Below are positions 1 to 64,000 of a stretch of DNA of 64,000 nucleotides, one piece after another; position 1 is the stretch's first letter, and the number at the start of each line of letters is the position of its first letter. Source of the DNA: Veillonella magna DSM 19857 (GTDB taxonomy: Bacteria > Bacillota > Negativicutes > Veillonellales > Veillonellaceae). The position numbers and the translations under genes were made by a program. Below the pieces are notes generated by a model. That model worked only from the letters and a program-made list of their open reading frames with translations. It did no database searches and was not told the DNA's origin. The stretch spans positions 1-64,000 of the forward strand of contig NZ_AUAN01000003.1 in NCBI RefSeq assembly GCF_000428745.1, in the 5' to 3' direction.

Positions 1-674
1 TAGGCTCCGCTTTGAAAGCCCTCGAAGGCGATCAGAAATATGTTGATAAGATCATCGATCTTATGAACGCTGTTGACGAATACATTCCGACTCCGGAACG
101 TGACACCGATAAGACCTTCTTGATGCCGGTCGAAGACGTGTTCACTATTACCGGTCGTGGTACGGTTGCTACCGGCCGTGTTGAACGTGGCGAAATCAAA
201 GTAGGCGACACTGTTGAAATCGTTGGTTTGCAGGAAAAACCGTCCCAGTCCGTTGTAACCGGTTTGGAAATGTTCCGCAAAACTTTGGATTCCGCAGTAG
301 CCGGCGATAACGTTGGTGCTCTTCTTCGCGGTGTTGACCGTAAAGACATCGAACGCGGCCAGGTTCTTGCTAAACCGGGTACCATTCATCCACACACTAA
401 GTTCAAAGCTGAAGTGTACGTATTGACGAAAGAAGAAGGCGGCCGTCATACTCCGTTCTTCTCCAACTATCGTCCGCAGTTCTACTTCCGTACAACGGAC
501 GTAACCGGTGTTATCAACTTGCCGGAAGGCACTGAAATGTGCATGCCTGGCGATAACATCACTATGGATATCGAATTGATCACTCCGATCGCTATCGAAG
601 AAGGTCTTCGTTTCGCTATCCGTGAAGGCGGCCACACTGTAGGCGCCGGCGTTGTAACTGCTATCGAAGCGTAA
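1..674 (+). CDS. tuf: Elongation factor Tu, C-terminal part (5' end outside window)
   Basis: EF-Tu delivers aminoacyl-tRNA to the ribosome as a GTP complex. The reading frame is open from base 3 (Gly-Ser-Ala-Leu-Lys-Ala-Leu-Glu-Gly), which is the end of the GTPase domain of every EF-Tu, so the gene starts upstream of the window. About 223 residues are present, covering the end of domain 1 and the two beta-barrel domains, with the conserved [13 protein letters not shown] and GGRHTPFF stretches. Codon use is strongly biased to GGT, GAA, AAA and CGT, as expected for a very highly expressed gene. An intrinsic terminator follows about 100 bases after the stop. Identification is secure; only the missing 5' half is unseen. 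Confidence 0.98.
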
Positions 675-778
675 GCTGTCGATTGTGGTTATGGTGCATA
701 TTACGGCAGTACTGTTGTAATAACGTAGTGCTATAGGATCTGCATGAGATCCATATATAATAATTCCTTTCCAAGAGA

Positions 779-816
779 ACTCCCGTTGGAGCAACTAAGC
801 TCCGGCGGGAGTTTTT
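779..816 (+). terminator. Intrinsic terminator after tuf
   Basis: A stem with arms ACTCCCG and CGGGAGT (779-785 with 806-812) encloses a second small GGAGC/GCTCC pairing and is followed by five T. It ends the tuf transcript before the tRNA promoter. Confidence 0.85.
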
Positions 817-832
817 GTATCGGTGTTTTTCA

Positions 833-862
833 TTGACAAAGAACTTTGTAGTTTGATACAAT
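833..862 (+). promoter_or_regulatory. Sigma-A-type promoter of tRNA-Ser
   Basis: A perfect -35 TTGACA (833-838) and a -10 TACAAT (857-862) are separated by 18 bases. The -10 box lies 10 bases before the mature tRNA 5' end, so the tRNA is transcribed on its own with a very short leader. Confidence 0.85.
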
Positions 863-872
863 GACAAGGTAT

Positions 873-961
873 GGAGAGGTGTCCGAGTGGTTTAAGGAGC
901 TGGTCTTGAAAACCAGTGATGCGGCAACGCACCGTGGGTTCGAATCCCACTCTCTCCGCCA
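873..961 (+). tRNA. tRNA-Ser (anticodon UGA)
   Basis: The 89-base gene folds as a class II tRNA: acceptor arms GGAGAGG and TCTCTCC, a long variable arm (TGCGGCAACGCA), the T-arm GTGGG-TTCGAAT-CCCAC, and an encoded CCA end. The anticodon stem CTGGT/ACCAG encloses loop CTTGAAA, so the anticodon is TGA at 907-909, reading UCA and probably other UCN serine codons. It stands alone, with its own promoter and terminator. Confidence 0.97.
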
Positions 962-969
962 TGCAATCT

Positions 970-1004
970 AAGCTTTCGGTGTAGGCCGAAAGCTTTTTTA
1001 TTTT
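970..1004 (+). terminator. Terminator of tRNA-Ser
   Basis: A 10-bp perfect stem AAGCTTTCGG / CCGAAAGCTT (970-979 with 986-995) with a 6-base loop is followed by a T-rich run. It sits directly downstream of the tRNA. Confidence 0.88.
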
Positions 1005-1170
1005 ATAGCATACCTGTGGCTTTACATGATATGTACAATTTTAAAGTATGCCTATGGTTTTATAGGATGCGTGCGACTTTACATGATGTACATAATTTTA
1101 TAGGATACGTATGATTTTGCATAATGTATGGCGTTATATGGTGTACGTAACTTCATAGGATATCTGTAAT
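1002..1170. repeat. Degenerate 19-bp tandem array, nine units
   Basis: Nine head-to-tail units of 18-19 bases start at 1002, 1021, 1040, 1059, 1078, 1097, 1116, 1134 and 1152. The approximate consensus is TTTATAGGATRYGTRYGAY; no two units are identical but the register is kept throughout. The array fills the space between the tRNA terminator and the next terminator, and no gene is seen in it. Contiguous, diverged units without spacers exclude a CRISPR array. Confidence 0.85.
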
Positions 1171-1174
1171 TAAC

Positions 1175-1203
1175 AAGGCCTTCGAGATTTTATCGAAGGC
1201 CTT
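1175..1203. terminator. Intrinsic terminator (possibly bidirectional)
   Basis: An 11-bp perfect stem AAGGCCTTCGA / TCGAAGGCCTT (1175-1185 with 1193-1203) is followed by TTTGTTTT. It has no obvious gene of its own upstream apart from the tandem array, so it may insulate the arginine operon from read-through. Confidence 0.75.
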
Positions 1204-1242
1204 TTGTTTTATAAAAATTCATTTTATTTTGAATAAATATAA

Positions 1243-1279
1243 AATAATGCTTGCATTATTCTTTGGGTAGTGCTAGAAT
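1243..1279 (+). promoter_or_regulatory. Promoter and candidate operator of the arginine operon
   Basis: A -35 TTGCAT (1251-1256) and an extended -10 TGCTAGAAT (TAGAAT at 1274-1279) are 17 bases apart. A perfect inverted repeat, AATAATGC-TT-GCATTATT (1243-1260), covers the -35 box. An 18-bp AT-rich palindrome at this place in front of arginine genes suggests an ArgR-type repressor site, but it is not a perfect match to the known ARG box, so the regulator is inferred from context only. Confidence 0.65.
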
Positions 1280-1367
1280 TACGCTAACGTTGGAATAAAA
1301 ATACAAAACTGATTATAAAAATAAATAGCCGCGAATGGCTGATCACAAGAAAGAAGGCGTAACGTAA

Positions 1368-2621
1368 ATGACAGCGTATGAAGGAACACATGAAGAAATA
1401 GATACGAATAAAGGCAATCATGGAAGTAACCATGAAGACATACAGGCACTAATCAAAGAAGGAGTTGCTTTCATAGAGCCTAAGGTAGTAGAGTGGCGAC
1501 GCTATTTACACGCACATCCGGAGCTATCCGGCGAAGAAGAGAACACATCGCTATACATAAAGCAAACGTTGGATACATTAGGAATTCCGTACAATGATCA
1601 GGTATTCGGTCATGCCGTAGTGGCCTGTATCGACAGCGGCAAGCCGGGAAAGACAGTGGCACTGCGAGCCGATATGGATGCATTGCCGGTGAAGGAACAG
1701 ACAGGTGTGGAGTTTGCATCGCACCATGATGGCGTGATGCATGCTTGCGGTCATGACAGTCATATGGCCATTGCCTTGGGAGCTGCCGCTGTACTGAACA
1801 AAGTAAAGAATTTTTTGCAGGGTCGCGTGTATATTGTATTCCAGCCGGCAGAAGAGGAAGCGCTTATTAACGGAGCCAAGAACATTATGGCTTCCGGTGT
1901 ACTGGATGAAGTGGATGAAATCTTTGGACTTCATGTGTGGCCGGGATTGCCGGTAGGTACGGTAGGTGTGCGTGACGGAGCGATGATGGCAGCGTCGGAT
2001 CATTTTTATGTAACTATCACCGGCAAGAGCACGCATGGTGCGGAACCGCACAATGGTATTGATGCGATTGTGGCAGCGGCGAATTGGATTACGGGCATCG
2101 AATCCATTGTGGCCCGTGAAACAGATCCGATGGAAAGCATCGTGGTTACGGTAGGCACGATTAACGGCGGCGATCGATATAACGTAGGCTGCGGTGAGGT
2201 TACGCTGGAAGGGACATGCCGTACCTTTGCACCGGCGAAGCGCGATTATATTGAAACGCGCCTAGCTGAATCACTGCAAGCACTGGATATGCTTTTCCAT
2301 ACTACATCCGAGCTAACCTATAAACGCGGCCACGACGCAACGGTGAACCATACCGCTTCCGCACAGCGACTGCGCAAGGTAGCCGCATCATATGGAATTA
2401 CGGCAGTTACTCCGGAACATCCGTCGATGTGTGCGGAAGACTTTTCTTCATACATTGCCGAAAAACCGGGTGCTTTTTTCTGGCTCGGCACCGGCTACGA
2501 AGGCTGTCTGGCGTTACATAATGCTAGCTTTATCATTGATGAAACAATTTTAAAAACCGGCGTCACCGTTATGTGCGGAGCCGCGGCGGATGTTCTTTTA
2601 GAAACAAAATCGGCAGACTGA
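1368..2621 (+). CDS. M20-family amidohydrolase, probable N-acetylornithine deacetylase role
   Basis: The 417-residue protein belongs to the M20/IAA-amino-acid hydrolase (amidohydrolase) family, di-metal enzymes that remove N-acyl groups from amino acids. It shows the family landmarks RRYLHAHPELSGEE near residue 45, HACGHDSHMA with metal ligands near residue 125, QPAEEE, and STHGAEPHNGID in the lid domain. The start has a ribosome site AAGAAGG about 10 bases upstream. It has roughly 30 extra N-terminal hydrophilic residues compared with usual family members. It is first in an operon with OTC, argC, argB and argD, and no argJ or classical argE is seen here, so release of ornithine from N-acetylornithine is a reasonable but unproven task. 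A general N-acyl-amino-acid or hippurate hydrolase is the alternative. Confidence 0.85.
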   Translation: MTAYEGTHEEIDTNKGNHGSNHEDIQALIKEGVAFIEPKVVEWRRYLHAHPELSGEEENTSLYIKQTLDTLGIPYNDQVFGHAVVACIDSGKPGKTVALRADMDALPVKEQTGVEFASHHDGVMHACGHDSHMAIALGAAAVLNKVKNFLQGRVYIVFQPAEEEALINGAKNIMASGVLDEVDEIFGLHVWPGLPVGTVGVRDGAMMAASDHFYVTITGKSTHGAEPHNGIDAIVAAANWITGIESIVARETDPMESIVVTVGTINGGDRYNVGCGEVTLEGTCRTFAPAKRDYIETRLAESLQALDMLFHTTSELTYKRGHDATVNHTASAQRLRKVAASYGITAVTPEHPSMCAEDFSSYIAEKPGAFFWLGTGYEGCLALHNASFIIDETILKTGVTVMCGAAADVLLETKSAD

Positions 2622-2667
2622 GAACAGATACACCTTAGGTTAGATAACAGAGAGGACAGGGATTACG

Positions 2668-3789
2668 ATGACATTACATATAGAAGGCTTACAAGGGAAA
2701 CAACAAGCATATGCACTGATGCATAAGGCGTGGAAGAATATAGGCGTAACCGATGCGGACGGCTCGCTTATAAGCATGGCGAATACGATGAAGGGGCACA
2801 ACTTTTTAACATTGTTGGACTTGTCGCCGGAAGAAATTACCTATCTCTTAGCTTTGGCGGCAAAGCTCAAAGCAGATAAAAAAGCCGGCTGCGAAGTACC
2901 GCTCATGACAGGGAAGAACATCGCTCTTGTGTTTGAAAAAGATTCCACGCGGACGCGATGCGCTTTCGAAGTAGGAGCTGCCGATCAAGGAGCGCACACT
3001 ACCTATTTGGGACCGACGGGCAGCCAGATGAACAAAAAGGAATCCATAAAGGATACGGCGCGTGTCTTGGGCGCTATGTTTGACGGCATTGAATTCCGCG
3101 GCTTTGCCCAGGAATCGGTAGAGCTTTTGGCCGATTACAGCGGCGTGCCGGTATGGAATGGCTTAACCGATGCGGATCATCCGACACAGACATTGGCTAA
3201 CTTCCTCACCTTGGCGGAGCAATTGGACAAACCCTTATCGGAAGTAACCTTTGTGTATGTAGGCAGCGGTCAATGCAATATGTGCAATGCGTTGATGGCC
3301 GGTGCCGTAAAGCTGGGGATGAACTTTAGATTGGTAGGTCCGGCGGAATATTTCCCGGAAGGATCTTTTGTAAAGGCATGTAAAGCGGTGGCGAAGGAAA
3401 CGGGCGCCACGGTTACTTGGACAGATGATGTGGCTGCCGGTGTGAAGGATGCGGATGTCATCTACACCGGAGTGTGGGTAACCATGGGTGATCCTTACGA
3501 ACTGTGGGGCGAACGTATTGCACAATTTACGCCGTACCGCATTACATCGGACATGATGGCGATGACCGGTAAGGCACAAACAAAATTCTGCCATTGCTTA
3601 CCGGCCTTTCATGATACGCATACGCAGGTGGGCAAGGATATTTTTGAACGCTTCGGTCTTGATGGCATTGAAGTTACCGACGATGTGTTTGAAAGCGAAC
3701 AGTCGTTGGCATTTGAAGAAGCAGAGAACAGATTACATACGATTAAAGCGGTGATGGTTGCTACCTACGGCGACTATCCGTTGAAATAG
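2668..3789 (+). CDS. argF: Ornithine carbamoyltransferase
   Basis: This enzyme transfers the carbamoyl group of carbamoyl phosphate to ornithine to form citrulline. The carbamoyl-phosphate motif STRTR is at residues 93-97, HPTQ at 171-174 and the catalytic HCLP at 309-312; TGVWVTMG matches the ornithine-binding SMG region. The sequence style ([30 protein letters not shown]) is that of the ArcB/ArgI-like branch. At 373 residues it is about 40 longer than usual: the conserved part begins at NFLTLLDLS near residue 45. The only visible ribosome site (AGAGGACAG) serves the upstream ATG, so the extension seems real. The surrounding argC, argB and argD indicate a biosynthetic rather than catabolic role. 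Confidence 0.93.
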
Positions 3790-3808
3790 AAAGAGAGGAA
3801 TGACAGTA

Positions 3809-4786
3809 ATGACGGGGGCACAGGAAAAGGTAATGACAAGTGCGACAGCAATGCACAAAGTATTTATCGTGGGACAGGCAGGAACGACGGGACTGCGTAT
3901 TTACGAACGATTGGCGGCGCGACCGGATGTAGAGGTGCTTACCATTGATGAAGAGAAGCGTAAAGATAAAACGGCAATTGCGGATTTGGCTGCAGAAGCG
4001 GACGTTGTCTTTTTATGTTTGCCGGATGCGGCGGCTAACGACGTAGTCGATGCCATCGGTGAGTTGCCTTGCCGCATTATCGATGCCTCCACGGCTCATC
4101 GAACGACGCCGGGCTGGGCCTATGGCTTTGCCGAATTGAGCGACGACTATCGCAAAGGCATTGCTACGACGAAACACATTGCCGTACCCGGTTGCCATGC
4201 CAGCGGAATGGTAGCCATTCTTCATCCTCTGGTAAAGGCGGGCATCGTACCGGCCACCTATCCGGTGACGGTAACCTCCTTAACCGGGTACAGCGGTGGC
4301 GGCAAGTCGATGATTGCCGACTATGAAAGCGCCGATAAGTCGCAAGACTTATATGCACCGCGTCATTACGGCATGGGGCAGATGCATAAACATCTGAAGG
4401 AAGTTGTTCATCATACGGGCCTCGGTATGCCGCCGATTTTTATGCCCATCGTCGATGATTACTACAGTGGTATGATCGTCAGCATCGGATTTCAGACAGC
4501 GGCTTTACACGGTACGGCGGCGGATGTAGAAAGTACCTTGAAAGCTGCCTATAAAGAGGCGAAGCTGATAACGGTGGAGTCACTCAGCAATGAGGGCAAT
4601 GCAGGCTGTATGGCAGCAAACACCAACAGCGGTAAGGATAGTATGATCATTAAAGTCACGGGCAACGAGGACCGCGTGGTTGTCCATGCCATCTTCGATA
4701 ATCTTGGCAAAGGCGCATCCGGTGCGGCGGTGCAGTGTATGAACATTGCGTTGGGCTTGCCGGAAACAACGGGCTTGGCATTGTAG
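3809..4786 (+). CDS. argC: N-acetyl-gamma-glutamyl-phosphate reductase (short, uncommon form)
   Basis: ArgC reduces N-acetylglutamyl phosphate to the semialdehyde with NADPH. An N-terminal Rossmann segment (VFIVGQAGTTG) is followed by IDASTAHR and the catalytic cysteine in PGCHASG (about residue 129). The length, near 325 residues, and the wording of the motifs fit the shorter ArgC subgroup rather than the common 345-residue type. The start is debatable: ATG at 3800 lies one base after AGAGAGG, while ATG at 3809 has the proper 10-base spacing, so the latter is chosen. A further ATG just before HKVFIVG would remove a 15-residue leader. It follows argF by about 20 bases. Confidence 0.93.
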   Translation: MTGAQEKVMTSATAMHKVFIVGQAGTTGLRIYERLAARPDVEVLTIDEEKRKDKTAIADLAAEADVVFLCLPDAAANDVVDAIGELPCRIIDASTAHRTTPGWAYGFAELSDDYRKGIATTKHIAVPGCHASGMVAILHPLVKAGIVPATYPVTVTSLTGYSGGGKSMIADYESADKSQDLYAPRHYGMGQMHKHLKEVVHHTGLGMPPIFMPIVDDYYSGMIVSIGFQTAALHGTAADVESTLKAAYKEAKLITVESLSNEGNAGCMAANTNSGKDSMIIKVTGNEDRVVVHAIFDNLGKGASGAAVQCMNIALGLPETTGLAL

Positions 4787-4918
4787 TGCGTGAGGAAAAA
4801 GAAAGTACGCAGCGAGCCTTTGCGCTTCGGGGCGTATTGTTTATCACAGAAAAGAACCATGAATGGACGAACAGTTGATACAGTGCTTAGGTATATGGAA
4901 AAGACAGAGGGAAGAACT

Positions 4919-5785
4919 ATGACAATGAATGAAATATCAAATGCAATGCGGGCCAAGTTGTTGACCGCAGCGGTACCGTACATTAAAGAATATACGAACA
5001 CCTATGTGGTAGTAAAATACGGCGGCAATGCCATGATTGACGAAGAAATCAAACAATCCGTCATGCAGGATTTGTTGCTCCTTTCATTAGTGGGAGTTAA
5101 AGTCGTACTAGTTCACGGCGGTGGGCCGGACATTAACGATACCCTGGGCAAGATGGGGATTGCCTCACAATTTAAAAACGGCCTGCGTGTTACCGATGAA
5201 GCCACGATGGATGTGGTGCAAATGGTATTGGCTGGGCGCGTGAATAAAAGCCTGGTGGCACACATTGCAAGCCTTGGCGGCAAGGCTACCGGCATTTGCG
5301 GTGTCGACGGTGCTATGATTAAGGTGCATCAAAAAAGTGAAGACCTGGGCTTAGTAGGCACTATCGACAGCATTGACACGGGACTGATTAAAGCATTGGT
5401 GGATAATGGCTATATCCCCGTAGTCGCTTCCGTCGGTGTCGATGATAACGGCACGATTTATAACATTAACGCCGATACGGTGGCCGCTTACATTGCCGGC
5501 GCTTTACAAGCGGAATGCATGGTAGCCATGACAAATATTGACGGCGTTATGCTCAATAAGGACGATCCCACATCACTGGTGCCGAAGCTGACCGAAGCGG
5601 ATACGACCAAGCTGGTAGCGGACGGCGTTATTGCAGGAGGGATGATTCCCAAAGTGGAATGCTGTATCGAAGCCATTCAAAAAGGGGTAAAGAAAGTATT
5701 TATTATCAATGGTGAAATCCCGCATGCCATACTGATTGAATTGCTTACCAACGAAGGTTTGGGCACCATGTTTGTAAAAGAATAA
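4919..5785 (+). CDS. argB: Acetylglutamate kinase
   Basis: ArgB phosphorylates N-acetylglutamate, usually the feedback-controlled step of arginine synthesis. The 288-residue protein has the amino-acid-kinase motifs VVKYGGNAM and LVHGGGPDIN near the N-terminus and GGMIPKVECC in the C-terminal half. The chosen ATG has AGAGGGAAG six bases upstream and gives the normal family length. The frame is open further upstream to a GTG at 4790, which would add 43 residues without recognisable similarity. The gap after argC (132 bases) is longer than elsewhere in the operon and could hide a secondary control point. Confidence 0.93.
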   Translation: MTMNEISNAMRAKLLTAAVPYIKEYTNTYVVVKYGGNAMIDEEIKQSVMQDLLLLSLVGVKVVLVHGGGPDINDTLGKMGIASQFKNGLRVTDEATMDVVQMVLAGRVNKSLVAHIASLGGKATGICGVDGAMIKVHQKSEDLGLVGTIDSIDTGLIKALVDNGYIPVVASVGVDDNGTIYNINADTVAAYIAGALQAECMVAMTNIDGVMLNKDDPTSLVPKLTEADTTKLVADGVIAGGMIPKVECCIEAIQKGVKKVFIINGEIPHAILIELLTNEGLGTMFVKE

Positions 5786-5800
5786 AGAGAGGCGAGTTAC

Positions 5801-7126
5801 ATGGGATATATGGAAATAAACGAACCGATAATGGTTATAATGACGGATACTACGCTATACGGTGCCGGAGAACATACGACATCAACAGATACGGAACCCT
5901 CGTTTGCGTACGATATGGGCGGAGCGGACGAAGCGCCTTCCCCTATAAGTGCACCATCCTATAAAGAACTGGATACAACCTATATTGCTCATACATACGG
6001 ACGCTTTGATGTGTGCTTTGAAAAAGGTGACGGCGTGCTCTTATACGATACGATGGGAAAGGAATACATTGATTTAGGATCCGGCATCGGCGTGACTGCG
6101 TTCGGCAGCGGTGATGCCCTATGGCAACAAGCCGTCATTCATCAGGTGAAGAGGCTGAATCACGTATCGAATTTGTATCATACATTGCCACAGGCAACCT
6201 TGGCAGAAAAGCTATGTCAAAAGACGGGCATGAAGAAAGTATTCTTCTCTAACTCCGGTGCGGAAGCTAACGAATGCGCCATTAAGGCAGCGCGAAAATA
6301 TTCTGCTGATAGATACGGCGACGAACGGACGACGGTAGTTACCTTGGTGAACAGCTTTCACGGACGAACCATTACCACCTTGGCAGCTACGGGACAGGAC
6401 GTGTTCCATCAGCACTTCCATCCCTTCACCAAAGGATTTGCACATGTACCGGCCAATGACTTCGATGCCTTTAAACAATTGGTGGATTCGGATTCATCTA
6501 TATGCGCTATTATGATGGAAATGATTCAAGGCGAAGGCGGCGTTATGCCTTTGAATGCCGGGTATGTGAAACAGGTGGCAGACTATGCGGCGGCGCATGA
6601 CATCTTGGTGGTGGTAGATGAAGTGCAAACCGGGAACGGACGGACAGGCACTCTTTACAGTTACATGCAATTTGGCATTGCACCGGATATCGTGTCAACC
6701 GCGAAGGGCCTTGCCGGCGGACTTCCCATGGGTGCCACCATGTTTAACGACAAGACCGAAGGCGTGCTTGATGCGGGCAGTCACGGCTCTACCTTTGGGG
6801 GCAACCCGATTTGTGCAGCCGGAGCTATTTCGGTTATCGACCGTATCGATGATGCCTTGTTACGCGAAGTGAAAGCAAAGGGACGGTACATTCGCGAAGC
6901 ATTAACCGGAGCACCCGGCGTGCTCAGCATTTCCGGTATGGGTTTGATGGTGGGGATTGAAACCACAGCCGATGCAAAAACAATAGCAAAAGAATGTCTG
7001 AACCGTGGTGTAGTGGTGCTGACAGCCAAAAATAAAGTGCGGTTATTGCCGGCGCTGAATATTCCTCGGGATACACTGAAAAAAGCCGTGGGGATTTTGA
7101 AAGAAGTCATCGGCGAGATGGCTTAG
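5801..7126 (+). CDS. argD: Acetylornithine aminotransferase
   Basis: A class-III pyridoxal-phosphate aminotransferase that makes N-acetylornithine from the semialdehyde with glutamate as donor. Seen are GSGIGVTAFG, the PLP-phosphate region SNSGAEANECAIKAARKY, the VVDEVQTGNGRTG aspartate region and the Schiff-base lysine in STAKGLAGGLPMG. The catalytic part starts at ELDTTYIAHTYGRF, about residue 52, so the 441-residue protein has a long acidic, serine/threonine-rich N-terminal extension. A strong ribosome site (AGAGAGGCG) precedes the first ATG and supports the long form. It is last in the operon; a terminator follows about 135 bases on. Confidence 0.94.
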   Translation: MGYMEINEPIMVIMTDTTLYGAGEHTTSTDTEPSFAYDMGGADEAPSPISAPSYKELDTTYIAHTYGRFDVCFEKGDGVLLYDTMGKEYIDLGSGIGVTAFGSGDALWQQAVIHQVKRLNHVSNLYHTLPQATLAEKLCQKTGMKKVFFSNSGAEANECAIKAARKYSADRYGDERTTVVTLVNSFHGRTITTLAATGQDVFHQHFHPFTKGFAHVPANDFDAFKQLVDSDSSICAIMMEMIQGEGGVMPLNAGYVKQVADYAAAHDILVVVDEVQTGNGRTGTLYSYMQFGIAPDIVSTAKGLAGGLPMGATMFNDKTEGVLDAGSHGSTFGGNPICAAGAISVIDRIDDALLREVKAKGRYIREALTGAPGVLSISGMGLMVGIETTADAKTIAKECLNRGVVVLTAKNKVRLLPALNIPRDTLKKAVGILKEVIGEMA

Positions 7127-7260
7127 TCATCAACTGCGATAGGTGACATAAGGGTCGGGCGGTTAGGAACATTGATTGTCGTTCACGTCATGATAGAAGA
7201 GACAGTCATTAATCATAATAGAAAATACAGTTGTATGAGTTAGTTATATGAATTTTAAAA

Positions 7261-7297
7261 TAAAGCCTTCTTGCTAGTGTGATGCAAGAAGGCTTTA
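7261..7297 (+). terminator. Terminator of the arginine operon
   Basis: A 14-bp perfect stem, TAAAGCCTTCTTGC with GCAAGAAGGCTTTA (7261-7274 with 7284-7297), has a 9-base loop and is flanked by A-rich and T-rich sequence. The rest of the 7127-7484 gap is AT-rich and shows no gene. Confidence 0.8.
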
Positions 7298-7484
7298 TTG
7301 ATACAAAGAAACTTGATAATTACTGACTGATGAGTTATTGTAAAGTCATAAAATAAGTGTATTGTAGTTGGTAAATATGTATAAGTTTATTGTTTATCGA
7401 AAAATTGTAAGTAAACATGGTAGGGGGTAGTGATGGAGGGAGTAAATATATTCTGCTAGTTGTTAGATCATGATAGGAGTGTGT

Positions 7485-8009
7485 ATGATTATGAAAAAAG
7501 TTTGGACAACATTGATTTTAGGAGCTGTGTTATCAGCTTCCTCTGTTATGGCTGCAAATTATCCGCAATATTTATATGGGAATACTTCATATCCGATCCT
7601 TTATGGACATATGGATTATGCTACTTATCTTGATACAAGCTCTGTGGTAATAAAATATATTTCTGAGCATGGTGGGGTAGTTTGGGCTCAAAGTGAAGTG
7701 GGGGTTTCTTTTTCCTATGATGCGTCTACAGGGAATGAAAATGTAAAAAAGGTTAAAGTGCCAAAGGTAATATGGTTTTATATCCCGGAAATGAAGGATG
7801 GGCATGGAATGCACGGTGTGGATATAGATGATAAGAAAGTTGTATTACCTCCTTTTATTAAAGATATTGCATATGTTTCTTATAATGCCGGTAATAGTTG
7901 GACTCCTTTTTATATGCATGATAACTCAGGCTATAATAGTCCAACATATCAGGGACTATGGAAAGGAATGGATATTGTACAGAAGAAGCTAGAAAGATAT
8001 TCACTTTAA
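7485..8009 (+). CDS. Secreted protein of unknown function
   Basis: The protein has about 174 residues, beginning with a clear Sec signal peptide: MIMKKVW, a hydrophobic stretch and a cleavage site after SSVMA-ANY. The mature part is rich in Tyr, Val and Asp and looks like an all-beta exported protein, but I do not recognise its family. The start ATG at 7485 has AGGAG five bases upstream; ATG at 7470 and 7491 are alternatives. It is a single gene of lower GC than its neighbours, lying between the arginine operon and two lipoprotein genes. Confidence 0.7.
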   Translation: MIMKKVWTTLILGAVLSASSVMAANYPQYLYGNTSYPILYGHMDYATYLDTSSVVIKYISEHGGVVWAQSEVGVSFSYDASTGNENVKKVKVPKVIWFYIPEMKDGHGMHGVDIDDKKVVLPPFIKDIAYVSYNAGNSWTPFYMHDNSGYNSPTYQGLWKGMDIVQKKLERYSL

Positions 8010-8177
8010 AATATAAATTAAGAGGAGCTGTTTATTGTAAGAACTTCGTTATTGCGATACATAACCATCCTATCAATATAATTTTTATCTATCCAGATAT
8101 ATAAGAAGAAACTTACTATAATATAAGAAACTACAGATATAGATACATAGTGTCATTGCTGATAATTTTTATTGAGG

Positions 8178-8206
8178 TTGAACCACTCGACATCTGATGA
8201 TACACT
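8178..8206 (+). promoter_or_regulatory. Promoter of the lipoprotein pair
   Basis: TTGAAC (8178-8183) and TACACT (8201-8206) are separated by 17 bases, about 60 bases before the first lipoprotein gene. It is a plausible sigma-A-type promoter judged on sequence only. Confidence 0.5.
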
Positions 8207-8267
8207 AAAAGCATAATTAAATATACTATTTGGTATAGAAACTTGTTTTATGTAAGGAGAGGATGTT

Positions 8268-8918
8268 ATGAAACGACTCATGCTATTGTGTGTATTTGTT
8301 ATGGCGCTGCTGCTAGCCGGTTGTGCGCAGGTGACATCGGAGATTAAGGTGGATTCCGATTTTGGTGGCAGTTGGCAAGCTACCATTCAAGCGCCGGCAC
8401 CGATCAGTAAAGACGATATTTTAAGTGCGGTGGCGGATAAAAAGGAAGGTACACAATCCATTGATGTGACAAAAATTAAGCTGGTACCGGTAGATGCAAC
8501 GGGTAAAGAAATCAGCGGAGATACGCCGGGAATGCGTTCACAAAGTTGGAAACTGGAAACGAAGTTTGCCAACAAAGACGAATTAGCATCGATTAGTAAG
8601 ATTGCTTTTGGACGCAGCAATGGAGACAAAGCGATTAATGTAATTTATCCGTATGGCGACGATCCGGATGTGTACATGTTTAATTTGGGACAAGCATCGG
8701 GAACGACGACGATTACCGTACCGGGTACCATCATTAAAGAAAGCGTAGGCAAGGGCATGGTGAAGAGCGATGATACTATTGTGTTCGCACAAGGTACGCC
8801 GATTAAATTCCAATTTAAGAAATCCGGTTCGTGGGGGATGATCATCGGCGGTGTTTTGGCTATCGTTGTAGTAGCCGGTGGTTTTGTATGGTACCGTCGC
8901 AGACAAGCGGCTGCATAA
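8268..8918 (+). CDS. LppM-like lipoprotein with C-terminal membrane anchor
   Basis: The 216-residue protein starts with a lipoprotein signal peptide whose lipobox is LLAGC (Cys at residue 19). A beta-rich domain follows, and the C-terminus holds one transmembrane helix (GMIIGGVLAIVVVAGGFVWY) and a basic tail RRRQAAA. This lipobox-domain-TM layout is that of LppM/DUF3153-type envelope proteins. AAGGAGAGG precedes the ATG. It is 13 bases upstream of a second lipoprotein gene and probably co-transcribed. The function in the envelope is not known. Confidence 0.75.
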   Translation: MKRLMLLCVFVMALLLAGCAQVTSEIKVDSDFGGSWQATIQAPAPISKDDILSAVADKKEGTQSIDVTKIKLVPVDATGKEISGDTPGMRSQSWKLETKFANKDELASISKIAFGRSNGDKAINVIYPYGDDPDVYMFNLGQASGTTTITVPGTIIKESVGKGMVKSDDTIVFAQGTPIKFQFKKSGSWGMIIGGVLAIVVVAGGFVWYRRRQAAA

Positions 8919-8931
8919 GGGGGAGTTATAG

Positions 8932-9591
8932 ATGAGAAAATACATAAGTGTAGTCATTGCTATGGTGCTCATGCTGTGTGCGTTGGTACTCGGCGGTTGT
9001 GGCTCCTTATCGTCCACTAATTTTGAAGGCACATGGGCGTATGTGATGCAACCGAATAAGAAGAATGTCGATTATAATTATGATTCGGATATGCTGTATG
9101 TCATTACTATGACAAAGAAAAGTGAGCATACCTATGAATCTACGTTCAGACAATATAAATATGTGAAGAAAGATATTAAATTGTTGAACGAAGAAGAATA
9201 TGCCAAAGGTGATCGCTTTTTCTATTGGTTGTCCATGATTCCGGAGAAGCCTAACGCGGCAGGTGTAATGCCAAAGGTAGAAATAGATTTTGAATTTAAA
9301 CATCTTCCTACGGATATGGAAGCGGTCAAGATGACGGAACGGGATGGCAAGCTATATACGGACGAAGGTACTGAATTTACGTTAGACAGTAAGACAGGTA
9401 ATCTAATTTCCGGTAATCAGACAATGGCTCCTGTAGAAAACGGAGACTTGACGAAGTTCAAGAAAGAAATGCAGCAGCACATTAAGGATTACTTCCAAAA
9501 GAAATACGTGGATACGAAGAAATGGGATATTACGGACTACGTATTTACCGATGCCGGTGATTCAGTTGTGCAAGGTGATTATAAAAAATAA
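8932..9591 (+). CDS. Putative lipoprotein
   Basis: The 219-residue protein has a signal peptide ending in the lipobox VLGGC (Cys near residue 23), then a Lys/Asp/Tyr-rich soluble domain with FEGTWAYVMQP near its start. The wording FxGTW is common in small lipocalin-like or 'DUF' lipoproteins that form a beta barrel, but I cannot name the family. A GGGGGAG ribosome site precedes the ATG. It probably forms an operon with the LppM-like gene. Confidence 0.7.
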   Translation: MRKYISVVIAMVLMLCALVLGGCGSLSSTNFEGTWAYVMQPNKKNVDYNYDSDMLYVITMTKKSEHTYESTFRQYKYVKKDIKLLNEEEYAKGDRFFYWLSMIPEKPNAAGVMPKVEIDFEFKHLPTDMEAVKMTERDGKLYTDEGTEFTLDSKTGNLISGNQTMAPVENGDLTKFKKEMQQHIKDYFQKKYVDTKKWDITDYVFTDAGDSVVQGDYKK

Positions 9592-9730
9592 GTAGGATGA
9601 TTATAACGGTGTGCTTTCTAGGCGTTTATGATGTAAGTTAAGGTTCAATATTCTCTAGCAATTAATTAAACAAGGGAACATTGTATAGAGATCATAGCAG
9701 ATAGCTCCTAGGGAGAGAGGGGGAAATGAA

Positions 9731-10303
9731 GTGAAATCTAAATGGATAGTTTCGTTGTTTGGTGTTATGGGATTGGTCGGATTTATTGGAGCAACAACAG
9801 TTGCTGATGCTGCATTACCGAGCGGTCCTAAGTACACACTCACTCGTGCCGATTATGGGAAATCGTTCGGTACAGCGCCGAGTGCGGCGGATATGAATGT
9901 TATTGGTGTCAATATTGGTACCCCGGTATCTGCGGTGATAAAAAGCCTGGGGAAGCCGGACAGTTGGGAAAATCAAAAGCATGGCCTGTCTGCAATAATC
10001 AGGTATGGTGGGATTGCTTTTGGTCTAATTGGTCGAGGTAATAATGCAACAGTTGCCAACATAGTGCTAACCAATAGGGATGCTACAACTGCCAGGGGTG
10101 TTGCCGTAGGTGATTCTCTCGAAAAAGTGTATGAGGTATACGGAACACCGGATTTTATTATTAAAGAAAAACAAGCCTGGATATACGGTTCTCTAGACCA
10201 TCCTTCGGGTAATCGTACAGGTATTACCTTTGGTTACAACGACAATAACCGAGTAACCGATATTGTGATAGAAAATACAGATGTAACCGGTGATTTATGG
10301 TAG
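9731..10303 (+). CDS. Exported protein with RGxAVGDSxxKVYEVYG motif
   Basis: The 190-residue protein begins at a GTG with a purine-rich ribosome site (GGGAGAGAGGGGG). It has a signal peptide with a likely cut after VADA. The mature part contains two copies of the same idea: GVNIGTPVSAVIKSLGKPD and GVAVGDSLEKVYEVYGTPD, each a 'G-x-S-x-x-x-V-x-x-x-x-G-x-P-D' helix-turn unit like that found in SmpA/OmlA-type and related periplasmic proteins. A convergent minus-strand gene at 10.6-11.1 kb shares the motif, so the two are probably paralogues. Function unknown. Confidence 0.7.
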   Translation: MKSKWIVSLFGVMGLVGFIGATTVADAALPSGPKYTLTRADYGKSFGTAPSAADMNVIGVNIGTPVSAVIKSLGKPDSWENQKHGLSAIIRYGGIAFGLIGRGNNATVANIVLTNRDATTARGVAVGDSLEKVYEVYGTPDFIIKEKQAWIYGSLDHPSGNRTGITFGYNDNNRVTDIVIENTDVTGDLW

Positions 10304-10309
10304 GTAAAC

Positions 10310-10388
10310 AACTGACTAAATTAACTAAAAACTGACCAAACAACTAACCAAACACTGACCAAACTAGCTAAACACTGACCAAAAATTA
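10310..10388. repeat. Short tandem array, ACTGACCAAA-type units
   Basis: Four units of 17-22 bases start near 10310, 10330, 10352 and 10372, each carrying ACTGACYAAA followed by an ACTAA-like tail. They occupy the region just downstream of a stop codon. There are no spacers, so this is a degenerate minisatellite. Confidence 0.7.
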
Positions 10389-10472
10389 ATCCGTGTGCAT
10401 AGATGAGTTTGAAATAGAAAATAGATTAGTGTTAGTTGCTTGGTAGCTGTTGGAATTTTGGAATAAAAATAT

Positions 10473-10517
10473 AAAACCGCTATAACACTAGAGTTATCTA
10501 ATGTTATAGCGGTTTTT
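10473..10517. terminator. Bidirectional terminator between convergent genes
   Basis: A 15-bp perfect stem, AAAACCGCTATAACA with TGTTATAGCGGTTTT (10473-10487 with 10502-10516), has A-rich and T-rich ends. It can serve both the plus-strand exported protein and the minus-strand one. Confidence 0.85.
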
Positions 10518-10550
10518 CAGTAAGGGGTTAACTTATTTGTTTTGCGGGTA

Positions 10551-11147
10551 TTATAACGTGGTTGTAATGGCTACGACTTTTCCTTTATTCACATACATAT
10601 CAAGGGATACGGAATCCATAACACCATTACCAGTAGAAACAGAATACCTATATATTAACTCATACTTTATTTTGTGATTTCCCACATATCCGGTGCCACC
10701 TTCTACATCCAAATCTGTGGGTTGACCATATAAGTTTAATAATTTTGTTTCACTGTCACCGACGGCTAATCCTCTTTTTGTAACTGCACTACGATCAATA
10801 ATTACGGTGGCTATCACAAGTTTCTTATGAGTTGGATCGTTCGTAAAACGACCGGCAATAAAACCTAATCCTTTATAAAATAAAATCTCTTTATCTTCTA
10901 CAACAGAATTAAATCCGCCTTTGTTTTTATCTGGCCCCTTATACATGCCATTGACATTAATATTACCATGATACCGCTCTGTTGGTTCTCCGATATAATT
11001 AATCAATTGACTTTCAGGTATGTAATGAGTAATACCCAGAATATAATTTTCTCCTACCGGTAAAACAATAGTTGGTAATTTTGCTTGAGCCAAGCCTGTA
11101 CAACTTAACATAATAAATAGACTTAAGATGGATATAATTTTTTTCAT
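10551..11147 (-). CDS. Exported protein, paralogue of the convergent neighbour
   Basis: The protein has 198 residues from the chosen ATG, preceded by GGAGGAG at a suitable distance. The upstream in-frame ATG would place coding sequence over that ribosome site. It has a signal peptide (MKKIISILSLFIMLSC...) with cleavage after AQA. The motif RGLAVGDSETKLLNLYGQPTD matches RGVAVGDSLEKVYEVYGTPD of the convergent gene. An earlier ESQLINYIGEPTE looks like a second half-repeat, as in the neighbour. The cysteine in the signal region is not in a convincing lipobox. Function unknown; periplasmic location inferred. Confidence 0.7.
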   Translation of the reverse strand: MKKIISILSLFIMLSCTGLAQAKLPTIVLPVGENYILGITHYIPESQLINYIGEPTERYHGNINVNGMYKGPDKNKGGFNSVVEDKEILFYKGLGFIAGRFTNDPTHKKLVIATVIIDRSAVTKRGLAVGDSETKLLNLYGQPTDLDVEGGTGYVGNHKIKYELIYRYSVSTGNGVMDSVSLDMYVNKGKVVAITTTL

Positions 11148-11211
11148 AACATAACACTCCTCCGTATTAGTCATTCAATTAGGGTAGAGTCGTCATAGTT
11201 AAATGCTTACC

Positions 11212-11646
11212 TTATCCCCCGTAGCGTTCAATGAGGTAATCCATGGCTTCGATGTAACCATCCAAGCCGTGACCACGGATGGTTTTTTCCGCATAGTAGC
11301 CTACATAGGATATGTGTCGGAAGTCTTCGCGTTCCAACGGGTTGGTGATATGCACCTCCACCGTGGGAATGCCGACAGCTTTTAGTGCATCCAGCAAGGC
11401 TACCGATGTATGCGTATAGGCGGCGGGATTGATGACGATGCCATCGTATACGCCGTAGGCAGCTTGGATATAATCGACTAAATCCCCTTCATGATTACTT
11501 TGCTGGCAAGTAACGGTTACGCCGCAATGATTCGCATGGGCTTTGATGCGCTCCAAGAGGGCCGGGTAGGAGGTGCTGCCGTACAGCTGTGGTTCGCGAA
11601 GTCCTAACAGATTGATATTAGGACCGTTGATGATTAAAATGTTCAT
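11212..11646 (-). CDS. aroQ: 3-dehydroquinate dehydratase, type II
   Basis: The type II enzyme removes water from 3-dehydroquinate by a trans mechanism, third step of the shikimate pathway. The 144-residue length is normal. Visible are the N-terminal MNILIINGPNINLLGLREP with the active-site arginine/tyrosine loop, QSNHEGDLVDYI, INPAAYTHTSVALLDAL and the catalytic histidine in VEVHITN. The ATG has AAGGAGGAG upstream and overlaps the end of the aroE-aroK fusion by 29 bases, showing translational coupling. It is the last gene of the operon. Confidence 0.95.
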   Translation of the reverse strand: MNILIINGPNINLLGLREPQLYGSTSYPALLERIKAHANHCGVTVTCQQSNHEGDLVDYIQAAYGVYDGIVINPAAYTHTSVALLDALKAVGIPTVEVHITNPLEREDFRHISYVGYYAEKTIRGHGLDGYIEAMDYLIERYGG

Positions 11647-12874
11647 AAAACTCCTCCTTGATGAAGCGCACGGCGGCCATGGCATCGGTGCAGTCACATT
11701 GGGCTTGCGAAAAGGCTTCGTATAAAGGATAGCGCACGCGAGCCAGTTCACGAAGTCGGCCGATACCGCCGGTGGAGAGAATGCGATCCGCCGTGTCCAA
11801 TGATTCCAACGGTCGCTGAATCCAATAGATGCGTCCGTTTTGGCGAAGCAACGCATAGTTTTCGGGACGGGTGATAACGCCGCCGCCGGTGGCGATGATA
11901 GCGCCGGTTTCTTTGCACACATCATTTAGAATTTCTGTTTCCTTCTCGCGAAAGGCGGGTTCGCCGTGATTCTTAATGTATTGTGACGGATGTTCGTAGC
12001 GTTCTTCAAAGATGGCATCGCAGTCAAGTAAAGGACGACCGGTCTCTTTGGCTAAGGCTTCGCCGATAGTTGTCTTGCCCACGCCGGGCATGCCGATGAG
12101 AATAATATTTTCCTGTGCCGAGCGCATGGCGGTAATCATTTCGCGAATGCGTTCGATGGGAAACTGTGTATTCATAAATAATTCTGCAGCGTACACGCCT
12201 TGGGCAACGAGCATGGGTAACCCGTCGCTGTAGGGAATACCCATCTCTTCGGCATCGATGAGAAGCTGCGTGCGATACGGATTATAAATGACATCGGCTA
12301 CGCCTTCCAAGTGTTTGAAGGGGCGAATATCTATGAGGCGGCGCGGTGATTTGGGATACATGCCTACGGGAGTGGCGTTGATGATGATTTGTGCAGTATC
12401 GTAAAAGTCGGCAATGTCCTCATAGAACGGGGCGTTATGGCGTGATACATGTGTGGTATGAGCGGCCCCTAAATCGGTTACTACCGTGTGGATTGTACCG
12501 GATGTTGCACCGTCGCCGAGGATAAGAACATCCTTGCCGGCTACGTCGATGCCGGCGTTCTTTAATAAAAATACAAAGCCGTTGTAGTCGGTGTTATGCC
12601 CGAACCAACCGTCAGGGCGGCGGACCATGGTGTTTACGCAGCCTATTTTTTTGGCCGTATCGGATAGACGCGTACAATAGGGCATGACATCTTGTTTGTA
12701 AGGAATGGTGATATTAATACCGCGCAGCTCCGGATCGGCTAAGAAGCGTTCCAGCTGATGCGGTTCTTTTTCAAATAAGGTATAAACGGGATTGCCCAGG
12801 GCTGCGTGAATCTCGGGGGAATAACTATGACCCAAGGTTCGCCCCAGCAGTCCGAAGGCCGGTGTATGACTCAT
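11618..12874 (-). CDS. aroE-aroK: Bifunctional shikimate dehydrogenase / shikimate kinase (AroE-AroK fusion)
   Basis: One 418-residue frame carries two enzymes. Residues 1 to about 255 are shikimate dehydrogenase: LGHSYSPEIHAAL binds shikimate, NITIPYKQ has the catalytic lysine, NTDYNGF the aspartate, and ILGDGATSGT is the dinucleotide-binding turn in modified form. Residues from about 258 are shikimate kinase: Walker A GMPGVGKTTIGE, DCDAIFEE, GEPAFREKE with the substrate arginine, ATGGGVI, and RVRYPLY near the end. No stop or frameshift lies between them. The fusion would pass shikimate directly to its kinase. It sits 3 bases after aroC and overlaps aroQ. Confidence 0.94.
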   Translation of the reverse strand: MSHTPAFGLLGRTLGHSYSPEIHAALGNPVYTLFEKEPHQLERFLADPELRGINITIPYKQDVMPYCTRLSDTAKKIGCVNTMVRRPDGWFGHNTDYNGFVFLLKNAGIDVAGKDVLILGDGATSGTIHTVVTDLGAAHTTHVSRHNAPFYEDIADFYDTAQIIINATPVGMYPKSPRRLIDIRPFKHLEGVADVIYNPYRTQLLIDAEEMGIPYSDGLPMLVAQGVYAAELFMNTQFPIERIREMITAMRSAQENIILIGMPGVGKTTIGEALAKETGRPLLDCDAIFEERYEHPSQYIKNHGEPAFREKETEILNDVCKETGAIIATGGGVITRPENYALLRQNGRIYWIQRPLESLDTADRILSTGGIGRLRELARVRYPLYEAFSQAQCDCTDAMAAVRFIKEEFYEHFNHQRS

Positions 12875-12877
12875 TGG

Positions 12878-13972
12878 TTAACGCAGCTCCTTTTTTATTT
12901 CTACTAAAAAGTCTAACAGAACGAGGGCCACGACGGCTTCCACAACGGGAACAGCGCGCACGGCAATGCACGGATCGTGACGACCTTTAATTAAGAGGGA
13001 CGTATTTTCCTGCTTTTCAAAGGAGAAGCTGGGCTGTGGTTTTGAAATCGAAGCGGTAGGCTTCATACCTACGCGCAAGACAATAGGCATACCGTTGGTA
13101 ATACCGCCTTGGATACCGCCGCAGTGATTGGTTATGGTTTTTACGATGCCGTCTTCCAATACAAAGGGATCGTTTTCTTCACTGCCCAGATGATCACAGG
13201 CATCAAAGCCGGTGCCGAAAGCAACACCTTTTACGCCGGGAATACCGAAGATGGCACGGCTCATACGATTTTCGATGCCGTCAAAGTTAGGATTGCCCAT
13301 ACCGGCGGGGATGCCGGTGGCAAATACTTCAATGATGCCGCCGGTGGAATCGGAATCGTTCCGCAGGCGATCCAGTAAATTGATAGCGTTCAGGCGAGCC
13401 GTAGGGGATAGCATGGCAACGGTTTCAAAGCCAGCCTTGTGAAGGGCGTCCATATCGGGCGCGGTGTAGCTTACTTCGTCATCGTTCACCGTGCCTAAGC
13501 GGCGTAGATGCGCACCTACGCGAATACCTTCCTTGGCGAGAAGCTGTAAGGCAATACCGCCGGCACAACATAGTGGTGCCGTAAGACGACCGGAGAAGTG
13601 ACCGCCGCCGCGCATGTCCACGCTATCGCCGTAACGCACGCGCGCCGTATAATCGGCATGCGATGGGCGCGGTACATCGCGCAAATTATTGTAATCTGCC
13701 GATTGCTGATTGGTATTGGCAATATAAAAGGCTAACGGCGATCCGCTGAGCATACCGTCTACGATGCCAGATAGAAATATAGGTTCGTCTGCTTCCTTGC
13801 GCTGTGTGGTGACTAAGCTTTGACCGGGAGCGCGGCGCTTCATAAAGCGGCGCAGTTCTTCCAAATCAATGGTGTGTCCGCAGGGAAGTCCGTCAACGAC
13901 GGCACCGATAGCGGTGCCGTGGGATGTACCGAAGGTGGATATGTGAATGTGAGTACCGAAATCAGAGCTCAT
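12878..13972 (-). CDS. aroC: Chorismate synthase
   Basis: AroC makes chorismate from EPSP using reduced flavin as cofactor. The 364-residue protein has the family signatures FGTSHGTAIGAVVDG, RPSHADYTARVRYG, MRGGGHFSGRLTAPLCCAGG and the C-terminal GRHDPCIAVRAVPVVEA. A GGAGGTAACAG site precedes the ATG. It overlaps the upstream aroA by 11 bases and is followed after 3 bases by aroE-aroK, so translation is coupled. It completes the common aromatic pathway inside one operon. Confidence 0.96.
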   Translation of the reverse strand: MSSDFGTHIHISTFGTSHGTAIGAVVDGLPCGHTIDLEELRRFMKRRAPGQSLVTTQRKEADEPIFLSGIVDGMLSGSPLAFYIANTNQQSADYNNLRDVPRPSHADYTARVRYGDSVDMRGGGHFSGRLTAPLCCAGGIALQLLAKEGIRVGAHLRRLGTVNDDEVSYTAPDMDALHKAGFETVAMLSPTARLNAINLLDRLRNDSDSTGGIIEVFATGIPAGMGNPNFDGIENRMSRAIFGIPGVKGVAFGTGFDACDHLGSEENDPFVLEDGIVKTITNHCGGIQGGITNGMPIVLRVGMKPTASISKPQPSFSFEKQENTSLLIKGRHDPCIAVRAVPVVEAVVALVLLDFLVEIKKELR

Positions 13973-15215
13973 AGCTGTTACCTCCTAACGCTTGCCAATC
14001 ATCAAAGAATTGCGGATACGATTTAGTAATGGCTTCGCTGTCGCTGAGGGTGACGGGATTGTCACTGATGAGGGCCGCCAACGTGCCGGCCATGACAAGG
14101 CGATGGTCATTATAGCAATGGGCGCGGCCCCCCGTAAGTCGGCCGGTGCCGTTTACATACAGCGTGTCGCCGTCGATGTGAGCACTGCCGCCGAGGGAGG
14201 TAATCATCTCCGCCATGGCTGCCAGGCGATCGGATTCCTTGAGACGTAAACGCGCGCCATTGAAGAAGCGGCTTCGTCCTTCGATGCCGCAAGCTAAGAT
14301 GGACAAGATGGGAAGCAAATCCGGACATTGCTCTAAATCTACGTTAAGCGGCAGGGTAGCTTTGCCGGTGGTGGTAAGTCCTTCGGCAGTATAAGTTAAG
14401 GTAGTGCCGGCTTTCTCGATAATGGCGGCACTGCGGCGATCGGCTTGTACGGAATCGGCAGTGAGTCCGGTTACCGTAAAGGTTTGCCCGGTCAGTGCCG
14501 TAGCTACGAGCCAAATGGCTCCGTTCGACCAATCCCCTTCGATGGCATAGTCCTTTACACCGTGATAGTGACTGCCTTCGGGAATATGAAAGGTATCGCC
14601 GGTTACGTTGACGGTGACGCCGAAATCCTGAAGGACGCGAATGGTTAGGCGCACGTAATCACGCGACTGCAAGGGACCTTCACTGATGACGGTAGTTTCC
14701 CCCATCAGCGGAGCGGCGAGAAGCAAACCGGAGAAGAATTGGCTGCTAATGTTGCCGGCCATGGAGAAGGTACCTCCCGAAAGGAGTCCTGTCATGGTGA
14801 AGGGAGGCGCATCCTTGGAAAAGGTAACGCCGTGTGCTTTCATCTGTCCCAGTAAGGGCTCTAACGGACGCTGCGGCAAACGACCTTTTGCATCGACTTC
14901 GGTGGTGCGGCATAAAGCAGCGGCCACGGGAAGTAACAGACGTAAGGTGGTACCCGATTCATGGGGACGTACTTGCCCCGGTGAAGCTGGCGTTGTAATA
15001 GGATGCACACGAACACCGTCTTCGGTTCGTTCGATGGTAGCGCCTAAGCCGCACAGGGAATCTATGGTAGCATCGATGTCGCGAGACGAGCGATGAAATC
15101 GTATATGAGAAGCGGAGTCTGCCAGCGCGGCCGCCATAAGAGCGCGGTGCGCATGAGCCTTCGCAGGGATGGCCTTAATTGTGCCGCCGGGAATAGCAGC
15201 CGTAATGGTGCGCAT
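13962..15215 (-). CDS. aroA: 3-phosphoshikimate 1-carboxyvinyltransferase (EPSP synthase)
   Basis: AroA joins phosphoenolpyruvate to shikimate-3-phosphate. The 417-residue protein shows IPAKAHAHRALMAAALAD, a variant of the N-terminal substrate-binding IPxSKSxxxRALxxAALA; ESGTTLRLLLP in place of the usual N-[AS]-GT-xxRxL; GRLPQRPLEPL; and the C-terminal LRLKESDRLAAMAE and YNDHRLVMAGTLAAL. The wording is typical of anaerobic Firmicutes. AAAGGAGATGAAC precedes the ATG. About 200 bases separate it from aroB upstream, so an additional promoter is possible there. Confidence 0.96.
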   Translation of the reverse strand: MRTITAAIPGGTIKAIPAKAHAHRALMAAALADSASHIRFHRSSRDIDATIDSLCGLGATIERTEDGVRVHPITTPASPGQVRPHESGTTLRLLLPVAAALCRTTEVDAKGRLPQRPLEPLLGQMKAHGVTFSKDAPPFTMTGLLSGGTFSMAGNISSQFFSGLLLAAPLMGETTVISEGPLQSRDYVRLTIRVLQDFGVTVNVTGDTFHIPEGSHYHGVKDYAIEGDWSNGAIWLVATALTGQTFTVTGLTADSVQADRRSAAIIEKAGTTLTYTAEGLTTTGKATLPLNVDLEQCPDLLPILSILACGIEGRSRFFNGARLRLKESDRLAAMAEMITSLGGSAHIDGDTLYVNGTGRLTGGRAHCYNDHRLVMAGTLAALISDNPVTLSDSEAITKSYPQFFDDWQALGGNSYEL

Positions 15216-15234
15216 AGTTCATCTCCTTTAGTAA

Positions 15235-15263
15235 CGTATAATAACGTAATATACAGTAATCAA
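15235..15263 (-). promoter_or_regulatory. Possible internal promoter before aroA
   Basis: On the minus strand TTGATT and TATACG are 17 bases apart, ending about 20 bases before aroA. The aroB-aroA gap (15216-15413) also holds a 9-bp perfect inverted repeat, ATTCAATTA / TAATTGAAT (15289-15297 with 15311-15319). Both suggest a control point, but neither is a strong signal. Confidence 0.35.
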
Positions 15264-15413
15264 TTATATACTATATACCTACATGCCAATTCAATTACAT
15301 GTGTACCTACTAATTGAATAGTAAGGGTACGATGTATACATCAACGGCAGGCTGATCCGATTATAGACTCATCCAATGTTAAAAATACTATGTGTTGCTT
15401 AATGGTATAGTAA

Positions 15414-16571
15414 TCAAACATCGGCTAAGGAGGCCGTTAATTGTTCGGCCAAGGTTGCATGCGGTACAGTGATGCGTTCACTGTGACCGTGTGATGTAGG
15501 TACGATAATAGTCACATCAAGACCGTGACTTTTTTTGTCGTGACGGGCAGCTTCCAATACATAGTCCAGCGGCACCTCGGTCGTCACCGGTAGATGATGA
15601 GCGCGGAGCAGTTCGATGAGCTGCCGATATTCTTCGGCAGGCAGACCGTAATGGGTGAATCCCAAATGAGCCATCAAGGCGATCCCGATGGCAACGGCGT
15701 AGCCGTGAGGCATCGTGTAATGACTGTATTTTTCTAAGCCGTGCGCCAAGGTGTGACCGAGATTTAATAATTGGCGCTGCCCTTGTTCCGTTTCGTCCGC
15801 CGCTACAATGCGTGCCTTGGCGGCAACGCAGTGGGCGATGACATCGGTCAGATGTGAGCTTTGTGGTGTTAACGGCTCCTTAGTAAGCAAGCCCAGTAAG
15901 GCCGGATTATCCAGAAAGGTGTACTTCACAACTTCACCGCAGCCACCGATGAATTCTTCCCTGGGTAAGGTGTGAAGCACATCGGGATCACAAAATACGG
16001 CACGAGGCTGTTTAAAGGCACCCCACAAATTTTTACCGGCCGGTAAATTAACCGCTGTTTTACCGCCTACGGAGGAATCGACCATAGCCAATAGCGACGT
16101 GGGAATCTGCACGTACGCAATGCCGCGCATGTAAGTGGCAGCGGCAAAGCCGGTAATGTCACCGACAACTCCACCGCCGAGGGCAATGAGAACATCGCGG
16201 CGTGTTATGCAGTGATCGGCTAAAAAGTTGAGTATGTGCAGTAGTTGCTCCGGACTTTTTGATTCTTCCCCCGCCGGCAAGGTATATACCAAGGGCTCGT
16301 AATCGGCGGCTTGTAAGCTGCTTACGAGGCTATCCACATATAAAGGTCCCACATGGGTGTCGGTAATGATGACAGGATGACCGGCTACGGCCAACGCACG
16401 CATATGATGACCGACGGTGGCTAACAGACCGTGTTCGATGTGAACGGTATAGGCCGGCTCGGTATGAACCACAATGCGCCGCGTGTCACTGTGAAGCGCC
16501 GGTGCTTCCGTGCCGGCGGTGTGCGTTGCTGTGACCGATTCGTTCGTTGGGTGATGCAGTGAAGCTTTCAT
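15414..16571 (-). CDS. aroB: 3-dehydroquinate synthase
   Basis: AroB cyclises DAHP to 3-dehydroquinate using NAD and a divalent metal. Seen are PAGEESKSPEQL, the NAD-binding ALGGGVVGDITGFAAATYMRG, VDSSVGGKTAVN, and the metal ligands in GGCGEVVKY and NLGHTLAHGLEKYS. The conserved part begins near residue 33 (IVVHTEPAYTVHIEHG); the first 30 residues are a Thr/Ala/His-rich extension. The ATG with AGGAGG five bases upstream supports the long form. It is 9 bases downstream of aroF. Confidence 0.95.
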   Translation of the reverse strand: MKASLHHPTNESVTATHTAGTEAPALHSDTRRIVVHTEPAYTVHIEHGLLATVGHHMRALAVAGHPVIITDTHVGPLYVDSLVSSLQAADYEPLVYTLPAGEESKSPEQLLHILNFLADHCITRRDVLIALGGGVVGDITGFAAATYMRGIAYVQIPTSLLAMVDSSVGGKTAVNLPAGKNLWGAFKQPRAVFCDPDVLHTLPREEFIGGCGEVVKYTFLDNPALLGLLTKEPLTPQSSHLTDVIAHCVAAKARIVAADETEQGQRQLLNLGHTLAHGLEKYSHYTMPHGYAVAIGIALMAHLGFTHYGLPAEEYRQLIELLRAHHLPVTTEVPLDYVLEAARHDKKSHGLDVTIIVPTSHGHSERITVPHATLAEQLTASLADV

Positions 16572-16580
16572 GAGAGCCTC

Positions 16581-17585
16581 CTAGCGGCGAAGCGCATTGC
16601 GCAAAGCTGTTACATCGCGAGTGACTTCATCGAAGGCATCCGGTGTCAAGGCTTGCGGTCCGTCGCATAATGCTTTGGCCGGATTGTTGTGCACTTCAAT
16701 GATTAAACCGTCTGCACCGGCACCGGTCGCGGCCAAGGATAAGGGATGTACCATGCGGCTCATGCCGGCGGCATGACTGGGGTCGATGATTACCGGTAAA
16801 TGCGTCAGCTCGTGCATCATGGGAATGGCGGTGACATCCAAGGTATTGCGCGTTTTCGTTTCGAAGGTGCGAATGCCGCGTTCGCAAAGCACTACCTGAT
16901 GGTTGCCTTCGCTCATAATGTATTCTGCTGCCATCAACCACTCTTCGTATGTGGCACTGAGACCGCGTTTTAAGAGGACCGGTTTATCCAATTTGCCCAC
17001 TTCCTTGAGCAAGGTGAAGTTTTGCATATTGCGCGCGCCGATTTGCAGCATGTCTACGTCTTCGAATAGGGGCAACTGGGAAATGTCCATAATTTCCGAT
17101 ACGATGGGCAGTCCCGTTTCTTTTTTTGCTTCTAACAATAATTCAATACCGTCGGCCCCCATGCCCTGGAAGGAGTACGGGGAGGAACGAGGTTTGAACG
17201 CACCGCCGCGAAGGATGGTAGCACCGGATGCTTTTACCTGTTGGGCAATATCAATAATTTGTTCGCGAGATTCTACGGAGCACGGGCCGGCGATCATAGC
17301 GAAGTGACCACCGCCGATTTTAACACCGCTTACATCGACTACGGTATCTTCCGGATGAAGGCGACGCGTTGCATTTTTGTACGGTTCCTGAATGCGCGTA
17401 ATTTTTTCTACTACCGGCATAGACTCGATGAGTCGGCCGTCGAGAGAGGAGGTATCACCGATTAAACCGATAAGGGTATATTTTTCCCCAATCCATGTAC
17501 GCACCTGCAGGCCGAACGACTCCAGCCATAAAATTAAACTCTGAATCTCTTCTTCTCTTGCGTTTTGTTTTACTGTTACAATCAT
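16581..17585 (-). CDS. aroF: 3-deoxy-7-phosphoheptulonate (DAHP) synthase, type I-beta with regulatory N-domain
   Basis: This enzyme starts aromatic biosynthesis from phosphoenolpyruvate and erythrose-4-phosphate. The first about 70 residues form a ferredoxin-like regulatory domain ([18 protein letters not shown]), as in the Thermotoga-type enzymes, followed by the barrel with [45 protein letters not shown] and DPSHAAG. The length of 334 residues is normal for that class. The ATG has TTTTGGAGGTC upstream. It is the first enzyme gene of the operon and lies 70 bases after a terminator preceded by an aromatic-rich leader peptide, which is where one expects attenuation control. Confidence 0.95.
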
Positions 17586-17647
17586 GGTTATGACCTCCAA
17601 AACAATGTACCATTCTACTATTCTACACAATATAGTTACACGCTACA

Positions 17648-17691
17648 GCAAAATAAAAAGGCTACCCGTAAGGATGTACGGGTAGCCTTTT
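17648..17691 (-). terminator. Attenuator terminator upstream of aroF
   Basis: A 15-bp perfect stem (arms 17677-17691 and 17656-17670, AAAAGGCTACCCGTA / TACGGGTAGCCTTTT in the transcript) has a 6-base loop and is followed by TATTTTG. It lies after the leader-peptide stop codon and before aroF, in the transcription direction of the aro operon. It can also be read as the end of the nrdAB transcript, but its place after the leader frame and its complementarity to the leader favour an attenuator. Confidence 0.85.
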
Positions 17692-17758
17692 GGCTTTATA
17701 AGCGCGTTGGATTACTTAACCGAAGTTTTAGCGCAGCCCAAACAATCCTTACCAATAG
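17662..17758 (-). promoter_or_regulatory. Candidate antiterminator pairing of the aro leader
   Basis: The leader segment at 17745-17758 can pair with 17662-17675, which is the terminator loop plus most of its 3' arm: 13 of 14 positions pair, including eight consecutive Watson-Crick pairs (GUAAGGAU with AUCCUUAC) and two G-U. A competing upstream hairpin brings 17790-17797 (GCAGCCCA in the transcript) to 17733-17740 (TGGGCUGC), with an inner stem 17761-17767 / 17749-17755. The aromatic codons lie at 17766-17789, in the first arm of that hairpin, so a stalled ribosome would open it and free the antiterminator. Confidence 0.65.
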
Positions 17759-17816
17759 AGTTGGTAAAGAAGTAATACCAAAAAAAGTATGGGCTGCTCA
17801 TTACTCGGTTATGCAT
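17712..17816 (-). CDS. Aromatic-rich leader peptide of the aro operon
   Basis: A 34-codon frame starts at ATG with AAGGAG ten bases upstream and ends with TAA about 20 bases before the attenuator stem. Residues 10-17 are Tyr-Phe-Phe-Trp-Tyr-Tyr-Phe-Phe, eight aromatic codons in a row and three of the end products of the downstream pathway. No signal or domain is recognisable; DCLGC near the end is a short cysteine pair without known meaning. A run of regulatory amino acid codons in a short translated frame before a terminator is the hallmark of leader peptides such as those of trp and phe operons. The frame is also open upstream over 41 codons, but that part would overlap the promoter. A small functional protein is the alternative. 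Confidence 0.8.
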   Translation of the reverse strand: MHNRVMSSPYFFWYYFFTNSIGKDCLGCAKTSVK

Positions 17817-17851
17817 CGTATTCACGCTCCTTTTGCTTAAGTGTTGGCAAT

Positions 17852-17881
17852 ATTGTAACGCCATACGCATATAAAAAGCAA
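17852..17881 (-). promoter_or_regulatory. Promoter of the aro leader
   Basis: On the minus strand TTGCTT (17881-17876) and TACAAT (17857-17852) are 18 bases apart. Transcription would begin about 30 bases before the leader-peptide ATG and just after the nrdB stop, giving the aro operon a transcript of its own. Confidence 0.65.
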
Positions 17882-17922
17882 GTGTATTTTTTAGAAAAAC
17901 AAAAAATTTTTCAAACCAATGC

Positions 17923-18951
17923 TTATTCCAAGTCGTCAAAGTCGAAGGCGGCTGCTTTCGTATAATTGGTTACCTTCGCTTCAAAGAAGTCCGTCTTGGT
18001 GCTGTTCAGATTGGAGAAGCTTTCAATCCAAGCCATAGGATTTTCCTTGATGTCCGGGTAGAGCGGCTTGAGGCCGATCGCATCGAGACGCAGGTTAGCC
18101 AGGTATTTAATGTAGCGTTCGATAAGGACATTGTTGATGCCCAAAATCTTATCATCCGTAATGTACTGACCCCATGCGATTTCATGCTCCGTACCTTGGC
18201 GCAGCATGTCGACTAATTCGTCTTCCAGTTCCGGTGTAAATAATTCCGGTCGCTCCGTGCGCAGTTCCTTGATGATGTTCTGGAATAAAATGAGATGCGT
18301 TACTTCGTCGCGGTTAATGTATTTGAAGATTGTACTGGTAGCCGTCATCTTGCCTTGGCGGGCCAAGGTGTAGAAGAAGCTGAAACCGGAATAGAAGTAA
18401 ATGCCTTCCAAAATATAATTGGCCATAATGGTGCGAATGAAATTATGTTCCGACGGATCGTCGCTGAACCGCTGATAGATGTCGGCGATAAAGCGGTTTC
18501 GATTCAATAAGTGTTCATCCGTGCGCCATTCGTCGTAAATCTGATCGCGGGTGATCGGATTGGTTACGGTGTCGAGAATGTACGAATAGCTTTGGGCATG
18601 AATTTCTTCTTGGAACGCTTGGATGTTGAGCAGCGAAGCTACTTCGGCTGCCGTTACGTAGCGACTCAGGTTCGGCAGATTTTCACTTTGAATGGAGTCG
18701 AGGAAGTTTAAGAAGGAAATAATTTTATCGAAGGCGCGGCGTTCGCTGTCCGTCAAATAAGGAAACTGCTTAACGTCTTCGTTTAAAGAAATTTCTTCGG
18801 GAATCCAGAAGTTGTTGAGCATGGTGCGATACAATGTATTGGCCCAATCGTATTTGATGCGGTTCCATTCGCGCAGGTTAGTAGTATTGCCGCCGATCAT
18901 GCTTTCCGTACCACGATCGCCGTGTTCGTTGAATATTAATTTTTTATCCAT
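17923..18951 (-). CDS. nrdB: Ribonucleoside-diphosphate reductase, beta subunit (class Ia-like)
   Basis: The R2 subunit holds the di-iron centre and tyrosyl radical needed by NrdA to make deoxynucleotides. The 342-residue protein has the carboxylate/histidine ligands in FLDSIQSENL, EEIHAQSYSYIL (with the radical tyrosine close by), LEGIYFYSGF and RDEVTHLILF. The C-terminal tail, ending AFDFDDLE, is the segment that docks on the alpha subunit. AAGGAGG lies nine bases before the ATG. It follows nrdA after 209 bases. Confidence 0.95.
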   Translation of the reverse strand: MDKKLIFNEHGDRGTESMIGGNTTNLREWNRIKYDWANTLYRTMLNNFWIPEEISLNEDVKQFPYLTDSERRAFDKIISFLNFLDSIQSENLPNLSRYVTAAEVASLLNIQAFQEEIHAQSYSYILDTVTNPITRDQIYDEWRTDEHLLNRNRFIADIYQRFSDDPSEHNFIRTIMANYILEGIYFYSGFSFFYTLARQGKMTATSTIFKYINRDEVTHLILFQNIIKELRTERPELFTPELEDELVDMLRQGTEHEIAWGQYITDDKILGINNVLIERYIKYLANLRLDAIGLKPLYPDIKENPMAWIESFSNLNSTKTDFFEAKVTNYTKAAAFDFDDLE

Positions 18952-18993
18952 TAGGAAGAACCTCCTTCTAGGTAATGGGTATCAGATAAACAG

Positions 18994-19016
18994 ACGGGCA
19001 GTGAAACACTGCCCGT
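18994..19016. other. Perfect hairpin in the nrdA-nrdB gap
   Basis: A 10-bp perfect stem ACGGGCAGTG / CACTGCCCGT encloses a 3-base loop. On the nrd strand it is not followed by a T-run, so an mRNA stability or processing element is more likely than a full terminator. The rest of the 209-base gap shows no gene. Confidence 0.5.
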
Positions 19017-19160
19017 ACATACGGTTACTTTTATTATAATATAGCTTGGGCACCGCGCCTAGTGCTATCAAAAGGAGTAGTCACTGTGCTCGGCATCCTC
19101 CGGAGGACCGGTTACTGTGTGCAGTACTCGCAAGCGGATGCGTGAGGGCGACCGGTGTCA

Positions 19161-21446
19161 TCAAGACGAGCAGCTGGTGCATTCGTCCATTTCAAGAGAC
19201 TGGTTGCGAATGTAGTAAATCGTCTTAACGCCTTGCTTATAGGCCTCTACATAGAGGTCGAGAATTTCTTTGGCCTTCATCTGCGGTGTAATGTACAAAT
19301 TGAAGGATTGCGCCTGATCGATGTGACGCTGACGGGCAGCGCAGGCCTTGATGCTCCACTGCTGGTCAATGGTGTGCGCTTCTTTGTAAAGCCAGAAGGT
19401 GCTGTTATCGAGATCCGGTGCGGTCTTTGGTGTGAAGCTGCCCTTCTTTTCTTCGATGAAGAATTTTTTGAAAATCGGATCGATACCGGCGGTGGTGTTG
19501 GCAATGTTAGACGTGCTACCCGTAGGGGCGATGGCCATGAGGTAGCCGTTGCGCATACCGTACTTGGCGACGTCCGCCTTTAGCTGTTGCCAACGGGGCG
19601 ATGTATAACCGCGGCGTTCAAAGTATTTACCGGTTTGCCATTCGGATCCTTCAAAGGCCGGGTAGGACCCCTTTTCCTTGGCCAACTCCATGGATGCCTT
19701 GATGGCGTAGTACGCAATGTCTTCGAAGAGCTTGTCCGCTGCTTCGATATGGGCATCGCTTTCCCAAGTCAGGTTGTGACGCACCAAGTAGTGATGGTAC
19801 CCGCTGGTGCCGAGACCGATGGCGCGATATTTTTCACTGGTAACGCGGGCTTCCGATACCGGGAACTGGTTGATGGAAATAACATTGTCCAACATGCGAA
19901 TTTGGAGGCGAATGTTTTCTTCCAACTCTTCATCGGTAATCTTGCCGAGATTGATGGAGTTCAAGTTACAGGTAACCATGTCGCCGGTAATCGTGGTGGT
20001 CGTAATGGAACCGTCCGGATGAATGGTTTCACCGCCCTGTTTGGAGAAGCCTACGTTCTGTGCAATTTCGTGGCACAGGTTGGAGGCGTAAATCATGCCG
20101 GCATGCTTGTTCGGATTCATGCGGTTTACGGTATCGCGGAAGAAAATAAAAGGCGTTCCCGTTTCTACGGCACTGCGCATGATTTTCTTCATCATGTCCA
20201 AAGCGGCTACTTCGATGCCGTGCAGGTCCGGACTCTGTTCGCACATGAGATAGTGCTTGGTAAATTCTTTTTTGTCGTCAGAGTCGTAGAAGTCTTCCAA
20301 GGCAAATCCCATGACCCGTTCTACTTCATGCGGGTCGAACAGAGTGAAATGTTCGCGGGCAAGCAAGCGCTCCATGAAAATATCCGGAATGGAAATGGCC
20401 GGGAAAATATCGTGGGCTTTACGGCGATCGTCACCGTTATTGGTGCGAAGCTCAACGAATTCGTAAAAGTCTTTATGCCAAATATCAAGGGTCACCGTAG
20501 CGCCGCCTTTGCGTTTGCCTAGCTGATCAACGGCAACGGCCGTATCGTTGTAAAGGCGAACCCAAGGAATAACGCCGCCGGAGGAATTTTTATAGCCGCG
20601 GATGTCACTGTTTAGTGCACGCACCTTGCCGAGGTAAATCCCCAGGGCACCGCCGTGTTTGGACACCTGCGAGAATTTGCAGTTTACATCGTAAATGGAC
20701 CACAGGTTGTCGTCAACGCCGGAAATGAAGCAGCTGCTCAGCTGATGGAACGGCGTACCTGCATTGGCCAAGGTCGGCGTAGCGGTAGTCATTTTTAACT
20801 GGCTCATGAGATCGTAGAATTTTTTGGCAAACTCTACCTTGCGATCTCCTTCAATCAGTGCTAAATGCATGGCGATGGCCATGAAGCGTTCCTGCGGCAA
20901 TTCGTAAATTTCTTTGTCATAGCCTTTTACCAAATAGCGGTCGGCCAAGAGCTTGATGCCTTCGTAGTTGAACAGATAGTCGCGCTTCGGCTTGATGTAA
21001 TCGCCGAGCTCTTCCAATTCTTCCGGCGAGTACTCGGTAAGGAAGAAGTCAGCATAACGACCGTTCTCTACCAAGGTTTGTACAAGCGCGGTAAAGTTGC
21101 CGTAACCGAAGGCTTTGTATTTGCGATTAATAGCGGCTTCCTTGTATAGGTCAAACAGGAACAGACGAGCGGCGACGAACTGCCAATCCTGATTCATGCG
21201 ATTGACCATGTTGCCGAAACCGTCGTCGGTTTTTTGGATGACCTTTTCGATAGCGGTTTGCACGAGGATTTTTTGAATTTCCTTCGTACTCATGCCGTCT
21301 ACAAACTGCAGCTTACTATCCATTTCCAGCTCGATAGGGTCACAGGTTTCTTCCAACCCCAGGCAAGCGAAGGCAATCATCTTTTTTGTTTTTTCGACGG
21401 ATAACGGCTCGTAATGTCCGTCACGTTTTTTAATCATTATTCCCAT
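19161..21446 (-). CDS. nrdA: Ribonucleoside-diphosphate reductase, alpha subunit (class Ia-like)
   Basis: The large subunit reduces ribonucleoside diphosphates. From the chosen ATG it has 761 residues. It begins with an ATP-cone allosteric domain (MIKKRDGHYEPLSVEKTKKMI); the active-site cysteines lie in SSCFISG, SNLCHEI and TCNLNSINL, and the C-terminal swinging pair in DECTSCSS. YYIRNQSLE carries the radical-transfer tyrosines. AAGGAGG lies 11 bases before this ATG; an upstream in-frame ATG at 21524 would add 26 cysteine-rich residues without support. With nrdB it gives a complete oxygen-dependent RNR, notable in an anaerobe. Confidence 0.95.
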   Translation of the reverse strand: MGIMIKKRDGHYEPLSVEKTKKMIAFACLGLEETCDPIELEMDSKLQFVDGMSTKEIQKILVQTAIEKVIQKTDDGFGNMVNRMNQDWQFVAARLFLFDLYKEAAINRKYKAFGYGNFTALVQTLVENGRYADFFLTEYSPEELEELGDYIKPKRDYLFNYEGIKLLADRYLVKGYDKEIYELPQERFMAIAMHLALIEGDRKVEFAKKFYDLMSQLKMTTATPTLANAGTPFHQLSSCFISGVDDNLWSIYDVNCKFSQVSKHGGALGIYLGKVRALNSDIRGYKNSSGGVIPWVRLYNDTAVAVDQLGKRKGGATVTLDIWHKDFYEFVELRTNNGDDRRKAHDIFPAISIPDIFMERLLAREHFTLFDPHEVERVMGFALEDFYDSDDKKEFTKHYLMCEQSPDLHGIEVAALDMMKKIMRSAVETGTPFIFFRDTVNRMNPNKHAGMIYASNLCHEIAQNVGFSKQGGETIHPDGSITTTTITGDMVTCNLNSINLGKITDEELEENIRLQIRMLDNVISINQFPVSEARVTSEKYRAIGLGTSGYHHYLVRHNLTWESDAHIEAADKLFEDIAYYAIKASMELAKEKGSYPAFEGSEWQTGKYFERRGYTSPRWQQLKADVAKYGMRNGYLMAIAPTGSTSNIANTTAGIDPIFKKFFIEEKKGSFTPKTAPDLDNSTFWLYKEAHTIDQQWSIKACAARQRHIDQAQSFNLYITPQMKAKEILDLYVEAYKQGVKTIYYIRNQSLEMDECTSCSS

Positions 21447-22007
21447 TGCCGGTAGATCCTCCTTACTTGTTAGACAACAAAATACCCCTGCCGAAGCGAG
21501 GGTACTACATGATGATATATACACAAATACATAACCTACGCATTGACCAAAGAAGCCCGTAACGGCGGTACGTATCGCAATTATACGGCTAAATTTAAAA
21601 TCAATATATAGTAGGTTGTTTTATATAAAGTTATATCCATCCACAATATAGTGAAAAAGACAACGTAAATTATACTATCAATATCGTGATTAGACAACCG
21701 CAAAATTGGCATAGCCTTATGCAAGTTCGGTGGCATTTCTATGAGAAATCTGTAAGGGCGTAGCGACTTGACAAGGAAATACAGTCGTATACCGGCATCC
21801 ATGCGTATGACGGATAGATATAGAAAGTTGTCACCCCCATGATGTTGTATAGGATTTTGTATACTTTGTATAGCGTTGCCGGTAGAGATTATTTTGTCTT
21901 CAACAGTCTATCAAAACGAGGTATTAATTTAGTTAGAAGTGGGGTGGGTTTGTACAGGACGAACTTTTTATACTTGGTGGATTGCAATAGATGGTAGCAT
22001 AGTCTTG
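21447..22007. other. Divergent intergenic region between nrdA and thiC
   Basis: This stretch separates the minus-strand nrd operon from the plus-strand thiamine gene. Near nrdA there is a short GC-rich hairpin (ATACCCCTGCC...GAGGGTACT, 21482-21507). AT-rich sequence around 21510-21530 (GATATATACACAAATACAT) is where an nrd promoter and an NrdR-type site might lie, but I cannot match the NrdR consensus convincingly. The middle part, 21580-21960, shows no convincing gene. Confidence 0.4.
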
Positions 22008-22036
22008 TTGACAGAAAAAATATTTACTTTTATACT
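22008..22036 (+). promoter_or_regulatory. Promoter of thiC
   Basis: A perfect TTGACA (22008-22013) and TATACT (22031-22036) are 17 bases apart. Transcription would start just before the TPP riboswitch. Confidence 0.8.
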
Positions 22037-22050
22037 GAAAGCGAACTAAA

Positions 22051-22140
22051 AATCCGGGGAGCTGACAATGGAGTCGGCTGAGAGGAAGCTAGCGCTTCGA
22101 CCCGTAACCTGATGTGGGTAATGCCAACGTAGGAAGCAAA
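22051..22140 (+). promoter_or_regulatory. TPP (thiamine pyrophosphate) riboswitch
   Basis: The conserved pieces of the THI element are present in order: GGGGAGC, GGCTGAGAGGAAGC, GACCCGTAACCTGATGTGGGTAATGCC and CGTAGGAAGC. It lies between the promoter and thiC and is followed by a terminator stem, so TPP binding should stop transcription of thiC. Confidence 0.95.
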
Positions 22141-22155
22141 CGGACAGACATTTTT

Positions 22156-22188
22156 GGGAGGTCCCCTTCATCAGGGCCTCTCTTTTTT
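22156..22188 (+). terminator. Riboswitch expression-platform terminator
   Basis: GGGAGG-T-CCC pairs with GGG-CCTC around an 8-base loop and is followed by TCTTTTTTG. It sits 16 bases after the TPP aptamer and 58 before thiC. Confidence 0.8.
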
Positions 22189-22245
22189 GTTGCATCACTT
22201 CCGGTGAAGTGGTGCGTAGTCGTTTGTTACAGGAGGAGACTCACT

Positions 22246-23553
22246 ATGAAATTTACTACACAAATGGACGCAGCGCGCAGAGGCCTTATTACGCCGCAAA
22301 TGAAAGTGGTTGCCGAAAAGGAACATATGGAACCGGAGACACTTCGTCGCCTTATAGCGGAGGGCAAGGTAATCATTCCTTGCAATGTGCATCACCGTGC
22401 GCTCAGTCCGGAAGGCATCGGTTCTATGCTGCGGACAAAGATCAATGTTAACCTTGGCACATCGCGGGATCTTACGGATCTTGATATGGAATACCAAAAG
22501 GTGCAGACGGCCGTAGATATGGGGGCAGAGGCGATTATGGATCTTAGCTCCTTCGGTGATACGAAGGTGTTCCGTCGCCATTTAACGGCGAAGTGTCCGG
22601 CTATGATCGGGACCGTGCCCATTTATGATGCGGTGGTATATTACCATAAGGCGCTGAAGGACATTACTGCCGAAGAGTGGCTGGATGTGGTGCGCATGCA
22701 TGCGGAAGACGGCGTGGATTTTATGACCGTTCACTGCGGTATCAATCAAGCTACGGCGGAACGATTCAAGAAGAATAAGCGGCAAATGAATATTGTATCC
22801 CGCGGAGGGTCGATTATGTTTGCGTGGATGGAGATGACCGGCCGCGAAAATCCGTTTTATGAATATTTCGATGAGCTGCTGGATATTTGCGCGGCCCATG
22901 ATGTAACCTTGAGCCTCGGCGATGCTTGCCGTCCGGGATCCTTACAGGATGGTACGGATGCGGCGCAAATCGAAGAGCTGATTACCCTCGGCGAATTGAC
23001 GAAGCGCGCATGGGATAAGAACGTACAGGTTATGATCGAAGGGCCCGGTCATTTACCGCTTAATCAGGTAGCGGCGAATATGGAAATTCAAAAGACATTA
23101 TGTCACGGGGCACCGTTCTACGTGTTGGGACCTATCGTAACGGATATTGCGCCCGGTTACGATCATATTACGTCTGCCATCGGCGGGGCATTGGCGGCGG
23201 CATCCGGCGCAGCGTTTTTGTGCTATGTAACGCCGGCGGAGCATTTGCGTTTGCCGAACCTGGAGGATGTAAAGGAAGGCATTGTGGCTACGAAGATAGC
23301 GGCCCATGCGGCGGATATTGCCAAGGGAATTCCCGGCGCTATCGAATGGGACTACAAGATGGGGGAAGCACGGCGCGTTCTTGATTGGCCGGCACAGTTT
23401 GAGTTAGCTATCGATTCGGAGAAGGCGCATCGCTATCGGGAAAGCTCCAAGCCGGAAAAGGAAGATACCTGCAGTATGTGCGGTAACTTCTGCGCCGTGA
23501 AAAACATTAATCGTATTTTGGACGGTGAGGATATTACCGTGTTTGATGAGTAA
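22246..23553 (+). CDS. thiC: Phosphomethylpyrimidine synthase ThiC
   Basis: ThiC is a radical-SAM enzyme that rearranges aminoimidazole ribotide to the pyrimidine of thiamine. The 435-residue length fits the short bacterial form. Seen are [79 protein letters not shown] and the C-terminal iron-sulfur motif CSMCGNFC. The chosen ATG has AGGAGGAG seven bases upstream; the frame is open further but runs through the riboswitch. No other thiamine gene is adjacent. Confidence 0.97.
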
Positions 23554-23722
23554 GAAAAGAGATTATTTTTGTTAGGCAGTCCTGTTGGCTGCCAGATTTC
23601 TTCGTACGGGTACTAGTTACGGGGGCTTTTATGACTTGCGTTAGCGAATGGATGTCTTCTAATGTATATTAACGGATGGATCTCTTCCGTTGATGATGCG
23701 ATGAAGGCGAGAAAGGAACCAT

Positions 23723-24748
23723 TTATTTATCGTAGCTACGCAAAAAGGGAAGAAGCTTTTCCAAGACAAATTCAGGTTGCTCTTCGGGAACAAAGTGACC
23801 GCAATCAGGAATGCCGTAGCCCACGACATTCGATGCTTTTTCTTTCCAACCGGCTACTACATCCCATAGCTTACCAACGATACCGTTATTTCCCCAGAGA
23901 ACTAGGAGTGGAGTATGAAGTATTACGTTGTTTTTGATGTCTTCTACATCGTATTGGATGTCGATGGAGGCTGATGCACGATAGTCTTCGGCTATGCCGT
24001 GAACCGTCTTCGGATCGGAGAAACAACGAATATATTCATTTAATACATCCTCTGAAAAGCGATGACGTGCAGCAGGGCTTACCTTTTTATCCAAGTTGAA
24101 ATGAATAAAGAAATCCGGATCGGCAGCTAACAATTTTTCCGGTAATCCGTGAGGTTGAATATATAAAAACCAATGATAATACGCTGTGGCAAATTCCTTG
24201 TTGGTGTCTTCATACATTTCGTAAGTAGGAAGAATATCCATTAACGTGCAGGACATGGCTGCTTGCGGATGGTCGGCGATTAAGCGATGGGCTACGCGGG
24301 CACCACGATCATGGGCTACGATATGAAATGAAGAAAAACCAAGTTCTTCCATTACCGCTATCTGATCTTGGGCCATTATCCGTTTTGAATAATTAGAATG
24401 ATCGGGAAGACCTTGCGGCTTTGAACTATCTCCGTAACCGCGTAAATCAGTCATAATAACAGAGTAGTATTTTGTTAATTTGTTGGCCATAAAACGCCAA
24501 ATCAAATGAGTTTCCGGATGGCCGTGGAGAAGGAGTACCGGTGGTTTGCCCGGTACTAGCTTGTATAAAGTATTAATAAAAACATTTGTGTCAGTCTGGA
24601 TAAAGGATTGAGTAAAATCGGGGAAGTACTTAGTATCGGTTAAAGGTATAGCATCGTTAAAGAGCGGCATGGCATGACATTCTTCATAGGCACGAGCGAA
24701 CTCTTTATCTTTCATCTGTTCTGCTTTAAATTCTTTTAGCGTTTTCAT
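23723..24748 (-). CDS. Alpha/beta hydrolase, haloacetate dehalogenase / epoxide hydrolase-like
   Basis: The core (about residue 45 onward) is an alpha/beta hydrolase: LLLHGHPETHLIWR oxyanion region, DLRGYGDSSKP, the nucleophile aspartate in VAHDRGARVAHR, and the catalytic histidine in CGHFVPEEQPE. The HDRGAR wording is that of fluoroacetate dehalogenases and related enzymes, but the substrate cannot be told from sequence. The first 25 residues (MKTLKEFKAEQMKDKEFARA...) resemble the start of HigA/XRE-type antitoxins and are not normal for this family. AGAGGAG precedes the ATG, so the long form seems real. It is a single gene between thiC and queT. Confidence 0.85.
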   Translation of the reverse strand: MKTLKEFKAEQMKDKEFARAYEECHAMPLFNDAIPLTDTKYFPDFTQSFIQTDTNVFINTLYKLVPGKPPVLLLHGHPETHLIWRFMANKLTKYYSVIMTDLRGYGDSSKPQGLPDHSNYSKRIMAQDQIAVMEELGFSSFHIVAHDRGARVAHRLIADHPQAAMSCTLMDILPTYEMYEDTNKEFATAYYHWFLYIQPHGLPEKLLAADPDFFIHFNLDKKVSPAARHRFSEDVLNEYIRCFSDPKTVHGIAEDYRASASIDIQYDVEDIKNNVILHTPLLVLWGNNGIVGKLWDVVAGWKEKASNVVGYGIPDCGHFVPEEQPEFVLEKLLPFLRSYDK

Positions 24749-24923
24749 GGTAGGCTCCTCTTTTCCAATGACATTGTTTAGAAGGCTGACTATAGGTTCA
24801 TTGTACTCGGCTTATAAAAAAAGGCAAGGCGCATACTACGATATATTTACAGAAAAAGTTATATGAATAGAAACATCCGTCAATTCGGTAGGTAATTCGG
24901 AAAGAAAAAAGCAGAAGTTCCGG

Positions 24924-24952
24924 TTGCTAGGCTACCTTACCTATGTTACAAT
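24924..24952 (+). promoter_or_regulatory. Promoter of queT
   Basis: TTGCTA (24924-24929) and TACAAT (24947-24952) are 17 bases apart. The transcript would begin at the very start of the riboswitch. Confidence 0.75.
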
Positions 24953-24962
24953 GGACCGACGC

Positions 24963-25014
24963 AGGAAGTGTTTATCTTGGCACCCACTTCCTAAAAATAA
25001 AAATCAAGAGGAGG
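24963..25014 (+). promoter_or_regulatory. preQ1-I-type riboswitch before queT
   Basis: An 8-bp stem AGGAAGTG / CACTTCCT (24963-24970 with 24985-24992) encloses a loop with CTTGGCACC, followed by an A-rich tail and CAAGAGGAGG. CTTG (24976-24979) can pair with CAAG (25005-25008), forming the pseudoknot that defines the preQ1-I aptamer. The second pseudoknot strand runs into the Shine-Dalgarno sequence, so control is probably translational. The downstream QueT transporter gene supports the call. Confidence 0.8.
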
Positions 25015-25021
25015 TTTTTGT

Positions 25022-25513
25022 ATGTGGAATACGAGAACAATGATTATGAATGCCTGTATGGCAGCGCTGTATGCGGCGTTGACATTGGGACTGGCACCGC
25101 TTAGTTATGGGCCGATTCAGGTGCGCATTTCGGAATTTTTAACATTGGCGGCGTTTTATAATCCGCGCTATATTCCGGGCTTGGTGATTGGCTGCTTTAT
25201 CGCCAATATAGGAAGTCCCTTTGGTCTTACGGATATGATCATTGGCACGCTGGCCACCTGTATTGCTTTATATGCGATGCGCTATTGCCGTACTGTTTGG
25301 CAAGCTTCGCTGATGCCGGTGGTTTCCAACGGAATTATTATCGGCTTGGAGTTGGCGTATTTGGGAGAAATTCCCTTTGACAGCGAATTACTGTTGACCA
25401 TGCTGTATATCGGCATCGGTGAGCTGATTGCGGTGACGGTCATCGGCGTAGGCATTATGAAATTACTTATGAGTAATCATATTGTGCGTGACTATGTGAT
25501 GGATAAACAATAA
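25022..25513 (+). CDS. queT: QueT-family queuosine-precursor transporter (ECF S component)
   Basis: A 163-residue membrane protein with about five to six hydrophobic helices. It begins NACMAALYAALTLGLAPLSYGPIQVRISEFLT, the typical opening of QueT proteins, which serve as substrate-binding S subunits of ECF transporters for preQ1/preQ0. IGSPFGLTDMIIGTLAT is also characteristic. The energising ECF module is not in the window. GAGGAGG lies seven bases before the ATG and forms part of the riboswitch. Confidence 0.9.
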   Translation: MWNTRTMIMNACMAALYAALTLGLAPLSYGPIQVRISEFLTLAAFYNPRYIPGLVIGCFIANIGSPFGLTDMIIGTLATCIALYAMRYCRTVWQASLMPVVSNGIIIGLELAYLGEIPFDSELLLTMLYIGIGELIAVTVIGVGIMKLLMSNHIVRDYVMDKQ

Positions 25514-25541
25514 AAAATAGGAAGCCTTGAAGAATACTGAC

Positions 25542-25581
25542 ATGCCCCAAAGGTTAGATTAAAGTCTAGCCTTTGGGGCAT
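25542..25581. terminator. Strong stem-loop after queT
   Basis: Two 17-base arms, ATGCCCCAAAGGTTAGA and TCTAGCCTTTGGGGCAT, pair with one mismatch around a 6-base loop. The T-run is weak (TGTGTATTG). It lies between queT and the convergent lactonase remnant. Confidence 0.7.
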
Positions 25582-25907
25582 TGTGTATTGTTTCTAAAAT
25601 AAAGCATATGAAGGTGTTGTCGTAGCCGGTGCGTACATCGCGTTTGTAGATGGTCACACTTTTATGAATGCGATTCGTAGCGTATAAAAATGTTTCATTG
25701 GGATGAAGAATAATGGCACTGGCCTGTCCTTGACCGGTGTAGGTGTCGGGCAAAGAGGGAAGAATTTGACGAGGTACGACAGAGCCGGTCGCGCCGTCGT
25801 AATCGTAAACGGTAACAGCATTTCCCTTTTCGTTGACAAGGTATACATGACGATTGTCAGCGGTTACCGTTAGATGACGTGGTGCGGCAACCGATATAAG
25901 CAAACAT
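25559..25907 (-). pseudogene. Remnant of a lactonase (6-phosphogluconolactonase-type beta-propeller) gene
   Basis: The ATG at 25907, with GGAG upstream, reads MFAYIGCRTT, the usual N-terminus of the YbhE/Pgl lactonase family (about 340 residues). The frame then shifts directly into PRHLTVTADNRHVYLVN, then LPDTYTGQGQASAIILHP and FLYATNRIHKSVTIY, which belong to the middle of such proteins. About 170 residues between the two pieces and the last 80 or so are missing. CACCACG at the junction is shared by both pieces, suggesting deletion at microhomology. A complete, active enzyme is excluded. Confidence 0.75.
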
Positions 25908-26095
25908 AGGGGCACTCCTTTCAAACGTTAGATTGGGATTTTTTATATAGCACAAAATATTCATAATGGTAATGCACTTACCGTGATAGGATTGTGATAC
26001 TATTATAGTATAAAAATTTATACATGTGGCAGAGTCTACATTTTTGTATGAAGTATATAAAAACATTACGCTTAACACCTAAAGGAGGGAGTCGC

Positions 26096-26905
26096 ATGAT
26101 ATACTATTTCACGGGAACAGGCAATTCACTGGATGTGGCGAAGCGTTTGGCCGCATTGTTGGACGATACGGTGCGGCTCATGGATATTCATGAGTCCCAT
26201 CCTGTCATTGAAAGCGCGCCGTCCATCGGTTTTGTTGTACCGGTGCATAATTTTGATATTCCCGATGCTGTGAAGGATTGGTTTCGGCGCGCTAGGTTCA
26301 GCGGTTCCTTTGGGCAGACGTACTTTTACGGACTCATTACTTACGGTGGTGCCGAGGGCAATGCGCGGGCAAACCTGCGCCGGGCATGCTTAAAAAAGGG
26401 GTGGGACCTCGTGTACAACACGATGGTTATGGTGCCGGACAACGCAGGGCCGATCATTCATCGTCCCTATGACTTAACCAGTTTATATACATTGGACGAA
26501 CGGTTGGCTAGGATTGCCGAAGCGGTGAAAGGTCGTCGGCGCAGTCATGAAGAGGAGCCGTATAGTTACAAAATGGCACTAAAGACAGAACTGTCAAAGA
26601 TTTATTTGGACAGTCCCGTGGTGGCGATGAAAATTGATCACTACCGTTGTATTCGGTGCCGATTATGCGGACGACTTTGTCCGGTAGAAAATATGTATTT
26701 TAAGGAAAAGAAGAAAAAGAAAGATAAGGCAGCAAAGGCGCGTAAGTCCTATGCGGGGAAGATGAAACTGCGTGGTCACTGCATCCATTGCTTGGCGTGC
26801 ATTCATTGGTGTCCTACCGGTGCCATTCGCATGGGCTACATTGACTTTATGAATCGGCAGTATACGAATCCCTATATCAATGTCCGGGAGTTGTTGAAGC
26901 GATAA
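26096..26905 (+). CDS. EFR1 family ferrodoxin: flavodoxin-like plus 2[4Fe-4S] ferredoxin
   Basis: The 269-residue protein opens with a flavodoxin FMN-phosphate loop, IYYFTGTGNSLDVAKRL, and continues as a flavodoxin-like domain to about residue 160. The C-terminal part has two cysteine clusters, CIRCRLCGRLCP and CIHCLACIHWCP, separated by a very Lys-rich insert (KEKKKKKDKAAKARK). This order is that of the EFR1 proteins, which are presumed electron carriers in anaerobes. AAGGAGGGA precedes the ATG. Its partner enzyme is unknown. It stands alone. Confidence 0.88.
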   Translation: MIYYFTGTGNSLDVAKRLAALLDDTVRLMDIHESHPVIESAPSIGFVVPVHNFDIPDAVKDWFRRARFSGSFGQTYFYGLITYGGAEGNARANLRRACLKKGWDLVYNTMVMVPDNAGPIIHRPYDLTSLYTLDERLARIAEAVKGRRRSHEEEPYSYKMALKTELSKIYLDSPVVAMKIDHYRCIRCRLCGRLCPVENMYFKEKKKKKDKAAKARKSYAGKMKLRGHCIHCLACIHWCPTGAIRMGYIDFMNRQYTNPYINVRELLKR

Positions 26906-26954
26906 CATAAAAGGAAGTAACACGTACAAGGGCGATGATACAGATAGTAACAAA

Positions 26955-27050
26955 TGAAAGTAATGATGGGGGTATGTGCCTGAAAGTGATGATGGGAACA
27001 TGAGCCAATACGCATAATGATAGGGGGATGCGTAGATACGCGTGATGATT
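26955..27050. repeat. Degenerate 26-28-bp tandem array
   Basis: Two clear 26-base units (26955-26980, 26981-27006) share TGAAAGTRATGATGGG, and two weaker ones follow with the core TRATGAT at 27015 and 27043, each 28 bases on. They fill most of the gap before the acetyltransferase gene. Confidence 0.6.
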
Positions 27051-27103
27051 TGAATACTACTATACCAAGCGCAAGAGAAGCCGAGAGGAAGGACGAACAT
27101 TTG

Positions 27104-27565
27104 ATGAACACACAGGATACGACATGGACAATACATAAAAAACGATTTAGTGAATTAACCGTGGAGGAGCTGTTCGCCATTTACCGGTTGCGGGTGGCGG
27201 TATTTGTAGTGGAACAGGCTTGTCCGTATCAAGAGGTGGATGAGCGTGATTTGCGATCGTACCATCTGTGGCTTGCCGATGAAACGGGTACGCCCGTTGC
27301 GTACTCGCGGGTGTATTGGAAAAACGAAGCGGACGGACATGCTTCGTTCGGTCGTGTCATTGCCGCGCGACGTCGCTGCGGTTTGGGCACGCAGATTGTA
27401 AAAGAAGCTATGAATTGTGCCAAGCATGATTTGGGGGCACGTTATATTACAATCGAAGCGCAAAGCTATGCGCAGCCGTTTTATGAAAACGTAGGCTTTA
27501 GGGTTATTTCTGACGAATTTATGGAAGACGGCATACCTCATAAGGAAATGCGCGTAGAAGTATAA
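27104..27565 (+). CDS. GNAT-family acetyltransferase, ElaA-like
   Basis: The 153-residue protein is a GNAT N-acetyltransferase of the ElaA type: FAIYRLRVAVFVVEQACPYQEVDERD in the N-terminal half, FGRVIAARRRCGLGTQIVKEA with the acetyl-CoA-binding loop RRxGxG, and AQPFYENVGFRVISDEFMEDGIPHKEM at the C-terminus. The ATG has GAGAGGAAGGA upstream. The in-frame sequence upstream belongs to a tandem repeat and is unlikely to be coding. The substrate is unknown. Confidence 0.88.
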   Translation: MNTQDTTWTIHKKRFSELTVEELFAIYRLRVAVFVVEQACPYQEVDERDLRSYHLWLADETGTPVAYSRVYWKNEADGHASFGRVIAARRRCGLGTQIVKEAMNCAKHDLGARYITIEAQSYAQPFYENVGFRVISDEFMEDGIPHKEMRVEV

Positions 27566-27630
27566 GGGTAATTAAATAAAGCGATGCGCATATATCTCAG
27601 AGGTCAAGTCTTGCGAAGGAATATATAAAA

Positions 27631-27697
27631 GAAGGAGACTATCAGCAGTGAAAGCTCGGTCTATCGAAGAGCGTTCCTTATGCTGATAGTCTCCTTC
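27631..27697. other. Stem-loop element, copy A (conserved 11-nt loop)
   Basis: A 17-bp perfect outer stem, GAAGGAGACTATCAGCA with TGCTGATAGTCTCCTTC, encloses an inner 4-bp stem GCTC/GAGC with loop GGTCTATCGAA. A second element at 63190-63260 has the same architecture with loop GGTCTTGCGAA and compensatory changes in both stems. No long T-run follows, so it is not a simple terminator. A similar string, AAGTCTTGCGAAGG, lies just upstream at 27607-27620. Confidence 0.65.
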
Positions 27698-27724
27698 CTT
27701 CTCCTCACTAGAAAGAAAGAGAAA

Positions 27725-27762
27725 AGAGGGGCACTCAGGTATCAACATGAGTGCCCCTCTTA
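27725..27762. terminator. Terminator-like stem-loop
   Basis: A 13-bp perfect stem AGAGGGGCACTCA / TGAGTGCCCCTCT (27725-27737 with 27748-27760) with a 10-base loop. It lies between the acetyltransferase gene and a minus-strand gene remnant, and may serve either side. Confidence 0.7.
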
Positions 27763-27772
27763 GTTATATGGG

Positions 27773-27862
27773 TTATAGTAAATTATGTTCTTTGGCGAGG
27801 TCATGAATTTCTTGTTCGGTTAAGTCGGTGTACTTACTAATGAAAGCTATGGACGTCGCTTT
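27773..27862 (-). pseudogene. C-terminal scrap of a gene (Rpn/PD-(D/E)XK nuclease-like ending)
   Basis: On the minus strand a frame without start reads SIAFISKYTDLTEQEIHDLA and seven more residues, ending in TAA. The pattern 'I-x-K-x-T-x-L-[ST]-x-x-E-I' is how many Rpn/transposase-like nucleases end. Only about 29 codons are left and an in-frame stop lies upstream, so it is a remnant. The family is a guess from one short motif. Confidence 0.35.
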
Positions 27863-28146
27863 CTACGCTCATAAGAGTTTTGGTCAGGTAAGTTACGGGT
27901 GTATTGTGAAAAAAGTATAAATAATTATGTTTAAAACTAGGCCGCTTTTTGCCTGTAATAAGTGGAGGGGTAATTTTTTATTTTGTAAAAGCATACAGAA
28001 ATTTTGTATGTTGGATTGCTGCCCCACTGCAACGGAATTTAAAATTTTTAAAAATTTTTTTTAAAATGCGTTTACAAGTTTACATCTGCTGGATGGTAAT
28101 AAGTGAGGGGGAGAGGACCTAATTCATTTAGAGGAGGTATTTGTCC
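27863..28146. other. AT-rich region upstream of the replication-type gene
   Basis: The stretch contains two near-identical direct repeats, TAATAAGTGGAGGGG and TAATAAGTGAGGGGG (27957-27971 and 28098-28112), an inverted repeat CATACA...TGTATG (27992-28010), and a long A/T run at 28032-28065. Direct repeats, an inverted repeat and an AT-rich tract beside a DnaD-like gene resemble an old plasmid or mobile replicon origin, but this is inference. A GAGGAGG ribosome site ends the stretch. Confidence 0.35.
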
Positions 28147-28899
28147 ATGAATTTCATTGAGGAATTTAAAAAATTCGAGAATTGGTTGTTGGTGCATCCC
28201 AATGTATCGCCGTCAGCTAGGTTGGTTTGGCATTCGCTGTTTCATTATAACAATCTGTGCGGGTGGAAAGAGGAATTTGACTTATCCATGTCCGCCTTGC
28301 AGCTGAGCACGGGGCTATCGGCGCCGACCATTCGCAAGGCCAGAGAGCAGTTACGCCGCATGGGGCGCATTGCGTATAGAAAGGGAAGTATGGACCACTC
28401 GGCAGTATATCGGCTCAACCCGCTGGCCAGCTTTGGAGCCGTGTCGTCGGCGAAGGAACGGGCGATTGACGCGACCGCGGGGAAGGACGATTCTGAAAGA
28501 ACTACCCAAAGGGCGTATGAAAGATCCAATGAAAGAACTGTTGAAGGAACCAATAAGGAAGCCGATACAAGAACCGATGAAAGAACTTACGAAAGAACCA
28601 ACGAAAGACCTAAGGAAACGTCTACGGAAAGCACCATGGAAAGCCCTACGGAAAGTACTATGGAAAGCCCTACGGAAAGTATGACGGAAAGCCCTATAGA
28701 AAGTACCATGGAAAGTTCTACGGAAAGCACCATAGAGAGTATGACGGAAAGCTCTATGGAAAGTACCATGGAAAGCCCTATGGAAAGCCCTATGGAAAGG
28801 GTGATGGAAAAAACGGAGGAAAAAAGTGACGCAACTTTTTTAGCTAAACCTAAACAAGACAATACAATACAAGACAATCTATCTCTAAAGAAAGTGTAA
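28147..28899 (+). CDS. Winged-helix replication-initiation-type protein with repeat-rich linker (truncated by stop)
   Basis: The 250-residue product starts with a winged-helix domain of the kind found at the N-terminus of DnaD-like and phage/plasmid replisome organisers: SARLVWHSLFHYNNLCGWKEEF, LSMSALQLSTGLSAPTIRKAR, AVYRLNP. From about residue 120 to 235 it is a low-complexity chain of ERT/ERP units and then TES/MES triplet units, a hydrophilic linker. It ends SLKKV-stop. The DNA continues in the same frame with the expected C-terminal DnaD-like motif (see next entry), so this is probably a truncated gene. The ATG has GGAGG nine bases upstream. Confidence 0.65.
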   Translation: MNFIEEFKKFENWLLVHPNVSPSARLVWHSLFHYNNLCGWKEEFDLSMSALQLSTGLSAPTIRKAREQLRRMGRIAYRKGSMDHSAVYRLNPLASFGAVSSAKERAIDATAGKDDSERTTQRAYERSNERTVEGTNKEADTRTDERTYERTNERPKETSTESTMESPTESTMESPTESMTESPIESTMESSTESTIESMTESSMESTMESPMESPMERVMEKTEEKSDATFLAKPKQDNTIQDNLSLKKV

Positions 28900-29190
28900 A
28901 GAAAGGTAGAGACGGTGGACCCGAAACAATTTGTAGACTACTATCAACGTCGGGATTGGTTTGTAGGAGAAACGAAGATGAAAAACTGGAAGGCGGTGGT
29001 GCGAAGCTGGGAGCGATGTCAAATCGTTAAGAAGCAGACATCATCACCTAACGAGTAGATAGCACCGTCTAACGAGCGGATAGCATCACCTGATGAGCAG
29101 ATGCCACCGAAAAAGTATGGGGATATAGACGCCGGTGACGGCAGCTATGTAGATGCTGAAGGTCTGCCGATTATGTTTGGGTACCATTGA
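28900..29190 (+). pseudogene. In-frame continuation of the replication-type gene after a premature stop
   Basis: After the TAA at 28897 the same frame reads RKVETVDPKQFVDYYQRRDW then FVGETKMKNWKAVVRSWERC. This 'DYYQxxxWxVGxxKMKNWKAxVRxWER' ending is standard for DnaD-type replication proteins. A second in-frame stop, TAG at 29056, interrupts a heptapeptide repeat (SPNExIA), after which the frame stays open to TGA at 29188 with KKYGDIDAGDGSYVDAEGLP. Each stop is one C-to-T change from a Gln codon; at the TAG the third repeat unit has CAG at the equivalent position. A GTG at 28915 could allow separate translation of a 47-residue C-terminal piece. Confidence 0.7.
29042..29104. repeat. Three 21-bp tandem units, in coding register
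   Basis: Units start at 29042, 29063 and 29084, with a pattern like CAYCRYCTAACGAGYRGATAG. Twenty-one bases equal seven codons, and the units encode the heptapeptide SP(N/D)ExIA in the broken replication gene. The first unit carries the TAG stop. Confidence 0.7.
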
Positions 29191-29237
29191 GTACAGCATT
29201 GAGTACAGACAGGCAAAGTATAGAATGCTACAATGCA

Positions 29238-29341
29238 CTGATAGCGATGACTGTGACGAAGTAGTAATAGCGATGACTGTTACAACGCGGTGATGGCAAT
29301 GGACACTAAGAAGAGCTGACGGCAATGAATGCTATCGATTG
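29238..29341. repeat. Degenerate 26-bp tandem array, four units
   Basis: Units start at 29238, 29264, 29290 and 29316. The most conserved part is TRATRGCRATGAC near the start of each. Just before it, TTGAGTACAG occurs twice at 12-base spacing (29189-29212). The array ends 10 bases before the amidotransferase stop codon on the other strand. Confidence 0.7.
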
Positions 29342-29351
29342 TGGCGAACAT

Positions 29352-30080
29352 TTATAGACGTGCAGCTTGGATAAAGTCTTCAAAGATGCGTTTGGCAAAA
29401 TCGGCAGTAGCCGTCATCATTTCCGGGTGAAATTGATAGGTCATGAGATAGGGGTACTCGGTGCCCTCCATGGCTTCTACGGTGCCGTCCTTGGCAAGAC
29501 CGGTGACGCGCAGCCCTTCGCCGACGCGGCGGACGGTTTGATGATGAAAGCTGTTGGTGACGATACTCGTAGTGCTCAGCAGCCGAGCCAGATGCGAATC
29601 GCCTTCTAAGGTAACGGTATGCGTAGCCAGGTCGGGGCGTTGGTCCTGAGAATGTTTTAGTGTGCAGCAATCGTCATACTTGAGATCCTGATACAAGGAG
29701 CCACCGTGATAGACATTGATGATTTGGTGACCGCGGCAAATTCCCATGATGGGCAAGCGCCGACGCTGTGCTTCTTCAAGGAGAGCGAAGTCGAAGCGAT
29801 CCCGTTCGGGCCATACATCTTCGATGCCCTGCAGCGGTTCTTCGCCGTAATGAAGGGGGTACACGTCATGACCGCCGGTGAGGAGAAGGCCATCTACGGC
29901 AGCTATCATATCTTTGGCAACCTCTTCGTCATCGGTAAAGGGCAGCATGATGGGAGTGCCACCGGCATTGATGACGGACTGTACATAATCGTGGTTTACA
30001 AAAGCGCGACGATAGCCGGGACATACACCGGCGGTATCGACAATATGACTACCGGACAAGCCGATACGTGGTTTTTTCAT
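29352..30080 (-). CDS. Class I glutamine-amidotransferase-like hydrolase (peptidase C26, PuuD-like)
   Basis: The 242-residue protein belongs to the gamma-glutamyl hydrolase (peptidase C26) family, which includes PuuD, the gamma-glutamyl-GABA hydrolase. LLLTGGHDVYPLHYGEEP is the oxyanion/substrate loop, MGICRGHQIINVY holds the nucleophile cysteine, NSFHHQTV follows, and YQFHPEMM carries the catalytic histidine with the glutamate. The chosen ATG has GGAAGGTG upstream; the frame is open for 23 more residues without a ribosome site. No other putrescine genes are nearby, so the substrate is uncertain. Confidence 0.88.
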   Translation of the reverse strand: MKKPRIGLSGSHIVDTAGVCPGYRRAFVNHDYVQSVINAGGTPIMLPFTDDEEVAKDMIAAVDGLLLTGGHDVYPLHYGEEPLQGIEDVWPERDRFDFALLEEAQRRRLPIMGICRGHQIINVYHGGSLYQDLKYDDCCTLKHSQDQRPDLATHTVTLEGDSHLARLLSTTSIVTNSFHHQTVRRVGEGLRVTGLAKDGTVEAMEGTEYPYLMTYQFHPEMMTATADFAKRIFEDFIQAARL

Positions 30081-30375
30081 AGCAATCACCTTCCAAAGTT
30101 TGTAAAAAGTTAGACAGCGCAGATCGTTGTGCGCGAGCCGAGCTGACAAGACGGTTACAATTCGCAGGGAAAACGGTACGAATTGTCGCCGCAGGTACGT
30201 TATTTATTTCTCTTGTGGCGGATTGCCCTCAGTATAGCATAGGCGGACATAATCGGATAGCGGCAAAAATCACGAAGCGCATTCGTACTAAACGGAGACG
30301 GTGACAGCATTGTTGTAATGCATTGCCGCCATGAGAAGGCACCGTACTTTCGCTAAAGACGGCAGTATTGAGTAT

Positions 30376-30404
30376 TTGAGTATAGGTCTCATGTGTGTTA
30401 CAAT
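30376..30404 (+). promoter_or_regulatory. Promoter of the dedA operon
   Basis: TTGAGT (30376-30381) and TACAAT (30399-30404) are 17 bases apart, about 100 bases before dedA. The rest of the 30081-30504 gap has no recognisable gene. Confidence 0.65.
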
Positions 30405-30504
30405 GAACTGTATATGAGTGCGTGTATATAAAACGCCACATCGCCGCCGTGAGTTTCGGGACGGTGCGACAGTTGTATTACGACGTATAAAGGAGATAAG
30501 TGAC

Positions 30505-31107
30505 GTGGACTACATTATTATGTTTATGCACGAGTACGGCTATTGGGCCATGTTTATTGCCATGGTGTTGGAAAATGCAAATATTCCTATTCCCAGTGAA
30601 GTAGTCTTAGGATTTGCCGGGTATTTGATTGCACAAGGTGTATTCGATATGACGACGACGATGATCGTCGGCGTGCTTGCCGGCATTGTAGGATCGGTGT
30701 TATCGTACTGGCTCGGGGAATACGGTGGACGACCGGTGCTGTTAAAGTACGGTAAGTATATTTTTTTCAACGAAAAGAAGTTTGCCATGGCGGAGTCCTT
30801 GTTCGGTAAATACGGCGGCGCGGCGGTGTTCATCGGTCGTTTGTTGCCCGGGGTGCGCACCTTTATTTCATTCCCCGCAGGGGTAGCGCGGTATCCTATG
30901 CCTCACTTCCTTTTATGGACGACGTTGGGAACGATTCCGTGGACGCTCCTCCTGGTATGGCTAGGTGTTAAATTAGGTGAGCATTGGAAAGATTTAATCG
31001 CGTATAATCATGAATTGCTTATTGCGATGATTGTGGTGTTTGCCCTTATCGGCGTGTACTGGTTGATCAGACATAAGCGGCGTAAGCAGAGGCAGGAAGA
31101 GAGGTAG
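30505..31107 (+). CDS. DedA-family membrane protein
   Basis: DedA proteins are inner-membrane transporters, some of which flip lipid carriers. The 200-residue protein has ENANIPIPSEVVLGFAGYL with the acidic/proline re-entrant motif, LGEYGGRPVLLKYGKY, VFIGRLLPGVRTFISFPAGVARYP with the conserved arginines, and a basic C-terminus RHKRRKQRQ. The GTG start with AAGGAGA upstream is chosen over an ATG at 30418 that would add 29 mostly charged residues. The next gene, a lipid-linked-sugar glycosyltransferase, starts 12 bases on, which fits a lipid-carrier role. Confidence 0.92.
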   Translation: MDYIIMFMHEYGYWAMFIAMVLENANIPIPSEVVLGFAGYLIAQGVFDMTTTMIVGVLAGIVGSVLSYWLGEYGGRPVLLKYGKYIFFNEKKFAMAESLFGKYGGAAVFIGRLLPGVRTFISFPAGVARYPMPHFLLWTTLGTIPWTLLLVWLGVKLGEHWKDLIAYNHELLIAMIVVFALIGVYWLIRHKRRKQRQEER

Positions 31108-31119
31108 GCGGAGGAAGAC

Positions 31120-32739
31120 GTGAAAATACATCGATTATCCATAGTTTTCTTTATTGTCACCTTGGTTATGTATGTGGCCGGCAACGTATCGTTGCCGATA
31201 ACGGACCCCGTAGAATCTGCGTATGCATTGACGGCAAAGGAAATGGTGATATCCGGTGACTGGTTGTCACCGCAGATTTTTCACCAGTATTGGTATGATA
31301 AGCCGGCGTTGATATATTGGTTGATTGCGCTGTCGTACAAGCTGTTCGGCATTTCCGATTTTGCGGCGCGATTGCCGTCGGGGCTATTGGGCGCGTTATC
31401 GGTGGCGTGGATGTACCAGCTGGTACGCAGTATATCCGGTCGTCGTCTGCTGGCGATTTGGAGTGCCATCGTACTGGGTACATCGCTGGAGTTTTGGATT
31501 TTGGCCCATGGTATCGTCACGGATATGGCATTACTTTTGGCTTCGGTAGGTACCTTTGGGTATGCGTATCGCGGTTTGGCGGAAGGACGTACCAAGTGGA
31601 TTGTCATTGCCTATCTCTTTGCCGGTATCGGCGTGTTGGCCAAGGGGCCGGTGGGCGTCGTATTGCCGGGGCTGTTGTTCCTTGTCTATGCCGGTGTGAT
31701 GCGGTCGTGGCGCATGGTGCGATTGCTGTTTTCGTGGCAAGGGATTCTGGTCTTCTTGTTGGTGGCCGGGCCTTGGTACGGTTATATGTATCATACACAC
31801 GGGCAAGCATTTGTAGACGGCTTTTTAGGTTTGCATAACATAGGTCGGGCCCTAGAGTCCGAGCATCCGGCGGATAATCATTGGTGGTATTACCTGGCAT
31901 TGTTCCCGGCGGCTTCCTTGCCTTGGACGGGCGCCGTTATTTACGGTATGTATTACGGTTGGCGCCAGCGTTCCGATTTTTATTTGTTCTCCATGATTGC
32001 CGGCTGGGGGACGATTCTCTTTTACACATTGATGGCTACCAAGTATCCGACATACACATTTATCAGCTTGGTGCCGTTCAGCTTTTTAGGGGCTGTAGGC
32101 ATTGTAAAGCTCTTGCGCATCGGCGCCGATCGCCGCTTGTGGTGGATCTTGATGGGACCGACGTTCTTCCTGTGGGGGCTGTTGGCCGTAGGCAGTTACT
32201 TTGTCGGCTGGGGCTTTTGGTATTTGCTGTATGTGCTGGTAGGTGTCGGCATTGTATTACTGCTGGCGTGTTACTTTAACGGTAAGCGCTATTTACTGCC
32301 GGCGGTTATCGGCTTGGTGACGATGCTCATTGCCGGCGTGGTGATTTACGAAGGCGTGGCACCGCTGGTGATTCGCCGCTCCTCGGTGGATTACGTACCG
32401 GCGGTGGAGGCCTTCCGCGGACAGGTATATTATTACGATGGTTACAGTACGTCCTTGGTGTATTACACGGATCGCGAAGTGATTCGCATCAACAGCGATT
32501 ATGCACCGGAGGAAAAACGCAGTGCCCTGTGGAATGGCAAGTATAAAATGCCCATCGTATCCGAGCAGGAAGCCTATGCCCAATTGAGCAAGGAGCAAGC
32601 GTTGGTCATCGTACCGCGTAGGTCGCTGAAGTATTTACAGCAATCACCGCTGATGGGATTGTTCCGCGTGTATGCGGAAGAGCCGGGGGTTATCATTTTT
32701 ATGACAGGCAGCGGCTTGGTTACCATGGGAGATAATTGA
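31120..32739 (+). CDS. GT39/ArnT-like membrane glycosyltransferase
   Basis: The 539-residue protein has about a dozen hydrophobic helices. The opening SLPITDPVESAYALTAKEM and DWLSPQIFHQYWYDKPALIYWL match the first periplasmic loop of ArnT/dolichyl-phosphate-mannose-type glycosyltransferases, with the catalytic aspartate/glutamate pair DPVE. GVLAKGPVGVVLPG is another family mark. It should transfer a sugar from a polyprenyl-phosphate carrier to an envelope acceptor at the outer face of the inner membrane. The start is GTG. It lies between dedA and a DNA-glycosylase-like gene. Confidence 0.88.
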   Translation: MKIHRLSIVFFIVTLVMYVAGNVSLPITDPVESAYALTAKEMVISGDWLSPQIFHQYWYDKPALIYWLIALSYKLFGISDFAARLPSGLLGALSVAWMYQLVRSISGRRLLAIWSAIVLGTSLEFWILAHGIVTDMALLLASVGTFGYAYRGLAEGRTKWIVIAYLFAGIGVLAKGPVGVVLPGLLFLVYAGVMRSWRMVRLLFSWQGILVFLLVAGPWYGYMYHTHGQAFVDGFLGLHNIGRALESEHPADNHWWYYLALFPAASLPWTGAVIYGMYYGWRQRSDFYLFSMIAGWGTILFYTLMATKYPTYTFISLVPFSFLGAVGIVKLLRIGADRRLWWILMGPTFFLWGLLAVGSYFVGWGFWYLLYVLVGVGIVLLLACYFNGKRYLLPAVIGLVTMLIAGVVIYEGVAPLVIRRSSVDYVPAVEAFRGQVYYYDGYSTSLVYYTDREVIRINSDYAPEEKRSALWNGKYKMPIVSEQEAYAQLSKEQALVIVPRRSLKYLQQSPLMGLFRVYAEEPGVIIFMTGSGLVTMGDN

Positions 32740-33479
32740 TGAAGGACAGCATAGCGAATTTTATTGACAGCTTGGCTGGCTGCGAAGCGCCGCAGGTGTA
32801 TAATCCGTGGCGTGATTACGATGAGCGATACGACATAGGACCGGAAGCACCGGCCATTCGCCGCAGACAGCTGGCGGCCTATTTGACACCGCGCCTCGGT
32901 CGGTGCCCTTATGTGGTTGTGGCGGAAGCCATCGGTTACCAAGGCGGTCGCTTTACGGGGATTGCCATTACTTGTGAACGCATGCTGCTGGGGGAACATC
33001 CGACGATTTCGCCGTCCGTGATTTTTCCCGGCGAAGCCATGCGGACAAGCCGCAGCGACAGCCCATTCATTACGAAGGCAACGCAGCGAACGAAGGGCTT
33101 TAACGAACCGACGGATACCGTCGTGTGGAATGCAATAATTGAGAATGGTCTCGACCCGTACCGCGTGTTGCTGTGGAATATCTTTCCCTTTCATCCTCAC
33201 AAAGCGGACGAGGCCTTGTCTAATCGCACACCGACACCGACAGAGCTTACGGCCGGATGGCCGTACACGAAAGCGCTGCTGGAATTAAACGGTGCATGCC
33301 GCATTCTCGCGGTCGGTCAAAAGGCGGCGCAGACGCTGGCTGCCTTTGGCGTGGAGGCAACGCCGCTGCGACATCCGGCCAACGGTGGTGCGACGCTGTA
33401 CAAGGCACAGTTTGGGGATATGGTGGCAACGGCTGCCATGCACGGTGATACATGGGCATCGAATAAGGAAGACAGGTAG
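32739..33479 (+). CDS. Uracil-DNA-glycosylase superfamily protein
   Basis: The 246-residue protein has the layout of the UDG fold: ADY-like opening NPWRDYDERYD, VVAEAIGYQGGRFTGI in place of motif A (usually GEAPG), LLWNIFPFHPH in the middle, and RHPANGG as motif B (usually HPS). This variant is known from hypothetical uracil-DNA glycosylases of diverse bacteria. Whether it removes uracil cannot be judged, since motif A lacks the usual first glycine and proline. The ATG overlaps the TGA of the glycosyltransferase gene (TGATG), so translation is coupled. Confidence 0.8.
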   Translation: MKDSIANFIDSLAGCEAPQVYNPWRDYDERYDIGPEAPAIRRRQLAAYLTPRLGRCPYVVVAEAIGYQGGRFTGIAITCERMLLGEHPTISPSVIFPGEAMRTSRSDSPFITKATQRTKGFNEPTDTVVWNAIIENGLDPYRVLLWNIFPFHPHKADEALSNRTPTPTELTAGWPYTKALLELNGACRILAVGQKAAQTLAAFGVEATPLRHPANGGATLYKAQFGDMVATAAMHGDTWASNKEDR

Positions 33480-33540
33480 CCCATACATGAGCAGCGAATC
33501 GTGCAAATAGGTAATTATACAAATTGAAAATTTTTTTCAT

Positions 33541-33781
33541 CGTTCCATAGGTTTTACTTTCCTCGAAGAAATAATTTGTGGTATACTAATAGCAACGTAT
33601 TTGATCGGCTTAGGACAAAATATATTGGGTAGGTCTAAGGTAGTTGCTCGTGATTGACCTGCAGCGTATATTGTTCGGACTAATTGCACAACGTATACCA
33701 GGTGTACCTATAAGGGACACTCTATTTTGGTATGTTCAAATGATACTTGCAAGGTCAGCCGTAAGGCTGGCCTCTTTTTTA
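33541..33781 (+). promoter_or_regulatory. Long structured leader of the RNase J gene, ending in a terminator
   Basis: An extended -10, TGGTATACT (TATACT at 33582-33587), lies in this gap; its -35 box is poor. The following 165 bases contain several short self-complementary pieces (GGTC/GACC, GGTGTACC). They end in a clear terminator: AGGTCAGCC / GGCTGGCCT (33752-33760 with 33765-33773, one G-T pair) and eight T. The T-run stops two bases before the AGGAGG ribosome site of rnj. A terminator inside the leader implies premature termination control. No known riboswitch or T-box is recognised. Confidence 0.6.
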
Positions 33782-33801
33782 TAGGAGGATTGTATATACT
33801 T

Positions 33802-35850
33802 ATGACAACAAAAAATGAAATGACTGCCGTATTAGAATCGGTATTACAGGAAGCGGCCGGGGTAGATGCGCCGGTGAAAGAAGTAAAGCGTACGCGCCGC
33901 ACCGCTAATCATAGTGAAGGTACTAAGGGCGATGCCCGTAAGGAAGCTGCACCGCGCCGTTCCCGTCGCACCACGACAAGTAAAACAGACGGCGATGCAA
34001 CCACCAAGCGTACGACTCGCCGCACGAGCAAGACGAGTCGCACCGTAGCCGCCGATGGTGAACAGCATACGGCGCGTCGCACTACGCGCAGCACAGCCAA
34101 TAAAACAAAAGCAACCGGTGCCAATGAAAAGACAACGCGCACTCGCACGACTAAGAGTACGCGTACGACGCATCGCGAAAGTACGTCGGGCAAAAAGGAA
34201 AAGCTCATGATCATTCCGCTGGGCGGTCTTGGCGAAATCGGTAAGAACATGACTGTGTTCCAGTACGGCGACGACATTATCGTTTTGGATGCGGGTTTGG
34301 CATTCCCGGACAGTGACATGTTCGGCGTGGATATTGTCATTCCGGACATGAGTTATTTGATCGAGAACAAAGACAAGGTGCGCGCCGTAGTTATTACGCA
34401 CGGTCACGAAGACCATATCGGTTCGTTGGCGTATTTGCTGAAGGAAATCGACGTGCCCGTGTATGCGACGAACTTGGTGTGTGGTCTTATCGAAGGCAAG
34501 CTGCGGGAAAACCATGTCAGCGCGGATAAGCTGAATACGGTGAAGGCCGGCGATGAAATTCGCATCGGTGCCTTCAAGGTAGGCTTTATCCAGACGAACC
34601 ACTCCATTCCGGACGCCTGTGCTATCTATTTCCAAACGCCGGTAGGCACAGTAGTTCATACGGGGGACTTTAAAATCGACCAGACGCCGGTAGACGGCAA
34701 GCTGATGGATGTTCATAAATTTGCCGAATTGGGCAATAAAGGTGTATTGGCACTTCTGTCCGACTCTACCAATGTGGAAAAGCCGGGCTTTACGCCATCG
34801 GAAAGTACGGTTGGACCGGCGCTCTTGCGTGCGGTAGGGGAAGCCAAGGGCCGCGTTGTGTTGGCTACCTTTGCGTCCAACGTGTCGCGTATTCAGCAGG
34901 CCGTTGATGCTGCCGTAGCCTTCCATCGCAAGGTAGTGGTGCTCGGTCGCAGCATGGTTAATGTTACGGAAATTGCCGTGGAGCGAGGCTATCTCAATAT
35001 TCCCGAAGGCACCTTGATCGATGCGGACGAAATGAATCGTTACCGCGATGAAGAAATTATGATTTTAACCACCGGTAGCCAAGGCGAACCGATGGCCGGC
35101 CTGTCCCGCATGGCCACCAATAATCATCGCAGTGTAGAAATTACGCCGAACGATACGATTATTATTTCGGCTACGCCGATTCCGGGGAACGAAGCGGCCG
35201 TAGGTCGCACTATCGATAACCTGCTTCGCTTGGGTGCTAATGTTATTTACGGCAAGGATCGCGGCATTCACGTATCCGGTCACGGCAGTCAGGAAGATTT
35301 GAAGACGATGCTCAATTTGGTGCGCCCGCGCTTCTTTGTTCCGGTACACGGCGAGTATCGCATGCTTAAAAAGCACGGTGAGTTGGCGGTGTCCATGGGC
35401 ATTGTGAAACCGAATCATGTGCTGGTCGGCGATAACGGTCAGATTTTTGAGTTTACCAGTCGCACGGCCCGAAAAGGCGGTCATGTAACGGCGGGCAAGG
35501 TGTTCGTAGATGGTCTCGGCGTCGGCGATGTAGGCAATATCGTTATTCGCGATCGCCAGCAGTTGGCACAGGAAGGTATGGTTATCGTAGCGATGGCTAT
35601 GGATCGTGCGTCCGGCACTATTGTGTCCGGTCCCGATATCGTATCCCGCGGCTTTGTGTATGTACGGGATGCGGAGGATTTGATGAAGGAAGCGCAGCAT
35701 CGCGCCGAAGCGGCAGTGGAACGCTGTGAAATGCAGAACATCAAAGACTGGGCTACGATTAAGCAGCAGGTGCGGGATGCATTGGGTAAATTCTTGTATG
35801 AAAAAACCCGTCGTCGCCCGATGATTTTGCCGATTATTCAAGACGTATAA
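33802..35850 (+). CDS. rnj: Ribonuclease J with long basic N-terminal extension
   Basis: RNase J is a metallo-beta-lactamase/beta-CASP nuclease with endo- and 5'-3' exonuclease activity. The catalytic core starts at KLMIIPLGGLGEIGKN, near residue 135, with the metal motif THGHEDHIGS, TGDFKID, and the beta-CASP and C-terminal parts in normal order (TTGSQGEPMAGLSRMA, HVSGHGSQED, PVHGEYRM). The first 130 residues are a low-complexity Arg/Thr/Lys chain (for example RRTTRSTANKTKATG), bringing the total to 683 against about 555 usually. Such a chain is probably disordered and may bind RNA or ribosomes. AGGAGG is 12 bases upstream of the ATG. Confidence 0.93.
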   Translation: MTTKNEMTAVLESVLQEAAGVDAPVKEVKRTRRTANHSEGTKGDARKEAAPRRSRRTTTSKTDGDATTKRTTRRTSKTSRTVAADGEQHTARRTTRSTANKTKATGANEKTTRTRTTKSTRTTHRESTSGKKEKLMIIPLGGLGEIGKNMTVFQYGDDIIVLDAGLAFPDSDMFGVDIVIPDMSYLIENKDKVRAVVITHGHEDHIGSLAYLLKEIDVPVYATNLVCGLIEGKLRENHVSADKLNTVKAGDEIRIGAFKVGFIQTNHSIPDACAIYFQTPVGTVVHTGDFKIDQTPVDGKLMDVHKFAELGNKGVLALLSDSTNVEKPGFTPSESTVGPALLRAVGEAKGRVVLATFASNVSRIQQAVDAAVAFHRKVVVLGRSMVNVTEIAVERGYLNIPEGTLIDADEMNRYRDEEIMILTTGSQGEPMAGLSRMATNNHRSVEITPNDTIIISATPIPGNEAAVGRTIDNLLRLGANVIYGKDRGIHVSGHGSQEDLKTMLNLVRPRFFVPVHGEYRMLKKHGELAVSMGIVKPNHVLVGDNGQIFEFTSRTARKGGHVTAGKVFVDGLGVGDVGNIVIRDRQQLAQEGMVIVAMAMDRASGTIVSGPDIVSRGFVYVRDAEDLMKEAQHRAEAAVERCEMQNIKDWATIKQQVRDALGKFLYEKTRRRPMILPIIQDV

Positions 35851-36177
35851 GTTGATGCGTGTGCAGCGGGTACAAGTCGATGGATGTATGAGCGAATCGT
35901 TGGATACGCTACGTAGTCGCGCTGTGTAAAATAGTATATAAGGATGGATGGCGTATCATCACGCAGGTACATCCAACAGACGGTCGTTGCTTAACAGGCG
36001 GCGACCGTTTTGCATGTCTTGCCATTGACAAGCTGTGCCGCCAGGATCCGGACGATGCATAGGTAACCATCATTTTGTGTGCCCGGCTATTTCTTATAGG
36101 CAAAACAAATGAGAAGTGGTATCATATAACGATAGAACGAATATATTCGATAAGGGAAATATGATGAGGGAAATACG
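35851..36177. other. Gap between RNase J and the repeat-protein gene
   Basis: A small stem ACGGTCG / CGACCGT (35983-36014) with TTTTG after it could be a weak terminator. A frame without start codon on the plus strand, ending in TAG near 36061, reads WRIITQVHPTDGRCLTGGDR before ending; it looks protein-like but has no recognised family and may be a remnant. No further gene is supported. Confidence 0.3.
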
Positions 36178-36984
36178 ATGAGTGATGATAAACAATTAGC
36201 AATTTTACAGGTCAATCCGTATGCGATTGCCCACATGGATACTCCTACGGATGAAATGAAAATGACTGCGCTTCGTAAAAATGGGTTGGTCATTCAACAT
36301 ATCAAGGAACCTACGGAGGAAATGATGAAGGCAGCGGTGGACTCCATGCCACGGGCGTTGCAATACATTGCGCATCCCAGTAAGGAGCTGCTGCGCTATG
36401 TAGTCGATCGAGGGTGGAACAATTTATCCTTAATCGACAATCCCGACGATGAGTTGATTCACGCAGCCTTGGCACAGTCCGGTTGGGCCATTCAATACAT
36501 TCCGGAGCCATCTGAGGAATTACAGCTGTTGGCGGTGACACACAATTACGATGCCATTAAGTTTTTGGATCATCCGTCGGAAGCGGTGCAGATGGCGGCG
36601 GTGAAGGAAAATTATCAGGCCTTGCGCTACATACAGCACCCGGCACTGTCGGCGATTCTGGAAGCAGTGCGGCAAGATGCCAGAGCGGCGCGTTTGGTGA
36701 CGGATCTCGATGAGGATACGGCGCTGGACATGTTGAAGGCAAACTGTTTGGTAGGCAAATATTTGCCGCCGTCCTTGGTTATCGACGTGGGGCGTTTGAC
36801 GAAGGCGTTGCAGGATGTAGTGGCCGATCCCGATGTGGATGAAAGCTACATTCGTCATTTGGTAAGCAGCCGTATTTTTGATATTCATGCGGTGAGCTTT
36901 CCCGTGAATCCGCTGCTGATTATCGACACGCATGGCAGTGCTAAGGCACGGCGGGTTGCCATGGATGAAAAATTAAAATTTTGA
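36178..36984 (+). CDS. Protein of 22-residue tandem repeats (DUF4116-like), MoxR-associated
   Basis: The 268-residue protein is built of about eight 22-residue units; a proline recurs at exactly residues 23, 45, 67, 89, 111, 133 and 155. Each unit reads roughly P-[ST]-[ED]-E-x-x-x-A-A-[VL]-x-x-x-x-x-A-[IL]-x-[YF]-[IL]-x-x-P, a helix-turn-helix solenoid similar to DUF4116-type repeats. The last 90 residues are different and end KARRVAMDEKLKF. It has no signal peptide. The stop is 11 bases before the MoxR-type ATPase gene, so the two are coupled. A scaffold or substrate-recognition role is a guess. Confidence 0.8.
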   Translation: MSDDKQLAILQVNPYAIAHMDTPTDEMKMTALRKNGLVIQHIKEPTEEMMKAAVDSMPRALQYIAHPSKELLRYVVDRGWNNLSLIDNPDDELIHAALAQSGWAIQYIPEPSEELQLLAVTHNYDAIKFLDHPSEAVQMAAVKENYQALRYIQHPALSAILEAVRQDARAARLVTDLDEDTALDMLKANCLVGKYLPPSLVIDVGRLTKALQDVVADPDVDESYIRHLVSSRIFDIHAVSFPVNPLLIIDTHGSAKARRVAMDEKLKF

Positions 36985-36995
36985 GAGGTGTATAT

Positions 36996-38093
36996 ATGAA
37001 TTTCAGAGATACCATGAAAAGTGTAGAGTTGGTATTATCCGTCGGACAGGTACCGCTGCTCGTAGGCGATACGGGTATCGGCAAAACATCGTTGGCGCGT
37101 AAGCTGGCAGAACGGCACGGCTGGTCGGTGGTGACTATCGACGGCAATTTGCTTAAAGAAGGCGAAATCGGTGGCTTGCCTACGGTTGTGTCCCCGGAAA
37201 AAAACAGTAGTGATACGATGCGCGTTACCGTGTATGCGGTGCATCATCTGTTGCGCCGCGTAGCGGAGGAAACCGCGGCCGGTCGGGAGGTGCTCCTCTT
37301 TATTGATGAAATCAATCGCTGCGAACATGCGGTGCAGCAGGAGCTGATGAATTTGATTTTGAATCGGGAAATCAACGGCTTTGTGTTGCCGGACAAAGTG
37401 CATATCGTAGCGGCCATGAATCCGGCAGATCGCTATGAATACCAGACGGTGGAAATGGACGTGGCCCAGCAAAATCGTTTTGTTTGGCTCACCATGGAAG
37501 CGGATTATTTGCAATGGCTCGATTGGGCCGCCGAAGAAGGTTTGGATGAAACGGTGATTGAGTTTATCGCCACCTTCCCGGAATATTTGAATAAGAGTAA
37601 TACCGACGATCTGCAGGCGACGCCGCGCAGCTATGAACGCGTGTCCGCTTTGTATCGCGCTTACATGGCAGATGCGGACGCTTTCGGCAGCGATGTCTTT
37701 TACAATGTGGTGCGCGGTAATGTAGGCACGGCGATTGCCCGTGAATTTATGGCTTTCATTGAAAGCGACCGTCAGCCTTTGCTCGGCTTTGACGATGTGT
37801 TCGGACCAGATGCGGATATGGCACAGGTCGCCGCATGGATTCAAAAGGAAACACCGACGCGCCTTTACCTAGCAGCCAAGCATGTACTGCGCTATATGGA
37901 AGAGCGTCATGAGGTATGGGCCGGTGATAAAAGCGCAGTTTTGCAGCGCTTGGTGGAATGGTTAGGCCTGTACCCGGAAGATTTGCGGCTGGGGATTATG
38001 AAGGATATGAAAAATACATTGCCTTATGTGTACGATAAAGCCAAGGGCTACGATGGTTTTGTAGATATGTATTTCGCAATGCAACGCGATTGA
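36996..38093 (+). CDS. MoxR-family AAA+ ATPase
   Basis: The 365-residue protein has Walker A GDTGIGKTS (residues 24-32), Walker B LLFIDEINR, sensor-1 AAMNPADRYEYQTVEMD and the arginine-bearing helix QQNRFVWL, as in MoxR ATPases. These act as chaperones that load metals or remodel partner proteins together with a von Willebrand factor A protein. The partner lies 11 bases downstream. GAGAGGTG precedes the ATG, overlapping the stop of the repeat-protein gene. Confidence 0.92.
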   Translation: MNFRDTMKSVELVLSVGQVPLLVGDTGIGKTSLARKLAERHGWSVVTIDGNLLKEGEIGGLPTVVSPEKNSSDTMRVTVYAVHHLLRRVAEETAAGREVLLFIDEINRCEHAVQQELMNLILNREINGFVLPDKVHIVAAMNPADRYEYQTVEMDVAQQNRFVWLTMEADYLQWLDWAAEEGLDETVIEFIATFPEYLNKSNTDDLQATPRSYERVSALYRAYMADADAFGSDVFYNVVRGNVGTAIAREFMAFIESDRQPLLGFDDVFGPDADMAQVAAWIQKETPTRLYLAAKHVLRYMEERHEVWAGDKSAVLQRLVEWLGLYPEDLRLGIMKDMKNTLPYVYDKAKGYDGFVDMYFAMQRD

Positions 38094-38104
38094 GATGAGG
38101 CGGT

Positions 38105-39574
38105 ATGATGACTGAAAGACAGTGGCAGGCGTTGCCGCTGCGTGAGCGCATCGGCAGGCTGCATGAAGAAACAAAGGATGCCGTGGAGAATCATCGCAGC
38201 GAATACTGGCGGGACGCATCGCTGACAAGCGAGGAAGCGGAACGAAAAGCAGCGTATGAAGCGAGGTTCTTTTCGCTTGTAGCTGCCGTAGGACGGCGCC
38301 TCGTCGATGAGGATCCCTTTTACGGCTACTTCCTGTTTCAAATGGGACAGACCCTGGCATGGCATTTGACGGATGCCACGGGGGTTACCTTTAAAGATAC
38401 GCGTTACGTGCTTCGGTTTAATCCGTTTTTATTTTTAACGCTTACGCCGGAGCAAATGATGACGGCACTGCGCCATGAAATTCTTCACGTCGTAGCCCTT
38501 CATCCGCTGCGCATTCGCCGCTTGCGGGAGCAATACAGTCCGCTGGCCATTAACTTGGCTATGGATTTGGTGGTGAACGGATATTTGACGGAGCTTCCCG
38601 ATGAGGCCGTAACGGTGAAGGGCGTTAACGCTGCATACGGTTTGGAGCTGTTGCCCTTTAAGAGCTTGGAATATTATATTGAGCACATCGAGGAAGCCAT
38701 CGATATTGCTCGCGAAACGGACGGCTGTGCAGAGGTGGGCGATATATGGAGCGATCGCGATGCGTACGAGGTGGCTACCTCCTTCGATGCGGCGCATACT
38801 CACGATGAATGGGAAGAGATTCCCGTGGAAAGCGATTTGATGCAGCAGTTTACGGAGAAGGCTGCCAAGGCCGCGCAAAAGGGCGGCACGCCGGGGTATA
38901 TGGAACCGCTGCTAAAGCTATTGGCAGAGCAAAAGGAAGGCTTGCCGTGGCAGTTGTATTTAAAACGCATGTTGGGACGCGTAGTAAGCGGCTATAAGAA
39001 AACCAATACCCGTCGCCATCGGCGACAGCCGGAACGGCTCGATTTACGGGGACAGCTTAGAAAGCATCGGGCGCGCATTGTGGTCGCTCTCGATTGCAGC
39101 GGCAGTATTAGTGATGCGGCGTTTACGGAGGCACTGCGCGAAGTGCTTCGCTTGGTGAAAAGCTACGATTATGAAATTACGATCGTCGAATGTGACGATC
39201 AAATCCGGCGCACCTATACGGTGCAGCGACCGGAGGATGTGCAATCTCGGTTGGCAGCGCGAGGCGGTACGGCCTTCTCGCCGGTGATTGCTTATGGCAA
39301 CGAGCATCAGATTGACGTGCTTATTTATTTTACGGACGGCAAAGGGGAACCGCGGCTTACCGTCGATCCCAAGGGCTATCCCATCTTGTGGATCTTAGCC
39401 GACTCCGGACAGCAGCTGTCGTTAAAGCGTCCTTGGGGTGCTGTAAAAGCGATGCGCACGCGACCCTTTGAAATCGTAGAAGGCGAAATGGAATATGAAC
39501 GCACCGACGGATACTCCATGAATAACCAAGAAGGATTTTCGATGATGAATCAGGAAAAGGATTGGGATGATTGA
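38105..39574 (+). CDS. Metallopeptidase-like / VWA-like protein (DUF2201 type), MoxR partner
   Basis: The 489-residue protein has two domains. The N-terminal one carries HEILH (residues 124-128, an HExxH zinc site) in LRHEILHVVALHPLR. The C-terminal one (from about residue 324) is VWA-like, with the metal-ion-dependent adhesion motif DCSGS (330-334) followed by GGTAF and IYFTDGKGEP. The two are joined by a basic stretch (KKTNTRRHRRQPERLDLRG). The combination is that of DUF2201 proteins, usually paired with MoxR ATPases as here. The tail has a small repeat, YSMNNQEGFSMMNQE. Substrate and metal are unknown. Confidence 0.88.
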   Translation: MMTERQWQALPLRERIGRLHEETKDAVENHRSEYWRDASLTSEEAERKAAYEARFFSLVAAVGRRLVDEDPFYGYFLFQMGQTLAWHLTDATGVTFKDTRYVLRFNPFLFLTLTPEQMMTALRHEILHVVALHPLRIRRLREQYSPLAINLAMDLVVNGYLTELPDEAVTVKGVNAAYGLELLPFKSLEYYIEHIEEAIDIARETDGCAEVGDIWSDRDAYEVATSFDAAHTHDEWEEIPVESDLMQQFTEKAAKAAQKGGTPGYMEPLLKLLAEQKEGLPWQLYLKRMLGRVVSGYKKTNTRRHRRQPERLDLRGQLRKHRARIVVALDCSGSISDAAFTEALREVLRLVKSYDYEITIVECDDQIRRTYTVQRPEDVQSRLAARGGTAFSPVIAYGNEHQIDVLIYFTDGKGEPRLTVDPKGYPILWILADSGQQLSLKRPWGAVKAMRTRPFEIVEGEMEYERTDGYSMNNQEGFSMMNQEKDWDD

Positions 39575-39663
39575 GACCCGATGAATCTTGATTGATAGAC
39601 GGTGTAGGGCAAGCACTATATTTTTTCTATAAAATTTCTTATAATAGGTATATGTTACTCGGC

Positions 39664-39770
39664 ATTCATAGGCTATGAGTCGCGATGGGGACTCATGAGT
39701 AATGCGTCAAAATCGGTACTCATAGATTATGAGTCGAGATGAGTACTCATAGGTAATGAAGCGAGGCAAC
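39664..39770. repeat. Degenerate 27-bp tandem array, four units
   Basis: Units begin at 39664, 39691, 39718 and 39745, each opening with A[CT]TCATAGG or ACTCATGAG and containing TATGAGTCG-like sequence; the fourth is 26 bases. The array lies between the VWA gene and yybS. Confidence 0.75.
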
Positions 39771-39842
39771 AACTACTAACTTGCTCGGGATGGCGGTAAC
39801 CAAACGCAGCTTCCTGGGCAAATAAAAGACGGAGAGATTTAT

Positions 39843-40793
39843 ATGAAATACAGTGAGACGAGAGCCGTTGTGGAAACCGGGTTTTTAACGGCGGTAATTA
39901 TGGTATTGACCATTATCGGTACGAACATTCCGCTCATGGGATTTTTGAGCAGCATTGTTGTGCCCACTACGGTTGCGGTGGTCGGTGTACGGCATGGTGT
40001 GCGATGGAGTATATTGGCCGTCATCGGTTCGACCATTGCCTTGTCCTTTTTGTTATCGCCCATGGTGGCTTTGGCGGAAGGATTGACCTTTGCCTTGCCT
40101 GGTGCCTTGGTGGGGCATGGTTTTAGTAAGCATTGGGGCCTGGGCCGCTTGGTAGGGATTCCTGCCGTGGTGGCTACGGTGGCAACGGTGCTGCAAATTG
40201 TAGGCGGCATGTACTTGCTCAACATAGATTATGTGGGCATGTGGGAATCCGTAAAATCGGAGGCCATGAAGAACGTCGTCGACATGTATACGGCACAGGG
40301 CATGACGGCATCGCAGCTGCAGGAAATGACGCAAAACATGCAGCGGCAAATCGAGTTTATCGGTCGCACGCTGTTGACGGCTTGCTTTGCAGCCATGGGA
40401 ATTTTGTCGTATTTGACATGCCGCTTGACGGCGATGGTATTGCGCCGAACAGGCAGTATGGATCGGCAGCTGCCGGGATTATCTCGGTGGCGCATGCCCG
40501 TAGCGGTGCTGTACATTTATATTTTAGGATTGCTCCTGATGTACTGGGGCGATACGCGCTCTATCGAATGGCTGTCCTTGGTCAGCCTTAATATGTGGTG
40601 GATCGGCGGTCTGCTTCTGGCGTTGCAGGGACTGGCCTGCGGTTGGAGTTTATGCAAAAGCTATCGACTGGGGCCCGTGCTTAGAACCTTCTTGATGGCC
40701 ATGCTGTTTGTCATGCAGATGACGGCGGTCATTTTGGGAGCCCTTGATATATTACTGGATTGTCGAAACCGCTTTGCTAAGCGGTCTGAGTAA
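39843..40793 (+). CDS. yybS: YybS-family (DUF2232) membrane protein
   Basis: The 316-residue polytopic protein has about eight hydrophobic segments and a soluble loop around residues 135-170 (KSEAMKNVVDMYTAQGMTASQLQEMTQ). The opening TRAVVETGFLTAVIMVLTIIGTNIPLMGF is typical of DUF2232/YybS. It is the first gene of the yybS-gdpP-rplI-dnaB cluster conserved in Firmicutes. Its function is not established. Confidence 0.88.
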   Translation: MKYSETRAVVETGFLTAVIMVLTIIGTNIPLMGFLSSIVVPTTVAVVGVRHGVRWSILAVIGSTIALSFLLSPMVALAEGLTFALPGALVGHGFSKHWGLGRLVGIPAVVATVATVLQIVGGMYLLNIDYVGMWESVKSEAMKNVVDMYTAQGMTASQLQEMTQNMQRQIEFIGRTLLTACFAAMGILSYLTCRLTAMVLRRTGSMDRQLPGLSRWRMPVAVLYIYILGLLLMYWGDTRSIEWLSLVSLNMWWIGGLLLALQGLACGWSLCKSYRLGPVLRTFLMAMLFVMQMTAVILGALDILLDCRNRFAKRSE

Positions 40794-40819
40794 GACTGAG
40801 AAGAAAGCAGGGACATCGT

Positions 40820-42838
40820 ATGAATTCAGAACGAGATTTTTTTAGAATATTGACGCGTACGACCATCGGCGTAGTGCTTATTTTATTGGCTGTAATTGCG
40901 TGGTTAAGCTGGCCCTTTGCGGTATTGAGTTTTATCTTTGTCATTGCCGTTTATTTGTATAATCATAAAGCGGTGCGACGGGAGCAACGCATTTGGAAGG
41001 AGCAGTTTGATGCCATTGCCAAGGGCGTTACGCAGGCGTCCAGCTTTGCGCTGCAAAATTTGCCGACGGCTATTGTTATCATCGACAGCAAGGCGCGCAT
41101 TTGTTGGTGCAACAGCGTATTTCGCGATTGGCTTACCGTAGATCTTGATAAGACACAGCGATTGAACAGCTTTATTCCGGCGCTGCGATTGGATAAAATT
41201 TGGGGAAAGTCCGGCCACTTTAACGAACATATTGATGAACGGTACTTCCGCGTTATTTACAAGTACATTGAAAATCCGCATGCCTATGCCGAGTCGGAGG
41301 ATGCGGAGCTGGAATCGTATATGGCCTTTTATTTTGATGACATTACCGAATCGGAACAGTTGCGCCTGGATGCGGAAGCATCGGCACCGGCTTTCGGCTT
41401 TCTTATGATGGATAATATCGAAGATGTAACGAAGGGTCTTAGCGATGTGGAATACACGAACTTGTGGGCAGAAATCAATAATGCCGTAGTGGAAGAAATC
41501 GATAAATATGACGGCTTCATCCGGAACTATGCGGAGGATTCGTACATCTTCTGTATTTCCAAAGAAGCCCTAACGGATATGATTGCTCACAACTTTCCGC
41601 TGTTGGCACGGGTACACAGCATTCCTACCAGTCGCCGCATACCGGCCACCATCAGTATCGGTATTGCCGCAGGCGAACCGTCCATTAAAGAACAATCGGA
41701 ACGGGCGCGGTCGGCATTAGAATTGGCATTGGGCCGCGGTGGCGATCAGGCCAGTGTGTACATCGGATCCGATTTGACCTTCTACGGCGGCAAGACGCAG
41801 GGGTCCGAAAAGAATACCCGTGTGCGCGCTCGCGTGGTGGCACAGGCCATTAAAGAGCTTATGGATGATGCGGACAATGTTATCGTCATGGGCCATGAAC
41901 GGGAAGATTATGACAGCATCGGCGGGGCCATCGGTGTAGCGGCCATGGCCAAGGCAGCCGGCAAGATTGTGCATGTCGCCGTAAGCGATCAGACGGTGGC
42001 GATTAAAAAATTATCCGATTTATTCCCCACAGAGCCCACCTTTGCTCGTCTGTTGGTAACGCCGCAGGAAGCGGAGGAATTGACGACGGACAATACCTTG
42101 GTATTTGTAGTGGATGTGCATCGCCCCGACATGGTGGCGGCAGTAAAGGCGCTTCAAAAATCAAAACGCCGCGTAGTTATCGATCACCATCGCCGGGCAT
42201 CAGATTTTATCGAAAAGCCGTTGCTTACCTATTTGGAACCGGCTTCGTCGTCGACTAGTGAATTGGTGACGGAATTGATTCAATACTTTGCGGAACCGAT
42301 TTCGCTGAATGTTATCGAAGCCAGTGCGTTATACGCGGGTATTGTGGTGGATACGAAAAACTTCGCCGTTCAAACCGGTTCGCGCACCTTTGATGCAGCG
42401 TCCTTCTTGCGGCGTTCCGGTGCGGATTTATCCATTGTGCGCCATCTCTTTATGGAAAGCTTTGAAGCGATGCAGTATCGTTCGCAAATGTTGGCGGAAG
42501 CAGAGCGCACGGAAGGCTTGGCCTTTACGGTATGCCCCGGCGGTGTAAAGGGGCCGTCTATTTTGGCGGCGCAAACAGCGGATGTGCTGATTACCATTGA
42601 AGGCATTGAAGCCAGCTTTGTGTTGTATCACTTGCCTGATGATGTTATCGGTGTCAGTGCGCGTTCGCAAGGCAATGTAAATGTACAGTTGATTATGGAA
42701 GCCTTAGGCGGTGGCGGTCATCGCACTGTCGCCGGCGCACAGCTTTCACATATGACCATAGAAGAGGCCAAGGCAGCCGTGAAGGCGGAAGCGCTGAAAG
42801 CCGTGGAACAGATGAAGAAGGAGGAACAGGAAGAATGA
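40820..42838 (+). CDS. gdpP: Cyclic-di-AMP phosphodiesterase GdpP
   Basis: GdpP is a membrane enzyme that hydrolyses c-di-AMP. The 672-residue protein has two N-terminal helices (to about residue 50), a PAS-like domain ([19 protein letters not shown]), a degenerate GGDEF domain ([13 protein letters not shown] replacing the GGDEF loop) and a DHH/DHHA1 unit. Metal ligands are seen in [32 protein letters not shown] and GIVVDTKNF; the C-terminal [13 protein letters not shown] is the DHHA1 substrate motif. The normal HxxxDxDxxGS first motif is present as [11 protein letters not shown]. It overlaps rplI by four bases. Confidence 0.95.
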
Positions 42839-43281
42839 AGGTAATCTTGCTGGAAGATGTAAAAAAAGTAGGTAAAAAAGGGGAAATCGTAGAAGTAAGC
42901 GAAGGCTACGGCCGCAATGTGCTCATCAAAAAAGGGCAGGCCCTGGAAGGTACGCCGGCAAACTTGAACAATGCCAAGCAGCGTCAGGCATCGGCCGCAC
43001 ATAAGAAGCAGGTGGATGCGGATGAAGCTAAAATCTTGGCCAGTCAGTTGGCTAAGGTATCCGTTACCATTCCCGTGAAGATGGGTGAAGGCGGTCGCGT
43101 GTTCGGTTCCGTAACGGCTAAGGATATTGCTGATGCATTGGCATCTCAGGTGAAGGTAGACGTAGACAAAAAGAAAATCGAAATCAAAGAACCGCTTAAA
43201 ACGTTGGGCGTTCATGATGTAGTCATCCGCGTGCATCCGGAAATTACGACGACTATCAAGGTAGACGTTGTAGCCGGCTAA
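42835..43281 (+). CDS. rplI: Ribosomal protein bL9
   Basis: The 148-residue protein has the usual N-terminal RNA-binding domain [31 protein letters not shown] (given here only as the family landmark K-V-G-K-K-G), a long connecting helix and a C-terminal domain with [16 protein letters not shown]. It binds 23S rRNA at the base of the L1 stalk. The ATG overlaps the gdpP stop (ATGA). Confidence 0.97.
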
Positions 43282-43334
43282 GCGGAGCGCATACTAATCA
43301 AATCAAGTTGGATTGGTAGCTACAAGTTACGTAT

Positions 43335-43384
43335 AGGGTATCCGTACATCCGTCAGAGTGATGTGAGGCGGATGCCCTCTTTTG
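43335..43384 (+). terminator. Terminator-like hairpin after rplI
   Basis: AGGGTATCCG and CGGATGCCCT (43335-43344 with 43369-43378, one G-T pair) close a 24-base loop and are followed by CTTTTG. It may reduce transcription into dnaB. Confidence 0.65.
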
Positions 43385-43438
43385 TTGCAAAATGCCTAAG
43401 AGGCAGCATGGCATGGGCCGTGCGGAAAGGGGTAAATT

Positions 43439-44776
43439 ATGGCTGAAGCACGTATTCCGCCACACAGTATAGAAGCGGAGCGGGCCGTATTGGGAGCGCT
43501 GCTTACCAGTGAGGATGCGTATGATACGGTGAGTACCATCGTTAAGACAGAGGATTTTTATCGCGATGCACATCGCGTGATTTATGAAGCCTTGCAAAAT
43601 ATCATTCATACGGAGCGGCGGGCCGACTTTGTTTTGTTAGCCGATGAATTGACGCGTATGGGCAAATTGGAAACGGTAGGCGGCATTGCGTATATTACGT
43701 CGCTTACGGAAGACTCCTTGGCAGCGTACAACGTGGAAGCGCATGCACGTATTGTCAGTGAAAAGGCACAGCTCCGTCGGCTTATCGATGCGGGCAACAA
43801 AATTGTAGGTATGAGCTATGCCGGCGAGGAAGAACCGCAGTCGATCATTAATGAAGCGGAGCAGCTAGTGCTCAATGTAAGCGGCCAAACAAAATCGGAA
43901 AGTACGTTTACGCCGATGGGGATGGTTGTTCAGCAATCTATGGAACGAATCAATGAAATTCAACAATACGAAGGATATCTGACGGGCTTGCCTACGGGCT
44001 TTCACGATTTGGACGAAGTCACCAACGGCTTGCAGAAGTCGGACCTCATCCTCATCGCGGCGCGTCCGAGTATGGGGAAGACGGCGTTTACGTTGAATAT
44101 TGCACAGAATGTTTCCATTTTGGCAAAAAAGACGGTAGCTTTTTTCTCTTTGGAAATGTCTAAGGAGCAACTGGTCAATCGTATTTTATCGTCCGTCGCA
44201 GAGGTGAGCTCGGAAAAGCTTCGCACGGGACAGCTGGAACCGAATGATTGGGCACGGGTCATCAAGGCGGCGGATATGATGAGTAAAGCACCGCTTTACA
44301 TTGATGATACGCCGGGGCTGACGGCACAGGAAATGCGGTCCAAGCTGCGGCGACTCAAGGTAGAACACGGCCTTGATTTGGTGGTAATCGACTATGTGCA
44401 GCTTATGCAGGGACGCGGTCACGGCAACAGCGATAATCGGCAGCAAGAAATTTCCGAAATTTCCCGTAATCTTAAATTAATCGCCCGTGAAATGGATGTA
44501 CCGCTCATTGCGTTGTCGCAGTTGAGTCGCGGTGTGGAAAGCCGTACGGATAAACGACCGATTCTCAGTGATTTGCGCGAATCGGGATCCTTGGAACAGG
44601 ATGCGGACATTGTAGCATTCCTGTATCGTGATAAGTATTACAATGAAAATACCGAGAAAGGTGATATTACGGAGGTTATTATCCGTAAGCATCGTAACGG
44701 GGCGCTCAAAACGGTGGAACTCATGTTCCAAGGCGAGTTTACGCGCTTCCGCGATGTAAGTTATCGTAACGAATAA
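43439..44776 (+). CDS. dnaB: Replicative DNA helicase DnaB
   Basis: The hexameric helicase unwinds DNA at the fork and holds primase. The 445-residue protein starts with the N-terminal collar domain (PPHSIEAERAVLGALL) and has the RecA-like core with Walker A ARPSMGKTAF, FFSLEMSKEQL, Walker B LDLVVIDYVQLMQG, the arginine-rich LSQLSRGVE..RTDKRP and LRESGSLEQDADIV. In Bacillus this gene is called dnaC. The cluster with rplI is conserved. Confidence 0.97.
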   Translation: MAEARIPPHSIEAERAVLGALLTSEDAYDTVSTIVKTEDFYRDAHRVIYEALQNIIHTERRADFVLLADELTRMGKLETVGGIAYITSLTEDSLAAYNVEAHARIVSEKAQLRRLIDAGNKIVGMSYAGEEEPQSIINEAEQLVLNVSGQTKSESTFTPMGMVVQQSMERINEIQQYEGYLTGLPTGFHDLDEVTNGLQKSDLILIAARPSMGKTAFTLNIAQNVSILAKKTVAFFSLEMSKEQLVNRILSSVAEVSSEKLRTGQLEPNDWARVIKAADMMSKAPLYIDDTPGLTAQEMRSKLRRLKVEHGLDLVVIDYVQLMQGRGHGNSDNRQQEISEISRNLKLIAREMDVPLIALSQLSRGVESRTDKRPILSDLRESGSLEQDADIVAFLYRDKYYNENTEKGDITEVIIRKHRNGALKTVELMFQGEFTRFRDVSYRNE

Positions 44777-44788
44777 GGAGGGATTCCC

Positions 44789-45850
44789 ATGAATCGATGG
44801 AAAAAAGGTTTGATTGCAGGGGCTGTAGCATTGGGGCTGGGCAGCGGCATGTATATGCCGGCGGCACAGGCAGCGTCACCGTGGGAAATATTGTTTCAAG
44901 GTGCGGCATCCATGGCCTATGTATCGACGGCGCTGTCCAAAATCGACGACACCGATGAAGGACAGGCGGAAATGCTGAAAGAAACGAAACGCAGAACCGG
45001 TTTTTATGACAACCCGGCCTATCAAGAACGGGTGGATCGAATCTTGGGAACACTCGAAGCATCACCGCAGGTAAAACGTGATTACGTGGTTTACGTCGTA
45101 CCGGATCCGGACATCAATGCGTTTATGACCTTTGGTCGCGTTATGGCTGTCAATACAGGCACTATGGATGCTATGGATGATAACGAACTTGCCTATATTA
45201 TGGCTCATGAAATCGGTCATGGCGAGCACAAGGATTTGGTCCATGGAGCTAAGAAATCCGTAGGCTTGGCCACAGCCATCGGCATGGCTACATCCGGAGC
45301 CGACGGAGCCGGACAGATGCTGGGCGGTATTATCGGGCAGTACATGGAAAATCAAGTATTCACCATGGGTCAGGAAAAGGATGCGGATAAATTAGGCTTT
45401 GTTATTTTGGCCGACTCGCCTTACAATTTGGGAGGTGCGCCCAGCTCGATGGCGGTTATAAGAGCTAAGTACGGCGACTTGTATCACGAAGGCTTGTCGA
45501 AGGTGTTGTCCCCGAACAATCATCCAAAGACCAGTGATCGTATTAGGGATAATGTAAAGCGCATGTATGAATACAGCCGTAAGCAAGTGGATGTGAAGGA
45601 CAAGACAGTATATCTAAATAAGCAGGCTGTTTACACCGGTACTACTATGGGACGCTACACGGACGAAATGCGGGCGTTTTTGGTAGCCGGCAAGTTGGCT
45701 CGATTGGCGCATGATAATCAATTAACGGCTACATCGGTTAACGGTAATCAAGTTATGATGGGGACGATGTCATTGGTAACGGCAGACAATGCCGATGAGG
45801 CATTTAAGGTGTCAACGGCGATAAATAATGCGTTAACAAAGAAAAAATAG
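44789..45850 (+). CDS. Secreted M48-family metallopeptidase
   Basis: The 353-residue protein has a signal peptide (positively charged start, hydrophobic core, cut after AQA-ASP). The peptidase M48 domain shows NAFMTFGRVMAVNTG, the zinc motif MAHEIGHGEHKD and the third ligand in GQEKDADKLGF; NHPKTSDRIRD follows, as in BepA/LoiP-type periplasmic proteases. The last 80 residues form a separate small domain. It is expected in the periplasm, acting in protein quality control. It follows dnaB after 12 bases and is probably co-transcribed. Confidence 0.9.
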   Translation: MNRWKKGLIAGAVALGLGSGMYMPAAQAASPWEILFQGAASMAYVSTALSKIDDTDEGQAEMLKETKRRTGFYDNPAYQERVDRILGTLEASPQVKRDYVVYVVPDPDINAFMTFGRVMAVNTGTMDAMDDNELAYIMAHEIGHGEHKDLVHGAKKSVGLATAIGMATSGADGAGQMLGGIIGQYMENQVFTMGQEKDADKLGFVILADSPYNLGGAPSSMAVIRAKYGDLYHEGLSKVLSPNNHPKTSDRIRDNVKRMYEYSRKQVDVKDKTVYLNKQAVYTGTTMGRYTDEMRAFLVAGKLARLAHDNQLTATSVNGNQVMMGTMSLVTADNADEAFKVSTAINNALTKKK

Positions 45851-46027
45851 TAAGAAATCCCCGGGATAACCCTTCGAATTCATACTTGCTATTAGTAAAA
45901 GTCATTGTCTATAAAAGTCCCTTTAGTACTGGCTTGGGCACGTCTGTACATCGTCAGTTAATCGTCAAAAATGAGGGAGCTATGCGGATTTAGTAACGTT
46001 ATTTTGCGTTTTATGCCGCCTGTGCTA

Positions 46028-46056
46028 TTCAACTATTAATGTGCCTGTGCTATAAT
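46028..46056 (+). promoter_or_regulatory. Promoter of the Ldh2-type dehydrogenase gene
   Basis: TTCAAC (46028-46033) and TATAAT (46051-46056, preceded by TG) are 17 bases apart. The 11-base word GCCTGTGCTAT occurs twice, at 46018-46028 and 46043-46053, touching both boxes and possibly binding a regulator. The 5' leader contains a hairpin GAATAAGTTC / GGACTTATTC (46076-46104). Confidence 0.7.
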
Positions 46057-46137
46057 GAGCATGTCTTTAGAAGGGAATAAGTTCTCAATCGGCAGGACTT
46101 ATTCAGGTATATGTTTATTTGGAAAGAGGTTTGTAAA

Positions 46138-47259
46138 ATGGGATACGTAAAATTCTCTTATGACCAGCTCAACAGACTCTGTGTAGACGCTTTCGTAAAA
46201 TTCGGTTTCTCCAAATCCGATGCTGAAATTATTAAAGACGTACTTTTGACGTCTGACTTATACGGCATCGAAAGCCATGGTATGCAGCGTATGGTTCGTT
46301 ACCACAAAGGTATCGAAAAAGGTACGATCAAAGTTGACGCTAAACCGGAAGTTGTTTTCGAAACACCGGTATCCGCTGTTATCGATGGCCACGAAGCTAT
46401 GGGTCAGTTGAACGGTCACTTCGCTATGGAATTGGCTGTTAAAAAAGCTAAAGAAAATGGCGTAGGTATCGTTTCTGTACGTAACTCCAACCACTACGGT
46501 ATTGCCGGCTACTATGCTAACATGGCAGTTAAGGAAGGCTTAATCGGCTTCTCCTGCACTAACTCCGAAGCTATCATGGTTCCGACCTATGCTCGTAAAG
46601 CTATGTTGGGTTCTAACCCGCAGGCTTGGGCAGCACCGGCTGATCCGTACAACTTCTTCTTCGATGCTTCCACTACAGTAGTAACTCGTGGTAAACTCGA
46701 AATGTACAACAAATTGGGTAAAGCTTTGCCGGACGGCTGGGCATTGAACAAAGACGGCAACCCGTCCACTGATGCAGCAGACGTATTGGCTAACATCTCC
46801 GCTCATATCGGCGGCGGTATCATGCCTCTCGGCGGCAGCACTGAAAAATTAGGTTCCCACAAAGGTTATGGTAACGGCATGGTTGTAGAATTGTTCGCAG
46901 CTATCCTTTCCATGGGTGGTACTTCCAACAAATGTATGGTTGGCGGCAAATCCAACATTTGCCACGGCTTCATGGCTATTAACCCTGCATTCTTCGGTGA
47001 TCCGGAAGCTATTAAGAAACATTTCTCCACGTACCTCCAGGAATTGCGTGAAGCTCCTAAAGCTGAAGGTCAGACTCGCATTTATACTCATGGCGAAAAA
47101 GAAATGGAAGCTATTAAGGACCGCGAAGAAAACGGTATCCCTGTAATCGATAAGACGATGACGGAAGTATATGACCTTTGCCAGTACTTAGGTCTTGACT
47201 TCTCCAAATACTTCGGCGATTACAAACCGCCAGTAGAAGGCGTAAAAGCTACGTACTAA
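46138..47259 (+). CDS. Ldh2-family malate/lactate/ureidoglycolate dehydrogenase
   Basis: The 373-residue protein belongs to the NAD(P)-dependent Ldh2/malate dehydrogenase (type II) family: SDLYGIESHGMQRMVRY with the catalytic histidine, GVGIVSVRNSNHYGIAGYYA, MLGSNPQAWAAP and GSHKGYGNGMVVELFAAILSG-like core. Codons are strongly biased, like those of tuf, so it is very highly expressed. The next gene is a lactate permease, so lactate or malate is the likely substrate. The start with GAGG upstream is chosen over an earlier in-frame ATG. Confidence 0.9.
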   Translation: MGYVKFSYDQLNRLCVDAFVKFGFSKSDAEIIKDVLLTSDLYGIESHGMQRMVRYHKGIEKGTIKVDAKPEVVFETPVSAVIDGHEAMGQLNGHFAMELAVKKAKENGVGIVSVRNSNHYGIAGYYANMAVKEGLIGFSCTNSEAIMVPTYARKAMLGSNPQAWAAPADPYNFFFDASTTVVTRGKLEMYNKLGKALPDGWALNKDGNPSTDAADVLANISAHIGGGIMPLGGSTEKLGSHKGYGNGMVVELFAAILSMGGTSNKCMVGGKSNICHGFMAINPAFFGDPEAIKKHFSTYLQELREAPKAEGQTRIYTHGEKEMEAIKDREENGIPVIDKTMTEVYDLCQYLGLDFSKYFGDYKPPVEGVKATY

Positions 47260-47424
47260 TTTGACGATTGTCAAACAGTAAACAGTGAAATAAGGCATAG
47301 AAGCGATGGTGTTCGGCCGATACAACTGAATACGAGTCGATGCGTAATCGACGATGCTCTTACATGACAGAGCTGTGAAACAGTCAGTACAGAAGTCGGT
47401 CGAAGCCTCGTTTTGTATAAGAAG

Positions 47425-47466
47425 AAGAGGAAATCCAGGGGATTTAGTGATTTCCTCTTTCTTTTT
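47425..47466 (+). terminator. Terminator of the dehydrogenase gene
   Basis: An 11-bp perfect stem AAGAGGAAATC / GATTTCCTCTT (47425-47435 with 47449-47459) is followed by TCTTTTT. It separates the gene from the lactate permease. The rest of the 47260-47574 gap shows no other gene. Confidence 0.82.
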
Positions 47467-47519
47467 AACCTTATGGTTTCGAAAAAGTTATGTACAGTAT
47501 GTACTATGAGAATTTTATA

Positions 47520-47548
47520 TTGAACTAAGGATAAATTTGTACTCTATA
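47520..47548 (+). promoter_or_regulatory. Promoter of the lactate permease gene
   Basis: TTGAAC (47520-47525) and TCTATA (47543-47548) are 17 bases apart. Upstream lies the 9-base direct repeat ATGTACAGT-ATGTACTAT (47490-47507), a possible regulator site. Confidence 0.5.
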
Positions 47549-47574
47549 AGTAGTGAGAAAGGGTGATTTCACAA

Positions 47575-49170
47575 ATGACTATTGCACTCGCATTATTGCC
47601 TATTTTGTGGCTCATCGTTGCCTTGGCAGTGTTGAAAGTGCCGGCATGGAAAGCATGTTTAGCAGCCGCTATTATTTCCTTTATTATTGCCGTAGTACCT
47701 TACGGTAAAGATTCGGCTATCATGCTCTCCGGTGCACTGGAAGGTGTGGCACTGGCAGTTTGGCCTATTTTACTTGTTATTACCGCTGCAATTTTTGCAT
47801 ATAACTTGGTAGTTCATACCAAAGCTATGGAAACGATTAAAGCTATGCTTTCTTCCGTAACCAGCGATATGCGTTTATTGGCATTACTTCTTGCATGGGG
47901 CTTCGGTGGCTTCATGGAAGGGATGGCCGGCTTCGGTACTGCCGTTGCTATTCCGGCAGCTATGATGGTTGGCGTTGGCTTTGACCCGTTGAAATCTATT
48001 TTGGCTTGCTTGGTAGCTAACTCCGTACCGACTACATTCGGTTCCATTGGTATTCCGACGACGTTGGCTTCCTTGACGGGACTTGATCTTAATTTGCTCG
48101 GTACGTCTATTGCACTGCAATTATTCATTCTTAACGTTGTAACTCCGTTCTTCGTAGTTATGATTATCGGCGGTGGCGTAAAGGCACTGAAAGGTGTGTT
48201 CCTTACCACTTTGATTTCCGGTTTGGCATTGGCTATTCCTGAATTATTCATCAATAAAGTAGCCGGCCCGGAATTATCTGTTATCGTATCCTCCATCGTT
48301 ATGATGGCTTCCATCGGTATTTGCGCAAAGGTATTGCCGACGAATAATCCGGAATATCAGTTTAAATCCGAAACGCAGAAAATTTCCGGCGGTGAAGGCT
48401 TCGTAGCGGCTATGCCGTTCATCCTTATTTTCGTATTGTTATTGTTAACTTCTAAATTGGTACCGGCTATCAATGGTCCGCTCAGTGCGATTAAAACGTC
48501 TGTACCGATTTATGCAGGCCCTGGTGCTAAACCGTACACCTTCGTATGGATTGCTACTCCGGGTATCATGATCTTCTTGTCCGCTTTCATTGGCGGTGCT
48601 GTACAGAAAGCCGGATTTGGTGAAATGCTCGGTGTATTGGGCAAGACTTTCAATGGCTTGAAATTTACGTACATTACGATTATCTCTGTAGTTGTAACTG
48701 CAAAAATCATGACCTACAGTGGCATGACAGCAAATATTGCGGACGGTCTTGTGGCAGCAACCGGTACATTGTATCCGGCATTTGCTCCTCTTATCGGTGC
48801 GTTGGGCTCCTTCTTGACAGGTTCCGGTACAAACTCCAACGTATTGTTTGGACCATTGCAGACGGCGGCTGCTCAGAAATTAATCCCTGGCGATGGCGAA
48901 TTGGCATTGTGGCTTACCGCAGCAAGCTCGGCAGCTACCGGTATCGGTAAAATGTTCTCGCCGCAGAGTATTGCTATCGCTATCGGCGCCGTTGCTCCGG
49001 CACTCGATGAATATGTAAAAGAAAATAAGATTGATGCAGCAAAAGCAAAGGAATTGCATGACAGCATTGAACCTAGCTCCATTATGCGTCATATCTTCAA
49101 ATACTTCTTGCTCTACGTTATCGTAGCCGGTATCATCTGCTATCTCAATATCGGACAAGGTATCATCTAA
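47575..49170 (+). CDS. lldP: L-lactate permease (LctP/LldP family)
   Basis: The 531-residue protein has twelve or more hydrophobic helices and the LctP family motifs GFGGFMEGMAGFGTAVAIPAAM, ANSVPTTFGSIGIPTTLA, YSGMTANIADGL and GSGTNSNVLFGPLQ. It carries L-lactate (or glycolate) with protons across the inner membrane. AAAGGGTGA precedes the chosen ATG; a GTG 12 bases upstream is also possible. Together with the neighbouring dehydrogenase it points to lactate as growth substrate. A strong terminator follows. Confidence 0.95.
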   Translation: MTIALALLPILWLIVALAVLKVPAWKACLAAAIISFIIAVVPYGKDSAIMLSGALEGVALAVWPILLVITAAIFAYNLVVHTKAMETIKAMLSSVTSDMRLLALLLAWGFGGFMEGMAGFGTAVAIPAAMMVGVGFDPLKSILACLVANSVPTTFGSIGIPTTLASLTGLDLNLLGTSIALQLFILNVVTPFFVVMIIGGGVKALKGVFLTTLISGLALAIPELFINKVAGPELSVIVSSIVMMASIGICAKVLPTNNPEYQFKSETQKISGGEGFVAAMPFILIFVLLLLTSKLVPAINGPLSAIKTSVPIYAGPGAKPYTFVWIATPGIMIFLSAFIGGAVQKAGFGEMLGVLGKTFNGLKFTYITIISVVVTAKIMTYSGMTANIADGLVAATGTLYPAFAPLIGALGSFLTGSGTNSNVLFGPLQTAAAQKLIPGDGELALWLTAASSAATGIGKMFSPQSIAIAIGAVAPALDEYVKENKIDAAKAKELHDSIEPSSIMRHIFKYFLLYVIVAGIICYLNIGQGII

Positions 49171-49258
49171 TAGGATGTCTAGAAAAGGAGTGGCTTTGGA
49201 AATTTCAAGCTGTACAGGGATTTTACTACTGCATATCTTGATCGGTACTTAGCCATGT

Positions 49259-49292
49259 AAAAAGAGAACCCTCTTCGGAGGGTTCTCTTTTT
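49259..49292 (+). terminator. Terminator of the lactate permease gene
   Basis: A 15-bp perfect stem AAAAAGAGAACCCTC / GAGGGTTCTCTTTTT with a TTCG tetraloop. It is a textbook intrinsic terminator. Confidence 0.93.
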
Positions 49293-49389
49293 GCGTAGAG
49301 AGCATATGGCGCAGAGTATTCTTAATTGTCATTACGGGCATCATCATAATCCGCGTATTGCACAGAATTTTTTATGCAGGAAGAGCCTT

Positions 49390-49568
49390 GGATAGCGTAG
49401 CCGGAGCAGGTTATTCGGAGTAGATTATTGGAGTAGATTATTTGGAGTAGGTTAATCGGAGTAGGTTATTCGGGTAGTTTATTCGATGGAGCTTAGCCGA
49501 TGTGGCTCTGCCGGCGTAGATCATTCGGTGTAGCTCTACTGGAATCGATTATTTGATGTGGTTTCTTT
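49390..49568. repeat. Degenerate 14-bp tandem array, about thirteen units
   Basis: Contiguous 13-14-base units start at 49390, 49403, 49417, 49430, 49444, 49458, 49472, 49485, 49499, 49513, 49527, 49541 and 49555. The consensus is near GGAGTAGRTTATTC, with the middle units best conserved. The array lies between the permease terminator and the molybdopterin oxidoreductase gene and contains no gene. The rest of the 49171-49687 gap also shows none. Confidence 0.85.
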
Positions 49569-49687
49569 TTATAAAACTTAGTGGAAAGACAAGTCCCAAT
49601 GGAATCCACGGGAATGGAGATGTGATAAAAACGATAGTTTTTTAACAGTGGATATGCTAGGATACAAAGAGAAAAGGAGTGATACCC

Positions 49688-51688
49688 ATGGAAGTAAAAC
49701 ATACCTCTGTGTGTCCTTACGATTGTCCGGATGCTTGCGGACTCGTGGTGACTACGGAAAACGATAGAGTCATTAAGGTGCAGGGAAATCCGGAGCACAC
49801 GTTTACGCGCGGTACGTTATGCATGAAAATGCAACATTATGAAGAAACAGTACATTCCCCGGAGCGATTGACCACACCGCTTCGTCGCACCGGTGCCAAG
49901 GGAGAAGGACGATTTACGTCCATTAGTTGGGAGGAAGCTATCGAAGAGATTGCTTCGCGTTTTCACGAGAGTATCGTTGATTACGGCGGTGAAAGTATTA
50001 TGTCCTATTCCTATGCGGGGACGATGGGATTGGTGCAGAAAGCGGCCGGTAATCCGCTGTTTGCTATCTTAGGGGCTACACGCCAGGATCGAGGCATTTG
50101 CTCGCCGGCGAAGAGCTATGGTTGGCAAGCGGTTATGGGACAAACCTTGGGAACCAGACCGCAGGAGATGGCCCATAGTGATATGGTAATTTTTTGGGGG
50201 CTGGATGCTACATCGACAAATCTTCACAGCTTACATGATGCAACGGCAGCCCGAAAAAACGGGGCCAAGTTATGGGTGATTGACACGCGTCAAACGGTAT
50301 CGTTTCGTCAAGCAGACCATGGAATTCAACTGCGGCCGGGTACGGACAGTGCGTTGGCATTGGCGGTGGCCCATATCTTGGTACGGGATAGATTGATAGA
50401 TACAGAATTTGTAAAGGAACACGTGCAGGGGTATGAACAGTTCGTAGAAGAGATATTACCCGGTTGCACGCCTCAATGGGCCATGCAAATTACCGGTGTC
50501 GAAGCAGAGGATATTGAAGCGTTGGCACAGGCATACGGCAAAGCGAGAGCACCGTTTATCCGATTGGGCAGCGGCTTGTCGCGCTATGGCAACGGAGCCA
50601 TGACTGTGCGGTGTATCGTTGCATTGCCGGCATTGGTAGGTGCGTATGCTCGTAAGGGCGGCGGCTTTTTGAGTAGTGCCGGCGGCAGTAGTTTTGTAGG
50701 CGGACACATAATGGATTGGGATCGATACGCGGCGAAAGAAACGCGCTTGGTGCCGATGATTCGTCTGGGGGAAGCGTTAAATGAAGTCGGTGAGAAGGCA
50801 CTGCACTGTTTGTATATTTATTCTTCAAATCCGGCCATTACATCGCCGAATCAAAATCTGGTGCGCCGCGGATTGGCGCGAGAGGATTTGTTTACCGTGG
50901 TTCACGAACGATTTATGACGGATACGGCAAGATACGCAGACATCGTGTTGCCCGCAACGACTTCTTTGGAGCATGATGATCTATATAATTCGTATGGGCA
51001 TTACACCATCGGCTGCGGTTGGCGTGCGATTGCGCCTGTCGGTGAAAGTAAATCCAACTGGGAGGTTATGCGCCTGTTGGCCGGAGCAATGGGCATTGAT
51101 CATCCTGTATTCACTTGTTCCGAAAGAGAATTGATTGCTCACATGTTGGCAGATACGACACTTACGGGAGAAGAAAAAGAAAAAATTTGGCAGGGACAAC
51201 CGGTGGAGATGACATTGCCCGAGGATTATAAGTTGCAGTTTAAAACGCCGTCCGGCAAGATTGAACTTTGGACGGACCGCGATGAAGAGCCGATGCCGCG
51301 TTACACCACCCCTCATGGAGACGAGGCGGAATTTTGGTTGATCAACGGACCGGACCCTCGCATTTTGGATTCATCCTTTAATGAACGTGTATTTATCAGT
51401 GACGGCCCTTTGATGAAAGCGCGTATGCATCCGGCAGATATGGATAAAAAGAAGCTTCGTGACGGAGCGAAAGTTGTTCTTTACAATGACCGCGGCGAGG
51501 TGCGAATGACACTGGCTACGGATGAAGCCGTGTTGCCGGGAACGGTAGTATCCGATGGTGTGTGGTGGCAAAAATATTCCTCCGATGATGAGCACGGCAT
51601 AAATGCATTAACAGCGGACAGGCCGACGGATTGCGCTTGGGGAAGTACTTTCTATGATGTCAAGGTAAATGTACGCGTTGATGAATAA
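49688..51688 (+). CDS. Molybdopterin-dependent oxidoreductase (DMSO reductase superfamily)
   Basis: The 666-residue protein starts with an iron-sulfur motif, VCPYDCPDACG, and a fourth cysteine in GTLCMKMQHYEE, then ERLTTPLRR. Molybdopterin-guanine-dinucleotide contacts are seen in FWGLDATSTN, IDTRQTVSFRQADHGIQLRPGTD (landmark R-P-G-T-D) and, at the end, VFISDGPLMKARMHPADM. It has no Tat signal peptide, so it is cytoplasmic. The group resembles YoaE-like, formate-dehydrogenase-like enzymes whose substrates are mostly unknown. AAGGAG lies eight bases before the ATG. It is a single gene. Confidence 0.88.
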   Translation: MEVKHTSVCPYDCPDACGLVVTTENDRVIKVQGNPEHTFTRGTLCMKMQHYEETVHSPERLTTPLRRTGAKGEGRFTSISWEEAIEEIASRFHESIVDYGGESIMSYSYAGTMGLVQKAAGNPLFAILGATRQDRGICSPAKSYGWQAVMGQTLGTRPQEMAHSDMVIFWGLDATSTNLHSLHDATAARKNGAKLWVIDTRQTVSFRQADHGIQLRPGTDSALALAVAHILVRDRLIDTEFVKEHVQGYEQFVEEILPGCTPQWAMQITGVEAEDIEALAQAYGKARAPFIRLGSGLSRYGNGAMTVRCIVALPALVGAYARKGGGFLSSAGGSSFVGGHIMDWDRYAAKETRLVPMIRLGEALNEVGEKALHCLYIYSSNPAITSPNQNLVRRGLAREDLFTVVHERFMTDTARYADIVLPATTSLEHDDLYNSYGHYTIGCGWRAIAPVGESKSNWEVMRLLAGAMGIDHPVFTCSERELIAHMLADTTLTGEEKEKIWQGQPVEMTLPEDYKLQFKTPSGKIELWTDRDEEPMPRYTTPHGDEAEFWLINGPDPRILDSSFNERVFISDGPLMKARMHPADMDKKKLRDGAKVVLYNDRGEVRMTLATDEAVLPGTVVSDGVWWQKYSSDDEHGINALTADRPTDCAWGSTFYDVKVNVRVDE

Positions 51689-51842
51689 GTATTACTCATA
51701 GGGTGGACAAAGTGCGTCTTATGAAGACAGGATACGGGGTTGTCGGCTTGTGTATATAGGACATAGACCGATAAAATCCTGTTTCAGAGGACAAGTATGC
51801 TAAATTGTAATACGTTTTTGCAGAAAAATCTATAGAATACAT

Positions 51843-51871
51843 TTGTCTATTGAGGAAAAGCGTTGTATAAT
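51843..51871 (+). promoter_or_regulatory. Promoter of brnQ
   Basis: TTGTCT (51843-51848) and a perfect TATAAT (51866-51871) are 17 bases apart, 40 bases before the start codon. Confidence 0.85.
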
Positions 51872-51911
51872 CTTAGCTACGAATTATATTTTTAAGAGGG
51901 AGGATGGTAGT

Positions 51912-53243
51912 ATGGAACACAATGATGTGAAATTAAACAACAGGGCGTATATCGCTGTCGGTTTAATGCTGTTCGCTTTGTTCTTCGGTGCCGGCAACTT
52001 GATTTTCCCGGCGTCCTTGGGACAGCATGCCGGTGAAAATGTATGGTGGGCGGTATTGGGCTTCATCATTACGGGGGTAGGTTTGCCGCTATTAGGCGTT
52101 ATGGCCATGGGTTATTCCGGTTGTAAAAACGTACAGGAGTTGGCCAGCCGCGTTCACCCCGCTTACGGACTTATCTTTACAATTTTGTTGTACTTGTCGA
52201 TTGGACCGGCTTTTGCTATTCCGCGTACCGGTACAGTGTCGTATGAAATCGCGATTAAACCTTTCTTGGTAGATGGTGGCAGCGATATGGCACAGACTAT
52301 ATTCCTAATTGTATTCTTTGTCGTATCCTTATGGTTGGCAATCAATCCGCAAAAGTTGGTTCAGCGTATCGGTAAAATTTTGACGCCGGCGTTGCTAGTC
52401 ACTATCGTTGTCTTAATCATTAAATCTTTAATTGATCCTATGGGGGCGTACCAGGCACCGACAAAGGAATACGGTACTGCCGGTATTGCCGTACTACAGG
52501 GTTTCTTGGATGGTTATAACACATTGGATGCGTTGGCTTCGTTGGTATTCGGTATTTTGGTTATCGAATTTGTTATGCTGTCCGGCGCCAAGACAAAACA
52601 GGAAGTTACGGCTTCTACCTTTAAAGCCGGGCTTATCGCCGTTGGTTGTTTAGGCTTTGTGTATGTATTCATTGCCAACATCGGTGCAACCAGTGTGCAG
52701 CAGTTGGGTATCCTTGATACAGGTGCTCCTGTATTGGCAGATAGTGCGAAGATTTTATTCGGTAACTTAGGTGCTATGATTTTGGCGGTTATCGTATTGC
52801 TGGCTTGCTTGACCACCAGCATTGGTCTTATCACTTCTTGCGCTACTTATTTCCACAGCGTATTCGGTGGATTGGGCTACAAAGCATATGCCGTTCTTTT
52901 TGCGGTAGTGTCTTTCTTCATCGGCATGTTCGGCTTGAAGACGATTATCGTATCCGCCATTCCGGTGCTCATGTTCTTGTATCCGTTGACGATTGTTATT
53001 ATTGCCTTAGCATTTCTTAATAATGCCTTCGGCGGTCGTCAGTGTGTATATGCATGGAGCATTGGCTTAACCTTTATCGCTGCCTTGGTAAGCGGTGCCG
53101 AAACGGCCGGCGTTAGTCTTGGCGGTTTGGAAACATTCTTCCAGCAGCAGGTTCCGTTCCACGCAGTGGGTATGGGTTGGGTAACCTTTGCCGTAGCCGG
53201 TTTTATCATCGGTCTTATTCATAAGGCAATGGTAAAACGGTAG
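51912..53243 (+). CDS. brnQ: Branched-chain amino acid transporter BrnQ
   Basis: BrnQ imports Leu, Ile and Val with sodium or protons. The 443-residue, twelve-helix protein has VGLMLFALFFGAGNLIFPASLGQ (landmark FFGAGNLIFP), IGPAFAIPRTGTVSYE, GFLDGYNTLDALASLVFG and TTSIGLITSCATYF, all typical of LIVCS/BrnQ. GGGAGG precedes the ATG; an earlier in-frame codon lies inside the promoter and cannot be used. It stands upstream of the ilv operon, separated by one gene. Confidence 0.96.
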   Translation: MEHNDVKLNNRAYIAVGLMLFALFFGAGNLIFPASLGQHAGENVWWAVLGFIITGVGLPLLGVMAMGYSGCKNVQELASRVHPAYGLIFTILLYLSIGPAFAIPRTGTVSYEIAIKPFLVDGGSDMAQTIFLIVFFVVSLWLAINPQKLVQRIGKILTPALLVTIVVLIIKSLIDPMGAYQAPTKEYGTAGIAVLQGFLDGYNTLDALASLVFGILVIEFVMLSGAKTKQEVTASTFKAGLIAVGCLGFVYVFIANIGATSVQQLGILDTGAPVLADSAKILFGNLGAMILAVIVLLACLTTSIGLITSCATYFHSVFGGLGYKAYAVLFAVVSFFIGMFGLKTIIVSAIPVLMFLYPLTIVIIALAFLNNAFGGRQCVYAWSIGLTFIAALVSGAETAGVSLGGLETFFQQQVPFHAVGMGWVTFAVAGFIIGLIHKAMVKR

Positions 53244-53277
53244 ATTGCAATAGTAAAATAGCAGATTTTATTCACTT

Positions 53278-53326
53278 AGCAGCTATGCAAGGAATTATAA
53301 AATTCCTCGTATGGCTGCTCTTTTAT
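53278..53326 (+). terminator. Terminator of brnQ
   Basis: A long hairpin pairs AGCAGC...GGAATT with AATTCC...GGCTGCT around ATAA, with small internal mismatches, and is followed by CTTTTATT. Confidence 0.8.
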
Positions 53327-53420
53327 TATCAAGAACAGCATGGCGAATATCGTTAGGCAGGTAGGGCGGATTAGTGTATAATGGGACATGTAGTTTTGTT
53401 GTAGGATAGGAGGATTAACC

Positions 53421-54806
53421 ATGGATTGGTTACGTAGGAAGCCCTTGACCGACTTGGTGCAGGCATCGAATGAAAAGAAGCTGTCTAAAGCACTGAGTGC
53501 ACTGGATATTACATTGCTCGGCTTGGGTGTTATTATCGGAACGGGAATTTTTGTATTGACGGGCATCGGCGCAGCGCAATATGCGGGACCGGGATTGATG
53601 TTGTCCTTTGTACTGGCTGCGATTACCTGTGCATTCGTTTGCTTAGCCTATTCCGAATTGGTGTCGTTGATTCCGGTGTCGGGTAGTGCTTATACATATA
53701 CGTACGCATCGCTGGGAGAATTTTTCGGTTGGTGGGTCGGATGGGGACTCGTCCTGGAGTATTCCGTCGGTGCCAGTGCCGTAGCCGGCGGTTGGTCGGC
53801 TTACTTGGTAGGAATTTTGCACTCCGCCGGCATTGATATACCGAAGTCGCTTACCACGGTGCCCTTCGAAGGGGGCATTGTAAATTTGCCGGCCATGCTG
53901 GCGGTTTTGGTTGTGACGGTGCTATTGGTCTTGGGGATTCGTGAAAGCGCCCGCGTGAATAAGACCTTGGTGTTTATTAAAATCGGAACCATCTTTCTCT
54001 TTTTGTTTTTAGCAGGACCTCATGTGGATGTAGCGAACTGGGATCCCTTCCTGCCCTTCGGTTGGCAAGGGGTAACGGCAGGTACGGCGATTTTATTCTT
54101 TGCCTACCTTGGCGTGGATGCTTTAGCTACGGCGGCGGAGGAAACAAAAAATCCTCGTCGTGATATGCCCGTAGGGATTATTGCTTCTTTGATTATTTGT
54201 ACTATTTTGTACATTGCCGTATGTGCGGTGATGACCGGCGTTGTACCCTATCCCGAATTGGATACGGCTGCACCGGCTTCCTTCGTATTGGAATACATCG
54301 GCTCGCGTCTGGGATCGGCCATCGTGGGGACCGGTGCCTTGTGTGGCTTGTCTACGGTGCTGTTGGTTATGATTTACGCACAAACTCGGGCGTTTTACGC
54401 CATGAGCCGTGATGGTTTGATTCCGGAAGCATTGTGCCGCATTCACAGTAAGTATCGCACACCGCATATTATCACTATGATTGTGGGGACAGTGGTCGCA
54501 TTAATCTCCGGTTTTACGCCGATTCATATCGTAGCGGAAATGTGCAGTGCCGGAACGCTCTTTGCCTTTATGTGTTCCTGTGCGGGGATTTTAGTATTGC
54601 GCCGTGTATATCCTACGGAGCATCGGGATTTCCGTTGCCCTGCAGTGTACATTGTGGCACCGTTGGGACTCCTTTTCTGTGGATTTGTATTTTCCCAGTT
54701 ATCATCGCATACACTGTACTTGTTCACCGGCTGGAGCCTCTTGGGAATTGTGATCTATGCCTTGTACAGTCATCGCCATAGTCTACTGAATAAGGACAAT
54801 GTGTAA
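53421..54806 (+). CDS. APC-superfamily amino acid permease (cationic amino acid transporter-like)
   Basis: The 461-residue, twelve-helix protein begins MDWLRRKPLTDLVQASNEKK, then LSALDITLLGLGVIIGTGIFVLTG, the first re-entrant motif of the CAT/YfnA-type APC permeases; FFAYLGVDALATAAEETKNPRRDMPVGI and YAQTRAFYAMSRDGLIPE follow. Substrates in this group include cationic and neutral amino acids and cannot be fixed here. GGAGGATT lies before the ATG. It lies between brnQ and the ilv leader. Confidence 0.9.
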   Translation: MDWLRRKPLTDLVQASNEKKLSKALSALDITLLGLGVIIGTGIFVLTGIGAAQYAGPGLMLSFVLAAITCAFVCLAYSELVSLIPVSGSAYTYTYASLGEFFGWWVGWGLVLEYSVGASAVAGGWSAYLVGILHSAGIDIPKSLTTVPFEGGIVNLPAMLAVLVVTVLLVLGIRESARVNKTLVFIKIGTIFLFLFLAGPHVDVANWDPFLPFGWQGVTAGTAILFFAYLGVDALATAAEETKNPRRDMPVGIIASLIICTILYIAVCAVMTGVVPYPELDTAAPASFVLEYIGSRLGSAIVGTGALCGLSTVLLVMIYAQTRAFYAMSRDGLIPEALCRIHSKYRTPHIITMIVGTVVALISGFTPIHIVAEMCSAGTLFAFMCSCAGILVLRRVYPTEHRDFRCPAVYIVAPLGLLFCGFVFSQLSSHTLYLFTGWSLLGIVIYALYSHRHSLLNKDNV

Positions 54807-54833
54807 AAAATAAAAATATTTTTTAGAAATTAG

Positions 54834-54862
54834 TTGCGCTTTTCATCGGTTAGTGCTATTAT
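54834..54862 (+). promoter_or_regulatory. Promoter of the ilv operon
   Basis: TTGCGC (54834-54839) and TATTAT (54857-54862) are 17 bases apart. The transcript would carry about 200 bases before the leader peptide, including a strong hairpin, TATCCCGCACCGA / TCGGTGCGGATA (54999-55011 with 55022-55033, one bulge). Confidence 0.65.
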
Positions 54863-55065
54863 AATGGACAGTGATACGTGATATACGGATTATATAGTTG
54901 CTGATTATGAAATCGTTATATTAATAAGTAAAACGGATGTGGTTAATCCGGATGGTTATGAATATAGCGGATCGGTAGCAGGTCGAGATGCGTGGGCGTA
55001 TCCCGCACCGATTTGGTTTTGTCGGTGCGGATAGGTGAATTGGTTATAAGTTTTTGGAGGACATC

Positions 55066-55218
55066 ATGTTAGCAGTGGTTTTGGTCATTATTAGCTTGCT
55101 AATTATTGGCATTCTAGTCATTATTAGCATTATTAGCGAAACACAAAACTTAACAGCGTCCGTCTTAGAAGCTTTTAACATGAATTCATTTACCCCCGCC
55201 CGTGCGAGCCGTACTTGA
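55066..55218 (+). CDS. Branched-chain-rich leader peptide of the ilv operon
   Basis: A 50-codon frame starts at ATG with TGGAGG five bases upstream. Residues 2-23 read LAVVLVIISLLIIGILVIIS and II: 18 of 22 are Leu, Val or Ile, the end products of the downstream pathway. The style is very close to the E. coli ilvL leader. The rest (ETQNLTASVLEAFNMNSFT...) is polar. An intrinsic terminator follows 85 bases after the stop, and ilvD 320 bases after. A small membrane protein is the alternative reading, but the terminator and the leader complementarity favour a regulatory leader. Confidence 0.82.
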   Translation: MLAVVLVIISLLIIGILVIISIISETQNLTASVLEAFNMNSFTPARASRT

Positions 55219-55309
55219 TACGGTTGCTTGGCGTTCCCTTTTTCGGGGATACGGGGTACCGTGATAAAAGCTCGCGGTAGGAACCTAGATATATATGGCT
55301 TTTAAGACG
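55161..55309 (+). promoter_or_regulatory. Candidate antiterminator pairing of the ilv leader
   Basis: CGTCTTAGAAGC (55161-55172, inside the leader frame) can pair with GCTTTTAAGACG (55298-55309), the start of the terminator 5' arm: 12 consecutive pairs with one G-T, plus one more wobble. A competing pairing joins AGCTTTTA (55170-55177) to TAAAAGCT (55265-55272). The Leu/Val/Ile codons lie just upstream (55069-55134), so a ribosome stalled there would leave the antiterminator segment free. Confidence 0.65.
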
Positions 55310-55335
55310 ATTTCCTTGGAAATCGTCTTTTTTTT
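55304..55335 (+). terminator. Attenuator terminator upstream of ilvD
   Basis: A 12-bp perfect stem AAGACGATTTCC / GGAAATCGTCTT (55304-55315 with 55318-55329) is followed by eight T. It stands between the leader peptide and the first ilv gene. Confidence 0.92.
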
Positions 55336-55393
55336 GTAGGTAAAAGAAGGTAGATACAAGATAACAAGCCATAGGAAAAAGAGAGAGAACCAC

Positions 55394-55507
55394 ATGAGAA
55401 GGAGAGAGCTCATGCGGGGAATTGAGAGGCCTTCACGGGCGAGAGATGAGAGAGACATTATATATACGTCATACGCAACGAGGTTGCGAAAGTTGAGAGA
55501 GTTATAG
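55394..55507 (+). CDS. Possible small ORF before ilvD
   Basis: A 37-codon frame ([20 protein letters not shown] and 17 more residues) with a second in-frame ATG at 55412 that has AAGGAG seven bases upstream. It is Arg-rich and ends 31 bases before ilvD. I recognise no family. The surrounding sequence is purine-rich and could produce such a frame by chance. Confidence 0.25.
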
Positions 55508-55538
55508 TTGTGCACGAACACACAATGGAGGGATTACG

Positions 55539-57206
55539 ATGATGAGAAGCGATAATGTAGAAAAAGGCGTAGCCAGAGCACCGCATAGATCCTTGCTGAA
55601 AGCATTGGGATTTGTTGATGAAGAAATGGGTAAACCGATTATCGGGATTGCCAATTCCTTTAACGAAATTATTCCGGGCCATATGCATCTGAAAAATTTG
55701 GTGCAAGCCGTAAAGGATGGGATTCGCGAAGCCGGCGGTATTCCGATGGAGTTCAATACGATTGGTATTTGCGACGGTTTAGCCATGAACCACATCGGCA
55801 TGAAGTATTCTTTGGTAACGCGTAATATTATTGCGGACTCCATTGAAGCAGCAGCCATGGCAACACCGTTTGATGGCATGGTATTCATTCCGAACTGTGA
55901 CAAGGTGGTACCGGGTATGCTTATCGCTGCGGCTCGCTTGAATCTACCTTCCGTGTTTGTCAGCGGTGGGGCAATGCTTGCCGGTGTGCACAATGGTAAG
56001 AAAATCGGATTGAGCGATGTGTTCGAAGCGGTAGGACGATATGAAGCGGGTACCATGGACGAAGAAGAATTGGCAGCCATCGAAGAAAGTGCTTGTCCGA
56101 CGTGCGGTTCCTGCGCCGGTATGTATACGGCGAACACCATGAATTGCTTGACGGAAGTTCTCGGCATGGGACTTCCCGGTAACGGTACGGTGCCGGCAGT
56201 GTATTCCGAACGACTTCGCTTGGCAAAACGCGCAGGCATGCAGGTTATGAAAGTGTTGGCCGCCGATCTTCGACCGAAGGATATTATGACGGAAGATGCC
56301 TTCTTCAATGCGGTGTCGGTCGATATGGCACTGGGCGGTTCCTCCAATACGGCGCTTCACTTACCGGCCGTAGCACATGAAGCCGGTGTGAAGCTTACGT
56401 TAGATGATTTCAATACGATTGCCAAGAACACGCCGCAGTTGTCTAAGCTTTCACCGTCTGGTGTGTACTTCATCGAAGACTTACATGCAGCCGGCGGTAT
56501 CCCTGCGGTGATGAAACGCTTAGCCGATAATGGACGCTTAAAGAAGGATGCCAAGAATGTAATGCTTACTACACAAGGTGTTGTGGCAGACAGCGCTAAG
56601 GTATTGGATGAAGATGTAATTCATCCCTTTGATGCGCCGGTATATCCTACCGGTGGGATTGCGGTACTAAAGGGCAACCTGGCACCGGATGGATCGGTTG
56701 TAAAAGAAGGGGCCGTTGACAAGGAAATGCTTGTTCACAGTGGTCCGGCCAAGGTATTCAACAATGAAGAAGAAGCGGTAGAAGCTATTACCGGTGGCAA
56801 GATTGTAGCCGGTGACGTAGTGGTAATTCGTTACGAAGGACCGAAGGGCGGTCCGGGTATGCGAGAAATGTTAACGCCGACGGCAACGATTACCGGTATG
56901 GGATTGGGCAAAGACGTAGCATTGATTACGGACGGTCGATTCTCCGGAGCAACGCGCGGTGCTTCCATCGGTCACGTTTCACCGGAAGCAGCCGCCGGTG
57001 GCACCATCGCCGTAGTCGAAGACGGTGATATCATCGAAATCGATATCCCGAATCGTCGTTTGAATGTTAAACTTTCCGATGAAGAAATTGCCCGCCGCAA
57101 GGCAGCATTACCGCCGTATAAAGCAAATGTAACCGGTTATCTTCGCAAGTATGCAGCCCATGTATCTTCGGCAGCCGAAGGAGCTATCGAAATTTTTGAA
57201 GATTAA
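55539..57206 (+). CDS. ilvD: Dihydroxy-acid dehydratase
   Basis: IlvD dehydrates dihydroxy acids to the keto acids of valine and isoleucine using an iron-sulfur cluster. The 555-residue protein has the cluster cysteines in [13 protein letters not shown] and [36 protein letters not shown], and the C-terminal [15 protein letters not shown] and [27 protein letters not shown] precedes the ATG pair. It is the first enzyme gene after the attenuator. Confidence 0.97.
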
Positions 57207-57303
57207 GGTGGAGGCTGCAAGCGGGGAGCACTAACGACCGGCATAAGCAATGGACGGGAGAGAAATGGAGAGAATACGGGGAAGAAAAAAGCCCGTGAAA
57301 AAA

Positions 57304-57345
57304 GTCAGAGGGAAAACGTTAGAGGGAAAACATTAAAGAGAAAAA
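57304..57345. repeat. Three 14-bp tandem units in the ilvD-ilvA gap
   Basis: GTCAGAGGGAAAAC, GTTAGAGGGAAAAC and ATTAAAGAGAAAAA follow each other without spacer. They are part of a purine-rich, gene-free gap. Confidence 0.6.
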
Positions 57346-57381
57346 AGATACTATATGATGAGAAACTAAGAGGATATAAGA

Positions 57382-58614
57382 ATGCATAAACTATATGATT
57401 TCATGGAAGCCCGGGAGCGCTTGAGTACCGTTACGGTAAAAACAAAGCTCATCCATAGTACGGTGTTTTCCAACGAATGCGGCAATGATGTGTACATCAA
57501 GCCGGAGAACTTACAGCGTACGGGATCGTTTAAATTACGCGGTGCCTATAACAAGATTGCCAAGCTTACGAAGGAAGAAAAGGAGCGCGGTGTTATCGCT
57601 TCCTCCGCCGGCAATCATGCGCAAGGTGTGGCCTTGGCGGCGCAGCGGTTGGGGACACAGGCAGTGATCGTTATGCCTAGGCATACACCGCTTATTAAAG
57701 TAGATGCTACCAAGCAATATGGCGCGGATGTGGTGTTGGCCGGTGATATTTATGATGAAGCGTATGCGAAGGCAAAGGAGTTACAGGAAGCCAACGGTTA
57801 TGTATTTGTACATCCTTTTGATGATCCCGATGTCATCGAAGGGCAAGGGACGATTGCACTGGAAGTATTAGAGGAATTGCCCGATGCGGATGTATTGTTG
57901 GTCCCCATCGGTGGCGGCGGACTTATCGCCGGTGTAGCTGCAGCGGCAAAGATGAAAAATCCGCAGATTAAAGTGATCGGCGTGGAACCGGAAGGCGCAG
58001 CCAGTGCCAAAGCCGCGTTGGCCCAGGGGGGACCTGTTGATTTGGACGGTGTCAGTACCATCGCCGATGGCGCGGCAGTTAAGAAAATAGGCGGCCTTAC
58101 CTATGAATACATTAAGCAATATGTGGATGAAATCGTCACCGTATCGGATTATGAATTGATGGAAGCCTTCTTGCTGTTGGCAGAAAAGCATAAAATCGTC
58201 GGTGAAAATGCCGGTATTTTATCTGTGGCCGGATTGAAAAAAATCAAGGAAAAAGGCAAGAAAGTAGTATCGATTCTCAGCGGCGGTAATATAGATGTAT
58301 TGACGATTGCCTCGATGATAACGAAAGGGCTTATCGTTCGCGGTCGTATTTTTACCTTCTCCGTAAATCTGCCGGATAAACCGGGTCAGTTAGTGGCAGT
58401 ATCGGAAATCTTAGCCAATGAAAACGCTAACGTTGTTAAATTGGAACACAACCAGTTTAAAAACCTGGATCGCTTCCACGAAGTGGAATTGCAGGTAACG
58501 GTGGAAACCAATGGAGAAGATCATATTGCTAAGATTACTAAAGCCATGAAGGATGCCGGATATGACATTCATCGGATTAACTCCCATGAAGTGCATGATG
58601 TGGTGGAACGATAG
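57382..58614 (+). CDS. ilvA: Threonine ammonia-lyase (biosynthetic threonine deaminase)
   Basis: The enzyme turns threonine into 2-oxobutyrate, the first step to isoleucine. The 410-residue protein has the PLP lysine in NLQRTGSFKLRGAYN, ASSAGNHAQGVA, the PLP-phosphate glycine loop VPIGGGGLIAGVA, and SGGNID. The C-terminal 75 residues form one ACT domain (FSVNLPDKPGQLVAVSEILA), as in the shorter TdcB/IlvA type with a single regulatory unit. The ilv operon context supports a biosynthetic role. Confidence 0.94.
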   Translation: MHKLYDFMEARERLSTVTVKTKLIHSTVFSNECGNDVYIKPENLQRTGSFKLRGAYNKIAKLTKEEKERGVIASSAGNHAQGVALAAQRLGTQAVIVMPRHTPLIKVDATKQYGADVVLAGDIYDEAYAKAKELQEANGYVFVHPFDDPDVIEGQGTIALEVLEELPDADVLLVPIGGGGLIAGVAAAAKMKNPQIKVIGVEPEGAASAKAALAQGGPVDLDGVSTIADGAAVKKIGGLTYEYIKQYVDEIVTVSDYELMEAFLLLAEKHKIVGENAGILSVAGLKKIKEKGKKVVSILSGGNIDVLTIASMITKGLIVRGRIFTFSVNLPDKPGQLVAVSEILANENANVVKLEHNQFKNLDRFHEVELQVTVETNGEDHIAKITKAMKDAGYDIHRINSHEVHDVVER

Positions 58615-58738
58615 TCGTAGGCGGTAGTGTATAACTACTCCGGCTATCCATGGTGACGGACGTAATACGATGTAAGAACAACGTATATAGAATGTATAGA
58701 GAATATAGGAGAAGAAACGAGAGAAAGGAAGGGTAACT

Positions 58739-60445
58739 ATGAGCATGATTAACGGTGCCCGCATGGTATTGGAAACCCTGTACCGCATCGGGATTCGCGA
58801 TATTTTCGGCTATCCCGGTGGCGCGGTTATTCCCATTTACGATGAGATTTACAAGTTCGATGGACTCAATCATTATTTTGCCCGTCATGAGCAAGGGGCG
58901 GCTCATGAAGCTGACGGTTATGCCAGAGCCTCCGGGCGTTGCGGCGTATGCCTGGCAACTTCAGGACCGGGGGCAACAAATTTAGTGACCGGTATCATGA
59001 CGGCACATATGGACTCTGTACCGATGCTGGCCATAACGGGACAGGTAGGACGCTCCCTCTTAGGGAAGGATGCGTTCCAGGAATCGGACATTGTAGGTAT
59101 TACCCTCCCCATTACGAAAACGAATTACTTAGTGAAAGATATTCGCGATTTACCGCGTATTTTAAAGGAAGCACATTACATTGCCACGACCGGTCGACCG
59201 GGCCCTGTGCTGATAGATATTCCCAAAGACATTCAGTTGCAGGAAATCAGTCGTGATGAATTCGATCGCTTATATAATAAGGATTTTACATTGGAAGGGT
59301 ATGATCCAAATTATAAAGGACATCCTTTGCAGATTAAAAAAGCGGCGCGACTGTTACGAGAAGCAAAACGACCGCTTATCATTGCCGGAGCAGGCATTTT
59401 AAAATCCGGTGCGTCAAAAGAGCTTTTCGAGTTGGCCGAAAAATTGCAAATTCCGGTGACGAACACCTTACTTGGCTTAGGTTCGTTCCCCAGCGATCAT
59501 CCGTTGGCATTGGGGATGTTGGGGATGCACGGTACGGCAGCGGCAAACTATGCTACGACGGAAGCTGATGTGGTAGTCGCTGCGGGGATACGTTTTGATG
59601 ATCGTATCACCGGTGATCCCAAAGAGTTTTGTAAACAAGCGCATATCATTCATATCGATATTGACCCGGCAGAGATTGAAAAGAACTGCAAGGTAGATGT
59701 ACCTATCGTTGGTGACTTGAAGCAAGTATTGTCAGAGATACATCCGCTGTTGGAACCGGATACGCATGAAGATTGGGTACGACGCGTGACGGATTGGAAG
59801 ACTACTTACAAGCTGCGTTACAATGAAGCACCGGACGGTAAGCTGGTGCCGCAGGAAGTGCTGACCGTATTAAATGAAATTTTACAAGGTGAAGGCATTG
59901 TAGTTACCGACGTAGGTCAGCATCAAATGTGGGCAGCACAGTACTTGACCTATCGTCATCCGAATACGATTCTTACTTCCGGCGGTGCCGGTACGATGGG
60001 CTTCGGGGTGCCGGCAGCCATCGGTGCTCAGGTGGCTATGCCAAGCAGCAAGGTTGTCCTTGTCGTCGGTGACGGTGGCTTCCAGATGACGGCGCAGGAA
60101 ATGATGCTCATGCAGCAATATAAGCTGCCCGTAAAAATTTTGCTCTTGAACAATTCGTATCTCGGCATGGTACGGCAATGGCAAGAGTTGTTTAATGATC
60201 GCCGGTACTCCTACGTGGATATGGAATACAATCCGGACTTCATGAAGCTGGCCGGAGCATATGGCGTAAAAGGCGTAAAGATTCAAACGCATGATGAGTT
60301 ACATACAAAACTGGCCGATGCTATTCGCAGCGATGAAGGTGTACTCATCGAATGCGTAGTGGAACGAGAAGAAAATGTATATCCCATGATTCCTGCCGGT
60401 AAGACGGTAGCGGATATGGTAGGGAAGAAAGGGGTGGCTGACTGA
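58739..60445 (+). CDS. ilvB: Acetolactate synthase, large subunit
   Basis: A thiamine-diphosphate enzyme that joins two pyruvates, or pyruvate and oxobutyrate. The 568-residue protein has FGYPGGAVIPIYDEI, RHEQGAAHEADGYARASGR with the catalytic glutamate, TSGPGATNLVTGIMTAHMDS, the FAD region AAGIRFDDRITGD and the ThDP motif GDGGFQMTAQEMMLMQQYKLPVKILLLNN (landmark GDG...NN). AAAGGAAGGG precedes the ATG. Its stop overlaps the ilvN start. Confidence 0.96.
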   Translation: MSMINGARMVLETLYRIGIRDIFGYPGGAVIPIYDEIYKFDGLNHYFARHEQGAAHEADGYARASGRCGVCLATSGPGATNLVTGIMTAHMDSVPMLAITGQVGRSLLGKDAFQESDIVGITLPITKTNYLVKDIRDLPRILKEAHYIATTGRPGPVLIDIPKDIQLQEISRDEFDRLYNKDFTLEGYDPNYKGHPLQIKKAARLLREAKRPLIIAGAGILKSGASKELFELAEKLQIPVTNTLLGLGSFPSDHPLALGMLGMHGTAAANYATTEADVVVAAGIRFDDRITGDPKEFCKQAHIIHIDIDPAEIEKNCKVDVPIVGDLKQVLSEIHPLLEPDTHEDWVRRVTDWKTTYKLRYNEAPDGKLVPQEVLTVLNEILQGEGIVVTDVGQHQMWAAQYLTYRHPNTILTSGGAGTMGFGVPAAIGAQVAMPSSKVVLVVGDGGFQMTAQEMMLMQQYKLPVKILLLNNSYLGMVRQWQELFNDRRYSYVDMEYNPDFMKLAGAYGVKGVKIQTHDELHTKLADAIRSDEGVLIECVVEREENVYPMIPAGKTVADMVGKKGVAD

Positions 60446-60933
60446 TGTCCAGAGATCATGAAATTTTGATTATTGCTAAGAATACACCGGGCATCGGGGC
60501 CCGCGTTCTTTCCTTGTTTAATCGCCGCGGGTATTCGGTTAAAAAGATGACGTCCGGTGTAACGGTAAAGCCCGGTTATGCGCGACTTACCTTGACGGTG
60601 GATGCGGATGCGGCTTCGTTGGATCAAATTCAAAAACAGATTTACAAGCTCATCGATGTGGTTAAGGTGAAAGTATTCTCGGACCACAATGTAGTACGCC
60701 GTGAGCTGATGCTCATTAAGGTAAAGGCGGATGAACATACGCGATCACAAATCGTTCAGATTGCCACGATTTATCGCGGCAACATTCTTGATGTATCGCC
60801 GACATCGCTCATCGTTGAGTTGACCGGTGATACGGAAAAGCTACGTGGCTTTATTGATATTATGCAGGATTACGGTGTGCTGGAAATTGCCAAAACCGGT
60901 ATTACCGCAATGAGTCGCGGCGAGCGCATGTAG
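60445..60933 (+). CDS. ilvN: Acetolactate synthase, small regulatory subunit
   Basis: The 162-residue protein has an N-terminal ACT domain (HEILIIAKNTPGIGARVLSLFNRRGYSV, landmark N-T-P-G-I-G-A-R-V) that binds valine, and the usual C-terminal domain (RELMLIKVKADEHTRSQI, DYGVLEIAKTGITAMSRG). It gives the enzyme full activity and end-product inhibition. The start overlaps the ilvB stop (TGATG), fixing the reading frame. Confidence 0.96.
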   Translation: MSRDHEILIIAKNTPGIGARVLSLFNRRGYSVKKMTSGVTVKPGYARLTLTVDADAASLDQIQKQIYKLIDVVKVKVFSDHNVVRRELMLIKVKADEHTRSQIVQIATIYRGNILDVSPTSLIVELTGDTEKLRGFIDIMQDYGVLEIAKTGITAMSRGERM

Positions 60934-61041
60934 TTGTTATGGTGTTGACGTTTGGCAGATGGATACAGTGAGAAAGACATCGGAGTGGTGCTGTCGAAAC
61001 GTGCGAAACATACGAAAGCAAATGCGAACAAAGGGGGATAT

Positions 61042-61863
61042 ATGACAGAAAAAGAGAGAGAGCAAACAAACGAATTGTTATTATCTTTCACCGATGTGGC
61101 GTATGTGCGCGGCGGTCGGCATATACTGCGCCGAGTAAACTGGCAGATGCGCCGCGGTGAAAACTGGGCGCTTTTGGGATTGAACGGTGCCGGAAAATCA
61201 ACCTTGCTGGGCATGATACCGGCATATACATTTCCCTCAAAGGGCGAGCTTATCGTTTTAGGTGAAACCTTCGGCCGTTATCCGTGGCAGAAGATTAAGG
61301 AGCGCGTTGGATTTGTCAGCGCAGCCCTTCATCAATTCGCAGGTACATTGAACAGTGAAACCTTAGAAAATGTAGTGCTGTCCGGTGCGTACAGCTCCAT
61401 CGGTATTTACCGTGAGGTTACCGAGGAAGATAGGGCACGGGCTAAACAGTTAGTCGATGAATTCGGACTCGGCTATGTAGGGCAGAATCCTTACGGGAGG
61501 CTGTCGGCCGGTGAACAGCGGCGCACGCTGTTGGCGCGGGCCGTGATGGCGAATCCGGATTTGCTAGTGCTGGACGAACCGTGCAGTGCTTTGGATATTC
61601 GGGCACGGGAGCAGTTCTTGACCACCTTGGAGGAAAAAGCCAATGAACGCACCTGGCCACCGTTCATTTATGTGACGCATCGAACGGAGGAAATCATGCC
61701 TTCCGTTACGCACGTGGCTATTTTGGATGATGGCGAGTTGGTCGCGAAAGGGCCAAAGAAAGAAATTCTTACCGGTGAACGACTATCGGCGCTGTACGAT
61801 GTACCGGTGAAGGTCGTATGGGAACAGGATCGACCTTGGCTGATTGTTACGGCGCGCTCGTAA
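61042..61863 (+). CDS. ABC transporter ATP-binding protein (YlmA/ModF-like), inside the ilv operon
   Basis: The 273-residue protein is a single nucleotide-binding domain: Walker A LLGLNGAGKSTLLG, signature LSAGEQRRTLLARA, Walker B LLVLDEPCSALD and the switch histidine in YVTHRTEEI. The nearest style is that of stand-alone, cytosolic YlmA/ModF-like ATPases (GENWALLGLNGAGKS). No membrane subunit is adjacent. AAAGGGGG precedes the chosen ATG, and the frame upstream of it is not protein-like. Its position between ilvN and ilvC is unusual, and a transport partner or a link to branched-chain metabolism is unknown. Confidence 0.9.
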   Translation: MTEKEREQTNELLLSFTDVAYVRGGRHILRRVNWQMRRGENWALLGLNGAGKSTLLGMIPAYTFPSKGELIVLGETFGRYPWQKIKERVGFVSAALHQFAGTLNSETLENVVLSGAYSSIGIYREVTEEDRARAKQLVDEFGLGYVGQNPYGRLSAGEQRRTLLARAVMANPDLLVLDEPCSALDIRAREQFLTTLEEKANERTWPPFIYVTHRTEEIMPSVTHVAILDDGELVAKGPKKEILTGERLSALYDVPVKVVWEQDRPWLIVTARS

Positions 61864-61980
61864 GTTATGATGGTACTTCCGTTATTGATGGGCAGCGAAA
61901 GAAAGCGTTGTGTATTAATAACGTAGTATATATTTTTGGTGCCGCATAGAAAGTGAGGGCGACACCGCAAGGTACAATGA

Positions 61981-63015
<1,035 letters not shown>

Positions 63016-63189
63016 TTAATCCGTAATAATCGGTGTATAAATGATTGGTATCTTGAGCGTCAGCGACATTTTGAGCTGTTGGCGTTCAAGAACCGCAATT
63101 ATGTAATCACTGTACGATTATGTAATTATATTTAATGTTATTATATATAGTGGTAAAAATAGACATCTGTGATATAAAATAAATGACGT

Positions 63190-63260
63190 AGACCTACTAC
63201 GACAGCTACTTGAAGCCTGGTCTTGCGAAAGGCATTCTGCATAGCTATCGTAGTAGGTCT
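63190..63260. other. Stem-loop element, copy B (conserved 11-nt loop), with duplicated 3' arm
   Basis: Outer arms AGACCTACTACGA and TCGTAGTAGGTCT continue as AGCTA/TAGCT, enclosing an inner stem GCCT/AGGC with loop GGTCTTGCGAA, the same design as the element at 27631-27697. CTTTGTTATT follows, so here it may also terminate the ilv transcript. The 3' arm with its T-rich tail is repeated at 63285-63315 with a few changes (TTGCATCGCTATCGTATTAG...). The remaining part of the 63016-63540 gap shows no supported gene. Confidence 0.65.
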
Positions 63261-63540
63261 TTGTTATTCTAAAGAGGGAGGGTGTTGCATCGCTATCGTA
63301 TTAGGTCTTTTATTTCTCGCCTCTTTTGCATTATAATAAAAAGCGTATATGATATTTAAGTGGCTGGTGGCAGTAGTTTCTGTACTGTGGGTAGCATGCG
63401 TATCGATGGGAAAGGCTATCTGTACGGCAGTTCGTTGTGGTGTAATAGGTGTTGCTATCAGTTGTAATGTACGATACATGGGAAATAAGAGTCGGCAGTA
63501 TCCGGATGAGAGTGCCGAAAGAGATTACGAGGTGGATGAA

Positions 63541-64000
63541 ATGATTACGCAAATTATACCAAGTTATACGTTTGGTGGATTCGATGCCTATGAAGCGGTG
63601 CCGCAGATTGTTGCGCCGTATGGCACAAAGGTGTGCTTCGTTGGCGGCGAAACGGCATTGAGTATCGTAGAGCCCATGCTGCGTCCCATTATGGAGAAAG
63701 CAGGCTTTACGATAACGGGTAGCGTTATGTACGGCAAGGAGTGTACGGTGGCTAATGGTCGTGCGTTGGCTATGCGCCCTGAGGTTCAGACGGCGGATAT
63801 GATTTTTGCTATTGGTGGCGGCAAGGCTATTGATACGGTAAAAGTCATTTGCGAAGAGCCGACGCGCAAGCCTTTCTTTACATTCCCTACCGTAGCATCT
63901 ACCTGTGCGGCTTTATCGAAAGTGTCCATTGTATATACCGATGACCATGTATTTGAAGAGGTGCGTGAGAATACGTATCCGGCGGTACATGCTTTCATTA
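63541..64000 (+). CDS. Iron-containing alcohol dehydrogenase family protein (3' end outside window)
   Basis: The visible 153 codons show the N-terminal part of a GldA-like, iron-dependent dehydrogenase: SYTFGGFDAYEAVPQIVAPYG, FAIGGGKAIDTVK with the NAD-binding GGG, and FPTVASTCAALSKVSIVYTDD. The TVAST-C-A-A-x-S-x-V wording is that of glycerol-dehydrogenase-like proteins of anaerobes; the substrate is unknown. GAGGTG lies six bases before the ATG. An in-frame ATG at 63478 could add a 21-residue acidic extension. The gene runs out of the window. Confidence 0.85.
   Translation, partial: MITQIIPSYTFGGFDAYEAVPQIVAPYGTKVCFVGGETALSIVEPMLRPIMEKAGFTITGSVMYGKECTVANGRALAMRPEVQTADMIFAIGGGKAIDTVKVICEEPTRKPFFTFPTVASTCAALSKVSIVYTDDHVFEEVRENTYPAVHAFI

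Follow-up and report, generated by a model that had tools for sequence, protein, structure and literature searches.

A putative ribosome-mediated attenuator leader upstream of aroF in Veillonellaceae and other Bacillota

We propose that the nrdB-aroF gap of the window, the 64,000-nucleotide stretch of contig NZ_AUAN01000003.1 analysed here, carries a putative ribosome-mediated transcription attenuator of the classical type, and we put the probability of this reading at roughly 90%. Comparison among relatives shows a conserved coding run, a terminator and both alternative helices; translation of the leader, ribosome stalling, read-through and a response to amino acids are what we infer. As a family in this place, the aroF leader appears to be new; the kind of element is known, and its mechanism would be classical. 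The original prediction, made from the window's letters, had placed a leader peptide and attenuator over the aro operon, and it draws support from the run, the terminator and the stems found in relatives.

The leader frame and the operon behind it

The elements of the leader and its surroundings, all on the minus strand of the window, are the following.

ends at 17923, minus strand: nrdB, upstream of the leader
17852 to 17881, minus strand: promoter-like site, TTGCTT (17881-17876), 18-nt spacer, TACAAT (17857-17852), read from the sequence
17827 to 17832, minus strand: Shine-Dalgarno sequence AAGGAG of the leader, read from the sequence
17712 to 17816, minus strand: leader peptide ORF of 34 aa, MHNRVMSSPYFFWYYFFTNSIGKDCLGCAKTSVK, from sequence reading and homologues in relatives
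17766 to 17789, minus strand: eight-codon aromatic run Y F F W Y Y F F, where the ribosome is proposed to stall, from the sequence and F/Y interchange in relatives
17733 to 17797, minus strand: 1:2 hairpin, made up of an outer stem (17797-17790 with 17740-17733) and an inner stem (17770-17761 with 17755-17746), from folding, compensatory changes and the cognate pairing test
17733 to 17757, minus strand: region 2, the antiterminator strand, with a family pairing of 17757-17750 with 17684-17677
17656 to 17691, minus strand: intrinsic terminator with a stem of 15 bp, a loop of 6 nt and, downstream of 17656, a U-rich tail, from folding and compensatory changes

The frame opens with the ATG at 17816 and closes with the stop at 17714-17712, so that a 34-codon frame with its own Shine-Dalgarno sequence and eight consecutive aromatic codons between nrdB and aroF, as predicted, is confirmed from the sequence. 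In same-genus relatives of the window, TTGCCA-17-TATAAT occupies the place equivalent to the promoter-like site; we regard a promoter just before the leader as putative, since a consensus promoter scan of the window did not list the site.

Six ORFs downstream of the leader provide all seven shikimate steps, as had been predicted.

16581 to 17585, minus strand: aroF, type I DAHP synthase with an N-terminal ferredoxin-like (FXD) domain (PF00793, PF18152)
15414 to 16571, minus strand: aroB, 3-dehydroquinate synthase
13962 to 15215, minus strand: aroA, EPSP synthase
12878 to 13972, minus strand: aroC, chorismate synthase
11618 to 12874, minus strand: aroE-aroK fusion, shikimate dehydrogenase and shikimate kinase in one ORF
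11212 to 11925, minus strand: aroQ, type II dehydroquinase

The dehydroquinase domain sits at residues 95-231 of its ORF, and the true start of aroQ is therefore placed inside 11212-11925. A 207-aa ORF without a Pfam match (window 10551-11174) lies downstream of aroQ on the same strand. The nearest solved relatives of the window's AroF include 1rzm/3pg9, which we take to be an enzyme inhibited by aromatic amino acids; such inhibition of the DAHP synthase would add an allosteric control of this step to that by the leader.

Because the leader peptide, used as a search query, had the window itself as its only significant match, aroF was chosen as the anchor for collecting leaders. The gene and its upstream DNA were sampled from named public genomes, from Veillonellaceae genomes and from a phylum sample, and a leader was recorded where a frame with a start codon held at least 5 aromatics in 9 codons and ended 40-360 nt before aroF. 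The comparison set consists of 72 de-duplicated leaders with a terminator. A Shine-Dalgarno sequence of at least 4 nt precedes 65 of the 72, and 69 start with ATG. The best aromatic count per nine codons averages 6.4 in the leader frame against 2.1 and 2.2 in the other two, a contrast somewhat favoured by the codon window having been chosen in the leader frame, and that frame has the highest count in 71 of the 72.

The aromatic codons of these leaders (460 in total) comprise 229 for Phe, 215 for Tyr and 16 for Trp. Phe and Tyr replace each other at homologous positions, with counts of Y18/F4, F13/Y7, Y16/F6 and F17/Y6 at four successive ones, and the conserved F/Y positions use both third bases. 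Since Phe and Tyr codons replace each other so freely, we propose that the leader reads the two amino acids as one pool, which would suit a switch for the common pathway. All three aromatic amino acids had been predicted to be sensed; this is supported for Phe and Tyr, but not as a rule for Trp, which occurs in only 16 of the 72 leaders. Most Veillonellaceae leaders do contain Trp, with Gly instead in two (L109, L041), and Trp sensing would thus be at best a local feature.

The same substitutions bear on whether the peptide rather than its codons matters. If the leader encoded an arrest peptide, the nascent chain, and not the supply of charged tRNA, would stall the ribosome in response to a free ligand, and the partial conservation of downstream residues F-T/I...G-K in part of the family could be read in this way. 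However, the codons of these residues lie in the inner stem of the hairpin, so that RNA pairing explains their conservation, while Phe and Tyr interchange and the flanking residues vary widely. We therefore hold an arrest peptide to be quite improbable and retain a codon run as the proposed stalling site.

Alternative helices and the arm taken by the antiterminator

Folding supports the two hairpins of the leader. The terminator (17691-17656) has a free energy of -23.9 kcal/mol and a z-score of -8.5, and its predicted 15-bp stem following the leader is confirmed, with a 6-nt loop and U-rich tail. The leader as a whole folds with a z-score of -7.8, none of 200 shuffles folding as well, and the 1:2 hairpin is present in both its MFE and its centroid folds. 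The hairpin had been predicted with the aromatic codons in its first arm; its outer arm is as claimed, and its inner stem amounts to 10 bp. Across the 72 leaders, the terminator lies 9-67 nt past the leader stop.

Both structures are maintained in relatives. In A1, the Veillonellaceae alignment, 98.8% of the cells in the inner hairpin and terminator hold a pair, and 7 of the pairs are changed on both sides versus 2.4 in shuffles; in A2, the wider alignment, the hairpin has 38 cells changed on both sides versus 15.9 when shuffled. We also compared the duplex energy of each leader with its own terminator to that with the terminators of other genomes. These pairing tests draw on related sequences, and the noncognate pairs have the same relatedness. 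For the duplex of the run (region 1) with region 2, the energies in the 72 leaders are -28.7 kcal/mol for cognate versus -18.25 kcal/mol for noncognate pairs, a difference of 22 SD. The conservation of the run and stems in related genomes, a check that accompanied the original prediction, was thus run and borne out.

The same approach indicates which part of the terminator region 2 would capture. With the terminator 5' arm and loop, the cognate energy is -14.5 versus -11.05 kcal/mol for noncognate pairs, 12 SD from permutation (p 0.0002; 72 leaders). The 5' arm alone likewise gives a cognate signal (p 0.0002), loop plus 3' arm a weak one (p 0.013), and the 3' arm alone none across the 72 leaders (p 0.44). 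For the 5'-arm antiterminator, A1 has 96.8% of cells paired, versus at most 38.5% when it is slid; this support is conservation rather than covariation, as the helix hardly varies. On this comparative evidence, the putative antiterminator takes up the terminator's 5' arm and loop, the arrangement known from textbook attenuators.

In the original prediction, the antiterminator of the attenuator was to pair with the terminator's loop and 3' arm, and so with its 3' rather than its 5' side. The pairing on which it was based, 17745-17758 with 17662-17675, is real in the window sequence, with 13 of 14 positions complementary, and at -16.5 kcal/mol it equals there the -16.7 kcal/mol of the 5'-arm-plus-loop version. 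In the 23 aligned relatives, however, it falls to 5-7 of 14 positions in every case, whereas the 5'-arm pairing reaches 7-8 of 8 in 23 of the 24 aligned sequences, and the 3' arm lacks a cognate signal across the 72 leaders. A 3'-arm antiterminator was accordingly rejected for the family, pairing of that strength being found only in the window genome, and we consider it an unlikely version of the switch. In the window genome, region 2 has an extra pairing of AAGGAU-GUUUGGG (from 17749) with ACCCGUACAUCCU.

Folding of growing prefixes of the window RNA is consistent with capture of the 5' arm and loop. When a ribosome is placed on the run and the RNA extends to the terminator loop, the antiterminator is the MFE structure and pairs AGGAU-GU-UGGG with ACCC-GU-ACAUCCU; in a slightly later prefix, for one stall position, it extends into the first bases of the 3' arm. 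Without the ribosome, the 1:2 hairpin persists instead. For the full-length RNA, equilibrium folding favours the terminator (probability about 0.999) even when the ribosome is stalled, and therefore the switch must be kinetic, as in other attenuators. The computed 1:2 and 2:3 helices are mutually exclusive, as this class of attenuator requires.

The following sequence of events would fit these structures. The leader would be translated while RNA polymerase moves through the region. With charged tRNA-Phe and tRNA-Tyr ample, the ribosome would pass the aromatic run and reach the stop; with region 2 then covered or folded back onto region 1, the terminator would end transcription before aroF. With either charged tRNA scarce, the ribosome would stall in the run and block region 1, leaving region 2 to pair with the newly made terminator 5' arm and loop; no terminator would form, and the whole aro operon would be transcribed. 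In the window, about 20 nt separate region 2 from the leader stop downstream of it, and therefore, unlike in Veillonella, a ribosome at the stop would not cover region 2; in this genome the 1:2 hairpin would have to sequester region 2 in its place. If the attenuator works, transcription-translation coupling must let RNA polymerase read a stalled ribosome in these bacteria. Such coupling in Gram-positive bacteria is debated.

A terminator and hairpin at this site might merely end nrdAB transcription, with the short frame spurious, and the setting of the window would allow it: nrdB ends at 17923, directly upstream on the same strand, and the arrangement recurs in the same genus. In Veillonella, however, nrdB is 1.6-3.5 kb away, and it is absent from the Clostridia loci, while leader and terminator stay with aroF; in addition, the terminator covaries with region 2 of the leader. 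An nrdAB terminator is thus a very improbable account of the site, and we keep to an attenuator of aroF.

A separate long-range pairing was seen in A1, where columns 13-17 pair with 162-166 (SD/GCGCU; window about 17830-17826 with about 17700). The partner of the leader Shine-Dalgarno sequence is a GGCUU-like segment past the leader stop, and the pairing is conserved in A1 with some two-sided changes. It might shut off leader translation in the finished RNA.

T-boxes and described leaders

In teaching, leader-peptide attenuation is assigned to Proteobacteria and the T-box, as its counterpart, to Firmicutes. The T-box model has 14 matches in the window's genome, 5 of them over the cut-off, linked to valS, cysS, ileS, thrS, pheS, leuA, metA and other genes. 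One, below the Rfam gathering score, is upstream of a chorismate-binding gene that we take as trpE (contig C15; L236 696-954), and a UGG was read by eye near its specifier position. With T-boxes so widespread in this genome, including upstream of trpE and pheS, a T-box or other aptamer riboswitch binding tRNA or a metabolite could be expected before aroF as well. Yet no Rfam T-box (RF00230) or riboswitch matches at the site, whether at the gathering score or with E up to 5, the T-box search of the whole genome likewise places none there, and what is conserved is an aromatic reading frame and complementary strands rather than an aptamer. We consider such a riboswitch highly unlikely here. In the same genome, no leader was seen in the sequence upstream of pheA or tyrA, and no T-box match occurs at pheA, nor near tyrA in the genome-wide list.

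With a leader at aroF and T-boxes at trpE and pheS, we therefore suggest a division of labour, in which the leader peptide would serve the common aromatic pathway and T-boxes the Trp branch and Phe-tRNA charging. If this is true, the aroF attenuator would replace a T-box at one branch point, with T-boxes keeping the Trp and Phe-tRNA branches. Both kinds of regulator would then split the aromatic pathway within one genome. The leader itself occurs in many anaerobic Bacillota of gut and mouth.

The trp, phe and his leaders of Proteobacteria consist of a short leader with a run of codons for the regulated amino acid, three competing helices and an intrinsic terminator. The aroF leader shares with them the codon run, the competing helices and the terminator. 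Its best score with Rfam Phe_leader (RF01859) is 25 bits against a gathering score of 55, mainly matching the terminator, and indicates no sequence relation; unlike these Proteobacterial leaders, the aroF leader would pool two amino acids, and it precedes the first gene of the common pathway. Searches of Rfam, Pfam and NCBIfam with the leader element returned no matching entry, and it would be an entry missing from RNA family libraries.

The open-access literature, with subscription papers and supplements outside its scope, yielded no description of this family. The nearest described item, as compared by text description, appears to be uORFC-13-1, a candidate uORF before aroF of Acholeplasma for which attenuation was proposed (Brewer et al. 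2021, PMC8632094). Like the aroF leader, it precedes aroF, has at least one Phe codon and lies immediately before a terminator; unlike it, the 24 sequences come only from Acholeplasma and unassigned environmental DNA, and the main text, the basis of this comparison by description, states neither a Phe/Tyr run family nor an antiterminator pairing. The same paper reports Veillonella motifs, the aroF leader not being among them in the main text.

Such a leader had been called unusual in a Firmicute, which does not hold: his and ilv leader attenuators are known there (PMC2965389, PMC9413887, PMC5794164), and the aroF leader itself is widespread. Ribosome-mediated his-leader attenuators have been predicted in Bacilli, Peptostreptococcaceae and Erysipelotrichales, and differ in their His codons, their his/hisS genes and their lineages (PMC2965389, PMC9413887). 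In the S. aureus ilv-leu leader, promoter activity changes upon depletion of Leu and when the leader is mutated; it too is a Firmicute leader peptide with two kinds of sensed codon (Ile and Leu), but it belongs to the branched-chain pathway, and its antiterminator spares the terminator stem-loop and sequesters the U-tail (PMC5794164). The T-box leaders of aromatic genes in Bacillota, for example of a tyrosine operon, likewise read tRNA charging and control a terminator, but they bind uncharged tRNA directly, with no translated leader (PMC2494555).

Distribution and descent of the leader

This aroF is carried by 27 of 28 genomes of the family, and a homologous leader precedes it in the other Veillonellaceae genomes examined. 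One Veillonellaceae locus, present twice in the sample (L025/L106), is below the threshold and has a weaker run, VYAYFNF. Upstream of AroF of at least 70% identity, leaders were found in 38 of 40 cases versus 11% of dinucleotide shuffles; the figures are 70 of 78 versus 16% at 59-70% identity, and 17 of 74 versus 6% below 59%. Within the leader-bearing identity band, a leader went undetected for about 10% of the genes. The hosts include Veillonella, Anaerococcus, Miniphocaeibacter, Anaerovorax, Clostridium aminobutyricum, Emergencia, Negativibacillus, Anaerotignum, Christensenella and many Oscillospiraceae and Lachnospiraceae assemblies. A working leader would also offer a way to find out which of the aromatic amino acids are limiting for Veillonella and Oscillospiraceae.

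R1, a covariance model built on the run and hairpin, gave 8 hits in 7 of 299 genomes, and every hit lies immediately before the aroF of its genome; as a limited first look, this speaks for specificity, not sensitivity. A genome-wide search of the window's genome for aromatic runs, swamped by chance T-rich tracts and membrane-protein frames, gave no further recognisable leader among the stretches fetched.

One large clade of the AroF tree (Oscillospiraceae, Lachnospiraceae, Peptoniphilaceae, Anaerovorax and others) holds most of the leaders, and the second main clade is mostly without them. Veillonellaceae AroF form one clade (support 100/99), nested with Miniphocaeibacter, Anaerococcus and a Tissierellia assembly in a group supported at 99/97, and they do not group with the second family sampled from their order (L173, L174). 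Forcing the two same-order families together is rejected (p-AU 0.016), a somewhat favourable value in that the group was picked after a quick tree. Most likely, therefore, Veillonellaceae took over aroF together with its leader from a Peptoniphilaceae-like lineage. On balance we lean towards a large unnamed family of aroF attenuators in Bacillota, one that would pool Phe and Tyr for the shikimate pathway, be inherited with one AroF lineage and move with the gene between classes, as from a Peptoniphilaceae-like lineage to Veillonellaceae.

Megasphaeraceae, a family name that we assign from kinship in the same order, and some other families have a second form, with F-S-A-G-[YF]-F. Loci of this subtype, with F-S-[AT]-G-[YF] after the run, are L173, L174, L182, L191, L192, L205, L189 and L221, and their hosts belong to families whose AroF fall outside the main leader clade. 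In Miniphocaeibacter massiliensis (L039), aroF is a tandem pair, with a leader found only upstream of the first copy. At another locus (L148 2480-2960, minus strand), two leader-terminator units stand in series before one aroF, MYNNFVFSNSFFSFTNFFSKVI and then MNNLHNSTISFVFFFGFVFFTRLC, each with its own terminator.
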